Positions 1 to 64,000 of a stretch of 64,000 nt of DNA are shown piece after piece. The DNA is taken from the NCBI RefSeq assembly GCF_020164495.1, contig NZ_JAIQYZ010000006.1, positions 1 to 64,000 of the forward strand. The letters are read 5' to 3'. Source of the stretch: Psychroflexus lacisalsi. GTDB lineage: Bacteria; Bacteroidota; Bacteroidia; Flavobacteriales; Flavobacteriaceae. Below the pieces are notes generated by a model. It was given only the letters and a program-made list of their open reading frames with translations, was not told where the DNA came from and did no database searches. A program made the translations under genes and the position numbers. Each line of letters starts with the position of its first letter. Position 1 is the stretch's first letter.

Positions 1-517
1 TAAAACGCCAAAGGAAGCAGTTGGATAAAGAAGTAAAAGCGATTGAGGAAAAGATCCTGTCCTTGGTCAAGGAAGATCAAGAGCAGCAGCTCACCCTCTT
101 AACCTCAGTGCCTGGAATAGGGCAGAAAACGGCCTTGTTTCTGATTGTAATTACCGATGGCTTCTCTAAATTCGAAAAGGCCTCGCAGCTTTGCAGCTAT
201 GTGGGAATAACACCCACTACAAGAGAGTCTGGTAGCAGCGTAAGAGGTAGGGCGAGGATCTGTCTTGCCTCCGACGAGCAGATTGCGAGAGGAAGGCATG
301 AAACAGGAAACTGCGAAATCTACTGTTCTTGTGCGCCTTTAATGCCTGTAAGCACAACAAGGCTTGTAGAGAAATCTATGAGCGTATAGTAAACAAAGGC
401 AAGAGTAAGAAACTAGCGCTGATTGCAGTGGCCAACAAGCTACTAAAACAATGCTTTGCGATAGCCAAATCAGGGCTGCCGTATGATGAAACTTACGTGT
501 CTGTATTGCCGAAGTAA
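1..517 (+). pseudogene. IS110-family transposase, C-terminal remnant, frameshifted
   Basis: The reading frame is open from the window edge (frame of base 3), so the N-terminal catalytic part lies outside or is lost. The stretch reads as the C-terminal Transposase_20 domain of IS110-type enzymes: a helix-hairpin-helix-like segment with VPGIGQKTA (about bases 108-134), then YVGITPTTRESGSS (about 198-240). After RGRAR the frame degenerates. The conserved continuation (RNLLFLCAFNACKHNKACRE) is found in another frame from about base 302, running on to a stop at 515-517. A 122-residue and a 62-residue ORF are therefore pieces of one broken gene. The scrambled part is about 255-301. IS110 elements lack classical terminal inverted repeats and none are seen. 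Family is fairly sure; activity is very unlikely. Confidence 0.8.
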
Positions 518-619
518 AGAGTACAATAGAAAGGAACAAAAAAGTTCAAAGTATCCATTAAAGGAATCTATGAGCCTAGAATAATTATGTCTCAAATTAA
601 TTAAGAAAAGAGTTGTTTT

Positions 620-1546
620 TTACCTCAGTTCTTTGTTGTGCGTTCGTGCTTTCATTTTTCCATCAATGTAATCTTGTTTGTTTTCTTTTTCCAACAGTTC
701 ATTTAAGAGTAGACTAGCAAACCATTCTGAAAATATTTTGGCTCCTTTATAGTTTAGATGTCCTAAATCTCCATATTTTGAATTTGAAAGAGGAAAGTTC
801 GAGAAATCTAGGTATTCAATATCTGCATATCGTGATTTAACTATTTCCATATACTTTTCTTCGTTTTTATAGCCAGAATACTCTTTGTGTTGTGGACTTC
901 TAATCAAAATAATTTTTCTGTCATTTTTTTTACAAAATTCGATTATGTCATCTAGGTAAGACAAGTTAGCTTCAGAAATATTTATTTTAACTGGAATAAC
1001 TGAACTTGCAGTTTGTTTTAAACTTATCATACTATTGATAATTGAGTCTGTTTTATCTCTGTCCAAATATAAATATCCACCTATTTTAGTCGAAAAATTT
1101 AAATCATTCTCAAAAATTCTAGTAGATTTTTTTCTTATAGAAAGAGATAGCGCATTGGTGTAGGCTGAAGGATTGTTTTTAAATAACATTAAATCATCAT
1201 CATTTAATGCACTAAAGTAACCTTTACTAAAAATAGCCCTTATGTTCTTTGACATATTTGCGTGTCTGCTCGCAGTTTTTCGTTTAGTGTTTTCATACAT
1301 TATCAATATGTCTTTGGAAGTAAAGGTATTCGTTCCGTGATTGCTCGCATAATAAGCATAAACCATTATCCATTCTGTTTCTGAAGATGGAAGTTGCTTC
1401 ATTATTACATCTTTAATTGAAGGAACGCTAGTTTCTTCTTCATCGATATCAACAATGTCAGGGGTATTAAGTTGCTTTAAATTATTAGATTGTTCGGGTA
1501 GCTCAGAATTAGCCAATAAGTTTTCTTCAGATAAGTCAACGCCCAT
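620..1546 (-). CDS. Chimeric protein: small N-terminal domain joined to C-terminal half of an SGNH-hydrolase-like protein
   Basis: The 308-codon frame from the first ATG has two unlike parts. Roughly residues 40-115 look like a small helical, possibly DNA-binding domain (PSSETEWIMVYAYYASN, then FTSKDI and KGYFSALNDDD). From about residue 120 to 295 it resembles the distal half of flavobacterial SGNH/GDSL-type proteins, ending in GDLGHLNYKGAKIFSEWF, where Asp and His would be the catalytic pair. The N-terminal half with the Ser motif is missing. Coding sense clearly continues upstream of the ATG for 41 codons to a stop at 1670-1672 (about residues LRIKLKYKSFEIELEGD), but no ATG, GTG or TTG exists there. 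The gene is therefore probably a deletion-made fusion with a lost start. Neighbouring IS debris fits decay. Family naming is by recollection of patterns, not a search. Confidence 0.5.
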   Translation of the reverse strand: MGVDLSEENLLANSELPEQSNNLKQLNTPDIVDIDEEETSVPSIKDVIMKQLPSSETEWIMVYAYYASNHGTNTFTSKDILIMYENTKRKTASRHANMSKNIRAIFSKGYFSALNDDDLMLFKNNPSAYTNALSLSIRKKSTRIFENDLNFSTKIGGYLYLDRDKTDSIINSMISLKQTASSVIPVKINISEANLSYLDDIIEFCKKNDRKIILIRSPQHKEYSGYKNEEKYMEIVKSRYADIEYLDFSNFPLSNSKYGDLGHLNYKGAKIFSEWFASLLLNELLEKENKQDYIDGKMKARTHNKELR

Positions 1547-1692
1547 AACTATATTACCTAGACCATTTTCTTTGATGTCTTTAAATTCAGATTGGACAGT
1601 ATCTTTATCTCCTTCTAATTCAATTTCAAAACTCTTGTATTTCAGTTTAATTCTTAGGTTTCCAATATTTCAATGTATGTTTTTTAAATTAT

Positions 1693-1823
1693 GCCCAACG
1701 GACTTGCATATGTTGCAGTAGCGGTAAAATATACTTGTTTTTTTGATTTATAATTAACTAAGCAAATCAAAAGCGACTTTAGGTGTAAACTTAAGCCGCT
1801 ATTGAACATATGCATGGTTGTGG
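1693..1823. repeat. Imperfect inverted repeat (cassette-like intergenic repeat)
   Basis: Left arm about 1693-1724 contains TGCATATGTT (1705-1714) and TAGCGG (1719-1724). Right arm about 1796-1823 contains CCGCTA (1796-1801) and AACATATGCA (1805-1814), the exact complements in reverse order. The inner spacer is about 70 bp. Arms of the type GCCCAAC...TGCATATGTTnnNNTAGCGG recur between accessory genes in flavobacteria as far as I recall, and could be recombination sites of cassette type; that is inference. No gene lies between the arms. Confidence 0.5.
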
Positions 1824-1837
1824 TTAGTTTTTTAATA

Positions 1838-2452
1838 TCAGTTTTGTTTAATTAACACAATATTATCCATACGCCAAGGTAATGTTGGATCTGGTGCTGG
1901 GCCACTTACATCACGAAAATAGTTCATAGAAATATTAGCTTTTAAGGCTTCTTGCCCATTAATAGTTCTTTTAAATAATCTTAAAGTGCCTATGTGCCCT
2001 TCTAAAGGAACATCATTTATTGATAAGTCTAAGTTTTTTTCTCCATCTACACAATCATCAACAGGTGAGTATCTGCAATTATTATAGATATTGTTGCCTC
2101 TAATACTTGCAGCTCTACCAATACTTGGGTCATTTGCATCAGAAAGCGTGTTTATTTTTTCTACTCTATTTTCTATGTACTGATAGCCACCAATCAACAA
2201 ATCCTCGTAAAAATCGCCGTTAAAATATTGAGTACTTTTTACTAATATTATCTTTAAAGAGGTATTCCCATTGGTATATAACCATGCACCTTCAAAATTA
2301 TTGAGAGTATTATTTACATCTTTATAATATGAATTATCAGGGGCTTTACTTTTAGTAACATTTGCATCTTCCATATTTAATACTGGACTTTGTGCTTTAC
2401 AATTGTAAAAAATTAATCCAATTGCTATTATTGATATTATTTTTTTCATCAC
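1838..2452 (-). CDS. DUF6705-like secreted protein
   Basis: 204 residues. An N-terminal signal peptide (MKKIISIIAIGLIFYN, then CKAQ) suggests export, with cleavage after Ala-Gln or possible lipidation at Cys18, although the -1 Asn is poor for a lipobox. The body has the pattern of the flavobacterial DUF6705 family as I recall it: YYKDVNNTLNNFEGAW near residue 43, LKIILVKS, then DLLIGGYQYIENRVEKINTL around 85-104. The function is unknown. The gene starts 8 bp downstream of the broken JAMM-domain gene, so the two were probably one transcription unit. The ORF is intact while its partner is not. The family call is moderately sure; no function is proposed. Confidence 0.65.
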   Translation of the reverse strand: MMKKIISIIAIGLIFYNCKAQSPVLNMEDANVTKSKAPDNSYYKDVNNTLNNFEGAWLYTNGNTSLKIILVKSTQYFNGDFYEDLLIGGYQYIENRVEKINTLSDANDPSIGRAASIRGNNIYNNCRYSPVDDCVDGEKNLDLSINDVPLEGHIGTLRLFKRTINGQEALKANISMNYFRDVSGPAPDPTLPWRMDNIVLIKQN

Positions 2453-2460
2453 TTTAAGTT

Positions 2461-4133
2461 TTAATTACAAGGGGTTTCGGTTACGGTTTCGTTGTCATTT
2501 TCATCTAACTCTAATTGTTTCCAATTGCTTAAGGTAGCATCTGTGGCTTCATAGAAGGAAATACCGTAATCACCAAAAAGCTCTAAAAAGGTTTTTTCTA
2601 AGTTGCTGCTATTACTATAATCTTCTCTCATTTCTTCCTTAATATATTTTCTTTTTTCATCATCATTATTCCCTTTAGCATTTTGCATATCGGCATCAAT
2701 TTTATCAATAAGGGTTTGAATATTGTCTACTCTTAAAGCATAAGTGATGTTGTTTGGTGCTACAACCATAATAAATACTTCATCATTGAAAACGTCGTAG
2801 GATTCGGTGTGTAGCAATTTAAGAGCTCTTATATCTAGCCAAGAAGGCACTGCAAATTTGCCTTCAGGGTGCGAATGAATTTGGCCTATCCAAGTAGTGG
2901 TATAATTAAAAGGTGATCTTTCATCTGAAGGCCCTTCTTGTAAGCCATCATCATCGGTTACGTTTTTTCTGCCCTCTTCTGACCAAACATTTTTATAGCT
3001 CATAGACCACTCATTGTTACCTGCGCCTAATTTTGTTCTTAATTGGTTGACAACTGGTAATATATCTGAACCTAAACCATCGGTTTGTACTAATCTGTTT
3101 AAGCGTTCACATTTTATATCTTGTAGACACTCTTCTACGGTTCCTCTATCTGCCACACACTCACAAACTTCTTTGCTATTGCCTTGTAAAAGACAAACTT
3201 CATAAGCATCTAATTTACAATCCCCATTTAAATCGCCAGGCGGTGGATTTTCACATTCTTCACCTGGTGGAATAAGTACAGTTATTGGAGTATCGTCAGG
3301 TGATGTGCCATCGCCATTTCCTGAACCACCTCCACCACCCCCTGGATTAGGGTTATTGGTATCGTCCCTTGGATCGGAACCATAATCGGTAGCATCGCAA
3401 TAATAGTAAGGTATTTCATGGTAGCCTGACCACATTGGACTGCTACTAGTACATCCTTGGCAATCATCCCCAGGCATATGACCGCAACCACAGGAATAGG
3501 CTACACTTTCATAAGTTACTATCACTACACCATCACAATTAGTTGGGTAGTAGGGGCTTCCTTGAGGGTCTGGCGGATAGCCACTTCCTGGTTCAGTTGG
3601 GCCACCGCCACCGGATGGTGGTGCATGTGTAATATCATCACAATACCCATTGTTGTAATATTACCTTCGAATACTTGATTTTGATCGTTTAGCCAGTTTT
3701 GGGTTGGTATGTATTGAGTAACAAACATATCAGGTTGTCCGTTCTTGTCCTCAAGAGTAAGATTATAAAAGATACTGCTTTGGTCATTTTCAGAAGTGAT
3801 TCTCATGGTATAAGATTTATAATTACCTAAAGTAACTTCTTTTATGACATCCGTATAAACAGATATACCTAACGTGTCCTTCGTAGTTTTGCCATGTATG
3901 TTTTTTTGTTCTAGTTGCAAGTAAGGGTCAATATTTAACTGAGAAGATAGATTATTAAAAGTTTGTCCTACATTAACTTTGGAAAGTGTTTTTACAGTTG
4001 GTACAAATGCATTATTGTTTTCTTCCAATGATTATTCAACAGCGATGTCTTTTTCGCAAGCATTATTCAAAAGCAAAATTCCAAAAAGCAAGATGCCAAG
4101 TTTGAGATAAGTTACGATTCGTTTTTGTTCCAT
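2461..4133 (-). pseudogene. Lipoprotein with C-terminal JAMM/MPN-like domain, broken by stop codon and frameshift
   Basis: Three open pieces join into one gene of about 555 codons. An ATG at 4131-4133 begins a signal peptide with a lipobox-like LLNNAC, which runs into an in-frame TAA at 4032-4034. The same frame continues (ORF from TTG 4028) to about 3660, where the sense shifts to another frame: the text NNGYCDDITHAPPSGG is read in the frame that ends at 2461. The downstream part has a Gly-Pro-rich linker, a Ca-binding-type loop DLNGDCKLDAYE (about 3187-3235), and a JAMM-like signature, HSH (2869-2877) followed by SWLD (2833-2844), in the H-x-H-x8-S-x-x-D pattern of JAB1/MPN metallopeptidases. 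An upstream catalytic Glu is not assigned. It is probably dead, or the 354-residue distal part may be made alone. Confidence 0.7.
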
Positions 4134-4607
4134 ACCATTTATGGTTTAAAGTTAGTAATTCAAATTTATATTCACTCTATTTATTTTCAAATTGAGAATG
4201 AATAAAACTTAACATTGGGCCAGGTAACTACTTTTCAGTTTGAGTTAAAATTAACCCCAACTCGTTATATGTTTATAAAAAAAACACGCTTATCATTTAT
4301 TTATTAGGGATAAACGTATGTCTTTATAGTTTTTATCAATACTGTTTGGTCTCAAGTTTTCTTTGGTTGATAACCATACACTTTTAAAGGGAATTTGAAT
4401 ACGGTTGAGCGTAAACTTATTTTGTGTCCAGCGTCAATCCGTTCATTCTGGCTTTAAGTTATCTTTCACCCTTCAGTCAAAACTACAAACCAAACTGGGT
4501 CTTAAAAGCTAACTCAACCCATTAAGAAATGTATCGTAAAACATCATTTCAACGCTGGCAAAATCAGAATAAAGCTTTTGTGTAAAAGCCCCTAAAGTCA
4601 AGGCATA
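4134..4607. other. Non-coding interval with a diverged dispersed repeat
   Basis: No convincing gene is seen in about 470 bases. Two blocks match the purH upstream region: TTTAAGTTATCTT (4453-4465 against 15698-15710) and a 24-base block at 4557-4580 that matches 15783-15805 with one gap and few mismatches. Order and orientation are the same in both places, so this looks like an old dispersed intergenic repeat rather than chance. Confidence 0.45.
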
Positions 4608-4639
4608 AAAAAGGTGATTTGTTGCCAAACCACCTTTTT
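4608..4639 (-). terminator. Rho-independent terminator of katG
   Basis: A 9-bp stem AAAAAGGTG (4608-4616) pairs with CACCTTTTT (4631-4639). On the minus strand it is followed by a run of T, 22 bases beyond the katG stop. Confidence 0.75.
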
Positions 4640-4660
4640 CAACTTTATTATAAATCAATA

Positions 4661-7241
<2,581 letters not shown>

Positions 7242-7278
7242 AAAAACCTCTCTACTAAAAAAAAGTAAAGAGGTTTTT
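7242..7278. terminator. Terminator downstream of the Fe-S membrane protein gene
   Basis: AAAAACCTCT (7242-7251) and AGAGGTTTTT (7269-7278) form a 10-bp stem, with T runs on both strands. It lies 26 bases after the stop of the minus-strand gene at 7304. Confidence 0.75.
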
Positions 7279-7303
7279 ATATGATTCAATTTTACTTGAT
7301 TGC

Positions 7304-8890
7304 TTACTTATTCTGATTCACCAAATCCATTAAATCCACATCGTTGCCTAATAAAACTTCTTGAGAATTAATTCTACCAGCTGGTGTATCATTCTCCAAT
7401 TTTAAAACTCCTCGTGGACAAACGGAAGCACAAATTCCGCAGCCAACACAAGAAGATCTAACTATGTTTTCTCCTTTTTGTGCGTAGGCTCTCACATCTA
7501 TTCCCATCTCACAATACGTTGTACAGTTTCCACAAGAAATACATTGACCACCATTGGTCGTAATTCTGAATTTTGAAAATAAGCGCTGTTGAAATCCTAA
7601 AATAGCAGCCATAGGACATCCAAATCTACACCAGACTCTATTCCCAAAAATAGGATAAAACCCCACTCCTACAACTCCAGAGAAGATGGCACCAATTGCA
7701 AAACCATAAGTTGCTCTTAAGGTTTCAGCTTCAAATAAAAAGACCTTATCTATAAGTCCAGAAAAGTGAAGTCCCAGCAAGGAAAGTATAACGACAAAAA
7801 AACCAATCGCCGCATATTTAGCATCGTTTTGCAATTCTTCACGCTTATAGACCATCGTCCAAGTAAAAACAATCGTCAATAAACTAGCTACACTTATCAG
7901 AAAAGCACTACCAGACAACCAATACTTATCAGTATTTAGATATGAATAAACAACCGCAGTCGTCATTATAACAACAAAAACAACAACTGTATGGACTAAC
8001 CAACGCTCCAATTTCCAAGAAGACTGGGATTTGTCGCTCAAATGACGGAAAGAATCTCCAGCAGTTTCTGCTAATCCTCCACAACCACACACCCAAGAAC
8101 AATACCAGCGCTTACCATATTTATAAGTTAAAATGGGAGTGATGATAAGGATAGAAAGAACTCCAAAAATAAGGAGTCCAATACCAACAGTCCCCGAATT
8201 TATAAACTGGTCGACTCTATATTGCTCAAAATTATAATAGTTTAAAGGCCATATGTTGACAAAGTTATAATAGGGTAATGAAAAATTATCTCCATTGAGT
8301 CTTGACATCAGCTCTGGAATTAAAAATGCAAATCCCAATTGGAAAAACATAACTGAAAATGTGCGTAAGCGTTGATAGCGATTATGACGATATTTCCAGA
8401 GGAATTTCACACCAAAACCAACAATAGCTAGGGTATACAAGGTGCCGTAGACAAACCATTGGCTTGCTGCATTCCCACTTATAGCTTTGCTTAACGGATC
8501 AAACAAAGCTATAACCCCTGTGTTTTCTCCATCGCTAATCAATCCTATCCAGCTGGGATAAAAATAAAGCACAATATAAAACCCTGTCAAAGCTAAGCCT
8601 AAAATATAGGCCCAAAATCCCCGATTGGTTAGAGATTTAAAATAAATCCGATCGTTTTTGATACCTTCAGTCTTATGCCCATAACTCACTTTGGAATACC
8701 AAAAAATCCCTGCGAAAACCATGATAAGCGATAAACTCACCCAAACAATTTTAGGCTGAAATTGAATATTGAAACCCGATAAGGTCATTATAAAAATACC
8801 CAACAATCCTAGCGCAGAAGATAGTTTTTGCTGGACGTTTAAAGCTTCTGGCGAATTGCCTGTAACAGACATGTTTACATCTACACTCAT
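7304..8890 (-). CDS. NapH/CcoG-like membrane protein with 4Fe-4S clusters
   Basis: 528 residues. There are at least ten hydrophobic segments, with paired cysteine motifs in the loops (WYCSWVCGCGG about residue 262; RVWCRFGCPMA about 422), as in NapH/CcoG/RdxA-type electron-transfer proteins. The C-terminus has two ferredoxin-type clusters: CISCGNCTTYCEMG and CVGCGICASVCPRG. Its role is inferred to be electron transfer at the inner membrane. The next gene upstream, an FAD pyridine-nucleotide oxidoreductase, ends 2 bp before this start, so the pair could pass electrons from NAD(P)H to the Fe-S protein. No cytochrome oxidase genes are nearby, which argues against a plain CcoG role. The substrate is unknown. 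Confidence 0.8.
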   Translation of the reverse strand: MSVDVNMSVTGNSPEALNVQQKLSSALGLLGIFIMTLSGFNIQFQPKIVWVSLSLIMVFAGIFWYSKVSYGHKTEGIKNDRIYFKSLTNRGFWAYILGLALTGFYIVLYFYPSWIGLISDGENTGVIALFDPLSKAISGNAASQWFVYGTLYTLAIVGFGVKFLWKYRHNRYQRLRTFSVMFFQLGFAFLIPELMSRLNGDNFSLPYYNFVNIWPLNYYNFEQYRVDQFINSGTVGIGLLIFGVLSILIITPILTYKYGKRWYCSWVCGCGGLAETAGDSFRHLSDKSQSSWKLERWLVHTVVVFVVIMTTAVVYSYLNTDKYWLSGSAFLISVASLLTIVFTWTMVYKREELQNDAKYAAIGFFVVILSLLGLHFSGLIDKVFLFEAETLRATYGFAIGAIFSGVVGVGFYPIFGNRVWCRFGCPMAAILGFQQRLFSKFRITTNGGQCISCGNCTTYCEMGIDVRAYAQKGENIVRSSCVGCGICASVCPRGVLKLENDTPAGRINSQEVLLGNDVDLMDLVNQNK

Positions 8891-8892
8891 AA

Positions 8893-10197
8893 TTAGGTTG
8901 TTTTTAGTGTATATTGAAATTTATTTTGAATTTCTTTCTCATAAGACTTAAAAAATTCGGGATCAAAGTTAGCCGACTTCAGGTTTTTAATAACCTCATC
9001 AACTGTAACTTTCTCAGTTAACCATCGGTCAAAAACCTCATGGCGCAGTCGAATGCCAAAAGTATTGATGCCTTTAAAGATCCGTGATTCTTTTTCATAC
9101 TGAATATGAATACACTTTTTACCATCTTCATGTTCCCAGTAAAAATCGGTTTGCCCTTCTTTTGGTTTTGGAAACACCCAGCCGTAAGTCTGATATTCAA
9201 TATCAAAAAATTTGGCCGAGTTAAACCAATGCCCAGGCTTGTATTCCATAGGATTTCCGCAAAGCGTCTGCGCCAAAGTCTCTCCCATCATTCGACCCGT
9301 ATACCAAACGGCTTCAATCGGCGGTCGATTGCCAATCGGCTCCCGCTGCTCGGCGCAATCGCCAATGGCATACACATCTGTTTCACTGGTTTCTAAACTT
9401 CTATTGATCAAAACACCCCGGTTCAAATCAATAGTACTCGATTTCAAAAAACTTATGTTTGGAGAAACGCCAGGCGTTAATCCTACCAAATCACAGTCTA
9501 AAACCTCGCCAGTTTCTTTTATTTTCACTGATTTCACTTTTCCGTTTTCGTCGGTGATGATTTCTTCAAGATTAGTTTCTAGTCGTAAGTCGATATGATG
9601 TTCCCGGATGTGGCGGTCGATTAATTGCGCCTCTTCAGCGGGCAAAACATTATTCCAAAAATGTTTCTCTCTCACTAAAAATGTGACAGGAATATTCCTA
9701 GTGGAAAGCATTTCTGCCAGCTCCACGCCAATTAATCCTCCTCCAACAATGACGGCTCGTTTACAAACTTTATTATTTGGAGCCAATTCTTCTAGCTCTT
9801 CCAAATCTTGTTTATTCACAAGTCCGATGACTCCCTTAGCATCCTGACCTGGCCATCCAAACTTGTTATATTTCGAACCGCAGGCGATGACTAGCTTGTC
9901 ATAAGAAAACACTTCGCCAGACTCAAAAGTTAATTGTTTTTGCTGAGTATCCACATGCTGCACATGCGCTTGCTTTAACTCCAATCTATTTTTTACCCAA
10001 AACTTATCTTCATAAGGCTTTAAATGATTCCACTTCATATGTCCCATATAGACATACATCAGCGCCGTTCTGGAAAAGAAATGTTCACTTTCTGAAGAAA
10101 TCAACGTGATGCGTTTATCGGATAACTTCCGAATGTGCCTCGCCAAAGTCACTCCCGAAATGCCGTTACCAATGATAACAATGTGTTCTTGTTTCAA
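8893..10197 (-). CDS. NAD(P)/FAD-dependent oxidoreductase
   Basis: 434 residues of the class I pyridine nucleotide-disulfide reductase fold, close to rubredoxin/ferredoxin/nitrite reductase-type FAD enzymes. The FAD Rossmann motif is IVIIGNGISGVTLA at residues 5-18, the NAD(P) Rossmann motif is AVIVGGGLIGVELAE near 148-162, and the second FAD motif is VYAIGDCAE near 280. No redox-active CxxC is evident, so it probably passes electrons to an iron-sulfur or flavin partner. The Fe-S membrane protein gene begins 2 bp after its stop. A 119-bp gap separates it from the glycosyltransferase gene upstream, with no terminator seen. Confidence 0.85.
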   Translation of the reverse strand: MKQEHIVIIGNGISGVTLARHIRKLSDKRITLISSESEHFFSRTALMYVYMGHMKWNHLKPYEDKFWVKNRLELKQAHVQHVDTQQKQLTFESGEVFSYDKLVIACGSKYNKFGWPGQDAKGVIGLVNKQDLEELEELAPNNKVCKRAVIVGGGLIGVELAEMLSTRNIPVTFLVREKHFWNNVLPAEEAQLIDRHIREHHIDLRLETNLEEIITDENGKVKSVKIKETGEVLDCDLVGLTPGVSPNISFLKSSTIDLNRGVLINRSLETSETDVYAIGDCAEQREPIGNRPPIEAVWYTGRMMGETLAQTLCGNPMEYKPGHWFNSAKFFDIEYQTYGWVFPKPKEGQTDFYWEHEDGKKCIHIQYEKESRIFKGINTFGIRLRHEVFDRWLTEKVTVDEVIKNLKSANFDPEFFKSYEKEIQNKFQYTLKTT

Positions 10198-10316
10198 ACC
10201 ATTTGGATTTTAATTATAAAGCTAGTCGATATTCCATTTGAATACTTACCAAAGTTCGGTATAAACCAATAATTTTGAGCACAAAACCTTCAGTTGTTTA
10301 TTTTTTTAGCATAAAA

Positions 10317-10982
10317 TTAATACAATTCGTCCGGACTGGCGCCACTCCATTTTTTAAAGTAAATCACCCAAAATAAAAGTTGCAATTTCAAAATACCTTT
10401 TGTTTTAAAACGCCTGGCAGATGTAGAAATCCAGTGCTGAATCACGTCAAAATCGGTGAGCTCGTAAAGTGGCTTTAGGATTTCGTGGTCTTCATAAATC
10501 AAATAATCTTCGTTGTAACCGCCGATTTTTTCAAAAAGAGATTTGGTTACAAACAAACTCTGATCTCCTCCTCTGCAGGATCTGGCTTTAAATTTGGTCA
10601 GCCAGCTGATGAACTTCAGCCAGGGATGTTGACTCCTGAATTTCATTTTAAAACAACCAGCTTCATGTCCTTTATTGACAGATCCAACTATCAATTGGTC
10701 AAAATTCTGAGGTGGGAAGGTATCAATATGCAAAAAATACAGGATTTCTCCATTGGCTTTTGCCGCTCCAAAATTCATTTGTCGTGGTCTTCCTTTAGAG
10801 CTTTTAAACACCTCAACTCCTTCAACAGTTTTAGCGTTTTCAAAAGTAGCATCCGTGCTTCCACCATCGATGACTAAAGTTTCTTTCACCAATCTGGACG
10901 CGCTTATTCTCTTCTGAATTTGATTCAAGTTGGCTTCAATCAATTCAGCTTCATTATAAACAGGGATGATGACACTAATCAT
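10317..10982 (-). CDS. Family 2 glycosyltransferase (TIGR04283-like)
   Basis: 221 residues. The start ISVIIPVYNEAELI and LVIDGGSTDAT (about residues 36-46) are typical of GT-A family 2 glycosyltransferases, and LHIDTFPP supplies the DxD-like site. The short length, SSKGRPRQMNFGA and CRGGDQSLFVTKSLFEKIGGY fit TIGR04283, the small transferases named for selenium/arsenosugar-linked loci. Here there is no arsM, radical-SAM or selenium gene in view, so arsenosugar synthesis is not supported by this window. The DUF547 gene ends 5 bp before its start, and the FAD/Fe-S pair follows, a grouping I recall from flavobacteria. The sugar donor is unknown. Confidence 0.8.
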   Translation of the reverse strand: MISVIIPVYNEAELIEANLNQIQKRISASRLVKETLVIDGGSTDATFENAKTVEGVEVFKSSKGRPRQMNFGAAKANGEILYFLHIDTFPPQNFDQLIVGSVNKGHEAGCFKMKFRSQHPWLKFISWLTKFKARSCRGGDQSLFVTKSLFEKIGGYNEDYLIYEDHEILKPLYELTDFDVIQHWISTSARRFKTKGILKLQLLFWVIYFKKWSGASPDELY

Positions 10983-10987
10983 TCAAC

Positions 10988-11719
10988 TTACTTTTCGTTC
11001 AACTTCCAGGAATAGGACAAATAACTTACAGAAGCATCTTCATTAATGGTTTCTTTTGAATACGTATTGATGAAGTTTATAACTGAATTTCCATCTTTTT
11101 CAAAATCTGATGCATACCATTTGAAAATTTTAGACAATTCGACTTTCGTTCTGGAGAGTTTATTTTCTTCAGAGTTGATAAAATAACTCGCTGAAGCATC
11201 CAATTGTTTATCCAGTTTGGAAGCCACATAGGCTTCATTCAGAAGTTTCGGACAGGACTCTGAAGCACAATTGACTGCAAAATGCACACGAGGATCTCCC
11301 ATTTTCAAAAGCATTCCTTTTTCAATATCATCTAGTGAATACTCTTTATCTCCAATTTTAGCAAATTCTGTGCTGAAAGGGTTACTAAAAAATCCTCCGA
11401 TATCCCTAATGCTTTCTGTAGGGTAGTTCTCTACGATAAGTTTTACTGTAAACGCGTTGTAGGCATTGATGAGGTAAGCTTTCTTTTCATTTTTGGACCA
11501 AGAGTCTTGAGGTGGATTGTTTCCTAATAACTTTAAATAAGAATCCAATTTACTTTCATTTTTCTTGAAAGCTTTATAATCAACTTTCCCATTTTGACCG
11601 ACATGGTTTTGTAATAAAAGATTCCATTCGCTATGCTGATGGATCTGTTGGCTTTGTGCATTTTGGATTCCAAAGCTTGAAAAAAGAATGGTGATAAGAA
11701 TAAGGTTAAATGGTCTCAT
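10988..11719 (-). CDS. DUF547 domain secreted protein
   Basis: 243 residues with a signal peptide (about 1-23, ending AQSQ). The body matches DUF547: KVDYKAFKKNESKLDSYL, then KKAYLINAYNAFTVKLIV near residue 84, SLDDIEKGML, DPRVHFAVNCASESCP with its conserved cysteines near 143-157, and SYFINSEEN. The fold has been likened to thiol-protease-type enzymes, but no function is established. It is the first gene of a probable minus-strand unit with the glycosyltransferase 5 bp downstream and the FAD and Fe-S genes behind. Confidence 0.8.
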   Translation of the reverse strand: MRPFNLILITILFSSFGIQNAQSQQIHQHSEWNLLLQNHVGQNGKVDYKAFKKNESKLDSYLKLLGNNPPQDSWSKNEKKAYLINAYNAFTVKLIVENYPTESIRDIGGFFSNPFSTEFAKIGDKEYSLDDIEKGMLLKMGDPRVHFAVNCASESCPKLLNEAYVASKLDKQLDASASYFINSEENKLSRTKVELSKIFKWYASDFEKDGNSVINFINTYSKETINEDASVSYLSYSWKLNEK

Positions 11720-11855
11720 TGGTTTTTATTTATATATACGAAAATTTGATCCTTTAAGTTGATTAAATCTATAGTCGCAAATCTTTGTGTCATATTACGT
11801 ATTAAATTCAGAATAAAATTTAACTAAAGCAATATCTCTTTCTAATTTGATTAGT

Positions 11856-11886
11856 CTACCAAATTGGTAGAAATTATATACTTTTG
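11856..11886 (+). promoter_or_regulatory. Probable promoter -7 element with overlapping operator palindrome for the cys operon
   Basis: TACTTTTG (11879-11886) matches the Bacteroidetes -7 consensus TAnnTTTG. Eight bases upstream lies CTACCAAATTGGTAG (11856-11870), a 15-base palindrome around one central base, occupying the space between the -33 and -7 positions. A repressor or Rrf2-type regulator bound there would block polymerase. A TTG at the ideal 19-base distance is not present. That it controls sulfur genes is inference from position, about 90 bp before cysQ. Confidence 0.5.
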
Positions 11887-11974
11887 GCAAAAATTAAAAT
11901 GAATTGATTATTGGAAGGCAAAATTAAGCCTCTAAACATTTGATAATCAAACAGAATAAGATTTGACTGATCCT

Positions 11975-12775
11975 ATGAATGAAAATAAACTAAAAGCGAT
12001 TGAAGCTTCCATAAAAGCCGGCGATGCGATTATGGAAATTTACAAAGAAGATTTTGATGTGGAGTATAAGGATGATGCTTCGCCTCTGACTGAAGCCGAT
12101 AAAAATGCCAATAAGGTGATTATGTCTTTTTTGGAAACGACTTCTATTCCTATTATAAGTGAAGAAAATAAACAGACAGATTATAGTGAGAGGAAAACCT
12201 GGAGTTCGTGTTGGATTGTAGACCCACTGGATGGCACTAAGGAATTTGTCAAGAAAAATGGTGAATTCACCGTAAATATAGCTTTGATCGATCAACAGAA
12301 ATCAGTGTTTGGAGTTATCTATGTCCCGGCTCAACGCTTACTTTACGTGGGTGATGTAGAGTCTAATAAAGCTTTCAAAGCTGAAGTTCCAGAATCTAAC
12401 TGGGATGTAGACACGTTATTGAAAGCTGCGATTTTGCTCGAGCCAAGTCATAATTCAAATCCCATCCGTGTGGTTGGAAGTCGTTCTCATATGAATCAAG
12501 AGACGCTGGATCACATCGACAACTTGAAAGAAAAGCACCAGAAACCAGTAGAAATTGTTTCTAAAGGAAGTTCTCTAAAGTTCTGTTTGGTAGCAGAAGG
12601 CAATGCCGATGTCTATCCGCGTTATGCCCCAACCATGGAATGGGATACGGCTGCCGGACAAGCGATTTGTAAAGCTGTAGGCTTGGAAGTAATCAGCCTG
12701 GATACTGAGAAGGAAATGCTATACAACAGGGAGAATTTACTGAATGGATACTTCCACGTGAAAACAGAATTATGA
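11975..12775 (+). CDS. cysQ: 3'(2'),5'-bisphosphate nucleotidase CysQ
   Basis: 266 residues from the ATG at 11975; a TTG four codons earlier keeps the frame open but is not needed. It removes the 3' phosphate from PAP (and acts on PAPS), recycling the by-product of sulfate activation and sulfotransfer. Inositol-monophosphatase family metal sites are seen: the acidic pair in ISEEN (61-65), IVDPLDGTKEF (81-91), and the C-terminal MEWDTAAGQAI motif near residue 222. First gene of an operon: its stop overlaps the cysC start by 4 bp (ATGA). The placement with cysC, cysD and cysN makes the PAP-phosphatase role much more likely than inositol phosphatase. Confidence 0.92.
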   Translation: MNENKLKAIEASIKAGDAIMEIYKEDFDVEYKDDASPLTEADKNANKVIMSFLETTSIPIISEENKQTDYSERKTWSSCWIVDPLDGTKEFVKKNGEFTVNIALIDQQKSVFGVIYVPAQRLLYVGDVESNKAFKAEVPESNWDVDTLLKAAILLEPSHNSNPIRVVGSRSHMNQETLDHIDNLKEKHQKPVEIVSKGSSLKFCLVAEGNADVYPRYAPTMEWDTAAGQAICKAVGLEVISLDTEKEMLYNRENLLNGYFHVKTEL

Positions 12776-13365
12776 GCGAAAATATAGTCATACACGACTA
12801 CGAGATTTCTAGGTCCAAGCGAAATAAGGTCAACGGACATGAGTCGTTCGTACTTTGGTTTACAGGACTTTCTGGCTCTGGGAAATCGACTATTGCCAAC
12901 AAAGCAGAAGAAGAATTGTTTTACAAAGGCGTTTCTACTTATGCGTTGGACGGCGATAACATACGAAGTGGCATCAACAAAGGACTTGGATTTACCAAAG
13001 AAGACCGACTTGAAAATTTAAGACGGATTGCAGAAGTTTCCAAACTCTTTGTGGACGCAGGCATAATTACGATTGCCGCATTCGTCTCTCCTTTGATCTC
13101 TGATCGCGATCAGGTTAAACACATAGTTGGGGAAAACGATCTGATTGAAATTTTTGTAGACACTTCACTTGAAGAATGCGAGCGTCGTGATGTCAAAGGA
13201 CTTTATAAAAAAGCCAGAGCTGGTGAGATCAAAAATTTTACGGGAATTGATGCGCCTTACGAAGCTCCATTGAATCCTGAAATTCATATCGAAACCGAGA
13301 CAACTAAAGTGGACGAAGCGGTCCAGCACATCATAGAATATTTAGAAAAAACACACAGAATTTAG
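12772..13365 (+). CDS. cysC: Adenylyl-sulfate kinase CysC
   Basis: 197 residues. It phosphorylates APS to PAPS with ATP. The P-loop GLSGSGKST is at residues 32-40. LDGDNIRSGINKGLGF, near 60-75, is the APS-binding part, and EDRLENLRRIAEV follows. FVDTSLEECERRDVKGLYKKAR is the kinase lid region. The length is normal for a stand-alone enzyme. It overlaps cysQ by 4 bp and lies 4 bp before cysD. Its presence beside cysDN says that this organism goes on to PAPS, for reduction or for sulfation of polymers; no reductase or sulfotransferase is in the window, so the use is open. Confidence 0.95.
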   Translation: MSENIVIHDYEISRSKRNKVNGHESFVLWFTGLSGSGKSTIANKAEEELFYKGVSTYALDGDNIRSGINKGLGFTKEDRLENLRRIAEVSKLFVDAGIITIAAFVSPLISDRDQVKHIVGENDLIEIFVDTSLEECERRDVKGLYKKARAGEIKNFTGIDAPYEAPLNPEIHIETETTKVDEAVQHIIEYLEKTHRI

Positions 13366-13369
13366 CTAT

Positions 13370-14275
13370 ATGAGTACTTATTATTTAAACTATCTAGAAG
13401 AACTAGAATCGGAAGCCATTTTCATATTGCGGGAAGTTTGGGCACAGTTTCAAAATCCAGTTATTTTATTTTCTGGAGGAAAGGATTCCATTTTGGTGAC
13501 GCATCTGGCTAAAAAAGCCTTTCATCCTGCGAAAATTCCTTTCGCTTTGATGCACGTAGATACAGGTCATAATTTCCCTGAAGCCATTCAGTTTAGAGAT
13601 GACATCGTTGATAAACTTGGCGTTAATCTGATTGTAGGGTCAGTTCAAAAATCAATTGACACAGGAAGAGTCGCCGAAGAAAAGGGAAAAAATGCCACTA
13701 GAAATGCTTTGCAAATCACCACCCTTCTGGACACGATTGAAGAGCATAAAATTGACTGTGCGATTGGCGGAGGACGTAGAGACGAAGAAAAAGCGAGAGC
13801 CAAAGAGCGCTTCTTTTCTCATAGAGATGAATTTGGACAGTGGGACCCTAAAAATCAAAGACCAGAACTTTGGAATTTGCTCAATGGAAAATATTTTGAA
13901 GGCGAGCATTTCCGAGCTTTTCCTATCAGTAACTGGACCGAAATGGACGTGTGGAATTACCTGACCAAAGAAAAAATAGAAATCCCTTCCTTATATCTAG
14001 CTCACGAAAGGGAAGTCGTAAAACGAAACGGTTCCTGGATTCCTAATTCAGAATTTTTGAAATTAGAGCCTAACGAAGATATCGTTAAGAAAAAAATACG
14101 GTTTAGAACGTTGGGAGATATTACCATCACTGGTGGTATTGAATCTGATGCGGACACGATGGAAAAAATCGTTGAAGAAGTTTCTACGATGAGAGAAACC
14201 GAACGTGGTAACCGAAGCGACGACAAGCGTTCTGAAACTGCTATGGAGGACCGTAAAAAAGACGGTTATTTCTAG
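13370..14275 (+). CDS. cysD: Sulfate adenylyltransferase subunit CysD
   Basis: 301 residues. It is the catalytic subunit of ATP sulfurylase, making APS from ATP and sulfate together with the GTPase CysN. The PP-loop motif FSGGKDS is at residues 34-40. Further family blocks are LMHVDTGHNFPEA, GGGRRDEEKARAKER near residue 138 and FRAFPISNWTEMDVWNYL. The C-terminus ends in the usual RGNRSDDKRSETAMEDRKKDGYF-type tail. It is preceded by cysC with a 4-bp gap and followed by cysN after 52 bp. Confidence 0.96.
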   Translation: MSTYYLNYLEELESEAIFILREVWAQFQNPVILFSGGKDSILVTHLAKKAFHPAKIPFALMHVDTGHNFPEAIQFRDDIVDKLGVNLIVGSVQKSIDTGRVAEEKGKNATRNALQITTLLDTIEEHKIDCAIGGGRRDEEKARAKERFFSHRDEFGQWDPKNQRPELWNLLNGKYFEGEHFRAFPISNWTEMDVWNYLTKEKIEIPSLYLAHEREVVKRNGSWIPNSEFLKLEPNEDIVKKKIRFRTLGDITITGGIESDADTMEKIVEEVSTMRETERGNRSDDKRSETAMEDRKKDGYF

Positions 14276-14327
14276 ATTTTCGCTTTAAAACTTTTTAAAA
14301 TTCTGATTACAAAAACTGACTTACACG

Positions 14328-15584
14328 ATGAAAATAGATAAAAATCAACTGCTTAGATTCACCACCGCTGGAAGCGTAGATGATGGTAAAAGCACACTCA
14401 TAGGACGATTACTTTACGATTCTAAATCCATTTTTGAAGACCAACTCGCTGCTGTGGAAAGCTCGAGCAAGCAGAAAGGCATTGAAGGTGTGGATTTGGC
14501 CATGTTTACCGATGGCCTTAAAGACGAGCGTGAGCAAGGTATTACCATTGATGTGGCTTACCGGTATTTTACAACGCCAAAACGTAAATTTATCATTGCC
14601 GATACGCCTGGTCATATCCAATACACCAGAAACATGGTGACAGGAGCTTCCACTGCCAATGCCGCAGTTGTCCTCATTGACGCCAGACATGGCGTGATCG
14701 AGCAAACCAAAAGACATACCTTCATCGCTTCATTATTGAATATTCCTCACATTATTGTTTGTGTGAATAAGATGGATTTGGTAGATTATTCTGAAGATAC
14801 CTTCAACGCCATCGTTGAGCAGTTCGAAGAGTTTTCTTCCAAATTACTTATTAAGGATGTGCGTTATATTCCTATAAGTGCTTTGAATGGAGATAATGTT
14901 GTGAACCGCTCAGAACACATGTCCTGGTTCCAGGGTTCACCAATGCTCCATGAACTGGAAACCTTGCACATCAGTAGTGATATCAATAAAATTGATGCCA
15001 GATTTCCTGTGCAAACCGTGTTGAGACCTCAGCGTAAAGGTTTTGAAGACTACAGAGGTTATGCGGGAAGAATCGCTAGCGGGATTTACAGGGTTGGTGA
15101 TGAAGTAGCTGTTCTGCCGTCAGGATTTAACTCGAAAATAAAGTCGATTAACTCTGGAGATAAGGAGGTTGAAGAAGCTTTTGCACCCATGTCTGTGGCG
15201 ATGACCTTAGAAGATGATATCGACATCAGCCGTGGAGATATGATTGTTAAAATGAACAATCAGCCGGAACTCTCTCAGGAATTTGACGTGATGTTGTGTT
15301 GGTTGAACAACTCTCCGGTAAAACCAAGAACCAAATACACCATCATGCACACCTCCAATGAACAGAAAGCAGTCATCAAAGACATCGTTTACAAAATGGA
15401 TGTGAACACCTTCAAAAGAAATGAAGACGATAAGGATTTAAAGATGAATGATATTGCGCGTGTAAAACTCAAAACCTCTCACCGCCTGATGCTGGACAGT
15501 TACAGAGATAATCGCAACACAGGAAGTGTGATTTTGGTAGACGAATCGACCAAAGAAACAGTTGCAGCTGGAATGATTGTTTAG
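14328..15584 (+). CDS. cysN: Sulfate adenylyltransferase subunit CysN (GTPase)
   Basis: 418 residues, an EF-Tu-like GTPase that drives APS synthesis by CysD. G1 is in TAGSVDDGKST (13-23), switch II in IADTPGHIQYTRN (about 90-102) and G4 in VCVNKMDLVD (about 143-152); two beta-barrel domains follow. It lacks a fused CysC kinase domain, in keeping with the separate cysC upstream. Last gene of the cys operon, with a strong hairpin 22 bases after its stop. Confidence 0.95.
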   Translation: MKIDKNQLLRFTTAGSVDDGKSTLIGRLLYDSKSIFEDQLAAVESSSKQKGIEGVDLAMFTDGLKDEREQGITIDVAYRYFTTPKRKFIIADTPGHIQYTRNMVTGASTANAAVVLIDARHGVIEQTKRHTFIASLLNIPHIIVCVNKMDLVDYSEDTFNAIVEQFEEFSSKLLIKDVRYIPISALNGDNVVNRSEHMSWFQGSPMLHELETLHISSDINKIDARFPVQTVLRPQRKGFEDYRGYAGRIASGIYRVGDEVAVLPSGFNSKIKSINSGDKEVEEAFAPMSVAMTLEDDIDISRGDMIVKMNNQPELSQEFDVMLCWLNNSPVKPRTKYTIMHTSNEQKAVIKDIVYKMDVNTFKRNEDDKDLKMNDIARVKLKTSHRLMLDSYRDNRNTGSVILVDESTKETVAAGMIV

Positions 15585-15600
15585 GTAATTAAAAAGTAAT

Positions 15601-15917
15601 TTGTCACCCTGTTCCGAAGCTTTGGGACAGGGTTTTATTTATTCAAAATTTTAACCCGGCTTCAGATGAACGAGGATTTCTAAAACTCATCGAGGGTTTA
15701 AGTTATCTTCCCCATGCGATCCCAACATTTAGTTTATCTTGAAGGATGAGGCTTATAGTCTATACAGTTTAAAGTTAACAGAGGCAAAATCAGAAGAAAC
15801 TTTTGAGCGATTCGTTTTGATTTTATTGAGTACTGAGTATGACTTAAAAGGTGTTTTTAGAGGTTTTAATTAAGTCATAATAATGAAATATTCCGAAGCT
15901 TTTGGACAGCATGACAA
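15601..15917. repeat. Interval bounded by inverted repeat-like ends (possible MITE remnant)
   Basis: No gene is seen between cysN and purH. The left end begins TTGTCACCCTGTTCCGAAGC (15601-15620). The right end, read on the other strand from 15917, begins TTGTCATGCTGTCCAAAAGC, matching at about 16 of 20 positions. Inside lie the two blocks shared with 4453-4580. Target-site duplications are not obvious. It could be a decayed miniature element or two REP-like hairpins in opposite orientation. Confidence 0.4.
15607..15632 (+). terminator. Terminator of the cys operon
   Basis: CCCTGTTCC (15607-15615) pairs with GGGACAGGG (15624-15632); with wobble pairs the stem reaches 13 bp. TTTTATTTATT follows. 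The same sequence forms the left end of a longer repeat structure. Confidence 0.65.
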
Positions 15918-15987
15918 TTCGAAAAATTGGAGGTATTATTTTATAAATAATTGAGAGCCAACAATTAGTTATTCATTAACAAAGTCC

Positions 15988-15995
15988 TACTTTTG
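15988..15995 (+). promoter_or_regulatory. Probable -7 promoter element of purH
   Basis: TACTTTTG matches TAnnTTTG and sits 24 bases before the ATG of purH. The -33 position has only TTAG-like sequence, so strength is uncertain. The TTG inside this box starts a longer ORF in the same frame, which is rejected as the real start. Confidence 0.5.
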
Positions 15996-16019
15996 CAGCA
16001 TCTAAAAAAGAATTTTATA

Positions 16020-17552
16020 ATGGCTCAAGCAAAAGGAATAAAATCTGCTTTAATCTCGGTTTATCACAAGGAAGGTTTAAAGCCTATAGTGGAAATTTTA
16101 AACCAACTAGGTGTAAAAATTTACTCCACTGGTGGAACTGAAAAATTCATAACAGACCTAGGCATCAATGTCATTCCTGTAGAGGACATCACCTCTTACC
16201 CTTCGATTTTGGGAGGACGAGTAAAAACGCTGCACCCAAAAGTTTTTGGAGGTATTTTAAATCGTGGTGAAAATGCTTTGGACCAGGAAGAATTGAAGAC
16301 TTACGATATTCCTCAAATAGACTTGGTGATTGTTGATTTATATCCTTTTGAAGACACTGTAGCTTCTGGTGCTACTGAACAAGACATCATTGAAAAAATA
16401 GATATCGGTGGTATTTCACTCATAAGGGCTGCTGCTAAAAACTTTAAAGATGTGCTTTGCATTTCTTCAAGAGAAGATTACACCTCTTTTGAAGAAATCT
16501 TGAAGGAAGATAAAGGAGTGGTAAGCCTGTCGCAAAGAAAGAATTTTGCAGCGAAAGCTTTTCAAATTTCTTCACATTATGATACAGCGATCTTCAATTA
16601 TTTCAATACCACTGAAGAAATTCCAATTCACAAACAAAGTTTTGATAATGGAAAAGAATTGCGCTACGGTGAAAATCCACATCAGCAGGGCTTTTTCTTT
16701 GGAGATTTTGAAAAAGTATTCAATAAGCTTCACGGTAAAGAGTTGTCTTACAACAATCTGCTTGATGTTGATGCTGCTGTGAATTTGATGTCAGAATTTT
16801 ACAGGGAAGCCCCAACTTTTGCGATTCTCAAACACAACAATGCTTGCGGGCTTGCACAAAGAGATACAATTCATCAGGCTTACGTAGATGCTTTGGCTGG
16901 AGATCCGGTTTCAGCTTTTGGCGGGATATTGATTTCAAATACAGAACTGGATAAAGGGACTGCTGAAGAAATTCACAACCTCTTCTGTGAAGTTGTGATT
17001 GCACCAAGCTTCACCGATGAGGCTTTGGAGATTTTAACCAAAAAGAAAAACCGAATTCTTCTGGTCCAGAAAGAATTTCAGTTTTCTGATAAAATCGTGA
17101 GAACCTGTTTGAATGGGGTTTTAGTTCAGGATAGAGATGGTAAAACAGATGCCGTTGAAGATTTTAAAACCGCTACAAAACTATCGCCTAACGATGCTCA
17201 AATAGAAGATTTATTATTTGCTTCCAAAATTTGTAAGCATACCAAATCCAATACGATTGTACTTGCAAAAAACAAGCAATTGCTGGCCAGTGGAACTGGT
17301 CAAACGTCCAGAGTTGATGCCTTGAATCATGCGATTGAGAAAGCTTTGAGTTTTCAGTTTGATCTAAAAAATTCGGTGATGGCTAGTGATGCTTTCTTTC
17401 CTTTTCCAGATTGTGTAGAGATCGCTGGAAATGCTGGAATTACTTCTGTGATCCAACCAGGAGGATCCATAAAAGATGAATTAAGTGTCGATTATTGTAA
17501 CGAAAATAATATTTCCATGGTGATGACAGGAACACGTCATTTTAAGCATTAA
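16020..17552 (+). CDS. purH: Bifunctional AICAR transformylase/IMP cyclohydrolase PurH
   Basis: 510 residues from the ATG at 16020. It catalyses the last two steps of de novo purine synthesis. The N-terminal MGS-like cyclohydrolase domain (about 1-190) contains KSALISVYHKEGL, YSTGGTEKF and GGRVKTLHPKVFGGIL. The C-terminal transformylase domain contains LRYGENPHQQ (about 221-230), FAILKHNNACGLA with the catalytic Lys-His pair, DPVSAFGGI, and IQPGGSIKDE near the end. Full length. mreB starts 34 bp after its stop with no clear terminator or promoter between, so the elongasome genes may be read through from here. Confidence 0.97.
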   Translation: MAQAKGIKSALISVYHKEGLKPIVEILNQLGVKIYSTGGTEKFITDLGINVIPVEDITSYPSILGGRVKTLHPKVFGGILNRGENALDQEELKTYDIPQIDLVIVDLYPFEDTVASGATEQDIIEKIDIGGISLIRAAAKNFKDVLCISSREDYTSFEEILKEDKGVVSLSQRKNFAAKAFQISSHYDTAIFNYFNTTEEIPIHKQSFDNGKELRYGENPHQQGFFFGDFEKVFNKLHGKELSYNNLLDVDAAVNLMSEFYREAPTFAILKHNNACGLAQRDTIHQAYVDALAGDPVSAFGGILISNTELDKGTAEEIHNLFCEVVIAPSFTDEALEILTKKKNRILLVQKEFQFSDKIVRTCLNGVLVQDRDGKTDAVEDFKTATKLSPNDAQIEDLLFASKICKHTKSNTIVLAKNKQLLASGTGQTSRVDALNHAIEKALSFQFDLKNSVMASDAFFPFPDCVEIAGNAGITSVIQPGGSIKDELSVDYCNENNISMVMTGTRHFKH

Positions 17553-17586
17553 TTAATTAACTTTATCCTCTTCAAACAATATACTC

Positions 17587-18615
17587 ATGGGATTTTTTGA
17601 TTTTCTTACCGAAGATATAGCTATAGATTTAGGAACTGCAAATACGCTTATCATTCATAATGATAAAGTAGTCGTGGATAGCCCGTCGATTGTAGCACGA
17701 GATCGATTAACTGGAAAAATTATTGCGGTAGGAAAAGAAGCTGCTATGATGCAGGGAAAAACGCATGAAAACATAAAAACTGTACGACCACTGAAAGATG
17801 GAGTTATTGCAGATTTTGATGCCAGTGAGCAAATGATAAGTATGTTCATTAAAGAAATTCCTGCGCTCAAAAAACGTTTGTTCACACCGTCTCTTCGTAT
17901 GGTCATTTGTATTCCAAGTGGAATCACAGAAGTTGAGATGCGTGCTGTTAAGGATTCTGCAGAACGTGTCAACGGTAAAGAGGTTTATCTGATACACGAA
18001 CCTATGGCCGCGGCTATTGGTATTGGCGTCGATATCATGCAACCCAAAGGAAACATGATTGTGGATATTGGTGGTGGTACTACAGAAATTGCTGTGATTG
18101 CTCTTGGAGGAATCGTATGCGATAAATCTGTAAAGATTGCTGGTGATGTGTTTACCAACGATATCATTTACTTCATGAGAACTCAGCACAACCTTTTCAT
18201 TGGAGAACGCACTGCAGAAAAGATCAAAATCCAAATAGGTTCTGCTACAGAAGATCTGGAAACAGCACCAGAAGATATGAGCGTTCAAGGACGTGATTTA
18301 TTAACTGGAAAACCTAAGCAAGTGGAGATTTCCTTCAGAGAAATAGCTAAAGCTCTCGACAAATCCATCCTAAGAATTGAAGATGCTGTTATGGAAACAT
18401 TATCACAAACTCCTCCAGAATTGGCCGCAGACGTTTACAATACAGGAATATACCTCGCCGGCGGTGGTTCTATGCTGAGAGGTCTCGATAAACGTTTATC
18501 TCAAAAAACAGACTTACCAGTTTATATAGCCGAAGATCCATTAAGGGCCATTGTAAGAGGAACAGGAATTACACTAAAAGATCTAGAAAGATACAAAGCT
18601 GTTCTTCTAAAATAA
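17587..18615 (+). CDS. mreB: Rod shape-determining protein MreB
   Basis: 342 residues, a bacterial actin that guides lateral wall synthesis at the inner membrane. Phosphate-binding motifs of the actin fold are visible: IAIDLGTANTLI at residues 12-23 and MIVDIGGGTTEIAVIALGGIV near 155-175, with the adenosine motif AGGGSMLRGLD near 295. The N-terminus MGFFDFLTEDIA is a possible membrane-binding helix. It leads an operon with mreC 9 bp downstream, then mreD, the PBP2 gene and rodA, the classical order. Confidence 0.97.
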   Translation: MGFFDFLTEDIAIDLGTANTLIIHNDKVVVDSPSIVARDRLTGKIIAVGKEAAMMQGKTHENIKTVRPLKDGVIADFDASEQMISMFIKEIPALKKRLFTPSLRMVICIPSGITEVEMRAVKDSAERVNGKEVYLIHEPMAAAIGIGVDIMQPKGNMIVDIGGGTTEIAVIALGGIVCDKSVKIAGDVFTNDIIYFMRTQHNLFIGERTAEKIKIQIGSATEDLETAPEDMSVQGRDLLTGKPKQVEISFREIAKALDKSILRIEDAVMETLSQTPPELAADVYNTGIYLAGGGSMLRGLDKRLSQKTDLPVYIAEDPLRAIVRGTGITLKDLERYKAVLLK

Positions 18616-18624
18616 GTCTAAGCT

Positions 18625-19449
18625 ATGCAGCAAATCATTTTATTTCTTATTAAAAATAAGACAGGTTTGGTGTTTATCATTCTTATGACAATAGCGCTTG
18701 GATTAACCTTCAAAGCGCATACCTACCATAATAGCAAAGTGGTTTCCTCTGCAAATTTCGTTACTGGAAATGTTTTAGAAACTTCAGAAGGTATTTCACA
18801 ATATTTTGGTTTAAAGACTCAAAATGAAATTCTTGCTGAAGAAAATGAAGTCTTAAGAAAAAAATTATTAAACCTTTCTCCTTCTGAAGATACTTTAGAA
18901 CCTAAATTAGACTTTATTACAGATACGTTATACAGAATTCAAAAGTCGACTGTTGTTTCAAATTACTACGACAAAATAGATAACTTTCTTCTCATCAAAG
19001 GTGGAGTAAAAGATAGCATTAAAGAAGACCTAGGAGTTATCTCCAGCAAAGGCATAGTAGGAATAATAGAAAATGTGAGTCAGGAGTTTTCGAGAGTGAT
19101 TTCAATTCTGAATACTAACACATCCATAAATGCTCAACTCAAAAAGACAAATCATTTTGGAACCTTGACTTGGGATGGAAAGAATCCAAATATATTGAGC
19201 TTAGTAGATGTTCCCAGATCTGCACCCGTTAAAGTTGGAGACACCATAACTACAGGTGGCCGTTCTCTTATTTTTCCTGAAAATGTTCCAATTGGAATTA
19301 TAAGCAAGTATGAGTTGGACGAGAATGTAGGTTATTATAATATTTCAGTGAAATTGTTCAACGACATGACGAATTTAAAACATGTTTATGTCATAGAAAA
19401 CACGAGAAGAGAAGAAGCTTACAAATTATTAAATCCTGAACAGCCCTAG
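18625..19449 (+). CDS. mreC: Rod shape-determining protein MreC
   Basis: 274 residues. A single N-terminal membrane helix (about 12-28) is followed by a coiled-coil stretch (about 60-85: QNEILAEENEVLRKKLL) and a periplasmic beta domain with GVISSKGIVGIIENVS and DTITTGGRSLIFPENVPIG, all typical of MreC. It links MreB and MreD to the PBP2-RodA synthase. mreD starts at the base after its stop. Confidence 0.93.
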   Translation: MQQIILFLIKNKTGLVFIILMTIALGLTFKAHTYHNSKVVSSANFVTGNVLETSEGISQYFGLKTQNEILAEENEVLRKKLLNLSPSEDTLEPKLDFITDTLYRIQKSTVVSNYYDKIDNFLLIKGGVKDSIKEDLGVISSKGIVGIIENVSQEFSRVISILNTNTSINAQLKKTNHFGTLTWDGKNPNILSLVDVPRSAPVKVGDTITTGGRSLIFPENVPIGIISKYELDENVGYYNISVKLFNDMTNLKHVYVIENTRREEAYKLLNPEQP

Positions 19450-19953
19450 ATGAAAACATATTTCATAAATAGCATAAGGTTCGTCCTTCTTATTCTAGTT
19501 CAGGTTTTGATTTTGAACCATTTTGAAATATTCGGGTATATCAATCCTTATATTTATCCATTACTTATCATCTTATTACCTTTCAATATCAACTCTATCC
19601 AAAAGCTTTTTTTAGCTTTTGCTTTGGGCATTTGCTTAGATTTTTTTGAAGATAGCGGAGGGATTCATGCGGCAGCAACTTTAGTTATAGCTTACTTAAG
19701 ACCTTTGTTTCTTAGAAATGCATTTGGCTTAAGCTATGATTATCAAACCTTAAAGTTTTATGATGCACCTTTCAAATCTCGATTTGTTTATGTAAGTTTA
19801 ATGGTTTTATTACATCATACAATTCTTTTTTCCCTGGAAATTTTTAGTGTTAATCATTTATTATATCTGTTTGAAAAGATTGTTTATTCTTCAATTTTCA
19901 GTATAATCTTGATATTGATCACTTTAAATTTAATTCGAAAAACCAGTAAATGA
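19450..19953 (+). CDS. mreD: Rod shape-determining membrane protein MreD
   Basis: 167 residues, about five hydrophobic segments, poorly conserved as usual for MreD. NPYIYPLLIILLPFN (about 33-47) and LGICLDFFEDSGGIHAAATL (about 59-78) are recognisable flavobacterial features. The identity rests largely on operon position between mreC and the PBP2 gene, with which it overlaps by 4 bp (ATGA). Confidence 0.88.
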   Translation: MKTYFINSIRFVLLILVQVLILNHFEIFGYINPYIYPLLIILLPFNINSIQKLFLAFALGICLDFFEDSGGIHAAATLVIAYLRPLFLRNAFGLSYDYQTLKFYDAPFKSRFVYVSLMVLLHHTILFSLEIFSVNHLLYLFEKIVYSSIFSIILILITLNLIRKTSK

Positions 19954-21818
19954 GAAAGTTACTCCCCATCATTCTAGTAAGTTTTACAGCCTTCCTCTTT
20001 TTGATTCGACTATTTTATCTACAAATAATGGATGATAGTTATGACGAAGTTTCAACAAACATTTCTGTAAGGAAAGTTTATGATTATCCTCAGCGAGGTT
20101 ATATCTACGATAGAAATGGAGAATTGATGGTGGGCAACCAACCCGCTTATGATGTGATGGCTGTACCTCTTGAAGTTAAAGAATTTGACACTTTAGAGTT
20201 AGCAAGTCTATTAAAATTAACTCCTGAAAGACTTAAAACTCAACTTGAAAGAGCCTGGCGTTACTCACCAAGGCTAGCATCAGTGATCACACCTCAACTT
20301 ACAAAAAAGGAGTATGCTTACCTGCAAGAGCGCATGCATAAATACCAGGGGTTTTATATTCAGAAAAGATCTTTAAGGGATTATGATGTAAAACATAGCG
20401 CCAATATTTTAGGCTATATAGCAGAAGTTGGTCAAGGAGAAATTTCAGAAAAATCTTATTACCAATCAGGTGATCTGAAGGGAAAACAAGGCGTAGAAGA
20501 ACAATACGAAGAAGTCTTAAGAGGAGAACGGGGAGTTAAACATTACCTCAGAGATATTCATAACAAAAACATCAAACCCTTTAAAGAAGGTAAATTTGAT
20601 ACGGTTTCCAAAAAAGGAAGTGATTTACATCTTACCATAGATGCAAAACTTCAGGCTTATGGCGAAAAGTTGATGAAAGGAAAGCGCGGGGGGATTGTTG
20701 CTATAGAACCTAGTACAGGTGAAATTTTAAGCTTGGTCACAGCACACTCTTACGATCCAGACTTATTGGTAGGGAGAAAACGTTCCAGAAATTTTACAGA
20801 GTTGTATTACGATACTATCCAAAAGCCCTTATACAATAGAGCTTTGCAGGCGATTTATGCTCCAGGCTCTCCATTTAAAGCACTTACTGGCCTGGTAGCT
20901 CTTCAGGAAGGTGTAGTAGATTTAGAAGAAGATTTTAGGTGCAATGGTGGGTATTCCTATGCTAGAGGTGTAAGAATGGGATGTCATAACCACCCGAGTC
21001 CAGTTCAAATGGTTACTGGCATTGCGCACTCTTGTAATTCTTATTTTGCTCAAATCTATAGACGAACTATTGAAAAATATGATACTCCCCAAAAAGGTAT
21101 AGACGTCTGGCGAGGTCACATGGCAAGTTTTGGTTTAGGGGATTATTTAGGATATGATTTACCAGTCGGTAGAGCCGGATTGTTACCAGATGCTGATTAT
21201 TATAACAGAGCGTACAGGTATCCGACATATCAATGGTATGCAAGTGCAACCTTATCTAATGCTATAGGTCAAGGAGAGGTCCTTACCACGCCAATTCAAT
21301 TGGCGAACGCCACAGCTGCTATTGCCAATAAAGGTTGGTTCTACAGACCTCATATCATTAAAAAAGTAGACGACAAATCCATAAAAGAAGAAAAATATAC
21401 AACTAAGCAAGTCACTACTATAGATAAAGAACATTTTGATCCTATTATACAAGGGATGCACGATGTTTTCAATTATGGTACTGCAAAGTTTCTTAGAGTT
21501 CCTGGTATTGAAGTGTGTGGAAAAACAGGAACTTCAGAAAATTACACTAAAATTGACGGGGAAAGAGTTCAGCTAACAGATCATTCAATTTTTATCGCTT
21601 TTGCTCCCAAGGATGACCCTAAAATCGCCTTAGCCGTTTTTGTAGAGAATGGCTACTGGGGTTCTCGTTATGCTGGTAGAATCTCTACTCTTATGATAGA
21701 AAAATATCTTAAGGACGAAATCGAAAGAACAGATTTGGAAAGATGGATTTTGAATAACACTCTGGAAGATGAATATGCTAAACCTTATTCTGGTGAACCT
21801 TTTAAAATTAACCAGTAA
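19950..21818 (+). CDS. mrdA: Penicillin-binding protein 2, elongation transpeptidase
   Basis: 622 residues. An N-terminal membrane helix (5-25) precedes the class B PBP dimerisation domain (YPQRGYIYDRNGELMVGNQP) and the transpeptidase domain. The active-site triads are all present: SPFK with catalytic Ser307, SCN at Ser361, and KTGT at Lys525. It crosslinks new peptidoglycan during elongation in complex with RodA, whose gene follows 2 bp later. Length is normal for PBP2. Confidence 0.95.
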   Translation: MRKLLPIILVSFTAFLFLIRLFYLQIMDDSYDEVSTNISVRKVYDYPQRGYIYDRNGELMVGNQPAYDVMAVPLEVKEFDTLELASLLKLTPERLKTQLERAWRYSPRLASVITPQLTKKEYAYLQERMHKYQGFYIQKRSLRDYDVKHSANILGYIAEVGQGEISEKSYYQSGDLKGKQGVEEQYEEVLRGERGVKHYLRDIHNKNIKPFKEGKFDTVSKKGSDLHLTIDAKLQAYGEKLMKGKRGGIVAIEPSTGEILSLVTAHSYDPDLLVGRKRSRNFTELYYDTIQKPLYNRALQAIYAPGSPFKALTGLVALQEGVVDLEEDFRCNGGYSYARGVRMGCHNHPSPVQMVTGIAHSCNSYFAQIYRRTIEKYDTPQKGIDVWRGHMASFGLGDYLGYDLPVGRAGLLPDADYYNRAYRYPTYQWYASATLSNAIGQGEVLTTPIQLANATAAIANKGWFYRPHIIKKVDDKSIKEEKYTTKQVTTIDKEHFDPIIQGMHDVFNYGTAKFLRVPGIEVCGKTGTSENYTKIDGERVQLTDHSIFIAFAPKDDPKIALAVFVENGYWGSRYAGRISTLMIEKYLKDEIERTDLERWILNNTLEDEYAKPYSGEPFKINQ

Positions 21819-21820
21819 AA

Positions 21821-23071
21821 ATGCCCAAAACGTTACTGCAAATCGATTGGCTTACGATTCTTATCATTGCGATTCTTATAGGTTTTGGCTGGGGCAATAT
21901 TTATTCTACCACATTTGTAAGTCCTGATGAAAGCATCTTGGATCTTTCCAAGATATATGGAAAGCAGCTGCTATGGATATTCTTAGGGGCTTTAATTGGT
22001 GTTGTCATCTTAGCCCTGGAAAGCAAATTCTTTGAAAGATTCGCCAATATCATTTATCTTTTTGCTGTTTTGTCACTTTTAGGCCTTTTCGCTTTCGGAA
22101 AAACCATCGCAGGACAAACAGCTTGGTATTCTTTTGGAGCATTTAGTATTCAACCTGCTGAATTTGTGAAAGTAGCTGTTGCATTGGCTTTGGCAAAGTA
22201 TATAAGCGATTTAGACAATGACTTGTCACGATTTAAATCCCAATTTAAAGCCTTTGCTATAATTGGTGTTCCTCTCGCACTCATTATGCTTCAACCTGAT
22301 GCGGGTAGCGCACTTATTTATTTAGCATTTTTGATTCCACTCTACAGAGAAGGCCTTCCTCACTTTTACATAAGCATTGGTTTCCTCACTGCAGCCATTT
22401 TCATTCTTACACTTAAATTTGGTTTTACCCTGTTCGCACCCATTTTTGGTGTTTTAATCATCATTGTATATCTGTTCAATAAAAGGAATAAGCCAAAACT
22501 CTGGAAATACGCATTGATATTATTATTCGGAATTGGATTTTCATATTCTGTCAATTTTATTTTAAATTCAGTTTTGTTACCTCACCAAAAAGATAGGTTT
22601 GATGTGCTTATTGGTGAGACCAATGACATCAAAGGGTCTGCGTTTAATCTTTATCAAAGTGAGGTCGCTATTGGTAGCGGTGGATGGACAGGAAAAGGCT
22701 GGCTAAAAGGTTCTCAGACCCAAGGTCGGTTTGTGCCAGAACAACATACTGATTACATCTTTAGCACCGTAGGAGAGGAATGGGGCTTTATGGGAACAAG
22801 TATTGTGGTTATTTTATTTACGCTGCTTATTTTAAGATTATTTCACCTTGCCGAACGACAAAAAAATCAGTTTAGCAGAGTTTACGGATATTCGGTAATG
22901 TCAGTAATTTTTGTGCACTTTTTTGTAAACGTTGCCATGGTAATTGGCTTGTTTCCAACCGTGGGAATTCCATTGCCATTTTTTAGCTATGGCGGCTCAG
23001 GCTTGTGGGGATTCTTGATATTAGTACTAATTTTCCTTAAGCTGGATGCTAAAAGAAAGAGCTTGAACTAG
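21821..23071 (+). CDS. rodA: Peptidoglycan glycosyltransferase RodA
   Basis: 416 residues, SEDS family with about ten membrane segments. Conserved blocks include FGKTIAGQTAWYSFGAFSIQP with PAEFVKVA (about 88-125), LQPDAGSALIYL, FVPEQHTDYIFSTVGEEWGF near residue 308, and the end segment TVGIPLPFFSYGGSG. It polymerises glycan strands from lipid II together with PBP2. Last gene of the mre operon, converging on rimM with a 14-bp gap. Confidence 0.96.
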   Translation: MPKTLLQIDWLTILIIAILIGFGWGNIYSTTFVSPDESILDLSKIYGKQLLWIFLGALIGVVILALESKFFERFANIIYLFAVLSLLGLFAFGKTIAGQTAWYSFGAFSIQPAEFVKVAVALALAKYISDLDNDLSRFKSQFKAFAIIGVPLALIMLQPDAGSALIYLAFLIPLYREGLPHFYISIGFLTAAIFILTLKFGFTLFAPIFGVLIIIVYLFNKRNKPKLWKYALILLFGIGFSYSVNFILNSVLLPHQKDRFDVLIGETNDIKGSAFNLYQSEVAIGSGGWTGKGWLKGSQTQGRFVPEQHTDYIFSTVGEEWGFMGTSIVVILFTLLILRLFHLAERQKNQFSRVYGYSVMSVIFVHFFVNVAMVIGLFPTVGIPLPFFSYGGSGLWGFLILVLIFLKLDAKRKSLN

Positions 23072-23085
23072 CTAGAGCTAGCTAT

Positions 23086-23616
23086 CTAATCTTCAAGATA
23101 CATGTCGATTAGACCTTCAGGAGTTTTGAAGTAAATCGTTTTTTCTTCTTTATCCACTTTTTGAATAAACCTGTCATTAACAGGGATAATGATCTCTTTC
23201 CCGTTGAAGTCAATAAAAAAAAGCGCCTGCATGGTTTGGTCATTGACGAACTTAATGCTGCCGATTTCTCCATGAGTTTCATCAACAGCTCTATAATCTA
23301 TAATCTCGTGATAGTAAAATTGATTTTCTCCTAGTTTAGGCAACTGAGACAATGGTAAGTAAACATCTCTTTTAAGCAGGTCGTCTGCATCTGCTTCCTC
23401 ATCAACTTCCTCAAGTTTGACACGAAGTAGATTGCTTTTTTGGAGATTGGATTTTTCAATAAAAAAAGGAATCAATTTATTGCGGTAATCCACAAAAATT
23501 GATTCCAGGTTTTGGTAGAGTCCAGGTTCGTCGGTATCCAATTTGATTTGCAACTCCCCCTTAAAACTAAATTTACTCACGATGTGACCCAAATAAAAAC
23601 ACTGGTCTTTTGTCAT
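23086..23616 (-). CDS. rimM: Ribosome maturation factor RimM
   Basis: 176 residues. The N-terminal RimM domain starts FYLGHIVSKFSFKGELQIKLDT, and the C-terminal PRC-barrel-like domain contains YYHEIIDYRAVDETHGEIGSI and IPVNDRFIQKVD. It binds S19 and assists maturation of the 30S head. It lies 14 bp downstream of rpsP, the usual pairing. It converges with rodA. Confidence 0.94.
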   Translation of the reverse strand: MTKDQCFYLGHIVSKFSFKGELQIKLDTDEPGLYQNLESIFVDYRNKLIPFFIEKSNLQKSNLLRVKLEEVDEEADADDLLKRDVYLPLSQLPKLGENQFYYHEIIDYRAVDETHGEIGSIKFVNDQTMQALFFIDFNGKEIIIPVNDRFIQKVDKEEKTIYFKTPEGLIDMYLED

Positions 23617-23630
23617 CGTAAATCCTTTAG

Positions 23631-24203
23631 TTAATCCTCTTTTTTAGTCTCTTCTTCAGAAGCTTTTTCTTCTTCTGCAGGAGCTTCTGCTTCCGCTTCC
23701 GCAGCTGCTTTAGCCTCTGCTTCTTCTTTTGCTTTTGCTTCTTCCTCTTCCTGAGCAGCTTTAGCTTCAGCTTCACGCTTAGCACTTACTTCTCTTTCCG
23801 CTTCCAATGCTTTTTCTCTTTCTGCTTCTTTAGCTTTCGCCGTTTTTTCTGCAGAAGTCGATATTTTATCCTCTTTTTCAGACATCCAAGCTTCGAATTT
23901 CTTCTCTGCTTCTTCCTCTGTCAACGCTCCTTTGTCAACACCCGCTAACAGGTGTTTTTTCATCATAGCGCCTTTGTAAGATAAAATACGTCTTGCAGTG
24001 TCAGTTGGTTGAGCACCGTTTCTTAACCATTTCACAGATGAATCTAGGTCTAGTTCAATAGTTGCAGGTTGAGTTACAGGATTATAAACGCCTAATTTCT
24101 CTAGGTATTTACCATCTCTTTTTGAACGAACATCTGCAGCGACGATCCAGTAAAAAGGTTTTCCTTTCTTACCGTGTCTTTGTAATCTTATTTTAACTGG
24201 CAT
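23631..24203 (-). CDS. rpsP: 30S ribosomal protein S16 with long charged C-terminal tail
   Basis: 190 residues. The first 80 or so are a standard S16 (MPVKIRLQRHGKKGKPFYWIV, YNPVTQP, WLRNGAQPTDTARRIL). The remaining part, about 110 residues, includes an Ala/Glu/Lys-rich low-complexity tail with repeated EAEAKA-like steps and probable coiled-coil character. Extended S16 forms are common in this phylum, so this is probably normal. It is cotranscribed with rimM. Confidence 0.96.
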   Translation of the reverse strand: MPVKIRLQRHGKKGKPFYWIVAADVRSKRDGKYLEKLGVYNPVTQPATIELDLDSSVKWLRNGAQPTDTARRILSYKGAMMKKHLLAGVDKGALTEEEAEKKFEAWMSEKEDKISTSAEKTAKAKEAEREKALEAEREVSAKREAEAKAAQEEEEAKAKEEAEAKAAAEAEAEAPAEEEKASEEETKKED

Positions 24204-24252
24204 AAAAAATTAAATTTTGGAGTTCCCGACCCCTGTTATTAATAATGAGGTG

Positions 24253-24260
24253 CAAAAGTA
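24253..24260 (-). promoter_or_regulatory. Probable -7 element of rpsP-rimM
   Basis: On the minus strand TACTTTTG matches TAnnTTTG, about 50 bases before the rpsP ATG. No TTG is at the ideal -33 distance. The leader includes the palindrome TTATTAATAA, which might fold, but no known leader class is recognised. Confidence 0.45.
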
Positions 24261-24356
24261 AGTTTATTTTTTGAAATACAGAGGTTTGGGTTTAAGATAA
24301 TTACCTTCTCTGCTGAAGTTGAATAGAACTATCTTTAGTGTCTTTAAAACTAGCCC

Positions 24357-24890
24357 TTAGTTAAAGTCGTCTTGACAGGTAGAGCAGTTTGATTCTCCTA
24401 CCAGCTTACCATTTCTATCAATTTCATATTTACAACATTCATTAAAGTTCACTTTTAAAATGCACTTTGCTCTTCTAATTCTAGCTTTTAAATTTTCAAG
24501 GCTTATCCCCAACACTTTTGCAGCATCTTTTTGCTTTTCCCCTTTTATATACACTTCATTAATAGTCTCTTTATAAATCTGAGGCAATTTGTTTATAAAC
24601 CTGTCAAAAAAACATATCTGCTGAAAGTTTTCTAGAGCAATTTCATTTTCTGTATTGAAGTTTTCCACATACACCAATTCTTTGTTGAAGTAATTAGCGA
24701 TTTCATGGCGAGCGATTTGAAAGATCCAGGCTTTCACTTTTCCATCACTTTGAAGTGAAGACCGATTTTTATGAATTTTTAAAAAAGTGTTTTGAAAAAT
24801 ATCATTCGCAACTGTTTTGTTCTTTACTTTTTTTAGAATGAAAAAGTACAATTCTTCATTAAAATCGTTCCATATTGTTTTTGTTTCCAT
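24357..24890 (-). CDS. sigZ: RNA polymerase sigma factor, SigZ-like
   Basis: 177 residues from the ATG at 24890 (METKTIWNDF). An upstream in-frame ATG at 24920 falls inside a terminator hairpin and is rejected. Sigma-70 region 2 covers about 5-75 (NDIFQNTFLKIHKN, VKAWIFQIARHEIANYF) and region 4 about 105-150 (LPQIYKETINEVYIKGEKQKDAAKVLG). The tail carries cysteines at 152, 153, 169 and 172, with KYEIDRNGKLVG between them, as in SigZ. The Cys pairs could bind a metal or form disulfides. No anti-sigma gene adjoins. A cysteine-rich peptide gene lies 48 bp upstream on the same strand. Regulon unknown. Confidence 0.88.
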   Translation of the reverse strand: METKTIWNDFNEELYFFILKKVKNKTVANDIFQNTFLKIHKNRSSLQSDGKVKAWIFQIARHEIANYFNKELVYVENFNTENEIALENFQQICFFDRFINKLPQIYKETINEVYIKGEKQKDAAKVLGISLENLKARIRRAKCILKVNFNECCKYEIDRNGKLVGESNCSTCQDDFN

Positions 24891-24910
24891 CTTTTTTGAA
24901 ATAAATAAAA

Positions 24911-24930
24911 GGCAGGACATTAATCCCGCC
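24911..24930 (-). terminator. Hairpin between the Cys-rich peptide gene and sigZ
   Basis: GGCAGGA (24911-24917) pairs with TCCCGCC (24924-24930) with one wobble. On the minus strand it is followed by TTTTATTTATTT. It would end or attenuate the short upstream transcript before sigZ. Confidence 0.6.
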
Positions 24931-24938
24931 TTTTGAAT

Positions 24939-25052
24939 TTAACAACAATCACACTTGTTACAGTCACATTGAGAACAAGGACAGTTGTTTTCTAAACAAT
25001 TTTTGCAATTGCATTTAGTACAGTCACAGTTTGTACACTTGCATGTATTCAT
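24939..25052 (-). CDS. Cysteine-rich 37-residue peptide, metallothionein-like
   Basis: A short ORF below usual ORF cut-offs: ATG at 25050-25052, TAA at 24939-24941. Fourteen of 37 residues are Cys, at positions 4, 6, 9, 11, 14, 16, 19, 24, 26, 29, 31, 34, 36 and 37. These give repeated C-x-C and C-x-x-C spacings, with mostly Asn, Lys, Asp and Thr between and no hydrophobic core. Such composition fits thiolate metal binding (Zn, Cd, Cu). It is not recognised as a named family, and the repeats could partly arise from simple sequence. It ends in its own hairpin just before sigZ, whose product also has a Cys tail. Real translation is inferred from the clean ATG-to-stop frame. Confidence 0.6.
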   Translation of the reverse strand: MNTCKCTNCDCTKCNCKNCLENNCPCSQCDCNKCDCC

Positions 25053-25218
25053 GATTTTTGGATTTATGATTCAATAAGTAGACTAAATAAGCTTAAAAAG
25101 GATACATTAAATTGAAAATCTTTTTATTGACATAGGCACTCAACATATAGTGAAATGGGCAAATAAGGAAATTTAACAAAATAATTCCTAACTTAGTTAA
25201 TCTGAAAAACATCCTCTC

Positions 25219-25932
25219 ATGCTACACAAACTCAACCTGGAACACGTTCTCTTTCTGGATATTGAAACGGTTCCTGAAGCTGAAAGTTTTAACGACTTGT
25301 CTACCGTCAAGCAAAAACTCTACGCAGACAAAACCCAATACCAGCGAAAAGAAGACTTTACTCCAGAAGAATTTTACGACCGAGCTGGCATTTGGGCCGA
25401 GTTTGGAAAAATTGTATGTATTTCTGTCGGTTACTTCAATTTTAAGGGCAGCGAACGAAAATTCAGAACTACCAGTTTCTATGGGGAAGAAGCCGATTTA
25501 TTAAAACGTTTCAAACATCTTTTGGAAGACTACTTCAGCTTACCTCATCACCTCATGTGTGGCCACAATGCCAAGGAATTTGACTTCCCTTATATCGCCA
25601 GACGTATGTTGATTCTTGGCATCTCACTTCCCGAAAAGCTTCAGTTGTTTGGCAAGAAACCCTGGGAGATCCCGCATTTAGATACTTTAGAATTGTGGAA
25701 ATTTGGGGATTACAAACACTATACCTCTTTAAAATTACTCACCGAACTTTTCAATATCCCATCCCCAAAAGATGATATTGATGGCAGCCAGGTACGAGAT
25801 GTGTTTTATAAAGAAAAAGACCTGGACAGGATTGTAACTTACTGCGAAAAAGACGTTATTGCTGTGGCGCAGTTAATTTTAAAACTCCGCCAAGAAGAAC
25901 TTTTGGAAGATCACGAACTCATATCTGTCTAA
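25219..25932 (+). CDS. Predicted 3'-5' exonuclease, PolB-like DEDDy family
   Basis: 237 residues. Exo I is FLDIETVP (Asp14, Glu16). Exo II is CGHNAKEFDFPYIARRML near residue 114, and Exo III is YCEKDVIAVAQL near 212, with the Tyr-x3-Asp form. This pattern fits the DNA_pol_B_exo2 group of stand-alone nucleases. The substrate is unknown, probably single-stranded DNA in repair. Its stop overlaps the next ATG by one base (TAATG), so it is cotranscribed with the ABC ATPase gene, with no obvious functional link. Confidence 0.85.
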   Translation: MLHKLNLEHVLFLDIETVPEAESFNDLSTVKQKLYADKTQYQRKEDFTPEEFYDRAGIWAEFGKIVCISVGYFNFKGSERKFRTTSFYGEEADLLKRFKHLLEDYFSLPHHLMCGHNAKEFDFPYIARRMLILGISLPEKLQLFGKKPWEIPHLDTLELWKFGDYKHYTSLKLLTELFNIPSPKDDIDGSQVRDVFYKEKDLDRIVTYCEKDVIAVAQLILKLRQEELLEDHELISV

Positions 25933-27590
25933 TGCTTAACGTCAAACAGCTTAACATAAACTTTGGAGAACAACAGGTCATCAAGAATATCAGCTTTGAC
26001 TTGCAGCCCAATGAGATTTTAGGAATTGTGGGCGAATCCGGTTCGGGGAAGTCGGTGTCTACCTTATCCATTTTAGGCTTACTAGGCTCTAAGGCAAAAG
26101 TAGATGGCAGCATTTTATTTCAAAAGCAAGACTTGATCACATACAGTAATCAGCAATTTCAAAACCTAAGAGGAAATGACATCTCCATGATTTTCCAGGA
26201 ACCCATGAGTTCTCTAAATCCTTCAATGCGCTGCGGGAAGCAGGTGGCAGAAGTCTTGATTCGGCATAAGCAACTTTCAAAAACTAAAGCAAAAAAAGAG
26301 GTACTTAACCTCTTTGAAAAAGTAAAATTACCTCGACCAGAAGCGATATTTAAAAGTTATCCTCATGAAATCAGCGGCGGACAAAAGCAAAGGGTGATGA
26401 TCGCTATGGCCATTGCCTGCAAGCCCAAAATTTTAATTGCCGACGAGCCTACCACAGCACTAGACGTCACAGTCCAAAAAGAGATTTTAAAATTGCTGAA
26501 ATCACTCCAGCAAGAAACCCAAATGAGTATCATTTTCATTTCTCACGATCTGGCGCTGGTCTCTGAAATTGCAGACCGGGTGGCCGTCATGTATCAGGGG
26601 GAGATTGTAGAACAGGACGACGTGGCTAGTATTTTCAAAAATGCCAAACATCAATATACCAAAGCTCTCCTGGCTTCAAAACCTTCTACAAATCACCGTC
26701 TTAAAGCCTTGCCTACCGTTAAAGACTATATACTGGAGACTCCAAAAGCTGCCGTGGAAACTTCAGAAGAAAGGAAAAAAAGACATGAATCAATTTATTC
26801 TCACCCCCCTTTACTGGAGGTCAAAAACATCAGGAAAACCTTTATTTCTAATGACGGATGTTTTTCAAAACCAGAAAAAGTAAACGCCGTTGACGATGTC
26901 AGTTTTAAAATATATGAAGGCGAAACCTTGGGTCTAGTTGGTGAATCTGGCTGTGGAAAATCAACGCTGGGGAATGCCATACTTCGACTTGATGATCCTA
27001 CTGAAGGTGATATTTTGTATCAGGGCAAATCCATAACCAACTTAAAAGGCGAAGCTTTACGCCAACTTCGAAAAGACATTCAGCTGATTTTCCAGGATCC
27101 GTTTTCAAGTTTAAACCCCAGGCTTTCGGTAGGCAAAGCCATCATGGAACCTATGAAAGTGCATGGTTTATATGGGGATGCAGAATCCAGGAAACAAAAA
27201 ACAATTCAATTGTTGGAGCGGGTGGGCTTATCTGAGGAGCATTTTGACAGATATCCCCATGAGTTTAGCGGCGGCCAGCGACAGCGTATCGGCATTGCCA
27301 GAACCATCGCCGTAGAGCCCAAATTGATCATCTGCGACGAATCGGTGTCAGCGTTGGATATTTCAGTTCAAGCTCAGGTCTTGAATTTACTCAACGAACT
27401 TAAAACTGATTTTGGCTTCACCTATATCTTTATTTCGCATGATTTGGCCGTCGTCAAATACATGGCAGATCAGTTGCTTGTGATGCACGAGGGAAAGATC
27501 GTAGAACAAGGGGAGGCTAATGAGGTCTATGCGCATCCTCAAAAAGCCTATACACAACAGTTAATTGAAGCTATACCGAAGGGTATTTAA
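25932..27590 (+). CDS. Fused two-domain peptide-type ABC transporter ATPase
   Basis: 552 residues, two complete ATPase domains in one chain, like DppD-DppF or YejF. Domain 1: Walker A GESGSGKS (about 35-42), signature ISGGQKQR, Walker [13 protein letters not shown]. Domain 2: Walker A GESGCGKS (about 337-344), signature FSGGQRQR, Walker [13 protein letters not shown]. The cytoplasmic ATPase would power uptake of oligopeptides or similar solutes. No permease or binding protein lies next to it, so partners must be elsewhere. Full length, no defects. Confidence 0.92.
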
Positions 27591-27638
27591 TTACATCTTA
27601 ATACCAAAGTTTTCCTTAGTCTTTCCCTATTTTTGCTC

Positions 27639-28742
27639 ATGAACTTTCAAGACCATCTCCGTAAAATTATTCACGTGGATATGGACGCTTTTTATGCGTC
27701 TGTAGAACAACTGGATGATCCAAGTTTACGGGATAAGGCATTGGCCGTGGGAGGGAGTTCTAAACGCGGTGTAGTGGCTGCTGCTAGCTATGAAGCGAGA
27801 AAATACGGTGTGAAAAGCGCCATGAGCGGTCGACAAGCGGCAAGATTGTGCCCACACCTGATATTTGTAAGACCTCGCTTTGAGCGTTATAAAGAAATCT
27901 CTCAACGCATCCGAAAAGTTTTTTTTGAGTACACCGACCTGGTTGAACCCCTTTCTCTGGATGAAGCCTATCTGGACGTCACCGTCAATAAATTTGATTT
28001 TCCCAGCGCCACGATTTTAGCAAGAGAGATCAGAGAGAAAATTAAATCTAAAACGGGGCTGAATGCTTCTGCAGGTATCTCCATCAATAAATTTATTGCC
28101 AAAATAGCCAGCGATATCAATAAACCGAATGGTCAGAAAACCATTCCACCAGAAGAGGTAATCTATTTTTTAGAACAATTGGATATCAGAAAATTTTACG
28201 GTGTTGGAAAAGTGACTCAGGATAAAATGTACCGATTGGGTATTTTCACAGGCGCCGATCTAAAGCTTAAACCTCTTGATTATCTACAGGAACATTTCGG
28301 AAAAAGCGGCTCGCACTACTACAATGTGGTTCGCGGTATTCATCTTAGCGAAGTCAAGCCCAGCAGAATTCGTAAATCTCTTGGCGCCGAACGTACCTTT
28401 TCTGAAAATATTTCTTCGGAAATCTACATGCTCGAAAAACTGGAAGACATAGCAGACGAAGTTGAAAAAAGATTAAAAAGCAGCAAAGTAGCAGGGAAGA
28501 CCATCACCTTAAAATTAAAGTATAGTGATTTCAGTATCCAAACCCGAAGCAAAACTTTAAAGCTATTTATCGCTTCCAAAGCCTTGATTATGGAAGAAAC
28601 TAAAGCTTTATTGTATCAGGAACCCATCAAAGATTCCATTCGATTATTGGGAATTTCGCTTTCCAACCTCAACACCGAAGGATCTAAAACCATCAAAGCG
28701 ACTTCTATTCCGAAAGAAGAGCAGTTAAAATTACCATTTTAA
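27639..28742 (+). CDS. dinB: DNA polymerase IV (Y family)
   Basis: 367 residues from the ATG at 27639; a TTG two codons earlier is in the same frame. It is an error-prone translesion polymerase. Catalytic acidic residues lie in IHVDMDAFYASVE and SLDEAYLDVT. The helix-hairpin-helix region (IRKFYGVGKVTQDKM) and little-finger domain are present. The C-terminus ends EEQLKLPF, a likely beta-clamp binding peptide (QLKLPF). A box TATTTTTG at 27628-27635 fits TAnnTTTG but lies only 3 bases before the ATG, so if used the mRNA would be nearly leaderless. Its 3' end overlaps the convergent HMA-MauE gene by 4 bp. Confidence 0.95.
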   Translation: MNFQDHLRKIIHVDMDAFYASVEQLDDPSLRDKALAVGGSSKRGVVAAASYEARKYGVKSAMSGRQAARLCPHLIFVRPRFERYKEISQRIRKVFFEYTDLVEPLSLDEAYLDVTVNKFDFPSATILAREIREKIKSKTGLNASAGISINKFIAKIASDINKPNGQKTIPPEEVIYFLEQLDIRKFYGVGKVTQDKMYRLGIFTGADLKLKPLDYLQEHFGKSGSHYYNVVRGIHLSEVKPSRIRKSLGAERTFSENISSEIYMLEKLEDIADEVEKRLKSSKVAGKTITLKLKYSDFSIQTRSKTLKLFIASKALIMEETKALLYQEPIKDSIRLLGISLSNLNTEGSKTIKATSIPKEEQLKLPF

Positions 28743-29452
28743 AAAAACAACATCCACACAGCCATCACCAGCATGATCGTGTTTTCAATAAAGGTAGCTT
28801 CAGTCATCGGTAGATTAAGCGCTGTCCCAAGACAGGCACATTTAATCACTTTTTTGGAGAATAAGGAGCGTGTTACTCCAATGCTCGTGATTCCCAAGAT
28901 TACAATTGTAGCGACCAAAGCCACGTCAATTTCAAACCTTAAAAGAAACATCAAGCCCAGGGCCGTTTCTATAAAAGGATACGCCCAGCCGTAAGCAGGC
29001 AAAACTTTGGCTAACGGATCGTACATTCTAAATGAGTCTGGAAATCCTTTATAATCAAGAAATTTGAAGAAACTAAAAACAATATAAAACAGGCCCATAA
29101 AATCAAACATAAACGAATCCAATTCCCAAGAAGTGGAATTCAATAGCACTGAAGCCCCTGTGATATATCCAAAGATTAGAAACAAGGGGAAAAGTTGTTG
29201 AAACTTAGACTGTTCTTGAAGATTTGCACTCGAAGTATCTTTAAAATCAGATTTTTTGGAGATCTGATATTTCTTTGAAATAGCTTCTTGGAGGGTAGAT
29301 ACTTCTATATGCTGTTCCATGTCAATTTCAGCTTCCTCAGCTTCTAGATTAACAGAAGCGGACTTAACGTGTTCTAGATGTTCTAGCCCTTCTTTTACGC
29401 TTGCTTTACAATATTGGCAGGTCATGCCAGTCACTTTATAGGTGTGTGTCAT
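28739..29452 (-). CDS. HMA domain fused to MauE/DoxX-type membrane protein
   Basis: 237 residues. The N-terminal heavy-metal-associated domain (about 1-65) has the metal site GMTCQYC, with Cys12 and Cys15. After a linker come about five hydrophobic segments resembling MauE/DoxX redox-associated membrane proteins, including FFKFLDYKGFPDSFRMYDPLA and ACLGTALNLP with a possible redox Cys pair. It probably handles copper or a related metal at the membrane. Last gene of the Cus-type operon, 32 bp after the adaptor gene. Confidence 0.82.
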   Translation of the reverse strand: MTHTYKVTGMTCQYCKASVKEGLEHLEHVKSASVNLEAEEAEIDMEQHIEVSTLQEAISKKYQISKKSDFKDTSSANLQEQSKFQQLFPLFLIFGYITGASVLLNSTSWELDSFMFDFMGLFYIVFSFFKFLDYKGFPDSFRMYDPLAKVLPAYGWAYPFIETALGLMFLLRFEIDVALVATIVILGITSIGVTRSLFSKKVIKCACLGTALNLPMTEATFIENTIMLVMAVWMLFF

Positions 29453-29484
29453 TATGCTATCTTTAAATTATGATATAAAGTTAA

Positions 29485-31125
29485 TCATTGAATCGAGTCT
29501 ATAGTGCTTCCACAGGTCAACATAGAGGCTCCATAATAGGGATTTTCAATCTCTTTGGTAAAGCTTAGCCAAGACGCTCCTTCACTATTATTAGCCATAG
29601 GGCAACGCTGTACATAAAGTAACTGATCAGTTGGGTTTGAAGATTTTGCTATCGCAATGATATCTTCTGAAAGGACTAGAAACTCTTCTCTTAGTTCGTC
29701 TATGGATTTAATTTTATCTGCATTCTGAAGCTTTCTCAGCTTCAGCTTAGAAAAAGAAGTCGCCAATTTTTTATAATTGATTTTGGCATCTTCGAAATTA
29801 TCTGAAGATAAAGCAGTTTTAAGTTGCCTATAATCGGATAAAAGCTGAGCAATAGCTTTCGGATTTAAGTTTATCTCTTCTTCAACAGAGAACTTTGGCT
29901 TTGGCTTTTCTGTTTTTGGGTCCATCATGCTAGTCTTATCGGCAAGTTGTGCTTCAGAATCAATACTAAAAGCCCCTTGAGTAACCACCTCATCTCCTAC
30001 TTGCAATCCTGATAAAATTTCAATATTGTCTCCTGAGGTTTGTCCTATTTCAACTGTCGTTAGTTTGAAATAAACACCGTTTTCGTTTTCCAATTGCTTG
30101 TAAACTATAGAGCGTTTACCTGTCCAAAGCACTGAAGATTTGGGGACATATAAAGGAGTTTCGTTTTTTGTGTTTGTAACGTTAGTACTAACTACTCCTG
30201 TGACAAAAACGCCAGGCTTCCATCTCAAATTAGGATTTTGGACCACAACCCTTACTTTGGCAGATCGCTCTTCTGTATTGAAAATAGGTGAAATAAAATC
30301 CACTTTACCTGTCACCGCTGCTCCTCCTATATTCATGCTCATTTCATCACCAACTTTAATGAGGTTTAGGTCTTGCTCATAAACATCAAACATCGCCCAA
30401 AGCGTGGACAAATCTGTAATTTCCATAAGTGCTTGTCCAGCTTTCACTTGGTCGCCCTGAGCTACCATTAGTTGTGTAACATTCCCTGTTTGCTGAGCTC
30501 TCAATGATATTGTTGAAGACTTAGACTTGTTTTGAATGTCTTGTAAACTCAGTTCTAGATTCTCAATTTTTTGAACCACACTTTGCATTATGCTTTCGTT
30601 ATCCGTGCGTTTCGCTAAAGCGTATTCATCTTTCAAAACTTGAATAGTGGAAGAATACAATTCAGCAACTACTTGATTGTTTTGAACGGTTTCCCCTTCA
30701 AAATTTATGTTTAGCTGCTCAATTCTACCATCAAAATTTGTGGTTAAACTCGTTTTACTTTTTTCATTAATGTCTAGTTGACCAGAAAGTTCTAAGTTTG
30801 AAGTGGTCCTTTTCCCATCGCCAACCAGCGTTGTTTCTATTTTAGCCAGAGCCCTTGCAGACTTAGTCATTCGGATAGCATCTGGATCTACCGTTTCCTC
30901 TAGGGTGTTGGCAGGAATCAAGTCCATCCCACAGATAGGACAATCGCCTGGTTTGCTGTTACGGATTTGTGGGTGCATAGAGCAAGTCCAAACCGAAGAT
31001 TCTGTTTCTGCGGAATGATTATGATCCTCCGCATTCTCTTCAGAAGAAAATAGGCTAGCTCCAATGAAAATACCAAGAACTAAAACCAGTCCGGCGATTA
31101 AGTACGTTTTAAATTTAGTGTTCAT
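29485..31125 (-). CDS. CusB-type RND efflux adaptor with heavy-metal-binding domain
   Basis: 546 residues from the ATG at 31125 (MNTKFKTYL); the longer frame adds 17 unlikely residues. An N-terminal membrane anchor (7-25) precedes a small metal-binding domain WTCSMHPQIRNSKPGDCPIC (Cys48, His51, Cys62, Cys65). The membrane fusion protein core follows: barrel-sandwich and alpha-hairpin about 95-250, then beta-barrel. A C-terminal DUF3347-like domain (about 420-540) contains RCPMANNSEGASW. It bridges the RND pump and TolC channel in the periplasm. It lies 16 bp downstream of the permease fragment. Confidence 0.9.
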   Translation of the reverse strand: MNTKFKTYLIAGLVLVLGIFIGASLFSSEENAEDHNHSAETESSVWTCSMHPQIRNSKPGDCPICGMDLIPANTLEETVDPDAIRMTKSARALAKIETTLVGDGKRTTSNLELSGQLDINEKSKTSLTTNFDGRIEQLNINFEGETVQNNQVVAELYSSTIQVLKDEYALAKRTDNESIMQSVVQKIENLELSLQDIQNKSKSSTISLRAQQTGNVTQLMVAQGDQVKAGQALMEITDLSTLWAMFDVYEQDLNLIKVGDEMSMNIGGAAVTGKVDFISPIFNTEERSAKVRVVVQNPNLRWKPGVFVTGVVSTNVTNTKNETPLYVPKSSVLWTGKRSIVYKQLENENGVYFKLTTVEIGQTSGDNIEILSGLQVGDEVVTQGAFSIDSEAQLADKTSMMDPKTEKPKPKFSVEEEINLNPKAIAQLLSDYRQLKTALSSDNFEDAKINYKKLATSFSKLKLRKLQNADKIKSIDELREEFLVLSEDIIAIAKSSNPTDQLLYVQRCPMANNSEGASWLSFTKEIENPYYGASMLTCGSTIDSIQ

Positions 31126-31141
31126 TATTGAAATATGTTCG

Positions 31142-31387
31142 TTAATAATTAAATATGTATTGGACTTGAATTCCAACCAACAGCCAAATAAAGCTTATGA
31201 AGGCGAGGTATTTTAAAGCTTTTTCTAAAAGCAAAATTCCACCACCATATTCACCCAAAACAAATTGCCAGCCTAAAAACATAGAGATGACAATTCCGAG
31301 TACTATGACCAAGTTTGTGGAAGCCAACAAAAACGCCATTGAGGATACAAAACTAGCTCCTTTTTTGAAAGAGATATCGCTGCTCAT
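31142..31387 (-). CDS. Short membrane protein, fragment of an ArsP-type permease
   Basis: 81 residues. Residues 6-52 (KKGASFVSSMAFLLASTNLV, then LGWQFVLGEYGGGILL) look like an internal block of the 300-450 residue permease family PF03773 (YraQ/ArsP-like), where a similar ASTNLVIELGI and GWQF-EF-GG pattern is found. The tail EKALKYLAFISFIWLLVGIQ is not from that family as far as I can tell and forms another membrane segment. The start overlaps the TolC gene stop by 4 bp (ATGA), so it is translated within the operon. It is either a deletion remnant kept in frame or a genuine small subunit. Confidence 0.6.
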   Translation of the reverse strand: MSSDISFKKGASFVSSMAFLLASTNLVIVLGIVISMFLGWQFVLGEYGGGILLLEKALKYLAFISFIWLLVGIQVQYIFNY

Positions 31388-32664
31388 AAGTCTGAGTTTG
31401 AAGTTAAGTAGATTAAAGTTTCATCGGTTTTTTGAAGATCGGCCAACGTTTTGGCCCGTTGTTTCTCATAGAGTAAACGCTCTTCTTGCAAGCGCAAAAC
31501 TTCTTCTATTCCCATGCTAGCATTGGCTAATGCGGTTTCAGAAAGTTGAAGGATATCTTTTAAGCTCAATAGCTGCTTATCGTATAAGCTAAGTAGACTA
31601 AAAAGTTCATCTTGTTTATAAAGAGCAACTTGAATTTCGGTTTCCAAACGCGACTCTTCGTTTTCCAATTGGAATTCAATAGATTCTCCTTGAAGTGAAA
31701 CTGCCTTTTTTCTAGATTTATTCTTCTTCCCAAAGATAGGTAAGCTCACCGATAACATAGGCATAATCGCATCTTGACCAGCCTCTGCATTTTGAACATT
31801 TCGGTCTTGGATAATAGCATAATCCAATCCTAAACCAAACTGTGGCATCGCTTCTTTTTTGGCCAAATCGCTTTCTGCCTCATTGGAGGCTTTCAATTTG
31901 CGAATCGCTTCTAGTCTAGGGTGATTTCTAACCATAGAATCTATTTCAATCGATTCATTTTGTTCCAGAATCTGCTTTGGGTTTAGAATATGGACAGGAG
32001 TGTTCAACTGCCTATCTATCAATTGATTGATTTGGGTGACAAAAGCTTGGTCTTGGTCTTTTAAAACTTGAATTGTACTCAATTGTTTATCCATTTCCAG
32101 ATCTACTCTCAAAATATCAACCAACCTGGCTTTATTATTTTTGTAGTTAGATTCTACTATAGCTTTCAGATTTTCCAAAATCTCAAGTTGTTTAGTTTCA
32201 AGTTCTGTGATATACCTTAAGGCCAAAAGATCGTAATACTTCTGAGCAACATTAAGAAATAACTTCAATTTTTGATCTTGAAATTTTTCAAATTCAGCTT
32301 CAGCTCTAAACGCAGCAATGTTACCTTTAGCTTTATAGGTTCCAAACCATGGTAGCTTTTGAGTCAACGAAAATCTTGCAATCTGAGGACCAACTCGGGT
32401 TTCTATTGGACTTATAAAATATCCAAAACTCAAGTTGGGATCTTGCCAAGATTTGGCTTCTGTGATATCTTCAAGTTGTGCTTCAAAACGTTTGAATTGT
32501 GCTTTCAATTCCAAATTGTTTTCAGCCGCTCGGTGTTGTAAGTCTTCGAGGCTTTGACTAAAAGAGGACCAGCTGAACATCAAAATACTTATAAAACAAC
32601 AGACTACAGTCATCCTATGAGTGCTCTTGAAATTGTGATGTAAGGGGTGTAAAATAGATTTCAT
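31384..32664 (-). CDS. TolC-family outer membrane efflux protein (CusC type)
   Basis: 426 residues with a signal peptide (about 18-37: MTVVCCFISILMFSWSSFSQ, so the true start may be the ATG at residue 18). Two OEP repeats follow with long helices and heptad pattern (YYDLLALRYITELETKQLEI; LETEIQVALYKQDELFSLLS). It forms the outer membrane exit duct for the RND pump. It lies 4 bp downstream of cusA and overlaps the permease fragment by 4 bp. Confidence 0.88.
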   Translation of the reverse strand: MKSILHPLHHNFKSTHRMTVVCCFISILMFSWSSFSQSLEDLQHRAAENNLELKAQFKRFEAQLEDITEAKSWQDPNLSFGYFISPIETRVGPQIARFSLTQKLPWFGTYKAKGNIAAFRAEAEFEKFQDQKLKLFLNVAQKYYDLLALRYITELETKQLEILENLKAIVESNYKNNKARLVDILRVDLEMDKQLSTIQVLKDQDQAFVTQINQLIDRQLNTPVHILNPKQILEQNESIEIDSMVRNHPRLEAIRKLKASNEAESDLAKKEAMPQFGLGLDYAIIQDRNVQNAEAGQDAIMPMLSVSLPIFGKKNKSRKKAVSLQGESIEFQLENEESRLETEIQVALYKQDELFSLLSLYDKQLLSLKDILQLSETALANASMGIEEVLRLQEERLLYEKQRAKTLADLQKTDETLIYLTSNSDL

Positions 32665-32668
32665 GAGT

Positions 32669-35600
32669 TTAAGATTGAGTGGTGTTCATCGTTTTCTTAT
32701 AAAAAAGGTAGAATAAAATAGGCAACAAAAAGTAGGTTAAACTTGCCATCAACATTCCACCAAAAGCAGGAATCGCCATAGGTACCATGATATCCGATCC
32801 TTTTCCAGTGGAAGATAACACAGGCAACAGAGCGATAATAGTTGTAATGGAAGTCATCACGGCTGGACGAATTCGCTTTTGCCCACCTTCCATAACGGCG
32901 GTTTTCAATTCTGAAATTGTCTTCGTTGGATTATCTTTTAGTGATTGTTTTAAATATGTAGCCATCAATACGGCATCGTCTGTGGCAATACCAAAGAGGG
33001 CAATGAATCCAACCCATACGGCAACACTCGAGTTGATAGTCTTCAACTGAAAAACATCTCTTAAGTTTTCTCCAAAAACACTGAAATTTAAAAACCAGCC
33101 TTGCCCATAGCACCAGATTAAAATAAAACCTCCACTGAAGGCTAGCGCTATGGAAGAAAATATCATAGCACTTATACTCACTGATTTGAACTGGAAATAA
33201 AGGATTAAGAAAATGACCAGCAACACCAGTGGTAAAATAATAGATAAGCGTTTTTCTGACCGTACTTGATTTTCAAAATTTCCTGCAAAGCGATAACTGA
33301 TTCCAGAAGGGACAATTAAGTTTCCGTTTTCTATTTCAGTAGTGATAAGAGCTTTAGAGTCTACAACTGCAGTGACTTCAGCAATTCCCTCAGCTTTATC
33401 AAAAAGAACATAGCCCGTTAAAAATGTATTTTCACTTTTGATGTTTTGAGGACCTCTAGCATACTCGATATCTACAATCTCCCCAATCGGGATTTGAGTC
33501 CCATTGGATGTAGAAATCAACATCGTTTTAAGAGTTTCTGGTGAATTTCTCAATTCCCGTGGATATCTTACCCTAACCCCATAGCGCTCTCTGCCATCAA
33601 TCAGCTCTGTAAGTGGCATCCCTCCAACAGCTACGGAAATAAAGTTTTGGACCTCATCTACACTCAGCCCATATTTTGCCAGGTTTTGACGCTTTAAGAC
33701 GATGTTCAAATAAGGTTTACCAACAATTCTATCGGCAAAAACAGCTTCAGTTTTGACGGTTTCAACCTGTTTTAAGATCTCTTCTAGTCGAAGTCCGAAA
33801 GCTTCAATCGTTTTTAAGTCTGGTCCAGACACCTTTATTCCCATTGGAGCACGCATTCCCGTTTGTAACATAATTTGCCTTGTTTCTATAGGCTGAAGCT
33901 GAGGTGCAGAAGTTACTCCGGGGATTTTAGTCACTTTCGAAATTTCATCCCAAATATCATCTTTAGATTGAATGTGCTTTCTCCAGTTTCTGAAATAACG
34001 CCCGCCTGCATCTTGAATTAAGTAACGTTGAAAATGATTATCGACCTCGTAGAATAACTCATCGTTCACCTTGTCTGGCAAAACTTCGCCATCTGCATCT
34101 ACAAACCTGAAGGTTTCGTTATCAAAATACAATGAAGTTAAGTCTGAAAACTTGGATGTATAAAGTGTTTCAGAAATTTGATAGTGTCCATTTTCATTCA
34201 CACGATAACCAACGCGTTTACCATTCTCATCCAAGGCAAATTCTGACTTATAGGTGATGAGATTTTCGAACATAGAAATTGGCGCAGGATCTATAGCAGA
34301 CTCGACTCGACCTAATTTACCAACAACGGTTTTCACTTCTGGAATCTGACTTACCAACACATCCATTTGTTGAAGTTTTTCTTTGTTAAAAGAAATTCCA
34401 GAGTGTGCCATGCTGGTGGGCATCAGGATAAAACTTCCTTCGTCGAGACTGGGCATAAACTCTTTTCCAATGCCAGGAAAAGTTCTCTCTAAGCCTTTCC
34501 AAACTTGGGTTTTTTCAACAGAAAACCCTATGGAATTGGAAAGGGGTTGAGACCATCCAAATACACTTGAAAATCCTTGCCACATTAAAACAGCTACCAG
34601 CAGGAATAGAGCTACTAAGGCTAGAAAGCCTTTCATTCTGGCCATAAAGAAATTCAAAATATCTAGGTAGTATTTTTGTAAAATGAGATAAAAGCCTAAA
34701 ATGACACCTAGTAAAACCCCTACAAAAAGAAAATTACTAATTATAGAATTTGCTGGACCTAGTGGAGACCAAAGCTTAGCTAAGCCTATCAAAAACCCTA
34801 GGATAATGACAAAATAATGCAGGTATTTGAGGGCTTTCAAATCGCGATGGGCATTTTTGGATACCCAAAAACTCAGGGCATAGAAAATAATAAAAATCCC
34901 TAACCAAAATGAATAAAAAACAGCCCATACTCCCAATAAAACAAGAAGGGCGTTTAAAGACCAAGACAATTTTGATCTGTTCAATTTTATTTTAAAAATA
35001 AAATACATCAAACTCGGTAAAATCAATACAGTCACCAAAAAAGCCGAAGCAAGAGCAAAAGTTTTAGTGTAAGCCAAAGGGATAAAGAGTTTTCCTTCTG
35101 CAGCTTCTAAACTAAACACAGGAACAAAACTTACAATGGTAGTTAGCACAGCAGTTAAAATGGCAGAACTCACTTCTGAAGAACCATCGAAGATGTTTTT
35201 AAGTAGATCGCGATTCGGATGGTCTTCAAATTTTTTGACCACGTTTTCTGTTAGGATCACCGCAAGATCGATCATGGTTCCTATGGCAATAGCAATTCCC
35301 GAAAGGGCAACGATATTGGCTTGTATATTGAAAATCTTCATCGCTATAAAAACCAGCAAAACCGATATGGGTAAGACGGATGAGATCACTAAAGACGTCC
35401 TCAGATTGAAGATGATAATAATAACCACCAATATGGCGATAATCAACTGTAAAGTGATGGCTTCCTCTAAAGTGCCAATGGTTTCGTTGATTAATTCTGA
35501 ACGGTCATAAAAGGGAATGATTTTGAGTTTACTTTCTGTACCGTCTTCCAAGATTTTAGTTGGCAAGCCAGGGGAGACTTCTTCTATTTTATCTTTAATA

Positions 35601-36556
35601 TTTTGAATGGCTTCCATGGGGTTGTACCCATCTCGAGCAACAACCACACCTCCAACAACCTCAGCTCCCGCTTTGTCCAGAATCCCCCTTCGCTGGGCTG
35701 GTCCAAGGTTAACTTTCGCAATATCTTTGATATAGACAGGAACATTATTTACCTCATCCACCATCGTATTTTCAATATCTTTTAAGCTTTCGAGATCTCC
35801 TAGGCTTCGGATAATATATTCAACCTGATTGATCTCTAAAGTTTTGGCTCCCACATCTTGATTGCTAGACTTTACAGCATTAGCAACCTGCATGAGTGAA
35901 ATACCGTAAGATCGTAAAGCCTCCGGATTCACATTTATTTGGTACTCTTTCACATACCCGCCGATGGAAGCAACTTCAGAAATTCCTTTGGCACTACTCA
36001 AGCTGTACTTGACAAAATAATCTTGAATACTTCTTAGCTCTTGTAAACTCCACCCTCCTGTTGGATCATTATTTTTATCTCGCCCCTCAATAGTATACCA
36101 ATACACTTGGCCCAAAGCAGTGGCGTCTGGACCTAAGGTGGGTTTCACATCTGGAGGCAATAAATCTTTTGGAACGGCACTCAGTTTTTCTACAATTCTA
36201 GATCTAGACCAATAGAACTCGGTGTCCTCTTCGAAGATGATATAGATACTAGAAAATCCAAACATAGAAGAGCTTCTCACCGTCTCTACGCCTGGCAAAC
36301 CAAGTAGGTATGTGGTAAGCGGATAGCCAATTTGATCTTCAATATCTTGTGGAGATCGCCCTGGCCATTCTGTAAAGACAATCTGTTGATTTGCTCCCGT
36401 GTTGGGAATCGCATCTACAGGAATAGGATTTTTTGGTAAAAAAGAAAGATTCCATTGAAAGGGAGAAACTATTAATCCTCCTAGGACAATCGTGGAAAGT
36501 AGAATAAACGACAATAGCCGTTGATTCAAAAAAAACTTTATAATGGTATTCAGCAT
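32669..36556 (-). CDS. CusA/CzcA-type heavy-metal efflux RND pump
   Basis: 1295 residues, against about 1050 for E. coli CusA. The start MLNTIIKFFLNQRLLSF and PVDAIPNTGANQQIVFTEWP are typical of the heavy-metal RND class. The proton-relay helix TM4 carries IAIGTMIDLAVILTENV (about 420-436). A second half repeats the fold, with GIATDDAVLMATYLKQS near 1205. The extra length is mainly a block of four or so added hydrophobic segments at about 525-660 between the two halves, and a 60-residue insertion before NHFQRYLIQDAGG near 840, both of which I associate with Bacteroidetes members. Export of Cu/Ag or Zn/Co/Cd cannot be separated from sequence alone. Confidence 0.93.
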   Translation of the reverse strand: MLNTIIKFFLNQRLLSFILLSTIVLGGLIVSPFQWNLSFLPKNPIPVDAIPNTGANQQIVFTEWPGRSPQDIEDQIGYPLTTYLLGLPGVETVRSSSMFGFSSIYIIFEEDTEFYWSRSRIVEKLSAVPKDLLPPDVKPTLGPDATALGQVYWYTIEGRDKNNDPTGGWSLQELRSIQDYFVKYSLSSAKGISEVASIGGYVKEYQINVNPEALRSYGISLMQVANAVKSSNQDVGAKTLEINQVEYIIRSLGDLESLKDIENTMVDEVNNVPVYIKDIAKVNLGPAQRRGILDKAGAEVVGGVVVARDGYNPMEAIQNIKDKIEEVSPGLPTKILEDGTESKLKIIPFYDRSELINETIGTLEEAITLQLIIAILVVIIIIFNLRTSLVISSVLPISVLLVFIAMKIFNIQANIVALSGIAIAIGTMIDLAVILTENVVKKFEDHPNRDLLKNIFDGSSEVSSAILTAVLTTIVSFVPVFSLEAAEGKLFIPLAYTKTFALASAFLVTVLILPSLMYFIFKIKLNRSKLSWSLNALLVLLGVWAVFYSFWLGIFIIFYALSFWVSKNAHRDLKALKYLHYFVIILGFLIGLAKLWSPLGPANSIISNFLFVGVLLGVILGFYLILQKYYLDILNFFMARMKGFLALVALFLLVAVLMWQGFSSVFGWSQPLSNSIGFSVEKTQVWKGLERTFPGIGKEFMPSLDEGSFILMPTSMAHSGISFNKEKLQQMDVLVSQIPEVKTVVGKLGRVESAIDPAPISMFENLITYKSEFALDENGKRVGYRVNENGHYQISETLYTSKFSDLTSLYFDNETFRFVDADGEVLPDKVNDELFYEVDNHFQRYLIQDAGGRYFRNWRKHIQSKDDIWDEISKVTKIPGVTSAPQLQPIETRQIMLQTGMRAPMGIKVSGPDLKTIEAFGLRLEEILKQVETVKTEAVFADRIVGKPYLNIVLKRQNLAKYGLSVDEVQNFISVAVGGMPLTELIDGRERYGVRVRYPRELRNSPETLKTMLISTSNGTQIPIGEIVDIEYARGPQNIKSENTFLTGYVLFDKAEGIAEVTAVVDSKALITTEIENGNLIVPSGISYRFAGNFENQVRSEKRLSIILPLVLLVIFLILYFQFKSVSISAMIFSSIALAFSGGFILIWCYGQGWFLNFSVFGENLRDVFQLKTINSSVAVWVGFIALFGIATDDAVLMATYLKQSLKDNPTKTISELKTAVMEGGQKRIRPAVMTSITTIIALLPVLSSTGKGSDIMVPMAIPAFGGMLMASLTYFLLPILFYLFYKKTMNTTQS

Positions 36557-36643
36557 AAGAATATGATATTAAAACAGTTACAACATGTTTTACTTTTATT
36601 CTGAAGTTGATTCAGTTAAAGTAAATGCGGTAAGTTTTAATAA

Positions 36644-37042
36644 TCAAATAAGGAAAACCTGGTTAAGCAGCTGAAGGTCTAACGAATATTGGGGGGGATT
36701 GTAAAATTGAAATTCATCAATTTGCTTTTCAAAAACATCTAAATCGCAGAAGTAAATTAAACTGAAAACAGTAAATTCTAAAGGAATATCCAAATCAAAT
36801 TCAGCTTTAGAAAATTGGAGGATATCTTGCCCCTCAATAGTTTCAACCTCGTTATCACAACAACTAGACTCCTTTTCTGAAGGCATATGTTGGTGCATTT
36901 CACAAGTTTGTGCTTTAGATAAAATAGCTTTATCTACTAAAATATTACCACAGTAATGAGCATCGATGGTAAATGACATCGTGGAGACTAGCACCAGAAG
37001 GGCTATAACAATTGATCCTATTTTAGAAATTAATGATCTCAT
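36644..37042 (-). CDS. HYC_CC_PP family protein
   Basis: 132 residues. An N-terminal signal or membrane segment (about 5-27) is followed by the three motifs that name the family: HYCG at about 29-32, SCCD near 60 and NPPQYS near 114. The His and Cys residues suggest metal binding in the periplasm. The family is often found beside heavy-metal efflux genes, and here it precedes the RND pump gene by 87 bp. It follows the XrtF-associated gene by only 26 bp on the same strand, so readthrough from there is possible. Function unknown. Confidence 0.82.
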   Translation of the reverse strand: MRSLISKIGSIVIALLVLVSTMSFTIDAHYCGNILVDKAILSKAQTCEMHQHMPSEKESSCCDNEVETIEGQDILQFSKAEFDLDIPLEFTVFSLIYFCDLDVFEKQIDEFQFYNPPQYSLDLQLLNQVFLI

Positions 37043-37068
37043 AATTCAAAAGTAGTTATTTTTATGAA

Positions 37069-37506
37069 TTAATCTTTTTCTTTAACACTATACTTTTGAT
37101 AGTAAAAGGCTGGTAATAATACAAATATAGGTTGGATTAAAAAACGCCTGATGTAAAAAATAGTTAGAAAGTTTTCTCTTTCCATATCATTTATAAAGAA
37201 CCAAAACAAGAGCGTCAAAATCAAATAGGCCAAAGCATAAAATACCGCTGCAAACAGTATGGTTTTTCTATAAGGAAAAACAATCCCAATAATTGCTATA
37301 GAGATTATAGAATTGAGTAAGAATCTCCAACTTGTTGAGCCAAGTACTTGCATAACATCAAAATCTGGCGCTTGAGCATAACTAAACTCTGAGCTGTAAA
37401 ATTCCAATAAGGGGTCGGAAAAGAGTTCATGCTCATAGAACCGAATTAACACAAGCCCTAAAAGCAAAATCCCGATTAAGCCAATTTTTAAGACTTTATT
37501 CATCAA
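37069..37506 (-). CDS. Exosortase F system-associated membrane protein
   Basis: 145 residues with four to five hydrophobic segments. RFYEHELFSDPLLEFY (about 22-37) and the aromatic-basic FYIRRFLIQPIFVLLPAFY near residue 118 fit the flavobacterial protein always found with XrtF (TIGR04127). Its role is unknown; it may help the exosortase. The start overlaps the xrtF stop by 11 bp, supporting translational coupling. Confidence 0.82.
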   Translation of the reverse strand: MMNKVLKIGLIGILLLGLVLIRFYEHELFSDPLLEFYSSEFSYAQAPDFDVMQVLGSTSWRFLLNSIISIAIIGIVFPYRKTILFAAVFYALAYLILTLLFWFFINDMERENFLTIFYIRRFLIQPIFVLLPAFYYQKYSVKEKD

Positions 37507-38047
37507 CAGACTTTACTTTAGGTTTATAATTTTTGATCCATACAATCCAAAGCAAAAATACCAATCCATAGATAAAGGCTGGAAATAAAGTCCCGTGCAT
37601 AAATTCTTGGTAGTCTGGTATCTCATAAATTCCAATTGTAAGCAAGGCTATACGAAGGACATTCAGCGAATAAATGATAACGCTCCCCGCAAAAATGAAT
37701 AGAACTGTAGACCTGAAGTCCTTTTTAAATGCTAAAATGAAGGATAAAAAGAGGATGATGACACTTACAGCATTACAGCCTTCTATAACTCTAACCAAGT
37801 AATCCCCGTTTATACCAATTCGCATAGAAGGATCGTAATGACTGGGAATACTATTGGTTTCATATCCAAAAAAGCTGATTAAACTTTCTGTCTGTAAAGC
37901 GACCATATGAGTAATAATTTCCGGAAAATAAGGTTGCTCTGGAGCGTAATCTAGATACAACTGATAGGCTATGGTTAGCAGAATATAAGTGCCAAAGAAA
38001 ACGCCAAGGAACTTAATAACCGCTTTATTTTTTTTAAAAATTTCCAA
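37496..38047 (-). CDS. xrtF: Exosortase XrtF
   Basis: 183 residues, about six membrane segments. The exosortase/archaeosortase catalytic set is in place: Cys91 in VIEGCNAVSV, Arg132 in LNVLRIAL, and His151 in FMHGTLFPA. The short form matches XrtF of Flavobacteriia (TIGR04128). Exosortases cleave and transfer C-terminally tagged surface proteins; the XrtF sorting signal is not well defined, and no tagged protein is seen in this window. It is divergent from the GAF gene and near polysaccharide export genes, a setting common for exosortases. Confidence 0.88.
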   Translation of the reverse strand: MEIFKKNKAVIKFLGVFFGTYILLTIAYQLYLDYAPEQPYFPEIITHMVALQTESLISFFGYETNSIPSHYDPSMRIGINGDYLVRVIEGCNAVSVIILFLSFILAFKKDFRSTVLFIFAGSVIIYSLNVLRIALLTIGIYEIPDYQEFMHGTLFPAFIYGLVFLLWIVWIKNYKPKVKSVDE

Positions 38048-38180
38048 ATTATTGTCTTTATAGCAACTTCCTAATTGAAACTTAATTGAGAAGAAATCCT
38101 TCGCTAATATTTAACAAATTTATAGAAAATACGTCGTCTCTAATGCTTTTGGAATAAATACTTTTGTTCCAAAATATAAT

Positions 38181-38645
38181 ATGATGAGTTTAGAAGATCT
38201 TAAACCAGCCGTTGAAAAATTAATTTCCCAAGAAAATCTGGATATTAACCATAGACTTACAGAGGTTTGTGACTTGCTACAGACTAAAGTTGACACTTAC
38301 GATTGGGTTGGTTTTTACTTCAAAAATGGTGATAAAAGAGAGCTTATCTTAAAGGCTTTTGCAGGAGAGCCGACTGACCATACTATTATTCCTTTTGGAA
38401 AAGGAATCTGCGGACAGGTGGCAGAATCCAATAAAAACTTTGTAGTCGATGATGTAACCGCCCAGGATAATTACATTGCCTGTAGCATCAACGTGAAGTC
38501 TGAGGTCGTCGTTCCTTTATTTGTAAATGGAGAAAATATTGGTCAGATTGATATTGATTCTCACACCAAAAATGCATTTACAAAATCAGACGAGGATTTT
38601 TTGACTTGGGTAAATGCACGAGTGAGTCAACAACTCGAGACTTAA
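38181..38645 (+). CDS. GAF domain protein, free-methionine-sulfoxide-reductase-like
   Basis: 154 residues, a single GAF domain. It resembles fRMsr/YtsP: YDWVGFYFKNGDK, IIPFGKGICGQVAES (Cys near 78) and YIACSINVKSEVVVPLF (Cys near 102). The first of the three cysteines of E. coli fRMsr (CTRIPFGKG-like) is replaced, as the text reads DHTIIPFGKG. The reductase may therefore use another resolving thiol, or it may be only a sensor. Start is ATG at 38181 or the adjacent ATG at 38184. A TACTTTTG box lies at 38159-38166, very close to the start. It ends one base before the convergent epimerase gene. Confidence 0.8.
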   Translation: MMSLEDLKPAVEKLISQENLDINHRLTEVCDLLQTKVDTYDWVGFYFKNGDKRELILKAFAGEPTDHTIIPFGKGICGQVAESNKNFVVDDVTAQDNYIACSINVKSEVVVPLFVNGENIGQIDIDSHTKNAFTKSDEDFLTWVNARVSQQLET

Positions 38646-40562
38646 TTAAATAACATTTTTCTGACGTTCTGCTTCGGTTAGTGGAATAAATTCAGGCACC
38701 AGTTTTTTAAGAACCTCAATAGATTTCAATACATTATTGTTTGAAATCTGATTTTGTAGATTATTAAGCAAAATCAATTTTTCGCTGTCAAAATCATAAC
38801 TTGCTTTAGCAATCAATATTTTCTGGTGATGGGTAGGAAGTGTATTCTCTTTGTCGGCCAGCAATTCTTCATAAAGCTTCTCCCCAGGCCTTAATCCCGT
38901 GTAAACAATGTCTATGTCTTCATAAGGGATAAATCCAGATAGTCGAATCATTTGCTTTGCCAGATCGATAATTTTAACTGGCTTACCCATATCAAAAACG
39001 TAAATTTCGCCTCCATTCCCCATGGCTCCAGCCTCCAAAACTAGCTGGCATGCTTCATCAATCGTCATAAAATACCTTGTGATGTCTGGATGAGTGACCG
39101 TCACGGGACCGAGATTTTCTATTTGTTCTTTGAAATGCGGAATCACAGAACCATTGGAGCCTAAAACGTTTCCAAATCTTGTGGTAATAAATCGTGTTAC
39201 AATTGATTTGTCTCTGGCAACAGATTGCAGGTATATTTCGGCACTACGTTTGGAAGCTCCCATAATGTTGGTTGGGTTGACAGCTTTGTCGGTCGAAACA
39301 AAAACAAAACGTGATACTTTATATTGAATAGCAAGGTCAGTAAGATTTTTGGTTCCTGTAAAATTCACATCTAAAGCTTCGATTGGGTTGGCCTCCATCA
39401 TAGGGACATGCTTGTAGGCCGCTCCATGAAAAACAATTTCGGGTTGGAAATAATCAAAAATTGACTCTAAACGTTTAAAACTTCTAACGTTTGCTATGAT
39501 TTTTTCAAAATGAAGGTTGGGATGAGTGGACTCCATTTCCAGACTCATATGATGCAATGGTGTTTCTGCCTGGTCGAGCATGAGAATAGATTTAGGCTTG
39601 AAGCGAATAAGTTGCCTTACTATATCGCTACCTATAGAACCTGCAGCTCCAGTCACCAAAATCACTTTACCTTCATAGATTGACCTGAGTTTATCTCGCT
39701 GTAATTTTATGGGAGTTCTTTGAAGAAGATCTTCTAAATTGACTTTTTTGATTTCAGAAGAAATAGACTCACCGCTCCAATCCTGTAATTCTGGAAGTTT
39801 ATAAATTTTAAGATTTAGTTCCAATAGTTGATTCAGAATATCAGAATCTGCGGTTGCTAATTCTCTCAATTTTTGGCTTGAAACAATGACAGACGTTCCC
39901 CCTCGTATTTTTTTGTGTTTTAATTGATCAAGATTGACAATCGGTAAAGTAAGAATTCTGGTCTTTTTTAACTTATTGACTTCGCTGATGAAACCAACAA
40001 TATCAAAGCTAGTCCTCGAATCTGAAATAATACTTTCTGCTATAGCAACATCGGTAAGACTTGTGCCTAGCAGATAGGCTTTGGTTGACGAAGAATCTGC
40101 GTGAATAAGCTGATAGGCTCTTTTTACTATAACTCTAAATAAAAACAACATTGAAAAAACAATAAACCCATAGATAATTGCTCCTCCATTGACTAAAATT
40201 TTTGTTTGATAAATGTTATAAACAATTTCATTGATAACGATGAGAGTCGCTACAGTTGTAATAATTGTCTGAAGTTGTTTGATAGAGTCTTTGAAGCCTG
40301 TATATCTTACGATTCCTGAGTAAGATCTAAAAATCAGAAAAAATAATATTTGTATAGTAACAAGAGAAACAAACTCCCAATTGAGGTGGATAAATTTGAG
40401 TTTTCCTTCACTTACGGACGAGATTAAAAAAAAAGTAAGTTGGGCAGATAGTATCGAAATGCATACATCTATAATTAGTATAACGGCTCTAGGCACATAA
40501 TTACGCGCCATCCGTTTTAAAATTTGTAAGCTGAAGCGCTTAAAGGACAGGATAAGGTTCAT
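38646..40562 (-). CDS. Polysaccharide biosynthesis nucleotide-sugar epimerase/dehydratase (CapD/FlaA1/PglF type)
   Basis: 638 residues. Four N-terminal membrane helices (about 20-135) precede a CoA-binding-like domain and an extended SDR domain. The NAD site is ILVTGAAGSIGSDIV near residue 305. VFHGAAYKHVPMMEANP, FVSTDKAVNPTNIMGASKR and FGNVLGSNGSV are hallmarks of the WbpM/PglF/FlaA1 group of UDP-sugar 4,6-dehydratases. It would make the first committed sugar for surface polysaccharide. In these proteins a Met often replaces the SDR Tyr; here the equivalent segment reads NIMGASK, consistent. Opposite strand to the wza-wzc genes. Confidence 0.92.
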   Translation of the reverse strand: MNLILSFKRFSLQILKRMARNYVPRAVILIIDVCISILSAQLTFFLISSVSEGKLKFIHLNWEFVSLVTIQILFFLIFRSYSGIVRYTGFKDSIKQLQTIITTVATLIVINEIVYNIYQTKILVNGGAIIYGFIVFSMLFLFRVIVKRAYQLIHADSSSTKAYLLGTSLTDVAIAESIISDSRTSFDIVGFISEVNKLKKTRILTLPIVNLDQLKHKKIRGGTSVIVSSQKLRELATADSDILNQLLELNLKIYKLPELQDWSGESISSEIKKVNLEDLLQRTPIKLQRDKLRSIYEGKVILVTGAAGSIGSDIVRQLIRFKPKSILMLDQAETPLHHMSLEMESTHPNLHFEKIIANVRSFKRLESIFDYFQPEIVFHGAAYKHVPMMEANPIEALDVNFTGTKNLTDLAIQYKVSRFVFVSTDKAVNPTNIMGASKRSAEIYLQSVARDKSIVTRFITTRFGNVLGSNGSVIPHFKEQIENLGPVTVTHPDITRYFMTIDEACQLVLEAGAMGNGGEIYVFDMGKPVKIIDLAKQMIRLSGFIPYEDIDIVYTGLRPGEKLYEELLADKENTLPTHHQKILIAKASYDFDSEKLILLNNLQNQISNNNVLKSIEVLKKLVPEFIPLTEAERQKNVI

Positions 40563-40735
40563 TTCAATTGGTTAAGATTCAAATGCATGACAAACTTAAT
40601 GATAAATTTTTCATAAGTCAGTATTGTTCTTTTCAAAAAACAATAATGAATGATAAAGAGGGTTTTAAGACTAAAAGGCTTTCTTTTAAATAAAAAAATG
40701 CGCTTATTTGTATTAAATTTGTTTAACTTAATTTA

Positions 40736-41500
40736 ATGAAACGATTCATCCTCTTTTTTTTCTCTTTACTTCTTTTTAGTTGTTCCTCAAAAAAAGATGT
40801 AATCTATTACCAAGACATAGATAATAAAGAATTTTCTTCTTTAGAATCCATTAATTCACACCCTAGAATTCAAATCAATGATATTCTGAATATTTCAACT
40901 GCTGCTTTGAATCCAGAAAGTGTTTTACCTTTTAGTTTCAATACTGGAGAAAGTTCGTCGGTACAACCTAGACAAGTTGAGCTTTTGAAGTTGACAGGCT
41001 ACCTAGTGAACAGTGATGGGGAAATCAATTTTCCTCAACTTGGCAAAATTGAAGTTGAAGGAAAAACTACTCAAGAAATCCAATCTTTACTTGAAGATAA
41101 ATTATCGCTTTACATTAAAAATCCAACAGTAAATGTGAGAATTCTGAATTTTAAATTCACAATCCAAGGAGAAATAAGGCAACCCGGAACCTATGAAATA
41201 ATTGAAGAAAATATGACACTTCCTCAAGCTTTAGGTCTTGCAGGAGATTTAACTATCAATGGAAGACGTGATAACATAATGATTTATAGACAAGAAGGTG
41301 GTCAACGTGAAGTGAAACGTATTGATCTTACTCAAAGTGACTGGATGAATTCTGATTATTTTTTTATAAAACCAAATGATATCATTTATGTAGAACCGAA
41401 TAATCCTAAAGTAAAGTCTGCTGGGTTTGTTGGCAATGTAGGCACTTTACTTTCTGTCGTTTCTATAATCTTTTCTGCAGTCGTATTATTGGCTCGATAA
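40736..41500 (+). CDS. Polysaccharide export lipoprotein, Wza type
   Basis: 254 residues. A lipoprotein signal peptide with LLLFSC (Cys16) is followed by the Poly_export domain (IQINDILNISTAALNPES), SLBB repeats (FTIQGEIRQPGTYEI, and LPQALGLAGDL) and a C-terminal membrane segment near 230-252. It would form the outer-membrane export channel for polysaccharide. wzc follows 9 bp later. A TAAATTTG box at 40714-40721 may be its -7 element. Confidence 0.9.
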   Translation: MKRFILFFFSLLLFSCSSKKDVIYYQDIDNKEFSSLESINSHPRIQINDILNISTAALNPESVLPFSFNTGESSSVQPRQVELLKLTGYLVNSDGEINFPQLGKIEVEGKTTQEIQSLLEDKLSLYIKNPTVNVRILNFKFTIQGEIRQPGTYEIIEENMTLPQALGLAGDLTINGRRDNIMIYRQEGGQREVKRIDLTQSDWMNSDYFFIKPNDIIYVEPNNPKVKSAGFVGNVGTLLSVVSIIFSAVVLLAR

Positions 41501-41509
41501 CCTCATTTT

Positions 41510-43897
41510 ATGGAAAACACAAATATCAATACTAATTCCACATCAGAAGATAGCAGTGAAGACTTAAAGAAAATTGTGCTTCAGTACCTAAAGTACTGGC
41601 CATGGTTTATTATTTGTCTCGTTATTTCTGTATCGATTGCATTTATTTTTTTACGCTATTCTACCAATATCTATCAAACTAATGCACAAATAAAAATACT
41701 AAAAGATCAAAGTGGTCTTGATTTATCAGGATTAAGTGGTGGGTCGCCACTTATCGACATGAGCAAAGTCAATCTAGAAAATGAGAGAAGTGTCTTAAAG
41801 TCTAGAAGAATTGCTTCTAAAGTAGTAGACAATCTTGATCTTACAAGCAGCTATTATAAATCTGGAAATTTCAAATCATCTGAAATTTGGAAAAATGAGA
41901 AACCTTTTAAAGTAGAGTGGATAGTTAACGATTCTGTTTATGACGTTTCAACACCAAAATACACGGTAATATTTGAAACTCTTAATAAGTTTGAAATTAA
42001 AAATCCGGAGACCAATTTTTCTAATACTTATACAGTAGGCGAACCTATGAATGTGGAGGGATATCCACTCGTTCTCAATTTCAATCCGGACTACAATGGG
42101 GATATTACTAAATTGGAAGCCGTTAACTTCAACTTTAGTTTTCGGTCGGTTTCGCAAGCAGTGAGTTCATTAACTAATCAAATAAGTATAGAGCCACTAG
42201 GGGATAGAAGTGAAATTCTGAACATTTCCATTAAGGGTCAGAATAAAGCTAAAAGTGAAGATATCCTGAACTCCTTAATAGACCAATTCAATTCTGATGG
42301 AATTGATGATAACCGTTTAGTTGCTAAACGAACAGAAGAATTTGTAATTGAACGTCTGGAATATCTCGTAAGTGAATTAGATACAGTAGAAAGTGGTCTT
42401 GCTGGCTATAAAAGTGATAATGATCTTGTTCAAATTGAGAATAACGCCACCGCTCTATTCAGCAAAAGTACCGAAGCAGAATTGAGGGTTTTTGAGCTTA
42501 GCAATCAACTTGCCTTAACTCAAGATTTTAAAGAAGAACTTACAGAGCAAGATGAATATGACTTGCTTCCTGCTAGAATTAGGATAACCAACGATAACAT
42601 CAACAGCTTTACTGAAACTTACAACCAGAAAATTTTAGAAAGAGATCGTTTACTTATTTCTTCTACAACAGAGAATCCAAGCGTAAAAGAGCTTGATAAG
42701 CTTATTTTGCAATTAAGAAAGAACATTCTCAATACAATCAATAACTACATCAAAAGCCTTGAATTTTCTTTGCAAGAAGTACAGCGTAGAGAAAGAGAAT
42801 TTGATTCTAATATCAACAAACTACCAGAGCAAGAAAAGGAAATAAGAAATATCAAGCGTCAACAAGCCGTTAAAGAAAAACTTTACCTGTTTTTACTTCA
42901 GAAGCGAGAAGAAGCAGCGTTATCTTATGCTATAACGGCTCCTATTATTAAGGTTGTAGACTATGCGTATACTCAACCAGCGCCAGTAAGTCCTAAATCT
43001 CAAATAATTTTGCTGTCAAGTTTGGTCATTGGACTCGTTGTTCCTTTTGGAATCCTTTATATTGTATTCTTATTTGATACAAAAATTAAGACCAAGGACC
43101 AGATTAGAGCATTCTTACCAAATCTACCAATTGTAGCTGAAGTCCCTCAACACAAAGAAGAAGAGAATAAAGTTATTCTTCCAAACGACCGCTCTTCTAT
43201 TGCGGAATCTTTTAGAATAATGAGAACGAACCTAAACTTCATGAGCGTCAAGAAGGGAAAGAATACACCTTCCACGTCTGAGGTTGTATATGTAACCTCG
43301 ACAACCAAAGGAGAAGGAAAAACTTTTGTTGCTATCAATCTGGCCTCATCACTTGTCGCGGCGAAAAAGAAAACTTTACTTATTGGTTGTGATTTAAGAA
43401 ATCCACAGATTCACAATTATTTGAATCTTAAGAAAGATCAAAATGGGGTTACAAATTTTCTTTACGACAATTCAGTTTCTATTGAAGATCTGATCATTAA
43501 AAACTCGGTAGAAAATTTAGACTTAGATGTCATCCTTTCCGGAGATATTCCCCCGAACCCTGCAGAATTGCTTATGAGTTCGCGATTTGAAGAATTGATT
43601 AATGAAGCAAAACAGAGATATGACTATGTAATTATTGATACTGCACCAACTATTTTAGTTACCGATACTATCCTTATATCAGACTACGCAGACATCACTT
43701 TATATATCACAAGGTCGGGATATACAGATACGAGACTATTACCACACATCAGAGACATTCACAACCAAAAGAAGCTTACCAATATGGGTATTGTAATCAA
43801 TGGTCTGGATGAAACGGGTATAAATGCATACAATTATGGATACGGGTATGGGTATGGCGAGAAGCAACAGAAGAAAAAATCCTGGAAGTTTTGGTAA
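41510..43897 (+). CDS. Wzc-type chain-length regulator and tyrosine autokinase
   Basis: 795 residues. The N-terminal Wzz domain has a membrane helix at about 34-52. A long periplasmic coiled-coil region (about 260-465) includes the GNVR-like stretch, and a second helix lies near 498-520. The BY-kinase domain carries Walker A TTKGEGKTF (near 599), Walker A' LLIGCDLRNP and Walker B DYVIIDTAPT. The C-terminus is a Tyr cluster NAYNYGYGYGYGEKQ, the autophosphorylation site. It drives polymerisation and export with Wza. Confidence 0.93.
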   Translation: MENTNINTNSTSEDSSEDLKKIVLQYLKYWPWFIICLVISVSIAFIFLRYSTNIYQTNAQIKILKDQSGLDLSGLSGGSPLIDMSKVNLENERSVLKSRRIASKVVDNLDLTSSYYKSGNFKSSEIWKNEKPFKVEWIVNDSVYDVSTPKYTVIFETLNKFEIKNPETNFSNTYTVGEPMNVEGYPLVLNFNPDYNGDITKLEAVNFNFSFRSVSQAVSSLTNQISIEPLGDRSEILNISIKGQNKAKSEDILNSLIDQFNSDGIDDNRLVAKRTEEFVIERLEYLVSELDTVESGLAGYKSDNDLVQIENNATALFSKSTEAELRVFELSNQLALTQDFKEELTEQDEYDLLPARIRITNDNINSFTETYNQKILERDRLLISSTTENPSVKELDKLILQLRKNILNTINNYIKSLEFSLQEVQRREREFDSNINKLPEQEKEIRNIKRQQAVKEKLYLFLLQKREEAALSYAITAPIIKVVDYAYTQPAPVSPKSQIILLSSLVIGLVVPFGILYIVFLFDTKIKTKDQIRAFLPNLPIVAEVPQHKEEENKVILPNDRSSIAESFRIMRTNLNFMSVKKGKNTPSTSEVVYVTSTTKGEGKTFVAINLASSLVAAKKKTLLIGCDLRNPQIHNYLNLKKDQNGVTNFLYDNSVSIEDLIIKNSVENLDLDVILSGDIPPNPAELLMSSRFEELINEAKQRYDYVIIDTAPTILVTDTILISDYADITLYITRSGYTDTRLLPHIRDIHNQKKLTNMGIVINGLDETGINAYNYGYGYGYGEKQQKKKSWKFW

Positions 43898-44400
43898 TTA
43901 ATATTATAAAACAAAATAGAATCAATTTTAAAGTTTTGCTATGCATCCTTAGCATGGCACTTGTATCTTGTGGAAGTTCCAAAAGAGCTAAGCAGGCTAA
44001 AATAGAAAGAGCAAATACGGTTACAAGTGTAGTGAGTTATTCCAAAACTTATCTGGGTACGCCTTATAAATATGGAGGAATGGATCCATCTGGATTGGAT
44101 TGTTCTGGACTGCTCCAGCTCTCTTTTATGCGATATGGAGTTGAATTACCCAGAACGACAAGACAAATGTCTAAGGCTGGGAATAAGGTGAAGCTAAGTC
44201 AAGTGGATGTTGGAGATCTTATTTTTTTTCGAACTTCGAAAACTAGTAGAAGAATAAATCATGTAGGATTGGTCGTTAAGAAGACGAACAAAACTATAGA
44301 CTTTATACACTCCAGCTCATCTCAAGGCGTGATGATCTCTTCGATCAACAACCCATACTGGCGAAAGAGCTATGTAAAAAGCAGACGGGTGATCTATTAA
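43891..44400 (+). CDS. NlpC/P60 family lipoprotein hydrolase
   Basis: 169 residues. A lipoprotein signal (KVLLCILSMALVSC) precedes the NlpC/P60 domain, with catalytic Cys in SGLDCSGLLQ and His in NHVGLVV. It probably cuts peptidoglycan stem peptides in the periplasm, perhaps to make room for the export machine. No good ATG exists before the signal peptide: the only in-frame ATG falls inside it. The start is probably the TTG at 43891, which overlaps the wzc end by 7 bp, or a rare ATT just after. Coupled to wzc. Confidence 0.82.
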   Translation: MVINIIKQNRINFKVLLCILSMALVSCGSSKRAKQAKIERANTVTSVVSYSKTYLGTPYKYGGMDPSGLDCSGLLQLSFMRYGVELPRTTRQMSKAGNKVKLSQVDVGDLIFFRTSKTSRRINHVGLVVKKTNKTIDFIHSSSSQGVMISSINNPYWRKSYVKSRRVIY

Positions 44401-44415
44401 TCTAGAATAAATACG

Positions 44416-46476
44416 ATGAAGTATGCTAACCTTCCTTTACTGCAAGTTTGTTTAGTGTTCTTCTTTGGAATTTGGTTTGGTTTCATAGAATTCAATTTTG
44501 AATTTTCAGCCTATGTGACTACTAGTGCAATTCTTTTTACTCTTGTTATCCTTTCTTTTTTGATATCCAAAAAAGATTCAGAATTGAAATCAGTTTTTAC
44601 GATAGTTTCTCTTTTATTTCTTTTCAGTTTAGGAGTCATCAACACGAAAACACATCTTCCCAGACATCAAAAAAATCACTATTCTCATCTCTTATCAGCA
44701 GATTCTATTCAGAATAACTTTATCACTTTTGAAGGAAAAGTAATCAAATCTTTAAAGTCGAGTGCCTTTAAAGATAAATATGAAATCAGTTTAATTTCTT
44801 TGAATAGCACCAAAACCAAAGGCAAAATCTTACTTCAGGTGCCTGCTCATGAAGATTCGATTTTTAAGGCAAATTCTAAGGTGACTGGTTACGGTAAAAT
44901 AAAAGCTTTTACAGGCCCACAGAACCCTCAACAATTCAACTATAGAGAATACATGTTCCATCTTCAGATGAGCCATGTTATAGACTCTGACGTTGATCAA
45001 CTCTCGATTGGGAAACCGCTAGGGTTTAGTTTTAGAAGCCTGGGAGAAAGAGCTAGAAAAAATATCCAAAATTCCCTGAACAACTACTCTTTTTCTAAAG
45101 ACCAAATGGATATTATTCAAGCTTTATTATTGGGTCAAAAACAAAATATTGATCCAGAAACTTATAAAAGCTTTTCTAAAGCTGGCGTGGTTCACATTCT
45201 TGCAGTGTCAGGATTGCATGTTGGGATAATTTTACTCATCCTGCAGTTCATTACAAAAGGTTTTCTAAGGATAAAATATGGTCGTTTAATACGCCAGATT
45301 CTAGTACTAATCGGCATCTGGTGTTTTGCTACCCTAGCTGGCTTCACCCCATCGGTGCTCAGAGCTGCTGTCATGTTTTCATTTTTAAGCTTAGCGCTTA
45401 ATTATAAACGGAAAACCAGCGCTATTAATACCTTGGCGCTTTCAGCCATCTTTTTGATTATTATCGATCCTTATTTTATTTATCAGGTCGGTTTCCAATT
45501 GAGTTATCTGGCCGTATTGAGCATAGTCACTCTACAACCTCGATTTTCCCAACTTTACCAGCCTAGATTTTATTTAGATAGAAAAGTTTGGGAGATCCTT
45601 ACTGTTACAGTCACTGCTCAATTGGGAGTTTTACCTTTGAGCTTATACTATTTTCATCAATTTCCTGGTTTGTTTATAGTGAGTAATTTGGTGATTTTAC
45701 CCGGACTTGGAGTTTTACTAGGCGGAGGTATTTTGATAATCTTTTTAAGCCTTTTGCATTTGCTACCAGACTTTTTAGCTCACATTTATGGTCAAGCGCT
45801 AGACCTACTTCTTAATTTTGTGAACTGGGTCGCCTCAAAAGAAGAGTTAGTTTTTTCAGACATTTACTTTACAAAGCCGATGCTCATCACAAGCCTAGTT
45901 TTACTTTTTAGTCTTATACTTTGGAATAGAAAACAAAAACTTCTTAGCTATTCTCTTCTGAATTTGTCTCTACTCGCTTTAATGATTTATATTCATATAG
46001 AAAAACGAGAGCAACTTCAGCAAGAAGAAGTTCTGGTTTTCCAGACCTATAGGAACTCACAGCTTGGAGAATTGAAAGGTTCACATCTAAATTTGTATAG
46101 CGGTAAATCTATATATCAAGATTCAATCAAAGATGCGTATCACATCAAAAACTATAAAACATTAAAAGGAGTTGAAACGATACACATAGCGAGCTTTAGA
46201 AATCTATATGAGCTTGATTCCACTAAAGTTTTATATGTGTTGGATAGCATTCCTGTGTATCCCTGTAAAGAATTTCATCCTGAATACATTTTACTCAAAA
46301 ATTCACCAGATGTAAATTTTGACAGAGTTTTATTGAATCTAAAACCTCAACAAGTAATCGCAGACGGGAGTAATTATAAAACGGATATTGAACGCTGGAG
46401 AGCTTCAGCAAAAAAATTTAAGGTAAAGTTCCATTCCACATGGGAAAAGGGAGCTTTCGTGTTTCCTAAAAATTAA
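44416..46476 (+). CDS. comEC: ComEC/Rec2 family DNA uptake channel
   Basis: 686 residues. The N-terminal DUF4131-like part includes membrane helices and an OB-like stretch. The competence domain contains FSKAGVVHILAVSGLHVGII (about 254-273), WCFATLAGFTPSVLRAAVMF and VGFQLSYLAVLSI. The C-terminal part (about 545-686) sits where ComEC has a metallo-beta-lactamase-like domain, but no HxHxDH motif is present, so that domain is degenerate or only its relic. It would be the inner-membrane channel for incoming single-stranded DNA. It overlaps the convergent thioredoxin gene by 4 bp. Confidence 0.9.
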   Translation: MKYANLPLLQVCLVFFFGIWFGFIEFNFEFSAYVTTSAILFTLVILSFLISKKDSELKSVFTIVSLLFLFSLGVINTKTHLPRHQKNHYSHLLSADSIQNNFITFEGKVIKSLKSSAFKDKYEISLISLNSTKTKGKILLQVPAHEDSIFKANSKVTGYGKIKAFTGPQNPQQFNYREYMFHLQMSHVIDSDVDQLSIGKPLGFSFRSLGERARKNIQNSLNNYSFSKDQMDIIQALLLGQKQNIDPETYKSFSKAGVVHILAVSGLHVGIILLILQFITKGFLRIKYGRLIRQILVLIGIWCFATLAGFTPSVLRAAVMFSFLSLALNYKRKTSAINTLALSAIFLIIIDPYFIYQVGFQLSYLAVLSIVTLQPRFSQLYQPRFYLDRKVWEILTVTVTAQLGVLPLSLYYFHQFPGLFIVSNLVILPGLGVLLGGGILIIFLSLLHLLPDFLAHIYGQALDLLLNFVNWVASKEELVFSDIYFTKPMLITSLVLLFSLILWNRKQKLLSYSLLNLSLLALMIYIHIEKREQLQQEEVLVFQTYRNSQLGELKGSHLNLYSGKSIYQDSIKDAYHIKNYKTLKGVETIHIASFRNLYELDSTKVLYVLDSIPVYPCKEFHPEYILLKNSPDVNFDRVLLNLKPQQVIADGSNYKTDIERWRASAKKFKVKFHSTWEKGAFVFPKN

Positions 46477-47012
46477 TTTTTGAAAGCCCCTTCAAAATTA
46501 GATTGATATTCCTTCCATGCTTCTTGAGAGGTCAATTCTTTATAGGCGTCTGTAGCAATCATTTTTAGATAAATCTCAAGCTGTTCTGGTGTTCTATAGC
46601 CAACAACTGGAGAAATTACATTTGACTTTTCATCAAAAAAGACGACCGTTGGGTAGGCTGAGACTTTTAGCGCATTAGCGAAAAAGTGCTGAGCATTACG
46701 TTTTCCTTTTCGCTCTGGCTTATAGTTCGGGTTGGTGTACTCAAAGCCTTTATAATCTACTTTCTCCGTCCCTTCTGCATTAAATTTTACCGGATAAAAA
46801 TGTTCATTCACATAGTTTGCTAAATCTGGGTTTGAAAACGTATTCTTATCCATCAGTTTACAGGGTCCGCACCAGTCTGTATAAACGTCTGCAAAGATCT
46901 TTTTGGGTTCTTTTTTTTGAGCCTGCAGTGCCTCATTCATGGTCATCCATTCTATTTGCGACTGCATAGAATGGAAAACCAAAAACAATAAACTAAAGCA
47001 TATATATTTCAT
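46473..47012 (-). CDS. Secreted thioredoxin-fold protein
   Basis: 179 residues. A signal peptide (1-18) precedes a thioredoxin-like domain with the active site DWCGPCKLMDKNTF (Cys48, Cys51 approximately) and cis-Pro block VSAYPTVVFFDEKSNV. It is likely a periplasmic disulfide reductase. It lies 4 bp downstream of the peptide transporter gene, so it is cotranscribed with it. Confidence 0.85.
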   Translation of the reverse strand: MKYICFSLLFLVFHSMQSQIEWMTMNEALQAQKKEPKKIFADVYTDWCGPCKLMDKNTFSNPDLANYVNEHFYPVKFNAEGTEKVDYKGFEYTNPNYKPERKGKRNAQHFFANALKVSAYPTVVFFDEKSNVISPVVGYRTPEQLEIYLKMIATDAYKELTSQEAWKEYQSNFEGAFKN

Positions 47013-47016
47013 AATG

Positions 47017-48924
47017 TTATTTTACTTCGTCATCTGCAATCTCAAATCCTTCTGCTTCAAGACCTTCGATTTCTTTTTCTTCAGCGCCATGAGTTAGACG
47101 TTTCAGTGGTTTTAACAGTAGAATAACCAATATACCAAAGGCAACTGTAAAGACTACAATTCCTGTAAATGTCTTAAACTCAAGATCGGTTTGGAATTGG
47201 TCTATTGCTATTATTCCATTATACTTCCCTTCTTTATAATCAAATTTTAAATAAGTCAGCAGCTGATTTTCTTTTGAAGCATCATAAGGGTCTATTCTGT
47301 CTAATAATTCAGATTTGGAATTTTCACCTTGATAAGTGAAAATAGAATTAATTTGTTCTCCGGTATTTACGTCTTCAAAAACAACTTCACCAGATGAGTT
47401 TTTGTAAAGTTGTGTTTCAATTGTAAAGGCTTTATTGTCTTTGAAAACATCTTCAGCATCTTCGTTTGCAATAAATTGTGAAAGTTGGCTCTGGTCTGCG
47501 CTGAGTCCTATTTCGATACGTGCAGCCTGAGAAGATTCGCCTATAATACCTGCTACTTTATTTCCAAGGCCTGTTGCTGCAAAATAAAGTCCCATCATCA
47601 AAGCTCCGTAACGTAGTGGTGCCAATTTGGTGATGAATGATAAGGCTACAGGGGAAGCTGAAAGTTCTCCAATAGTGTGAAGCAAGTAAGCAAATATAAG
47701 CCAGTAAATTGCAGATTCGCCATTGGCTTCATAATCCATTGTTGCAAAAACCATGAAAACAAATCCTAGCCCCATGATGATAACACCAATAGCCATTTTA
47801 AAAATTGAAGAAGCTTCTTTACCTCTGCTTTTCATCCATGCCCAAAATCCAGCAACGGGAATACCAAAAATGATGATATAAGTAGGATTTAAAGATTGAA
47901 AAAATGCAGCCGGTACCGTGTAATCAAAAGCAGGCAGGAATCTGTCTGTCTTTTGTTGAGCGTAAATGTTCAGCAAACCTCCAGCTTGCTCAAAAGCTCC
48001 CCAGAAAACTATAACAATTAAAAAAGAAAGAAGTAAAACGATAAATCTATCTTTTTCAACTTTACCGTTTAGGTCTTCATAAACAGTCATCATAAATCCT
48101 ACAACAACAGATAAGAAGATGAAGAAGACAATATAAGCACTTACCTCTGTATCCATAAATTGAATAGGGATTACGAAAGATAAAGCTACAAGTAAGACGA
48201 GTACAGCAAGAGATTTCTTCGTAGAAAGCATTCTTTGAAAAATCTCTTTGATAGAAACTGAAGCGTCGTTGGCATTGATCAAACTTGGCTTATTACCGAC
48301 GTGAGATAAGTATTTCTGACCATAAATATAAACCAATTGGCCGAGTACCATACCGATTGCAGCTAAGCCAAACCCATAATGCCATCCGTATTCTGAAGCA
48401 ATATAACCTACTAAAATAGCTGCTACTGCTGCTCCAACATTTATACCGATGTAAAATATGGAGAATCCTTTATCTCGTCTTGAGTCTCCTTCCTTGTAAA
48501 GACCTCCAACCATAGTAGAGATGTTGGGTTTCAACATTCCAACTCCAAGCACAATCAATAAAAGTCCACTGAAGAAAGCCCAATCTTGTTCGATAGATAA
48601 GACTCCATGACCCGCGACCAATAGCCAGCCTCCAATCATCACCGACTTCTTTTGTCCAAGAATTTTATCGGCTATAATTCCTCCAGGAATAGACACGACA
48701 TAGACTAGCATGGTGTACCATCCATAGGTTGCAAGTGCTTTTCCTTCTTCCCAGCCTAAACCAGGATTTTCGGAACTTACTTTGGCAAGCATATATAAAG
48801 TAAGGATAGCTCGCATTCCGTAGTAAGAAAAACGCTCCCATAATTCTGTAAAAAATAAAATGTAGAGACCTGCTGGATGTCCGAACAATTCTTTTTGATA
48901 AGCTGGTTTTGTTGTGGCTTCCAT
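47017..48924 (-). CDS. POT/PTR-family proton-coupled peptide transporter
   Basis: 635 residues, about 14 membrane segments. The first helix carries the E-x-x-E-R-type motif FFTELWERFSYYGMRAILTL (about 26-45), the proton site of POT transporters. DRRDKGFSIFYIGINVGA and FAYLLHTIGELSASPVALSF are further PTR2 signatures. A 90-residue soluble insertion (about 480-570) sits before the last helix, a feature of Bacteroidetes members. It takes up di- and tripeptides. It lies 5 bp after the dipeptidyl peptidase gene, giving a peptide-harvesting unit. Confidence 0.92.
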   Translation of the reverse strand: MEATTKPAYQKELFGHPAGLYILFFTELWERFSYYGMRAILTLYMLAKVSSENPGLGWEEGKALATYGWYTMLVYVVSIPGGIIADKILGQKKSVMIGGWLLVAGHGVLSIEQDWAFFSGLLLIVLGVGMLKPNISTMVGGLYKEGDSRRDKGFSIFYIGINVGAAVAAILVGYIASEYGWHYGFGLAAIGMVLGQLVYIYGQKYLSHVGNKPSLINANDASVSIKEIFQRMLSTKKSLAVLVLLVALSFVIPIQFMDTEVSAYIVFFIFLSVVVGFMMTVYEDLNGKVEKDRFIVLLLSFLIVIVFWGAFEQAGGLLNIYAQQKTDRFLPAFDYTVPAAFFQSLNPTYIIIFGIPVAGFWAWMKSRGKEASSIFKMAIGVIIMGLGFVFMVFATMDYEANGESAIYWLIFAYLLHTIGELSASPVALSFITKLAPLRYGALMMGLYFAATGLGNKVAGIIGESSQAARIEIGLSADQSQLSQFIANEDAEDVFKDNKAFTIETQLYKNSSGEVVFEDVNTGEQINSIFTYQGENSKSELLDRIDPYDASKENQLLTYLKFDYKEGKYNGIIAIDQFQTDLEFKTFTGIVVFTVAFGILVILLLKPLKRLTHGAEEKEIEGLEAEGFEIADDEVK

Positions 48925-48929
48925 AAAGA

Positions 48930-51119
48930 TTATAAGTTTTCTTTAATAAAGTTAGTCATCAACGTATAAAGGTGAAGACGCGTGTTTCCTCCATAAATCC
49001 CGTGATTTTTATCAGGATAAATTCTCCAGTCAAATTGCTTATTGGCTTGTACCAATGCTTCAATAAGCTGCATCGTATTTTGAACATGGACGTTATCATC
49101 TGCACTACCGTGAACCAACAAGAAATTTCCTTTATCAAACTCGCCAACGTGGGTGATCGGGGAATTATCATCATAACCAGAAGCGTTTTCTTGCGGTGTA
49201 GTCATGTAGCGTTCTGTGTAAACGGTGTCGTAGAACCTCCAACTCGTCACTGGGGCTACAGCAATAGCTGCTTTGAAAACATCATTGGCCTGAAACATAG
49301 CATTGGAAGCCATAAAGCCACCATAACTCCATCCCCAAATGCCTATTCTATCTGCATCTATAAATGCTTTTGCTCCAAACAATTTAGCTGCAGAAATTTG
49401 ATCCTCTAACTCGTATTTGCCAAGTTCTTTTTGAGTTACTTTTTTGAAGTCTCTGCCTTTGTAACCCGTTCCTCGGCCATCAACACATGCAACAACATAA
49501 CCTTGCTGAGCTAACATTTGGTACCAATAATCGTTAGTTCCAAAAAATGTATTGGATACCGACTGTGAACCTGGCCCTGAATATTGAAACATCAATATAG
49601 GATACGTTTTTTCAGGGTTGAAATTTGGTGGTTTGATCATCCAGGTATTCAATTCATTGCCATTCACATTTATTGTAGAAAGTTCTTTTGGAGATAGATT
49701 ATAATTATCCAATTTGTTCTGCAGAGCTGAATTGTCTTTTATTTCTCTTACCAATTCTCCATTGCTTGCTTTAAGAAGGGTGTAGACCGCTGGAGTTTTT
49801 GTGTTTGTAAAGGTATTTACAAAGTAGGTGAAATCTGCACTAAAATCTGCTCTGTGAGTTCCAGTTTTACGCGTAAGTCTCAATTTGTTTTTTCCATTAG
49901 CCAAAACTGAGTAAACATCTCGATTCACACTTCCATTTTCTGTACTTTGAAAATAAATTCTCCCTGACATATCATCAAAACCATAAAAATTGGTCACTTC
50001 CCAGGCACCATCTGTAACCTGATTGATCAAGCTCCCATCTTCTGAATAGTGATAGATATGTTTCCATCCATCCTTTTCACTTGTCCAGATGAAGCTGTTA
50101 TTGTTGAGAAAAGTTAAATCATCTGATACATCAACATAAGCATTATCTTTTTCAGTTAAAACTAATTTAGGTTGATTAGTTTCAGCATTTACTAGATAAA
50201 GCTTTAATTCATTTTGGTATCTATTCAAGGTTTGGATACTAAACAGATCTTCATCTTGAGTCCACTCTAATCGTGGGAGGTATTCGTAATCATCCAATTC
50301 AATTGCTGAATTTGTTTTAGAATTTAGATCAAAAAGGTGAAGACTAACCTTAGCATTTTCTTCTCCAGCTTTAGGATACTTAAAGACCTCCTGCTTTGGG
50401 TATAAGCTTTGACCGTAATTGCCATATAAATCCATTGAAAATTCTGGAACGTTTTTTTCATCAAATTTCAAATAAGCAAGTTTAGTTCCACTTGGATTCC
50501 ATTCAAAAGCACGTACAAATGAAAATTCTTCTTCATAAACCCAATCTGTCACCCCGTTGATGATTTCATTTTTCACACCATCTGTGGTTACCTTAACGAT
50601 TGAATTTGTTTCTAAATCTTTATAGAAGATGTTGTTATTCTTAACATAACCAACTTTGCTTGCTTCCGGTGAAAAAGTTGGAGATTGAATCTTTTCTTCA
50701 TCAATTTTGACAAGCTCCTTACTTTCCAGATCATAAACGTAAAATATTCCACGTGTGGAACGTCTGAAAATAGATTCGACATTGGTTCCAAGAATAACTT
50801 TGGTCTCATCATTACTTAATTGAAATGTCTGAAAAATCGATAGTCCTGGTATAGCCTTACTGCTAATCAGCGTTCCTGTTTTTTCTCCTGTCTTATAGCT
50901 GTAGATATCCACCTTCATATCTTGACTAGCTCTATCATAATCCTGGACAATGTAAGACTTGCCATCTTTCAGAGACTGCAGACTTTGCATTCTCTCCTGG
51001 CTAAACTCTCCACTCCAGATATCCTCCAAGGTAATATCTCGGGTCTGAGCATACACAGAGGCAATTGAACTGGTCAAAAAAATGACTAATAAGTTTAAAA
51101 TGAACTTTTGGCTTTTCAT
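48930..51119 (-). CDS. S9B dipeptidyl peptidase IV
   Basis: 729 residues. A signal peptide (1-24) is followed by the DPPIV beta-propeller (about 35-480), with the substrate-anchoring double Glu in DWVYEEEFSFVRAF, and the S9 hydrolase domain. Catalytic triad: Ser598 in GWSYGGF, Asp in HGSADDNVH, His in DKNHGIYGG. It removes Xaa-Pro or Xaa-Ala dipeptides in the periplasm. First gene of a unit with the POT transporter and thioredoxin, which would import and handle the products. Confidence 0.94.
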   Translation of the reverse strand: MKSQKFILNLLVIFLTSSIASVYAQTRDITLEDIWSGEFSQERMQSLQSLKDGKSYIVQDYDRASQDMKVDIYSYKTGEKTGTLISSKAIPGLSIFQTFQLSNDETKVILGTNVESIFRRSTRGIFYVYDLESKELVKIDEEKIQSPTFSPEASKVGYVKNNNIFYKDLETNSIVKVTTDGVKNEIINGVTDWVYEEEFSFVRAFEWNPSGTKLAYLKFDEKNVPEFSMDLYGNYGQSLYPKQEVFKYPKAGEENAKVSLHLFDLNSKTNSAIELDDYEYLPRLEWTQDEDLFSIQTLNRYQNELKLYLVNAETNQPKLVLTEKDNAYVDVSDDLTFLNNNSFIWTSEKDGWKHIYHYSEDGSLINQVTDGAWEVTNFYGFDDMSGRIYFQSTENGSVNRDVYSVLANGKNKLRLTRKTGTHRADFSADFTYFVNTFTNTKTPAVYTLLKASNGELVREIKDNSALQNKLDNYNLSPKELSTINVNGNELNTWMIKPPNFNPEKTYPILMFQYSGPGSQSVSNTFFGTNDYWYQMLAQQGYVVACVDGRGTGYKGRDFKKVTQKELGKYELEDQISAAKLFGAKAFIDADRIGIWGWSYGGFMASNAMFQANDVFKAAIAVAPVTSWRFYDTVYTERYMTTPQENASGYDDNSPITHVGEFDKGNFLLVHGSADDNVHVQNTMQLIEALVQANKQFDWRIYPDKNHGIYGGNTRLHLYTLMTNFIKENL

Positions 51120-51289
51120 GGTATTTTATTTGGAGGTCAATTTTACTAAAAAAACATCAAAAATCGCTTCCTTTTTTTAATTAAACTCTAATTAATAGTC
51201 GATTTTATAAGAGATCTGGATTATAATCTATAAATAGCTTGCTTCAAAATAGTATCACCAGGTTAAAGTTTCTTATTAGTTATGAAGTG

Positions 51290-51297
51290 TATCTTTG
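51290..51297 (+). promoter_or_regulatory. Probable -7 element of the HMG-CoA reductase operon
   Basis: TATCTTTG fits TAnnTTTG, 24 bases before the ATG at 51322. The -33 position has only a weak GTT/TTT match. Confidence 0.45.
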
Positions 51298-51321
51298 TAA
51301 TCAAATTTTTAAAGAATTAAA

Positions 51322-52632
51322 ATGTCTAAAATATCTGGCTTCTCCAAGTTGACCAAACTCGAAAAAGTAGATTGGATCACGGAGCATTATTTATCTCACT
51401 ATCCCAAAGCAAAAACTATCATAAAACAGTATTGGAATACAGATGAAGCTTTGCAAAAACTTCATGATGAATTCACAGAAAATACAATTTCAAACTATTA
51501 TTTACCATTAGGAGTTGCACCTAATTTTGAAATAGATGGAAAGCTGTATGCCATTCCCATGGCAATTGAAGAAAGCTCTGTGATTGCAGCTGCAAGTAAA
51601 GCATCTAAGTTTTGGTTGGATAAGGGCGGCTTCAAAACTGAAATTTTAGGAACAACTAAAGTAGGTCACGTTCACTTTAATTTTAGTGGTAAATCCCAGG
51701 TATTACAGGACTTTTTTGAAAAAATCAAACCTCAATTTTATAAGGATACAGCTTCCATCACTAAAAACATGGAAAAACGTGGAGGTGGAATAAAAGATAT
51801 TGCCTTAATCGATAAAACTGAATCTTTAGACAACTACTTCCAGCTTTACTGTACGTTTGAAACCGTAGATGCTATGGGAGCGAATTTTATTAATTCTTGC
51901 TTAGAGCAATTTGGACAGACTCTGGAAGCTGAAGCTAAAACCTATGACTCCTTTACTTCTGAAGGCAATTATCCTGAAGTTATCATGTGTATTTTATCCA
52001 ATTATGTCCCGGAATGTTTGGTAAGGGCTGAAGTTTCATGTCCAGTTTCTCAACTCGGAAAAACTCAAGAAGAGGCAGACCAATTTGTTAGAAAATTTTC
52101 TCAGGCTATCAAAATTGCAGAAATAGAACCTTATAGAGCCGTGACTCATAATAAAGGAATTATGAACGGCATTGATGCAGTCGTGTTGGCTACTGGTAAC
52201 GATTTCAGAGCGGTAGAAGCTGGCATACATGCTTTTGCTTCGAGAAAAGGGCAATACAGCAGCTTAACTCATGTAAAGGTAGAAGATGGACTATTTAAAT
52301 TTTGGATTGAAGTGCCTCTAGCTTTAGGAACCACTGGTGGGCTCACAAGTTTACATCCGCTCGTGAAATTATCACTTGCAATGCTAAATAATCCTTCCGC
52401 TAAGGATCTGATGAGAATCACTGCAGTGGCCGGACTTGCTCAAAACTTTGCCGCCGTTAATTCATTGGTGACCACTGGCATTCAAAAAGGGCATATGAAA
52501 ATGCATCTGATGAATATTCTCAATCAATTTGAAGCAAACGAAAAGGAAAGAGCAGAAGCTGTCGACTACTTCAAAACCAATACAGTAACACATTCAGCAG
52601 TTATAAGTTTACTTGAAAAAATGAGGTCTTAA
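51322..52632 (+). CDS. Hydroxymethylglutaryl-CoA reductase, class II
   Basis: 436 residues. Family blocks: IAIPMAIEESSVIAAASKAS, with the catalytic Glu, near residue 78; DAMGANFINSCLE; THNKGIMNGIDAVVLATGND with Lys and Asp near 270-285; and a His in KGHMKMHLMN near 390. The class II (degradative-type, like Pseudomonas mevalonii) scaffold is used in Flavobacteriia for mevalonate synthesis. The next gene, a GHMP kinase of the GYDIA type, overlaps by one base (TAATG), in keeping with an isoprenoid role. Confidence 0.92.
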   Translation: MSKISGFSKLTKLEKVDWITEHYLSHYPKAKTIIKQYWNTDEALQKLHDEFTENTISNYYLPLGVAPNFEIDGKLYAIPMAIEESSVIAAASKASKFWLDKGGFKTEILGTTKVGHVHFNFSGKSQVLQDFFEKIKPQFYKDTASITKNMEKRGGGIKDIALIDKTESLDNYFQLYCTFETVDAMGANFINSCLEQFGQTLEAEAKTYDSFTSEGNYPEVIMCILSNYVPECLVRAEVSCPVSQLGKTQEEADQFVRKFSQAIKIAEIEPYRAVTHNKGIMNGIDAVVLATGNDFRAVEAGIHAFASRKGQYSSLTHVKVEDGLFKFWIEVPLALGTTGGLTSLHPLVKLSLAMLNNPSAKDLMRITAVAGLAQNFAAVNSLVTTGIQKGHMKMHLMNILNQFEANEKERAEAVDYFKTNTVTHSAVISLLEKMRS

Positions 52633-53543
52633 TGGAGTCTCAGCGCTTTTATAGTCACGGCAAACTTTTATTAACAGGGGAATATCTGGTATTGAATGGG
52701 GCCGAAGCGCTTGCGATTCCCTGTAAATTTGGTCAGCACTTAGAAGTTACTCCTTCTGAAAATGAAATATCTACCTGGTTAAGTTACGACCACGAAAACC
52801 GTGTTTGGTTAGACCTGGAATTTGACCTTCATAAAGTGATAAGTCAAGAACTTGAAGGAAAAGATGATTTTGAGAAGCGACTCTTTCAAATATTGATTGA
52901 AGCACACCAACTTAATCCAGAAGTCTTTACTCAGAATTACAATTTCAAAACTCGCCTTGAGTTTCCGAAAAACTGGGGACTTGGGACTTCCTCTACTCTT
53001 ATTACAAACGTTTCAAAATGGGCCAGTGTTGATCCTTATCAATTGCTGGAGAAAACCTTTGGCGGTAGTGGGTATGATATTGCCTGTGCAAAATCTGAAT
53101 TCCCATTGGTTTATTCACTGGAAAATAAAAAATCAAAAGTCAAGAAAACTGAAATACCAAAGGCCTTAAAACCATATCTATATTTCGTTTACCTGGAAGA
53201 AAAGCAGAATAGCAGAGAAGCTATAGCCAACTATAGGAAAATGAAACCAAGAAATCTTGAAGCATTGATTTCTAAGATCAATGATATTACTCAGAAATTT
53301 CAAACCGTTGAGTCATATAAGGATGCGCAGCAATTACTCCTTTCTCACGAAGAATGCCTTTCGCAGATTCTAAAAATAGAGCCCATACAATCTCGTGTGT
53401 TTTCAGATTTTGACGGGGCCGTTAAAAGTCTTGGGGCTTGGGGAGGTGACTTTGTAATGGCGATTTGTGAAACTAATCCTTATTCCTATTTTAAAAATAA
53501 AGGCTATAACACAGTTCTTAGTTTTAACGAAATGTCCTTATAA
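52632..53543 (+). CDS. GYDIA-type GHMP kinase
   Basis: 303 residues. FYSHGKLLLTGEYLVLNGAE at the N-terminus is the GHMP start block, and NWGLGTSSTLI near residue 115 is the ATP motif. FGGSGYDIACA near 145 is the motif that names the flavobacterial GYDIA family. GGDFVMAI near the end is motif 3. It is translationally coupled to HMG-CoA reductase, so a role as mevalonate or phosphomevalonate kinase is likely; which step it does cannot be told from this sequence. Confidence 0.88.
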   Translation: MESQRFYSHGKLLLTGEYLVLNGAEALAIPCKFGQHLEVTPSENEISTWLSYDHENRVWLDLEFDLHKVISQELEGKDDFEKRLFQILIEAHQLNPEVFTQNYNFKTRLEFPKNWGLGTSSTLITNVSKWASVDPYQLLEKTFGGSGYDIACAKSEFPLVYSLENKKSKVKKTEIPKALKPYLYFVYLEEKQNSREAIANYRKMKPRNLEALISKINDITQKFQTVESYKDAQQLLLSHEECLSQILKIEPIQSRVFSDFDGAVKSLGAWGGDFVMAICETNPYSYFKNKGYNTVLSFNEMSL

Positions 53544-53545
53544 GA

Positions 53546-53581
53546 AAAGCGCTCTACAATAAAAATATCGAAGAGCGCTTT
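53546..53581. terminator. Bidirectional terminator between the GHMP kinase and isomerase genes
   Basis: AAAGCGCTCT (53546-53555) and AGAGCGCTTT (53572-53581) form a perfect 10-bp stem between convergent genes. Confidence 0.8.
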
Positions 53582-53601
53582 ACAAATTTTCTCGTTTTTG
53601 A

Positions 53602-55695
53602 TTAGTAAATCAAATGACGATTATCTTCAATTTCTTTACTGTTCTTTAAGGCCTCAATAATAGGGCTTGTTCTTGGATTCAGTAATGAACGAGTTCTTTT
53701 TTCACTTTCTTCTTTTGCAATAGATCTATAAGAAGCCAAAGGCTGTGCTTTGTTCTTCTCAACAAGTCTAAGAACATATACACCACTATTTCCTTCTAAT
53801 GGTTTTGATAATTCTCCTTCCTCCATTGCAAATGCAGCTCCAACAATTTTAGGCTCTCTTCCTCCACCTGGTATTATTGGATTACTCATGTTCACAGAAG
53901 TTGCTTTCTGTTGGGTCACTCCAAAAGCTGAAGCAACGGTTGCCAGTTCATTGTCTTCGATTTGAGAAATGATTTTCTCTGCTTGTTTGCGTTTTTTCAA
54001 GATTGGAGTCACTACAGCGGAAGCTTCTTCTGGAGATTTTAATCCTTTCTTCTTGATGTTGGTTACTCTGGCCACAATATATCCAGAACCGGTGTCAAAA
54101 CTTTTTATCTCTCCAACTTTGCTTCCATTTTCAAAAGCCCATTTCACAACAGATCTTTGTCTGCCTGCACCTGGAATGGTTTCATCAAGCTTATTAATTC
54201 CGTTTACAGGTTTTACTGTTTTATCAAATTCCTCAGCTTGCTCTAGAAAGTCACCATCTTTTGCTGCAAGTTCAAATTTACTAGCTGAGCGATAAAGCTC
54301 ATTTAATGTTTTTTCTGAAGGTTCTACTCTTTTTACTATGGTAGCAAGTTTCAAGGCGTTCTTTGGGGCTGTTCTATCTTCGATGTAAACAACGTGATAG
54401 CCGAAATCTGTTTCAACAACACCATAGCTATTCACTGTTGCATCTTCAAAAACATAATCATTAAACTCAGGAACTAATGCACCATAATTGATCCAACCTA
54501 AATCTCCACCGTTTTGAGCGCTTTGTCTATCAGAAGAAAATTCAGTTGCTAATTCTGAAAACTTATCTGAATTTCTTTTAACTACAGATGTAATACTATC
54601 CGCCAGACTTTTAGCTTCTTCTTTGCTTCTTGTTACAGAACCATCAACACGTGTCCCGTCATATGTAACTAGAATGTGGCTTGTCTGAACAGAATCTGGT
54701 TTTTGTGTGCGTTCCAGAAGTTTAGTCACTTTATAGCTTTGATTTTCAAAATATGGACCATAAACTTCATTTAAGTCTAAGTCTAAAATTGCATCTGCAT
54801 TCTCTCCTTTGATATCATATTCGAATGTGTAAACATCGTTAAAAGGAACTTCAGAATTAATAGCTAAGAATTCTTCTACATCTTCTGTAGCTCTAAAGTC
54901 CTGATCACCTTCAGTTACAAGTTTTTCAACTTCAGCTAAGACTAAAGCATTATCTTCATCTGAAGCTTGTTCATCAAAAGAAACATATTCTATATCTCTT
55001 TTAGCTTCCTGTTGAAAACGCCCCTTGTGTTCGTTGATATAGCTCTGAATATCAGATTTAGTTATTTCAACATCTTCCGCTTTAGTAAATGGAACTTTTA
55101 CAAATTCAAAAGTAAGATTGTCATTTTCTTGGTGGTAAATTTGTTTTCCTTCAAGAATGGTTGCTGTAACTCCTGCTTTTACCATGTTGAAGTAAAGTTG
55201 AGATTTCGCATTGACTTCCATGGATTTCTCGAAGTTTACCCACTGCTGATACTGTTCTGGCGATGTCACCTTAAGTTCTGCAATAAACTGCTTGAGTTTA
55301 GCTTCATCAAAAAATCCTGCTTCATTAGAAAATCTTGGATCTCCTGCTAATTGCTGAGCCATGACATCTGTAATCTGGTCTGCACCAACTTCAAGTCCTA
55401 ATTTTTCAAATTCCTGCTTAAGCAAAATACTTCTTAAGTTATTTTCCCAGGCTTGTTTTGCAGCCTGTAGAGTGCTTACTCTCCCCTGGCTTTGTTGTAC
55501 AATGCCTTCGACCTGAGAAGCGAACTGCTCTCTACTTATCTCCTCATCACCAATAACTCCCACCGAACTGGAAGCTTTATCAGCAGTAAACCCACCGTTT
55601 CTGAACAAGTCTGTAAGCACAAAAGCAAACAATGCCAATGCAATGATGACTATAAGGAAAACTGTACGTTCTCTAATTTTACTAAGTATTGCCAT
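53602..55695 (-). CDS. SurA/PpiD-like periplasmic peptidylprolyl isomerase
   Basis: 697 residues from the ATG at 55695 (MAILSKIRERT); the longer frame adds 17 residues that are not needed. One N-terminal membrane anchor (about 11-29), then a SurA-type chaperone region (GVIGDEEISREQFASQVEG) and a parvulin domain near 345-450 (TSHILVTYDG, DLGWINYGALVPEFNDYVF, GYHVVYIEDR). A second, weaker parvulin-like part follows (about 470-600). It helps outer-membrane proteins fold, anchored in the inner membrane like PpiD. Confidence 0.9.
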   Translation of the reverse strand: MAILSKIRERTVFLIVIIALALFAFVLTDLFRNGGFTADKASSSVGVIGDEEISREQFASQVEGIVQQSQGRVSTLQAAKQAWENNLRSILLKQEFEKLGLEVGADQITDVMAQQLAGDPRFSNEAGFFDEAKLKQFIAELKVTSPEQYQQWVNFEKSMEVNAKSQLYFNMVKAGVTATILEGKQIYHQENDNLTFEFVKVPFTKAEDVEITKSDIQSYINEHKGRFQQEAKRDIEYVSFDEQASDEDNALVLAEVEKLVTEGDQDFRATEDVEEFLAINSEVPFNDVYTFEYDIKGENADAILDLDLNEVYGPYFENQSYKVTKLLERTQKPDSVQTSHILVTYDGTRVDGSVTRSKEEAKSLADSITSVVKRNSDKFSELATEFSSDRQSAQNGGDLGWINYGALVPEFNDYVFEDATVNSYGVVETDFGYHVVYIEDRTAPKNALKLATIVKRVEPSEKTLNELYRSASKFELAAKDGDFLEQAEEFDKTVKPVNGINKLDETIPGAGRQRSVVKWAFENGSKVGEIKSFDTGSGYIVARVTNIKKKGLKSPEEASAVVTPILKKRKQAEKIISQIEDNELATVASAFGVTQQKATSVNMSNPIIPGGGREPKIVGAAFAMEEGELSKPLEGNSGVYVLRLVEKNKAQPLASYRSIAKEESEKRTRSLLNPRTSPIIEALKNSKEIEDNRHLIY

Positions 55696-55845
55696 TTTAA
55701 GATATTTTAAGAAATCTAGGGGGCGAAAATAAGATAATTCGCCCATATAAAAAACCTAGTCGTTCAAAATATTTAATTCGTTTTAGCACAAGGCCAATGC
55801 CTCATAAATATTGCTGAACTGCAGGTTTCAAGTTGAAGGTTTCAA

Positions 55846-57135
55846 TTACTCTCTGTTAAAAATTTTTACTGATACCAGTTCAATTTTTTTATTGGAAGCT
55901 TCCAGTATTTTTATTTTGAATTGATCAATAATCACTTCTTCTCCTACGTCTGGAATTTCTTCTGTGGTATTCACAATCATTCCTCCAAGCGTCTCGTAAT
56001 TCTCATTTTCTGGCAAGTTGATGTCATACTTTTCGTTGATGTAATCCACATCAAGCCTTGCAGAAAACTTATAAAAGTTCTCGCTTACATTTTCTTCTAC
56101 TAGAATAATAGAGTCATGTTCATCCTCAATTTCGCCAAAAAGCTCTTCTACAATGTCCTCGACAGTCATCATTCCGCTGGTTCCTCCATATTCATCTACG
56201 ACCACAGCAATGCTTTTACCTTTTTTAATCAGAATATTCAAAATTTCCTTCACCAACATGGTTTCTGGAACGAATACAACAGGCATTAAAATACTTTGAA
56301 TGTCTTTGGGTTGTCTAAACATTTCAAAAGAATGGATGTAACCTACGATATCATCGTTGCTCTCTTTATAGACCAGTAACTTGGAAAGACCTGTTCTTGT
56401 GAATATTTCAGTTAAGTTTCCAGTATCTTCAGAAATATCTACTGCAACAATCTCGTTACGGGGGATCATAACTTCACGAGCTTTAACTTCTGAAAATTGC
56501 AAGGCATTTTGAAATATTTGGATTTCTGAGTCGACCTCTTCTTTAGAATCTACCGCTTCCATTTGTTCATTGATGTAATCGCCTAATTCAACTTTGCTAA
56601 AGTTCAGCTGAACTTTATCTCCTTCTATCTTAAATATTTTTTTCAGAATAATATCTGAAATCCAGATGACAAAGCTTGAGATGAAACTGAATAAGTAGTA
56701 GAATATGAAAGCGGGAACACTAAATACTTTCAGAAGAACATTAGCATAAATTTGAAAGAATACTTTAGGTAGGAATTCTGCAGTAAATAAAATGACTAAA
56801 GTTGATATTAAAGTCTGTGTAAAAAGACTTGCCTCGGTAATTAAGTAGCTCAAAAATTCATTCTGAACAGGTTGCATGCCTAAGAACCAGTTCATGATCA
56901 AATCTCCCATGAAAAATCCATAAACCACTAGGGCAATGTTATTTCCTACCAACATTGTAGCGATAAACTTGGAAGGTTTTTTCGTCAACGTTTTTAGGAC
57001 GCTGGCAATAATATCAGTCTGGTTTTTTTGTAATTCTATGTGCACCTTATTAGAGGACACAAAAGCAATTTCCATTCCCGAAAAGAAAGCTGAAAGAAGC
57101 AAGCATACAATAATGATGAGGACTTCTGTACTCAT
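55846..57135 (-). CDS. CNNM/CorC-type membrane protein with CBS domains
   Basis: 429 residues. A DUF21 transmembrane domain (about 1-175) begins LLLSAFFSGMEIAFVSSN. Paired CBS domains follow (about 215-335, with VMIPRNEIVAVDI and VVDEYGGTSGMMTVEDIVEELFGEIEDEHD), and a CorC_HlyC domain at the end. Such proteins are often called hemolysins but are more likely Mg/Co exporters or regulators; gliding-motility GldE is a close relative, and the two cannot be separated here. One-base overlap with the small upstream gene. Confidence 0.88.
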   Translation of the reverse strand: MSTEVLIIIVCLLLSAFFSGMEIAFVSSNKVHIELQKNQTDIIASVLKTLTKKPSKFIATMLVGNNIALVVYGFFMGDLIMNWFLGMQPVQNEFLSYLITEASLFTQTLISTLVILFTAEFLPKVFFQIYANVLLKVFSVPAFIFYYLFSFISSFVIWISDIILKKIFKIEGDKVQLNFSKVELGDYINEQMEAVDSKEEVDSEIQIFQNALQFSEVKAREVMIPRNEIVAVDISEDTGNLTEIFTRTGLSKLLVYKESNDDIVGYIHSFEMFRQPKDIQSILMPVVFVPETMLVKEILNILIKKGKSIAVVVDEYGGTSGMMTVEDIVEELFGEIEDEHDSIILVEENVSENFYKFSARLDVDYINEKYDINLPENENYETLGGMIVNTTEEIPDVGEEVIIDQFKIKILEASNKKIELVSVKIFNRE

Positions 57136-57326
57136 TACTTCTTGTTTTTATTTTCAATTTTTTTTCTGAAACGCCTTTTAAAGAAAAACATAAAGCAAGC
57201 TAAAGCTGAAAAAAACAGATAGAGGTAAGCTCTGCTTTCGCTATCTGCCCATACTCTAATGGCTTCAATGATAAAAAAAATTGCAAAAGCTATGTAGGCG
57301 AATTCAAAGTATTTAAAAAATTTCAT
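57135..57326 (-). CDS. Small membrane protein
   Basis: 63 residues with two hydrophobic helices (about 8-25 and 33-50) separated by RVWADSESRAYLY, and a very basic end (FKKRFRKKIENKNKK-like). It is not recognised as a named family. It overlaps both lptC upstream and the CBS gene downstream by one base, so it is surely translated as part of the operon. A membrane role is all that can be said. Confidence 0.75.
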   Translation of the reverse strand: MKFFKYFEFAYIAFAIFFIIEAIRVWADSESRAYLYLFFSALACFMFFFKRRFRKKIENKNKK

Positions 57327-57883
57327 CAGTCTTTTATGTATTGGATTCCAGTATTTGATCTGGAATTGAAGGTATTAAATTTCTGGTCAGAATCAAAGCC
57401 CTCGCCCTCGTTTCTGGCCCCGTTTGGTAATTGTAGGCTGTAACTATAATCTGTGAATAACCATTCCTGCTGTTGGTCCCAATACAGTTGTGGACCTCTT
57501 AAAATTGTGCTGTCCGAAGTTACAATTTTTACATTTTTTCTAAGATCTATAAGGCCAGTTTCCAGGTATTGGATAGCATAGTCTGAATATACGGTGTTTT
57601 TACTCGAGTCTTGCTCAAAAAAATCCAATTCTATTCCCTGTGGGAATTCTCTGAAGGGGAATTTTCTATTGGAGTAATCTAGCATTTTCGGACTTCTTAA
57701 ATTGGCTCTCACAGACCCACTATCTGTGTAAAAAAGATTGAGATCATAGACTTTGGATTGGGGCTCCAGGAAATCTTTTTCCATTTCCTTCACCTCCTTT
57801 AGATTGCCCTCACATGAAAAAAGCATTGCTGTAAATAAACATACAGCAATGCTTTTGTAAATGAATGTATTTCTAAATATCAT
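57326..57883 (-). CDS. lptC: LPS export periplasmic protein LptC
   Basis: 185 residues. Lipoprotein signal with MLFSC (about Cys24). The remaining sequence is a beta-jelly-roll type LptC: SKVYDLNLFYTDSGSVRANL, PQGIELDFFEQDSSKNTVYSDYA and LRGPQLYWDQQQEWLFTD, the flavobacterial version. It links the inner-membrane LptBFG exporter to LptA. The TPR gene ends 1 bp before its start. Confidence 0.85.
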   Translation of the reverse strand: MIFRNTFIYKSIAVCLFTAMLFSCEGNLKEVKEMEKDFLEPQSKVYDLNLFYTDSGSVRANLRSPKMLDYSNRKFPFREFPQGIELDFFEQDSSKNTVYSDYAIQYLETGLIDLRKNVKIVTSDSTILRGPQLYWDQQQEWLFTDYSYSLQLPNGARNEGEGFDSDQKFNTFNSRSNTGIQYIKD

Positions 57884-57884
57884 T

Positions 57885-59255
57885 TTAGAGATTTGGTACC
57901 GTCACGCTCTCTCCTATCCAACAGTTAGAAAATGAGATTTTTTTACCAGCTGCATCTTCCTGAAAGATATCAGATTTTTGCGGAGCTCTACCATTATAAC
58001 TTTCTACTGTTGCGCTAACATTTGAACTTAGAGAAGGATCTACACGTCCCGCTCTCTTTGCATAATCTGCTGCCAACCAGTAAACTGATCTTTTTTCGAA
58101 AACGGTTGTTCCACAATCGTTTGCACTTTTAGCATACATTTCTGCAATTTTCAAATAAGCAACTCCCAAAGATGGCTTGTTATCCAAAGCTCTTCTGTAA
58201 TAAGATCTTGCTTGAGAAAAGCTACCTTGTGCTTTGTAATTGTTTGCTATTCTGTAATAAATTCTAGATTTTCTTGATTTATCTTTTGCTAGCTCTGCAG
58301 CTTCATTTAGATAAGCCAATGCTTTTTTTCTATTACCTTCAGCTTCAGCTAGCTGTCCTAATGAATAAGCAGAATTTGCTGATGGCTCGATTTTATGAAG
58401 AGCTTCAGAAACTTTAAAGAATAAAGGATCCTCAGTACAATCTTTTGCAGACAATCTAGCGTTTGCATTTCTTAACCAATCTACATCACCTTTTTTCGCC
58501 TCAAAGTCTTTGTTGTATAAAGGAATCAAGTTATCACAATCAGCTTTCGAACCAAGTAATGAATTTACACTGCCTTTAATTTTAGTATAGTTTCTTAAGT
58601 AAATCTCAGAGTTTTTAAGGATTCTGGACTCTCTACGTGTTAACTCTTCCTGTGCTTCCTGCTTTTCGATAAGAGGCTTAGCTTCTGCTGCCTTATCGTT
58701 TTCCTGAGTCTCGATAAGCTCAATCACTTCATCATACTTATCAAATAAGAATTGGATATCTCTTTCTCCTGCATCATTTAAATCATTAGCGATTCTAAAG
58801 TATGCGTAAATCGCAACTGGTGAAGAAAAATTATCCTTGTCTGTTTCAACAACCTTTTCGAATGATTCAAGTCTTTCCTCTAAACTTCCAACTTCATGCT
58901 TATACTTGATCATTGCAACATCTGCCAACATATCGCCTTCCTTGGTATCATTTGGAAACTTCTCCAAACGCATCATTTGGTTATTGATATATTCTTGGAT
59001 TAACTCTTGTTTTCTTTCTTCAGTTTCAGCAACGTCTATCATATCTTCAAGCATTTTTGCACCACGTTGATAGATTAGTTTATTGAAATCTGAACAGTTT
59101 TCCAGCAATTGCTTGTATTTAGGATAAGCATCACTGAAATTGTTAACTTTAGCACTTTCGTTAAACAAACTAAGTGTAACTGTACAATCTTGAGCACTTG
59201 CCACGTTAAACGCGAAGAATACTCCCAAAAGTGTAAAAGCGATTTTAAACTTCAT
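57885..59255 (-). CDS. Secreted TPR-repeat protein
   Basis: 456 residues with a signal peptide (1-21, ending ASA). An alpha-helical body carries tetratricopeptide repeats at about 300-375 (SAYSLGQLAEAEGNRKKALA; SRIYYRIANNYKAQGSFSQA; SLGVAYLKIAEMYAKSA). The C-terminus FSNCWIGESVTVPN may be a small beta-cap. Role unknown, probably envelope protein interaction. It sits between the outer-membrane protein gene and lptC. Confidence 0.8.
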   Translation of the reverse strand: MKFKIAFTLLGVFFAFNVASAQDCTVTLSLFNESAKVNNFSDAYPKYKQLLENCSDFNKLIYQRGAKMLEDMIDVAETEERKQELIQEYINNQMMRLEKFPNDTKEGDMLADVAMIKYKHEVGSLEERLESFEKVVETDKDNFSSPVAIYAYFRIANDLNDAGERDIQFLFDKYDEVIELIETQENDKAAEAKPLIEKQEAQEELTRRESRILKNSEIYLRNYTKIKGSVNSLLGSKADCDNLIPLYNKDFEAKKGDVDWLRNANARLSAKDCTEDPLFFKVSEALHKIEPSANSAYSLGQLAEAEGNRKKALAYLNEAAELAKDKSRKSRIYYRIANNYKAQGSFSQARSYYRRALDNKPSLGVAYLKIAEMYAKSANDCGTTVFEKRSVYWLAADYAKRAGRVDPSLSSNVSATVESYNGRAPQKSDIFQEDAAGKKISFSNCWIGESVTVPNL

Positions 59256-59267
59256 AATTTTAAGTAT

Positions 59268-60518
59268 TTAATTATATTTAGATTTAATAAACCATTTGTC
59301 GTTGAAAGAAAAACTCATAAACACACTTATAAAATTCTCTTGTATCAAGTTATTAGATGTAGTACCTCTTTCAAAATATTCAACTCCTATGTTGGCATTG
59401 GTAAAAACCCGACCAGCAGGTAATCCTAGACCAAATGATATGCCAAACTCATTTATATCTTCACCTCTATATTGCAAACCACTCTCTTCGTATCTTATTC
59501 CAGCTCTATAAACTATTCTTTTGAAGTAACTTACAGGATCGTTGTACCTTGGAATATAAAATCCACCGAATTTGAACGTGCTTGCTTCTTTTTGCACAAC
59601 TTCAGAACCAAAATTGAAACCCAATTCAGAAAAATCACCGGCTGTGTAGTTTTCATACTCCAAACCAACAAACCATTTTCTGTCTTGACCAAGTCCTAAA
59701 CCAAAAGCGTACATTTCTGGCAAGTCAATTTCCGTATCAACAGGATCTACATTAATTTGATTTACAACATTTTCTGCTCCATTCTGTCCTTGCTGAATGG
59801 TAGATAATTCTCTCCTTCTGCTTACGTCCAGAGAAGATTCAGTCTCATATCTAACCGACGATTTCAAGGTGATTTTATTGCTTAATTTAACATCGTAAAG
59901 AGCACCAATATCAAATGAAAATCCTTTTATATCAGTAAAGTTAATTTCTCTTGATGCAAACTGAACTTGATTTCTGAAAATTATAGCTTTATTCTCTATA
60001 TCACCAAAGTTATAATTTGCTGTACCTCCAAGTCTTAAATTTTTAATAGGCTCAAAACCTACTGAGAAATAAACTGTATTTAGCCCTCCTCGACCTTCAA
60101 ATCTAGAAATAGATGTTTGTGAGCTCTCTTCCAATTCGTAGCCTACAGCGCTTCTTGGCTTGACACCAAAGCCAACACCTAAATTATTGAAAGGCAATCC
60201 AATACTTATATAATCTAATGTGAAGTAATTTATGTCAGTTGATGTTGTATTGGTTTTCAGCTTAGTTGAATTAGCTGTGACACCAGCAGAAAAAGCTGTC
60301 AGTTGTAAATCTGAATATGCTGCAGGGTTTCTTAAGTTAAGGTGTATGCTATCACTAAAAGTGGCTAAACCACCCATTGATCTATTTTCCACCGTTCCTC
60401 TAAATGCTTTGGTTCCTAAACCTAGGAAAGAATAAGGTGATGAAGAACCCTCTTGCGCTGAAGTAGAAAATCCTGCAATAAGTAATATCGAGATAAAAAG
60501 AATAAATCTTGTGAACAT
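59268..60518 (-). CDS. Outer-membrane beta-barrel protein, FadL/PorV-like
   Basis: 416 residues, signal peptide (1-21, ending STSA). EGSSSPYSFLGLGTKAFRG and RSMGGLATFSDS are typical starts of Bacteroidetes barrels of the OmpP1/FadL-related type. Alternating aromatic strands end in FISVFMSFSFNDKWFIKSKYN-like sequence, fitting a terminal strand. Its cargo is unknown. It overlaps the coaX gene end by one base. Confidence 0.78.
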   Translation of the reverse strand: MFTRFILFISILLIAGFSTSAQEGSSSPYSFLGLGTKAFRGTVENRSMGGLATFSDSIHLNLRNPAAYSDLQLTAFSAGVTANSTKLKTNTTSTDINYFTLDYISIGLPFNNLGVGFGVKPRSAVGYELEESSQTSISRFEGRGGLNTVYFSVGFEPIKNLRLGGTANYNFGDIENKAIIFRNQVQFASREINFTDIKGFSFDIGALYDVKLSNKITLKSSVRYETESSLDVSRRRELSTIQQGQNGAENVVNQINVDPVDTEIDLPEMYAFGLGLGQDRKWFVGLEYENYTAGDFSELGFNFGSEVVQKEASTFKFGGFYIPRYNDPVSYFKRIVYRAGIRYEESGLQYRGEDINEFGISFGLGLPAGRVFTNANIGVEYFERGTTSNNLIQENFISVFMSFSFNDKWFIKSKYN

Positions 60519-61249
60519 TAATTTGAGTTGAGTTGTAGAATTTTATTTAATCCTTTCAATAGAAAATTAGAAGTGGCAAATATGCTATTTTTTATAGATG
60601 CTGACAACAAATAATAATCTCCGCCTGTTAAAACAACTGTTAAATCTTCATAATCAGTGAGATAATCTTCAATATAAGCATCTATTTCATAGCAAATTGA
60701 TTTGTAAACTCCGATATGCATTGCTTCATGTGTAGATTTACCTATATAATGATCCGGCTGGGTTGTTTTTTTGAGTAATGGTAACTTTCCTGTAAAGGTA
60801 TGCATAGCTCTGTATCTCATTCGCAAACCTGGAGAAATGGCTCCACCTTGATACACCGAATTTTTATCTATAAAGTCGTATGTGATGCATGATCCCGCAT
60901 CAATAACCAAAACATTCTGTTTTGAAAATAGTTCTGCAGCTGCTGCAACAAGTGCTATTCTATCTAAACCTAGAGTCTCTGGAGTTTTATAATCATTAGT
61001 AAAATTCAAAATACTTTGATGTGAAAATTTCACAAGATGTAGGTTCTCAGATAACGTTTTATAAAGGTTTGCTGAAATTTCTGCAGTGGATGAAATAATA
61101 CCTTTTGAAAGATTTGGATACGTCTGAAATATGTTTTGAAGGGATTCTCCTGCTTGTTCTGGGTCTATGGCAATTTTTTCTATCAATAAGCTTTCATCAA
61201 ACACAGCAAATTTGATTTGGGTATTTCCTATATCGACGATTAAATTCAT
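60518..61249 (-). CDS. coaX: Type III pantothenate kinase
   Basis: 243 residues from the ATG at 61249 (MNLIVDIGNTQIKFAVFD); six upstream residues in the longer frame are unlikely. It catalyses the first step of CoA synthesis. Motifs of the ASKHA-fold CoaX: DIGNT at 6-10, LGLDRIALVAAA near 93, VIDAGSCITYDFID with the metal Asp near 115, and GGAISPGLRMR near 135. CAAAGATA at 61265-61272 reads TATCTTTG on its strand, a fair -7 box just before the start. It leads the envelope gene block. Confidence 0.93.
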   Translation of the reverse strand: MNLIVDIGNTQIKFAVFDESLLIEKIAIDPEQAGESLQNIFQTYPNLSKGIISSTAEISANLYKTLSENLHLVKFSHQSILNFTNDYKTPETLGLDRIALVAAAAELFSKQNVLVIDAGSCITYDFIDKNSVYQGGAISPGLRMRYRAMHTFTGKLPLLKKTTQPDHYIGKSTHEAMHIGVYKSICYEIDAYIEDYLTDYEDLTVVLTGGDYYLLSASIKNSIFATSNFLLKGLNKILQLNSN

Positions 61250-61298
61250 AGCTAAATTAAAGCCCAAAGATAAGGATAAGAATATTTCATGTTTTCTT

Positions 61299-61328
61299 TT
61301 GTTTAATTAAATAATGGTTTTATATTTG
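61299..61328 (+). promoter_or_regulatory. tRNA-Phe promoter, exact Bacteroidetes consensus
   Basis: TTG (61299-61301), then exactly 19 bases, then TATATTTG (61321-61328): a perfect TTG-N19-TAnnTTTG. The tRNA begins 17 bases later. Confidence 0.85.
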
Positions 61329-61344
61329 CACCCGCATTAAAATT

Positions 61345-61417
61345 GGTGCCTTAGCTCAGTTGGTAGAGCAATGGACTGAAAATCCATGTGTCCCTGGTTC
61401 GATTCCTGGAGGCACCA
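61345..61417 (+). tRNA. tRNA-Phe (GAA)
   Basis: A 73-base cloverleaf. The acceptor stem GGTGCCT pairs fully with AGGCACC, and the discriminator is A at 61417. The D-loop has TAGCTCAGTTGG. The anticodon loop CTGAAAA carries GAA, read as Phe, in a stem ATGGA/TCCAT. The T-loop is TTCGATTC. The T-stem CCTGG/CCTGG has one T-T mismatch in the middle. CCA is not encoded in full (ACC then T). The 3' part is repeated downstream in altered form. Confidence 0.97.
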
Positions 61418-61423
61418 CCTTTT

Positions 61424-61455
61424 AAACCTTAACTTTAATTAGTTGAGGTTTTTTT
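61424..61455 (+). terminator. tRNA-Phe terminator
   Basis: AACCTTAACT (61425-61434) pairs with AGTTGAGGTT (61441-61450) around TTAATT, followed by a T run. Copies lie at 61794-61825 and, with one A-to-G change, at 62164-62195. Confidence 0.85.
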
Positions 61456-61466
61456 ATTTTTAGTCT

Positions 61467-61748
61467 ATGCATTTTCTTTATATCATTTACAGTCCTAAAA
61501 CCAATAAATTTTATGTCGGTGAAACTAAAAATGTTGAGCAAAGGCTTGCCTTGCATAATCAGCACAGCTTTAAAAAAGCATTCACTACCAGTGCTAAGAA
61601 CTGGGTCATTAAATTATCTTTTGAGTGCAAGTCCAGAGAAGAAGCTTTAGATCTGGAACAGTTTATTAAACGAATGAAAAGTAAAGTCTTTATCCAAAAA
61701 ATCATCAAGGATCCTAATATTCTAAAAGATATTCTCAATAAAAAATAA
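61467..61748 (+). CDS. Small GIY-YIG endonuclease, copy 1
   Basis: 93 residues, one GIY-YIG domain of the small UPF0213/YhbQ-like size. The motif reads LYIIYS (4-9) and FYVGET (15-20). The catalytic Arg is probably Arg26 in EQRLALHN and the metal Glu is Glu64 in LDLEQFIKR. No DNA-binding domain is attached. It begins just 12 bases after the tRNA-Phe terminator T run, with no promoter or good ribosome site recognised, so expression may depend on readthrough from the tRNA. Its stop is followed at once by an altered copy of the tRNA 3' end. Family sure; role (mobile, repair, or tRNA-site nuclease) unknown. Confidence 0.9.
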   Translation: MHFLYIIYSPKTNKFYVGETKNVEQRLALHNQHSFKKAFTTSAKNWVIKLSFECKSREEALDLEQFIKRMKSKVFIQKIIKDPNILKDILNKK

Positions 61749-61836
61749 GTCCCTGGTTCCCCCGAAGCGTCGGGGCTGGAGGCACCACCTTTTAAACCTT
61801 AACTTTAATTAGTTGAGGTTTTTTTATTTTTAGTCT

Positions 61837-62118
61837 ATGCATTTTCTTTATATCATTTACAGTCCTAAAACCAATAAATTTTATGTCGGTGAAACTAAAA
61901 ATGTTGAGCAAAGGCTTGCCTTGCATAATCAGCACAGCTTTAAAAAAGCATTCACTACCAGTGCTAAGAACTGGGTCATTAAATTATCTTTTGAGTGCAA
62001 GTCCAGAGAAGAAGCTTTAGATCTGGAACAGTTTATTAAACGAATGAAAAGTAAAGTCTTTATCCAAAAAATCATCAAGGATCCTAATATTCTAAAAGAT
62101 ATTCTCAATAAAAAATAA
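61837..62118 (+). CDS. Small GIY-YIG endonuclease, copy 2
   Basis: 93 residues, with the same protein as copy 1 and apparently the same DNA, so the duplication is recent or kept uniform by gene conversion. All motif residues (Tyr5, Tyr16, Gly18, Arg26, Glu64) are present. It sits in the same frame of tRNA fragment, terminator and ORF. Confidence 0.9.
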   Translation: MHFLYIIYSPKTNKFYVGETKNVEQRLALHNQHSFKKAFTTSAKNWVIKLSFECKSREEALDLEQFIKRMKSKVFIQKIIKDPNILKDILNKK

Positions 62119-62206
62119 GTCCCTGGTTCCCCCGAAGCGTCGGGGCTGGAGGCACCACCTTTTAAACCTTAGCTTTAATTAGTTGAGGTTTTTTTATTTT
62201 TAGTCT

Positions 62207-62365
62207 ATGCATTTTCTTTATATCATTTACAGTCCTAAAACCCATAAATTTTATGTCGGTGAAACTAAAAATGTTGATAAAAGACTGGAAGTGCATAATT
62301 CACATACATTCAATGGAGCGTTTACTAAAGGTGCAGAAAATATCAAAAAAGGGGCTTGCTTATAA
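62207..62365 (+). pseudogene. GIY-YIG endonuclease, copy 3, truncated chimera
   Basis: 52 residues. The first 23 codons match copies 1 and 2 except Asn13 to His. From codon 24 the text changes to a related but different GIY-YIG protein (VDKRLEVHNSHTFNGAFTKG), then ends early after IKKGACL. The GIY, YIG and Arg motifs remain, but the C-terminal helix with the metal Glu is lost, so nuclease activity is unlikely. It suggests recombination between two paralogues followed by an internal deletion. Confidence 0.8.
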
Positions 62366-62375
62366 GTATTTTAAA

Positions 62376-62415
62376 AATTCAAAAACCCCAGACAAATGTC
62401 TGGGGTTTTTGAATT
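62376..62415. terminator. Strong bidirectional terminator closing the array
   Basis: A perfect 19-bp inverted repeat, AATTCAAAAACCCCAGACA (62376-62394) and its complement (62397-62415), separated by only two bases. It is 25 bases after the stop of the minus-strand peptidase gene and has T runs on both strands. Confidence 0.88.
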
Positions 62416-62439
62416 AAATTAGGTATATAATAGAAATTA

Positions 62440-64000
62440 TTACATCTCCTCGTAGCCCATATTATAAAAAGTAAATGCAAAAATATCTGCATATTCTTGA
62501 ATAATTTTTGAGGTTGGTTTTCCAGCTCCATGTCCAGCATCCGTTTCAATGCGTATCAAAGTTGGGTTATCACCAGCTTGCTTACTTTGCAGCTCTGCAG
62601 CAAATTTAAAGCTATGCGCTGGGACAACTCTGTCGTCATGATCTCCGGTAGTCACCAAAGTCGCAGGATATTCAGTTCCCTCATTGATGTTGTGTAAAGG
62701 GGAATAACCTCTTAAATATTCAAACATTTCTGGATTATCCTCAGAAGTTCCATAATCGTAAGCCCATCCTGCACCAGAAGTAAAAGTATGGTAACGCAAC
62801 ATGTCCAAAACACCCACAGCTGGAAGTGCTACTTGCATCAAATCTGGTCTTTGCGTCATTGTAGCCCCAACCAAAAGTCCACCGTTAGAACCTCCGCGGA
62901 TGGCTAGTTTATTAGAAGAAGTGTACTTTTCATCAATTAGATATTCTGCAGCAGCAATGAAATCGTCAAAAACATTTTGCTTTTTCATTTTGATCCCTGC
63001 ATTATGCCACTCTTTACCGTATTCACCGCCTCCCCGTAAATTGGCAACAGCATAAATTCCTCCATTTTCTAGCCAAACTGTATTTGCCGTGCTAAATGAT
63101 GGCGTCAATGAAATATTAAATCCTCCGTACCCATAAAGCATAGTTGGATGTGTACCATCCAATTCAATTCCTTTCTTATGGGTGATGATCATTGGAATTT
63201 TTGTTCCGTCTTTAGAAGTATAAAATATCTGCTTGCTTGTATAGGCTTCAGTATCAAAATCTATAGCAGGTTTTTGATAAACTTCATAAGTACCACTTTC
63301 AGGATTGTATTTATAAATCGTTCCTGGTGTCGTGTAATTAGTAAAAGAGAAATAAAGCTCTTCAGCCTCTTTCTTTCCTCCAAAGCCACCAACAGAACCT
63401 GCTCCAGGAAGTTCAACTTGACGTACTAGTTCTCCTGAATAGTCATATTGTTTAACTTGAGAAACTGCATCTACCATATATTCTGCAAAGAAATAGCCAG
63501 ATCCTGTAGATGGTGACAATACGTTTTCAGTTTCAGGTATAAAATCTACCCAGTTTTCCGGTTGAGGTGAACTGGCATCGACGGTCACAATCTTTTTGTT
63601 GGGCGCCTCTTTATCTGTGACAATAAATAACTTGCTACCATCATTTTCTATGATATATACATCACTATCGTAAGTGTCTATAACGTCAACAAATTCAGAA
63701 TTTGATTTGGTTAAATCTTTTATCATCAAACGGTTACCAGAAGTCGATTTAGAAGCAGAAACGATCAAGTAATGGCTGTCTTCGGTCACACTCCCAGAAA
63801 CATATCTATGTTTTTGTTCTTCAGTTCCTCCATAAATAAGTAAATCTTCATCCTGAGAAGTTCCTAACTTATGGTAGTAAAGTTTATGTTGATCTGTTTT
63901 AGCTGATAATTCACTACCCTCAGGCTTGTCATAGCTAGAGTAGTAAAAACCGTCGTTGTCTTTCCATGAAATCCCGCTGAATTTCACATCCACAATAGTA
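62440..64000 (-). CDS. S9A prolyl oligopeptidase, partial (5' end beyond window)
   Basis: 519 codons of open frame to the window edge; full-length enzymes have about 700 residues, so roughly the first quarter is missing and the GTG near 63993 is not a start. The visible part holds most of the seven-bladed propeller and the hydrolase domain. Triad: Ser in [13 protein letters not shown], Asp in [13 protein letters not shown], His in [24 protein letters not shown] is the usual S9A block before the oxyanion region. It cleaves proline-containing peptides, probably in the periplasm in this phylum. The terminator at 62376-62415 ends it. Confidence 0.93.

Follow-up and report, generated by a model that had tools for sequence, protein, structure and literature searches.

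The short GIY-YIG nuclease genes that stand in tandem behind a tRNA-Phe gene of Psychroflexus lacisalsi are best explained, with a probability of about two in three, as members of a large family of selfish, free-standing, homing-type GIY-YIG elements that in Bacteroidota reside on genes for structured RNAs, mostly tRNAs. An element consists of a small single-domain GIY-YIG gene combined with a duplicate of part of its target tRNA. On the side of the tRNA, it carries or has duplicated the tRNA's own end and trailer; since the element supplies this spare end and trailer, the host tRNA remains whole. The far side holds a remnant of the same tRNA, one arm of which (T, anticodon or D) has its loop exchanged for a foreign hairpin. 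We observe this anatomy and its recurrence, purifying selection between close pairs of nuclease genes, covariation within the hairpins, tandem arrays, satellites, decayed copies and a patchy occupancy of target sites. Loci and genomes are referred to by our own numbers (L and G, respectively).

The array behind tRNA-Phe

The window, i.e., the whole 64-kb stretch of DNA that was analysed, contains one tRNA according to ARAGORN, namely tRNA-Phe. It leads into a tandem array (61406-62277; period 370 bp, 2.4 copies, 99% matches) with the following features:

61345-61419, + strand: tRNA-Phe(GAA), called by ARAGORN; its 3' end runs into a trailer that is copied in every unit
61420-61466, + strand: first trailer, a terminator-like hairpin and T run that recur in each unit (sequence reading)
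61467-61748, + strand: GIY-YIG nuclease ORF, copy 1, 93 aa (ORF list, PF01541)
61749-61789, + strand: tRNA-Phe remnant 1, composed of GTCCCTGGTTC, a hairpin at 61760-61775 and CTGGAGGCACCACC; the T-loop GATTC is swapped out
61790-61836, + strand: second copy of the trailer/terminator (sequence reading)
61837-62118, + strand: GIY-YIG nuclease ORF, copy 2, same as copy 1 (ORF comparison)
62119-62159, + strand: tRNA-Phe remnant 2, with its hairpin at 62130-62145 (sequence reading, two-block search)
62160-62206, + strand: third copy of the trailer, one base differs (sequence reading)
62207-62365, + strand: truncated chimeric GIY-YIG ORF, 52 aa (PF01541); its start is like that of copies 1 and 2

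The sequence-only reading of this DNA had described a full tRNA-Phe followed by a 370-bp GIY-YIG array with two identical 93-residue ORFs and a chimeric third one. This description holds: ARAGORN places the tRNA at 61345-61419, the period is 370, translation yields identical 93-aa proteins for copies 1 and 2, which are spaced exactly 370 bp, and both the first and the third ORF match PF01541. The remainder of the chimeric ORF 62207-62365 probably derives from a diverged copy, and no tRNA remnant is seen after it. The same reading took the tRNA piece of each unit for a plain 3' end. It is indeed a 3' part of tRNA-Phe, but behind the full ORFs it is not a plain end: both remnants show CCCCGAAGCGTCGGGG in place of the T-loop GATTC, i.e., 16 nt with a perfect 6-bp hairpin, such that the order after a full ORF is GTCCCTGGTTC-CCCCGAAGCGTCGGGG-CTGGAGGCACCACC, followed by the copy of the tRNA trailer. 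The fold energy of the remnant in the window is ordinary when compared with shuffled sequences (z -0.08). Within the amplified units, ARAGORN calls no second tRNA. In the T-stem of the window's tRNA-Phe, the middle pair is a T-T mismatch, and the ARAGORN bracket of a relative (L064) is open at this pair as well.

The start codon of the window ORF is located 11 nt past the T run of the trailer, so that the ORF is probably expressed by read-through from the tRNA promoter. Comparing trailers across loci with duplicates left out, the left and right trailer of the same unit have a median identity of 0.90 (85 units, 55 of them at 0.8 or above) vs. 0.62 for trailers between loci of the same tRNA (78 comparisons, 7 at 0.8 or above).

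The window array may be an assembly error, as it stems from a 53-contig draft. Similar arrays are found in single-contig genomes, i.e., G010 with two ORFs 382 bp apart and G025 with 168-bp units. Elsewhere in the window (23650-23742), short repeats of 6 and 21 bp (TCTTCTGCAGAAGC...) are present, which are apparently unrelated to the nuclease array.

The nuclease is a bare GIY-YIG domain

The PF01541 (GIY-YIG) scan of the window array took in its first and third ORF. Here, the first ORF matches with an E-value of 8.3e-16 and 58.5 bits, given a cut-off of 22.6, and the chimeric third ORF with 6.1e-9. Residues found invariant in all 20 aligned members (20/20) include Y5, Y16, G18, R26, H30 and E64, among which we take Y5, Y16, R26 and E64 to be the conserved Tyr, Tyr, Arg and Glu of the GIY-YIG active site. 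No domain other than GIY-YIG is matched in the 93-aa window protein, i.e., it is a bare catalytic domain, and among ORFs of at least 50 aa no partner gene is evident inside the 370-bp unit. The nearest solved structures by profile are 1zg2 (E 4.2e-12), 1ywl (7.3e-10) and SLX1 7cq2 (5.5e-5).

Three other identities were considered and rejected. A group I intron endonuclease (TIGR01453) scores 25.2 bits, which is under the NCBIfam cut-off of 56.05. An integrase-bearing, tRNA-targeting integrative element does not fit, as the scanned unit ORFs match GIY-YIG alone. Finally, carriage by phages or plasmids was discarded: the window protein has no match (0) in 50,697 phage records and a single weak one in the plasmid search, and none (0) of the 123 pattern matches in viral contigs is a relative.

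Recurrence at tRNA genes of many kinds

Within the genome of the window, PF01541 yields nine matches. Three are those of the window array, and another three belong to long reading frames of 604, 475 and 237 aa. One (L003) is a short ORF for which no tRNA is called and no other RNA gene is seen nearby, while two more are found at tRNA-Asn. At the first (L004), tRNA-Asn is followed by a GIY-YIG ORF 64 bp downstream and then by a tRNA-Asn 3' end, the T-loop of which is replaced by CCCCGATAGGTATCGGGG. The second (L005) shows the same type of pieces without a tRNA body, a stop within the ORF and a different right-hand trailer.

We searched the window protein in 60 genomes including its own and obtained matches in 26/60. 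When named genomes were scanned, 93 relatives were found, from which 78 loci were taken; by title, these stem from Flavobacteriaceae and further Bacteroidota. A tRNA on the same strand is located within 200 bp at 64/78 of these loci, while one on the opposite strand is observed at 0/78. Among the other 14/78, the tRNA is 279-605 bp off in three (L094, L112, L117), and in eight less than 1 kb of sequence is present upstream of the locus (L068, where the contig start truncates a run of units, L069, L106, L125, L126, L129, L136, L137); L091 has a tRNA-Phe end without body and L138 an apparent tRNA-Asn end. The last one, L075 of Aquimarina litoralis (2880-3760), contains Ns as well as a tRNA-Phe whose T-loop is damaged, and is probably an assembly collapse inside such an array. 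Only five tRNA labels occur in the named set because the query is of Phe type.

For a phylum-wide view, we queried 80 Bacteroidota genomes (E 1e-15) with a profile built from 20 diverse members; 41/80 genomes matched, two of them Psychroflexus. Every listed match outside Psychroflexus was kept, which resulted in 87 loci. Based on ARAGORN, a same-strand tRNA is found within 200 bp at 70/87 loci and an opposite-strand one at 1/87. As a rough estimate that assumes one tRNA per 64 kb, a random ORF would be that close to a same-strand tRNA in about 0.3% of cases; that is, the linkage to tRNAs is far above this rough chance expectation. The search of relatives for short GIY-YIG ORFs beside tRNAs, as proposed by the sequence-only reading, was thus productive in the phylum as well as in the named set, and what emerges is recurrence across the phylum rather than a single resident gene that is linked to tRNA ends nowhere else. 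Several genomes of the sample hold the element five or more times.

The 70 tRNA-linked loci divide into 60 with the element on the 3' side of the tRNA, where the median distance is 50 bp, and 10 with the element on its 5' side. Except for an odd 66-nt call (L226), the called tRNAs (69/70) are canonical in length, T-loop and anticodon loop, such that at the sequence level the host gene is preserved at 69/87 loci; ARAGORN may call remnants as tRNAs, too (e.g., SeC at L032 and L047), so these calls are no proof of function. The canonical set covers 24 anticodon labels and 15 amino acids (Ala, Arg, Asn, Asp, Cys, Gln, Gly, Leu, Lys, Met, Phe, Pro, Ser, Thr, Val). The remaining 17/87 loci comprise nine with tRNA pieces detected by eye (L173, L180, L193, L203, L221, L222, L224, L254, L184), four in which the contig extends no more than 132 bp beyond the first ORF on its upstream side (L170, L185, L196, L204), two within RNase P RNA genes (L227, L244), and L253 and L237, where neither a tRNA nor another RNA gene is seen near the ORF.

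Remnants with a swapped arm

Remnants were identified by a two-block search of the interval from the tRNA to the far border. Gapped local alignment was dropped, as it often masked the hairpins as mismatches. A two-block remnant with a stem of at least 5 is found for 70/111 phylum ORFs. We further considered compact inserts, i.e., those of 10-32 nt for which no stem is required, counting distinct remnants with duplicate loci left out. Here, a perfect stem of at least 6 is present in 37/53 inserts of the phylum set (from 111 ORFs; shuffled mean 0.7) and in 65/78 of the genus-plus-named set (from 177 ORFs; shuffled mean 0.8).

The arm concerned differs between tRNAs. It is mostly the T arm for Phe, Asp, Leu and Ser, and also for 5'-side elements at Cys in Psychroflexus; mostly the anticodon arm for Pro, Lys, Val, Arg(tct) and Gly(tcc); and either of the two for Asn and Met. 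The D arm is mostly met in 5'-side elements at Arg, Ser and Pro. In several anticodon cases, e.g., Pro(cgg) and Lys, the whole 17-nt stem-loop is replaced by a hairpin of similar size. When a strict rule is used and duplicate loci are left out, 57/64 inserts touch a loop (random mean 47.0; 1/2000 shuffles as high) and in a second set 71/85 (random mean 60.6; 10/2000 as high), while 7/64 and 14/85 are off any loop. The preference of the inserts for loops is therefore real but moderate.

The hairpins covary. We compiled 29 distinct T-loop inserts from 45 loci, duplicate loci left out, for which the flanking tRNA sequence and not the fold served as the criterion of choice; being related sequences, they do not represent independent events. 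The first pair is CG in 17 and TA in 12 inserts, the second CG in 26 and TA in 3, both with zero mismatches. For pairs 3 to 6 there are one to three exceptions each, and the bases of the loop vary.

We also considered whether the hairpin is a dispersed palindrome of the REP kind, which was rejected: the pattern CCCGAN{2,6}TCGGG has 7 sites in the 3.0 Mb of the window genome vs. 8 for the reversed-pattern control, and 4 of the 7 are located in GIY-YIG/tRNA remnants.

Insertions into RNase P RNA

Two loci of the phylum set carry the ORF inside an RNase P RNA gene, i.e., L227 (1403-1706, - strand; RF00010 157.8 bits) and L244 (1509-1812, + strand; RF00010 196.9 bits). In both, the ORF occupies the position of the P3 loop and is flanked by 24-nt arms, the complementarity of which is 92% and 100%, respectively. 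Searching 29 genomes of that family with RF00010 gave matches in 28. The resulting survey of rnpB covers 29 loci (28 rnpB and one weak second match), from which the 15 with an exact AGGAAAGTCCGG were inspected. L274 and L276 belong to the genus of L227 and L244, and their P3 is short and unoccupied. In L281, there is a strong GIY-YIG signal at the same place as in L244, and in L267 a weak one, while L282 shows a long, relic-like P3. These insertions support the view that the niche of the elements is given by loops of structured RNA genes and not by the ends of tRNAs in themselves. They also suggest that a helix of an essential ribozyme gene can accommodate an ORF.

Occupancy of tRNA-Phe and minimal units

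One tRNA-Phe match each was obtained in 25/27 Psychroflexus genomes, and we classified these 25 sites by eye. An intact ORF is found downstream at 5 sites (G000, G004, G008, G020, G022), and an ORF that is damaged, shortened or cut off at another 5 (G003, where the ORF start runs past the contig end, G009, G012, G021, G025). There are 2 sites with ORF-less hairpin units (G013, and G024 as far as the contig end), 5 with relics (G001, G002, G005, G019, G026) and 7 at which no element is seen (G010, G011, G014, G015, G017, G018, G023), while 1 site coincides with a contig end (G006). That is, the strain comparison proposed earlier reveals a presence/absence polymorphism with decayed copies, ranging from intact elements via relics to sites with none seen.

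The array of G013 is an ORF-less tandem of 95 bp. Satellite-like derivatives of this kind, i.e., ORF-less tandem units of 95-100 bp at tRNA-Phe, are seen at L158 (1562-1877) and L143, the units of which hold only the hairpin T-arm, the acceptor end and the terminator. The single-contig genome G025 (L163, 580-1513) has a 168-bp tandem at tRNA-Phe with a shortened ORF. Given these ORF-less 95-bp and shortened 168-bp tandems, the minimal amplifying unit seems to consist of hairpin arm, acceptor end and trailer. A further observation concerns L150, L152, L162 and L165, where an internal tRNA-Phe fragment, tagagcaaaggactgaaaat (one base differs in L165), is located about 60 bp upstream of the tRNA; it is perhaps the relic of a 5'-side element.

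The arrays could also be the product of a resident gene that was passively duplicated by unequal crossing-over between tRNA ends without any mobility. The identity of copies 1 and 2 in the window at their exact spacing would fit such a process, as tRNA-sized direct repeats favour slippage, and unequal crossing-over, which the sequence-only reading had named as an alternative, may well explain the copy number within an array. It does not account for the recurrence of the tRNA-remnant design at unrelated tRNAs, which serve 15 amino acids in the phylum sample, nor for the patchy occupancy of the 25 Psychroflexus sites, units that lack an ORF, or the unit-like piece without tRNA body elsewhere in the window genome (L005). 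As an account of the whole, we thus rate passive duplication as very improbable. A tRNA-linked, self-amplifying mobile unit without integrase, which was the main proposal of the sequence-only reading, is strongly supported in view of the many tRNAs, the arrays, the ORF-less satellites and the relics.

Selection on the nuclease

We compared ORFs of the same locus and between loci, with duplicate loci left out of both dN/dS sets. The 62 same-locus pairs comprise 6 identical ones, 23 with dS outside 0.15-1.2 and 33 usable ones. All usable same-array pairs (33/33) have a dN/dS below 1 (median 0.14); 26/33 of them stem from one eight-copy array (L055), and the medians of the other five loci are 0.07-0.22. 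For all 353 between-locus pairs, dN/dS ranges from 0.04 to 1.05 with 351 values below 1 and a median of 0.54, which is that high because distant pairs saturate. When restricted to disjoint between-locus pairs with dS below 0.7, the range is 0.07-0.25; the exception among disjoint pairs is the distant pair of L084 with L177 (1.00). Purifying selection acts on the nuclease, and diverged tandem copies are no exception to this; for this reading, we put the weight on close pairs.

Purifying selection that includes tandem copies would also be expected if the host had adopted the nuclease to maintain, duplicate or convert its tRNA genes. A precedent is SegB, which according to the available part of PMC13096335 drives the amplification of tRNA-segB in T6. 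The amplified window units contain no second called tRNA, and at 19/25 Psychroflexus tRNA-Phe sites (by eye) the ORF is absent, damaged or cut off, with one more site at a contig end; both observations speak against a host function, which we thus consider quite unlikely.

Relation between nuclease and target tRNA

The tree was built from 96 proteins, with Phe thinned to 14 and duplicate loci left out, and replaces an earlier tree of 144 rows. Labelled by tRNA, it requires 28 changes compared to 71 on shuffles (minimum 64). Labels for the arm change 19 times (34.7 shuffled) and those for the side 10 times (13.4 shuffled), where all these tests use related sequences and not independent events. 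A Pro clade spans four families (five rows, support 94), and Lys groups within one family (three rows, 94), while the labels Val, Ser-D and Arg-D cluster not at all or barely, and many forks are unresolved. Overall, the nuclease tree largely tracks the target tRNA.

We also asked for each protein whether it is nearer to a same-tRNA protein of another family or to an element of its own genome, limited to the loci of G-numbered genomes without duplicates. The former holds for 39/52 proteins (19 genomes) and the opposite for 13/52; given equal candidate numbers, p is 0.0004 for these non-independent comparisons.

That proteins tend to follow the tRNA species would likewise be expected if the nuclease acted on RNA, i.e., if it cleaved tRNA transcripts at the arm as a toxin or regulatory RNase, with the remnant being a resistant or regulatory RNA. 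The covarying hairpin retained at the swapped arm would suit this, as would the sense orientation of the ORF downstream of the tRNA, which leaves little space for a promoter of its own. On the other hand, sequence comparison places UPF0213 and SLX1, a DNA structure-specific nuclease, nearest among the solved relatives, the 370-bp unit has no evident partner gene among ORFs of at least 50 aa, and both the ORF-less satellites and the RNase P insertions suit a DNA element better. We therefore regard cleavage at the RNA level as unlikely.

Candidate mechanism

For the preferred reading, a mobile DNA element of homing type, we infer the following course of events from the sequences. The nuclease would cut target tRNA genes at the arm concerned, and recombination via the tRNA sequences that flank the break would copy the unit in. 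With its arm swapped, the element's own copy of the target would be uncuttable, while homology is kept on both sides. Tandem copies would then result from recombination between units. DNA cutting, the position of the cut, the resistance of the remnant and homing itself are thus putative properties of these GIY-YIG elements. The chief weakness of the scheme is that target immunity alone does not explain the uncut host: the arm is swapped in the remnant, while the adjoining intact tRNA retains the presumed target site, so simple immunity cannot explain why the host is spared.

A more specific version of the mobile element, which we put forward tentatively and hold to be possible but doubtful, is structure-guided. 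Here, an SLX1-like nuclease would recognise stem-loops instead of long DNA sequences, where the stem-loops of RNA genes may be presented either as extruded DNA hairpins or as RNA. It would insert its own gene at the loop, and a foreign hairpin would replace the target arm. Structure-specific recognition is possible because UPF0213 and SLX1 are the nearest solved structures. The piece of hairpin, acceptor end and trailer would be the minimal amplifying unit and give rise to ORF-less satellites at tRNA genes, and RNase P RNA with a nuclease ORF in its P3 loop would represent the purest form.

Relation to known systems

Elements with a tyrosine integrase that insert at tRNA 3' ends duplicate that end, and the tRNA survives. 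The elements studied here likewise duplicate a tRNA end and preserve the tRNA. The window unit differs in its size of 370 bp and in having no integrase match; moreover, the far tRNA copy is hairpin-swapped, and some units are located on the 5' side. With UPF0213 and SLX1, the closest solved structures by profile, they share the single GIY-YIG domain; to our knowledge, neither of the two has been described as a mobile element tied to tRNA genes.

The closest systems known are SegB, along with other free-standing GIY-YIG homing endonucleases of T-even phages, and the mobile ORFs (mORFs) of fungal mitochondria. According to the available part of PMC13096335, SegB of T-even phages is encoded by a free-standing GIY-YIG gene, which is met close to tRNAs of widely varied isotypes, and undergoes tandem segmental amplification together with the tRNA locus. 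Free-standing GIY-YIG genes, tRNA adjacency and tandem amplification are thus common to both systems. Unlike the phage-borne SegB, the Bacteroidota elements are found in bacterial contigs, the window protein has 0 matches in phage records, and a partial tRNA with a swapped hairpin arm is not mentioned for SegB in that part of PMC13096335.

A second analogy is given by the mORFs of fungal mitochondria, known from atp6 of Allomyces and atp6/atp9/cox2/nad3 of Glomus, which bring along a replacement of the gene's 3' end. As described in the available part of PMC3630166, the order is core gene, inserted end, endonuclease ORF and displaced native end; one case (atp9) is GIY-YIG, and biochemical work established that mobility is due to the endonuclease. 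Our elements share with them the replacement end next to an endonuclease ORF, but reside in bacterial tRNA genes, and mORFs in mitochondrial protein genes. The hairpin swap, the 5'-side form, the tandem array and the RNase P case find no mention for mORFs in this part of the paper.

In the available part of a GIY-YIG survey from 2006 (PMC1564403), the term "tRNA" appears three times and never with regard to gene neighbourhoods. The family is not described in the available parts of PMC13096335, PMC3630166, PMC1564403 and PMC7641849, and we found no description of it in the open-access literature, a scope outside of which most subscription papers and preprints lie. Overall, the interpretation given by the sequence-only reading is partly supported, while the use of the anticodon and D arms, the elements on the 5' side of tRNAs and the relatives in RNase P RNA had escaped it.

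Significance

Genes for tRNAs are among the most constrained and, at the same time, most invaded sites of bacterial genomes. Here, a gene of about 280 bp, for which neither integrase nor intron is seen, is attached to many kinds of tRNA within one phylum. If our reading is true, it explains why short nuclease genes accumulate beside the tRNAs of Bacteroidota. It would furthermore yield nucleases matched to individual tRNA arms, and it would make testable how a minimal nuclease locates the loops of RNA genes and spares its host.
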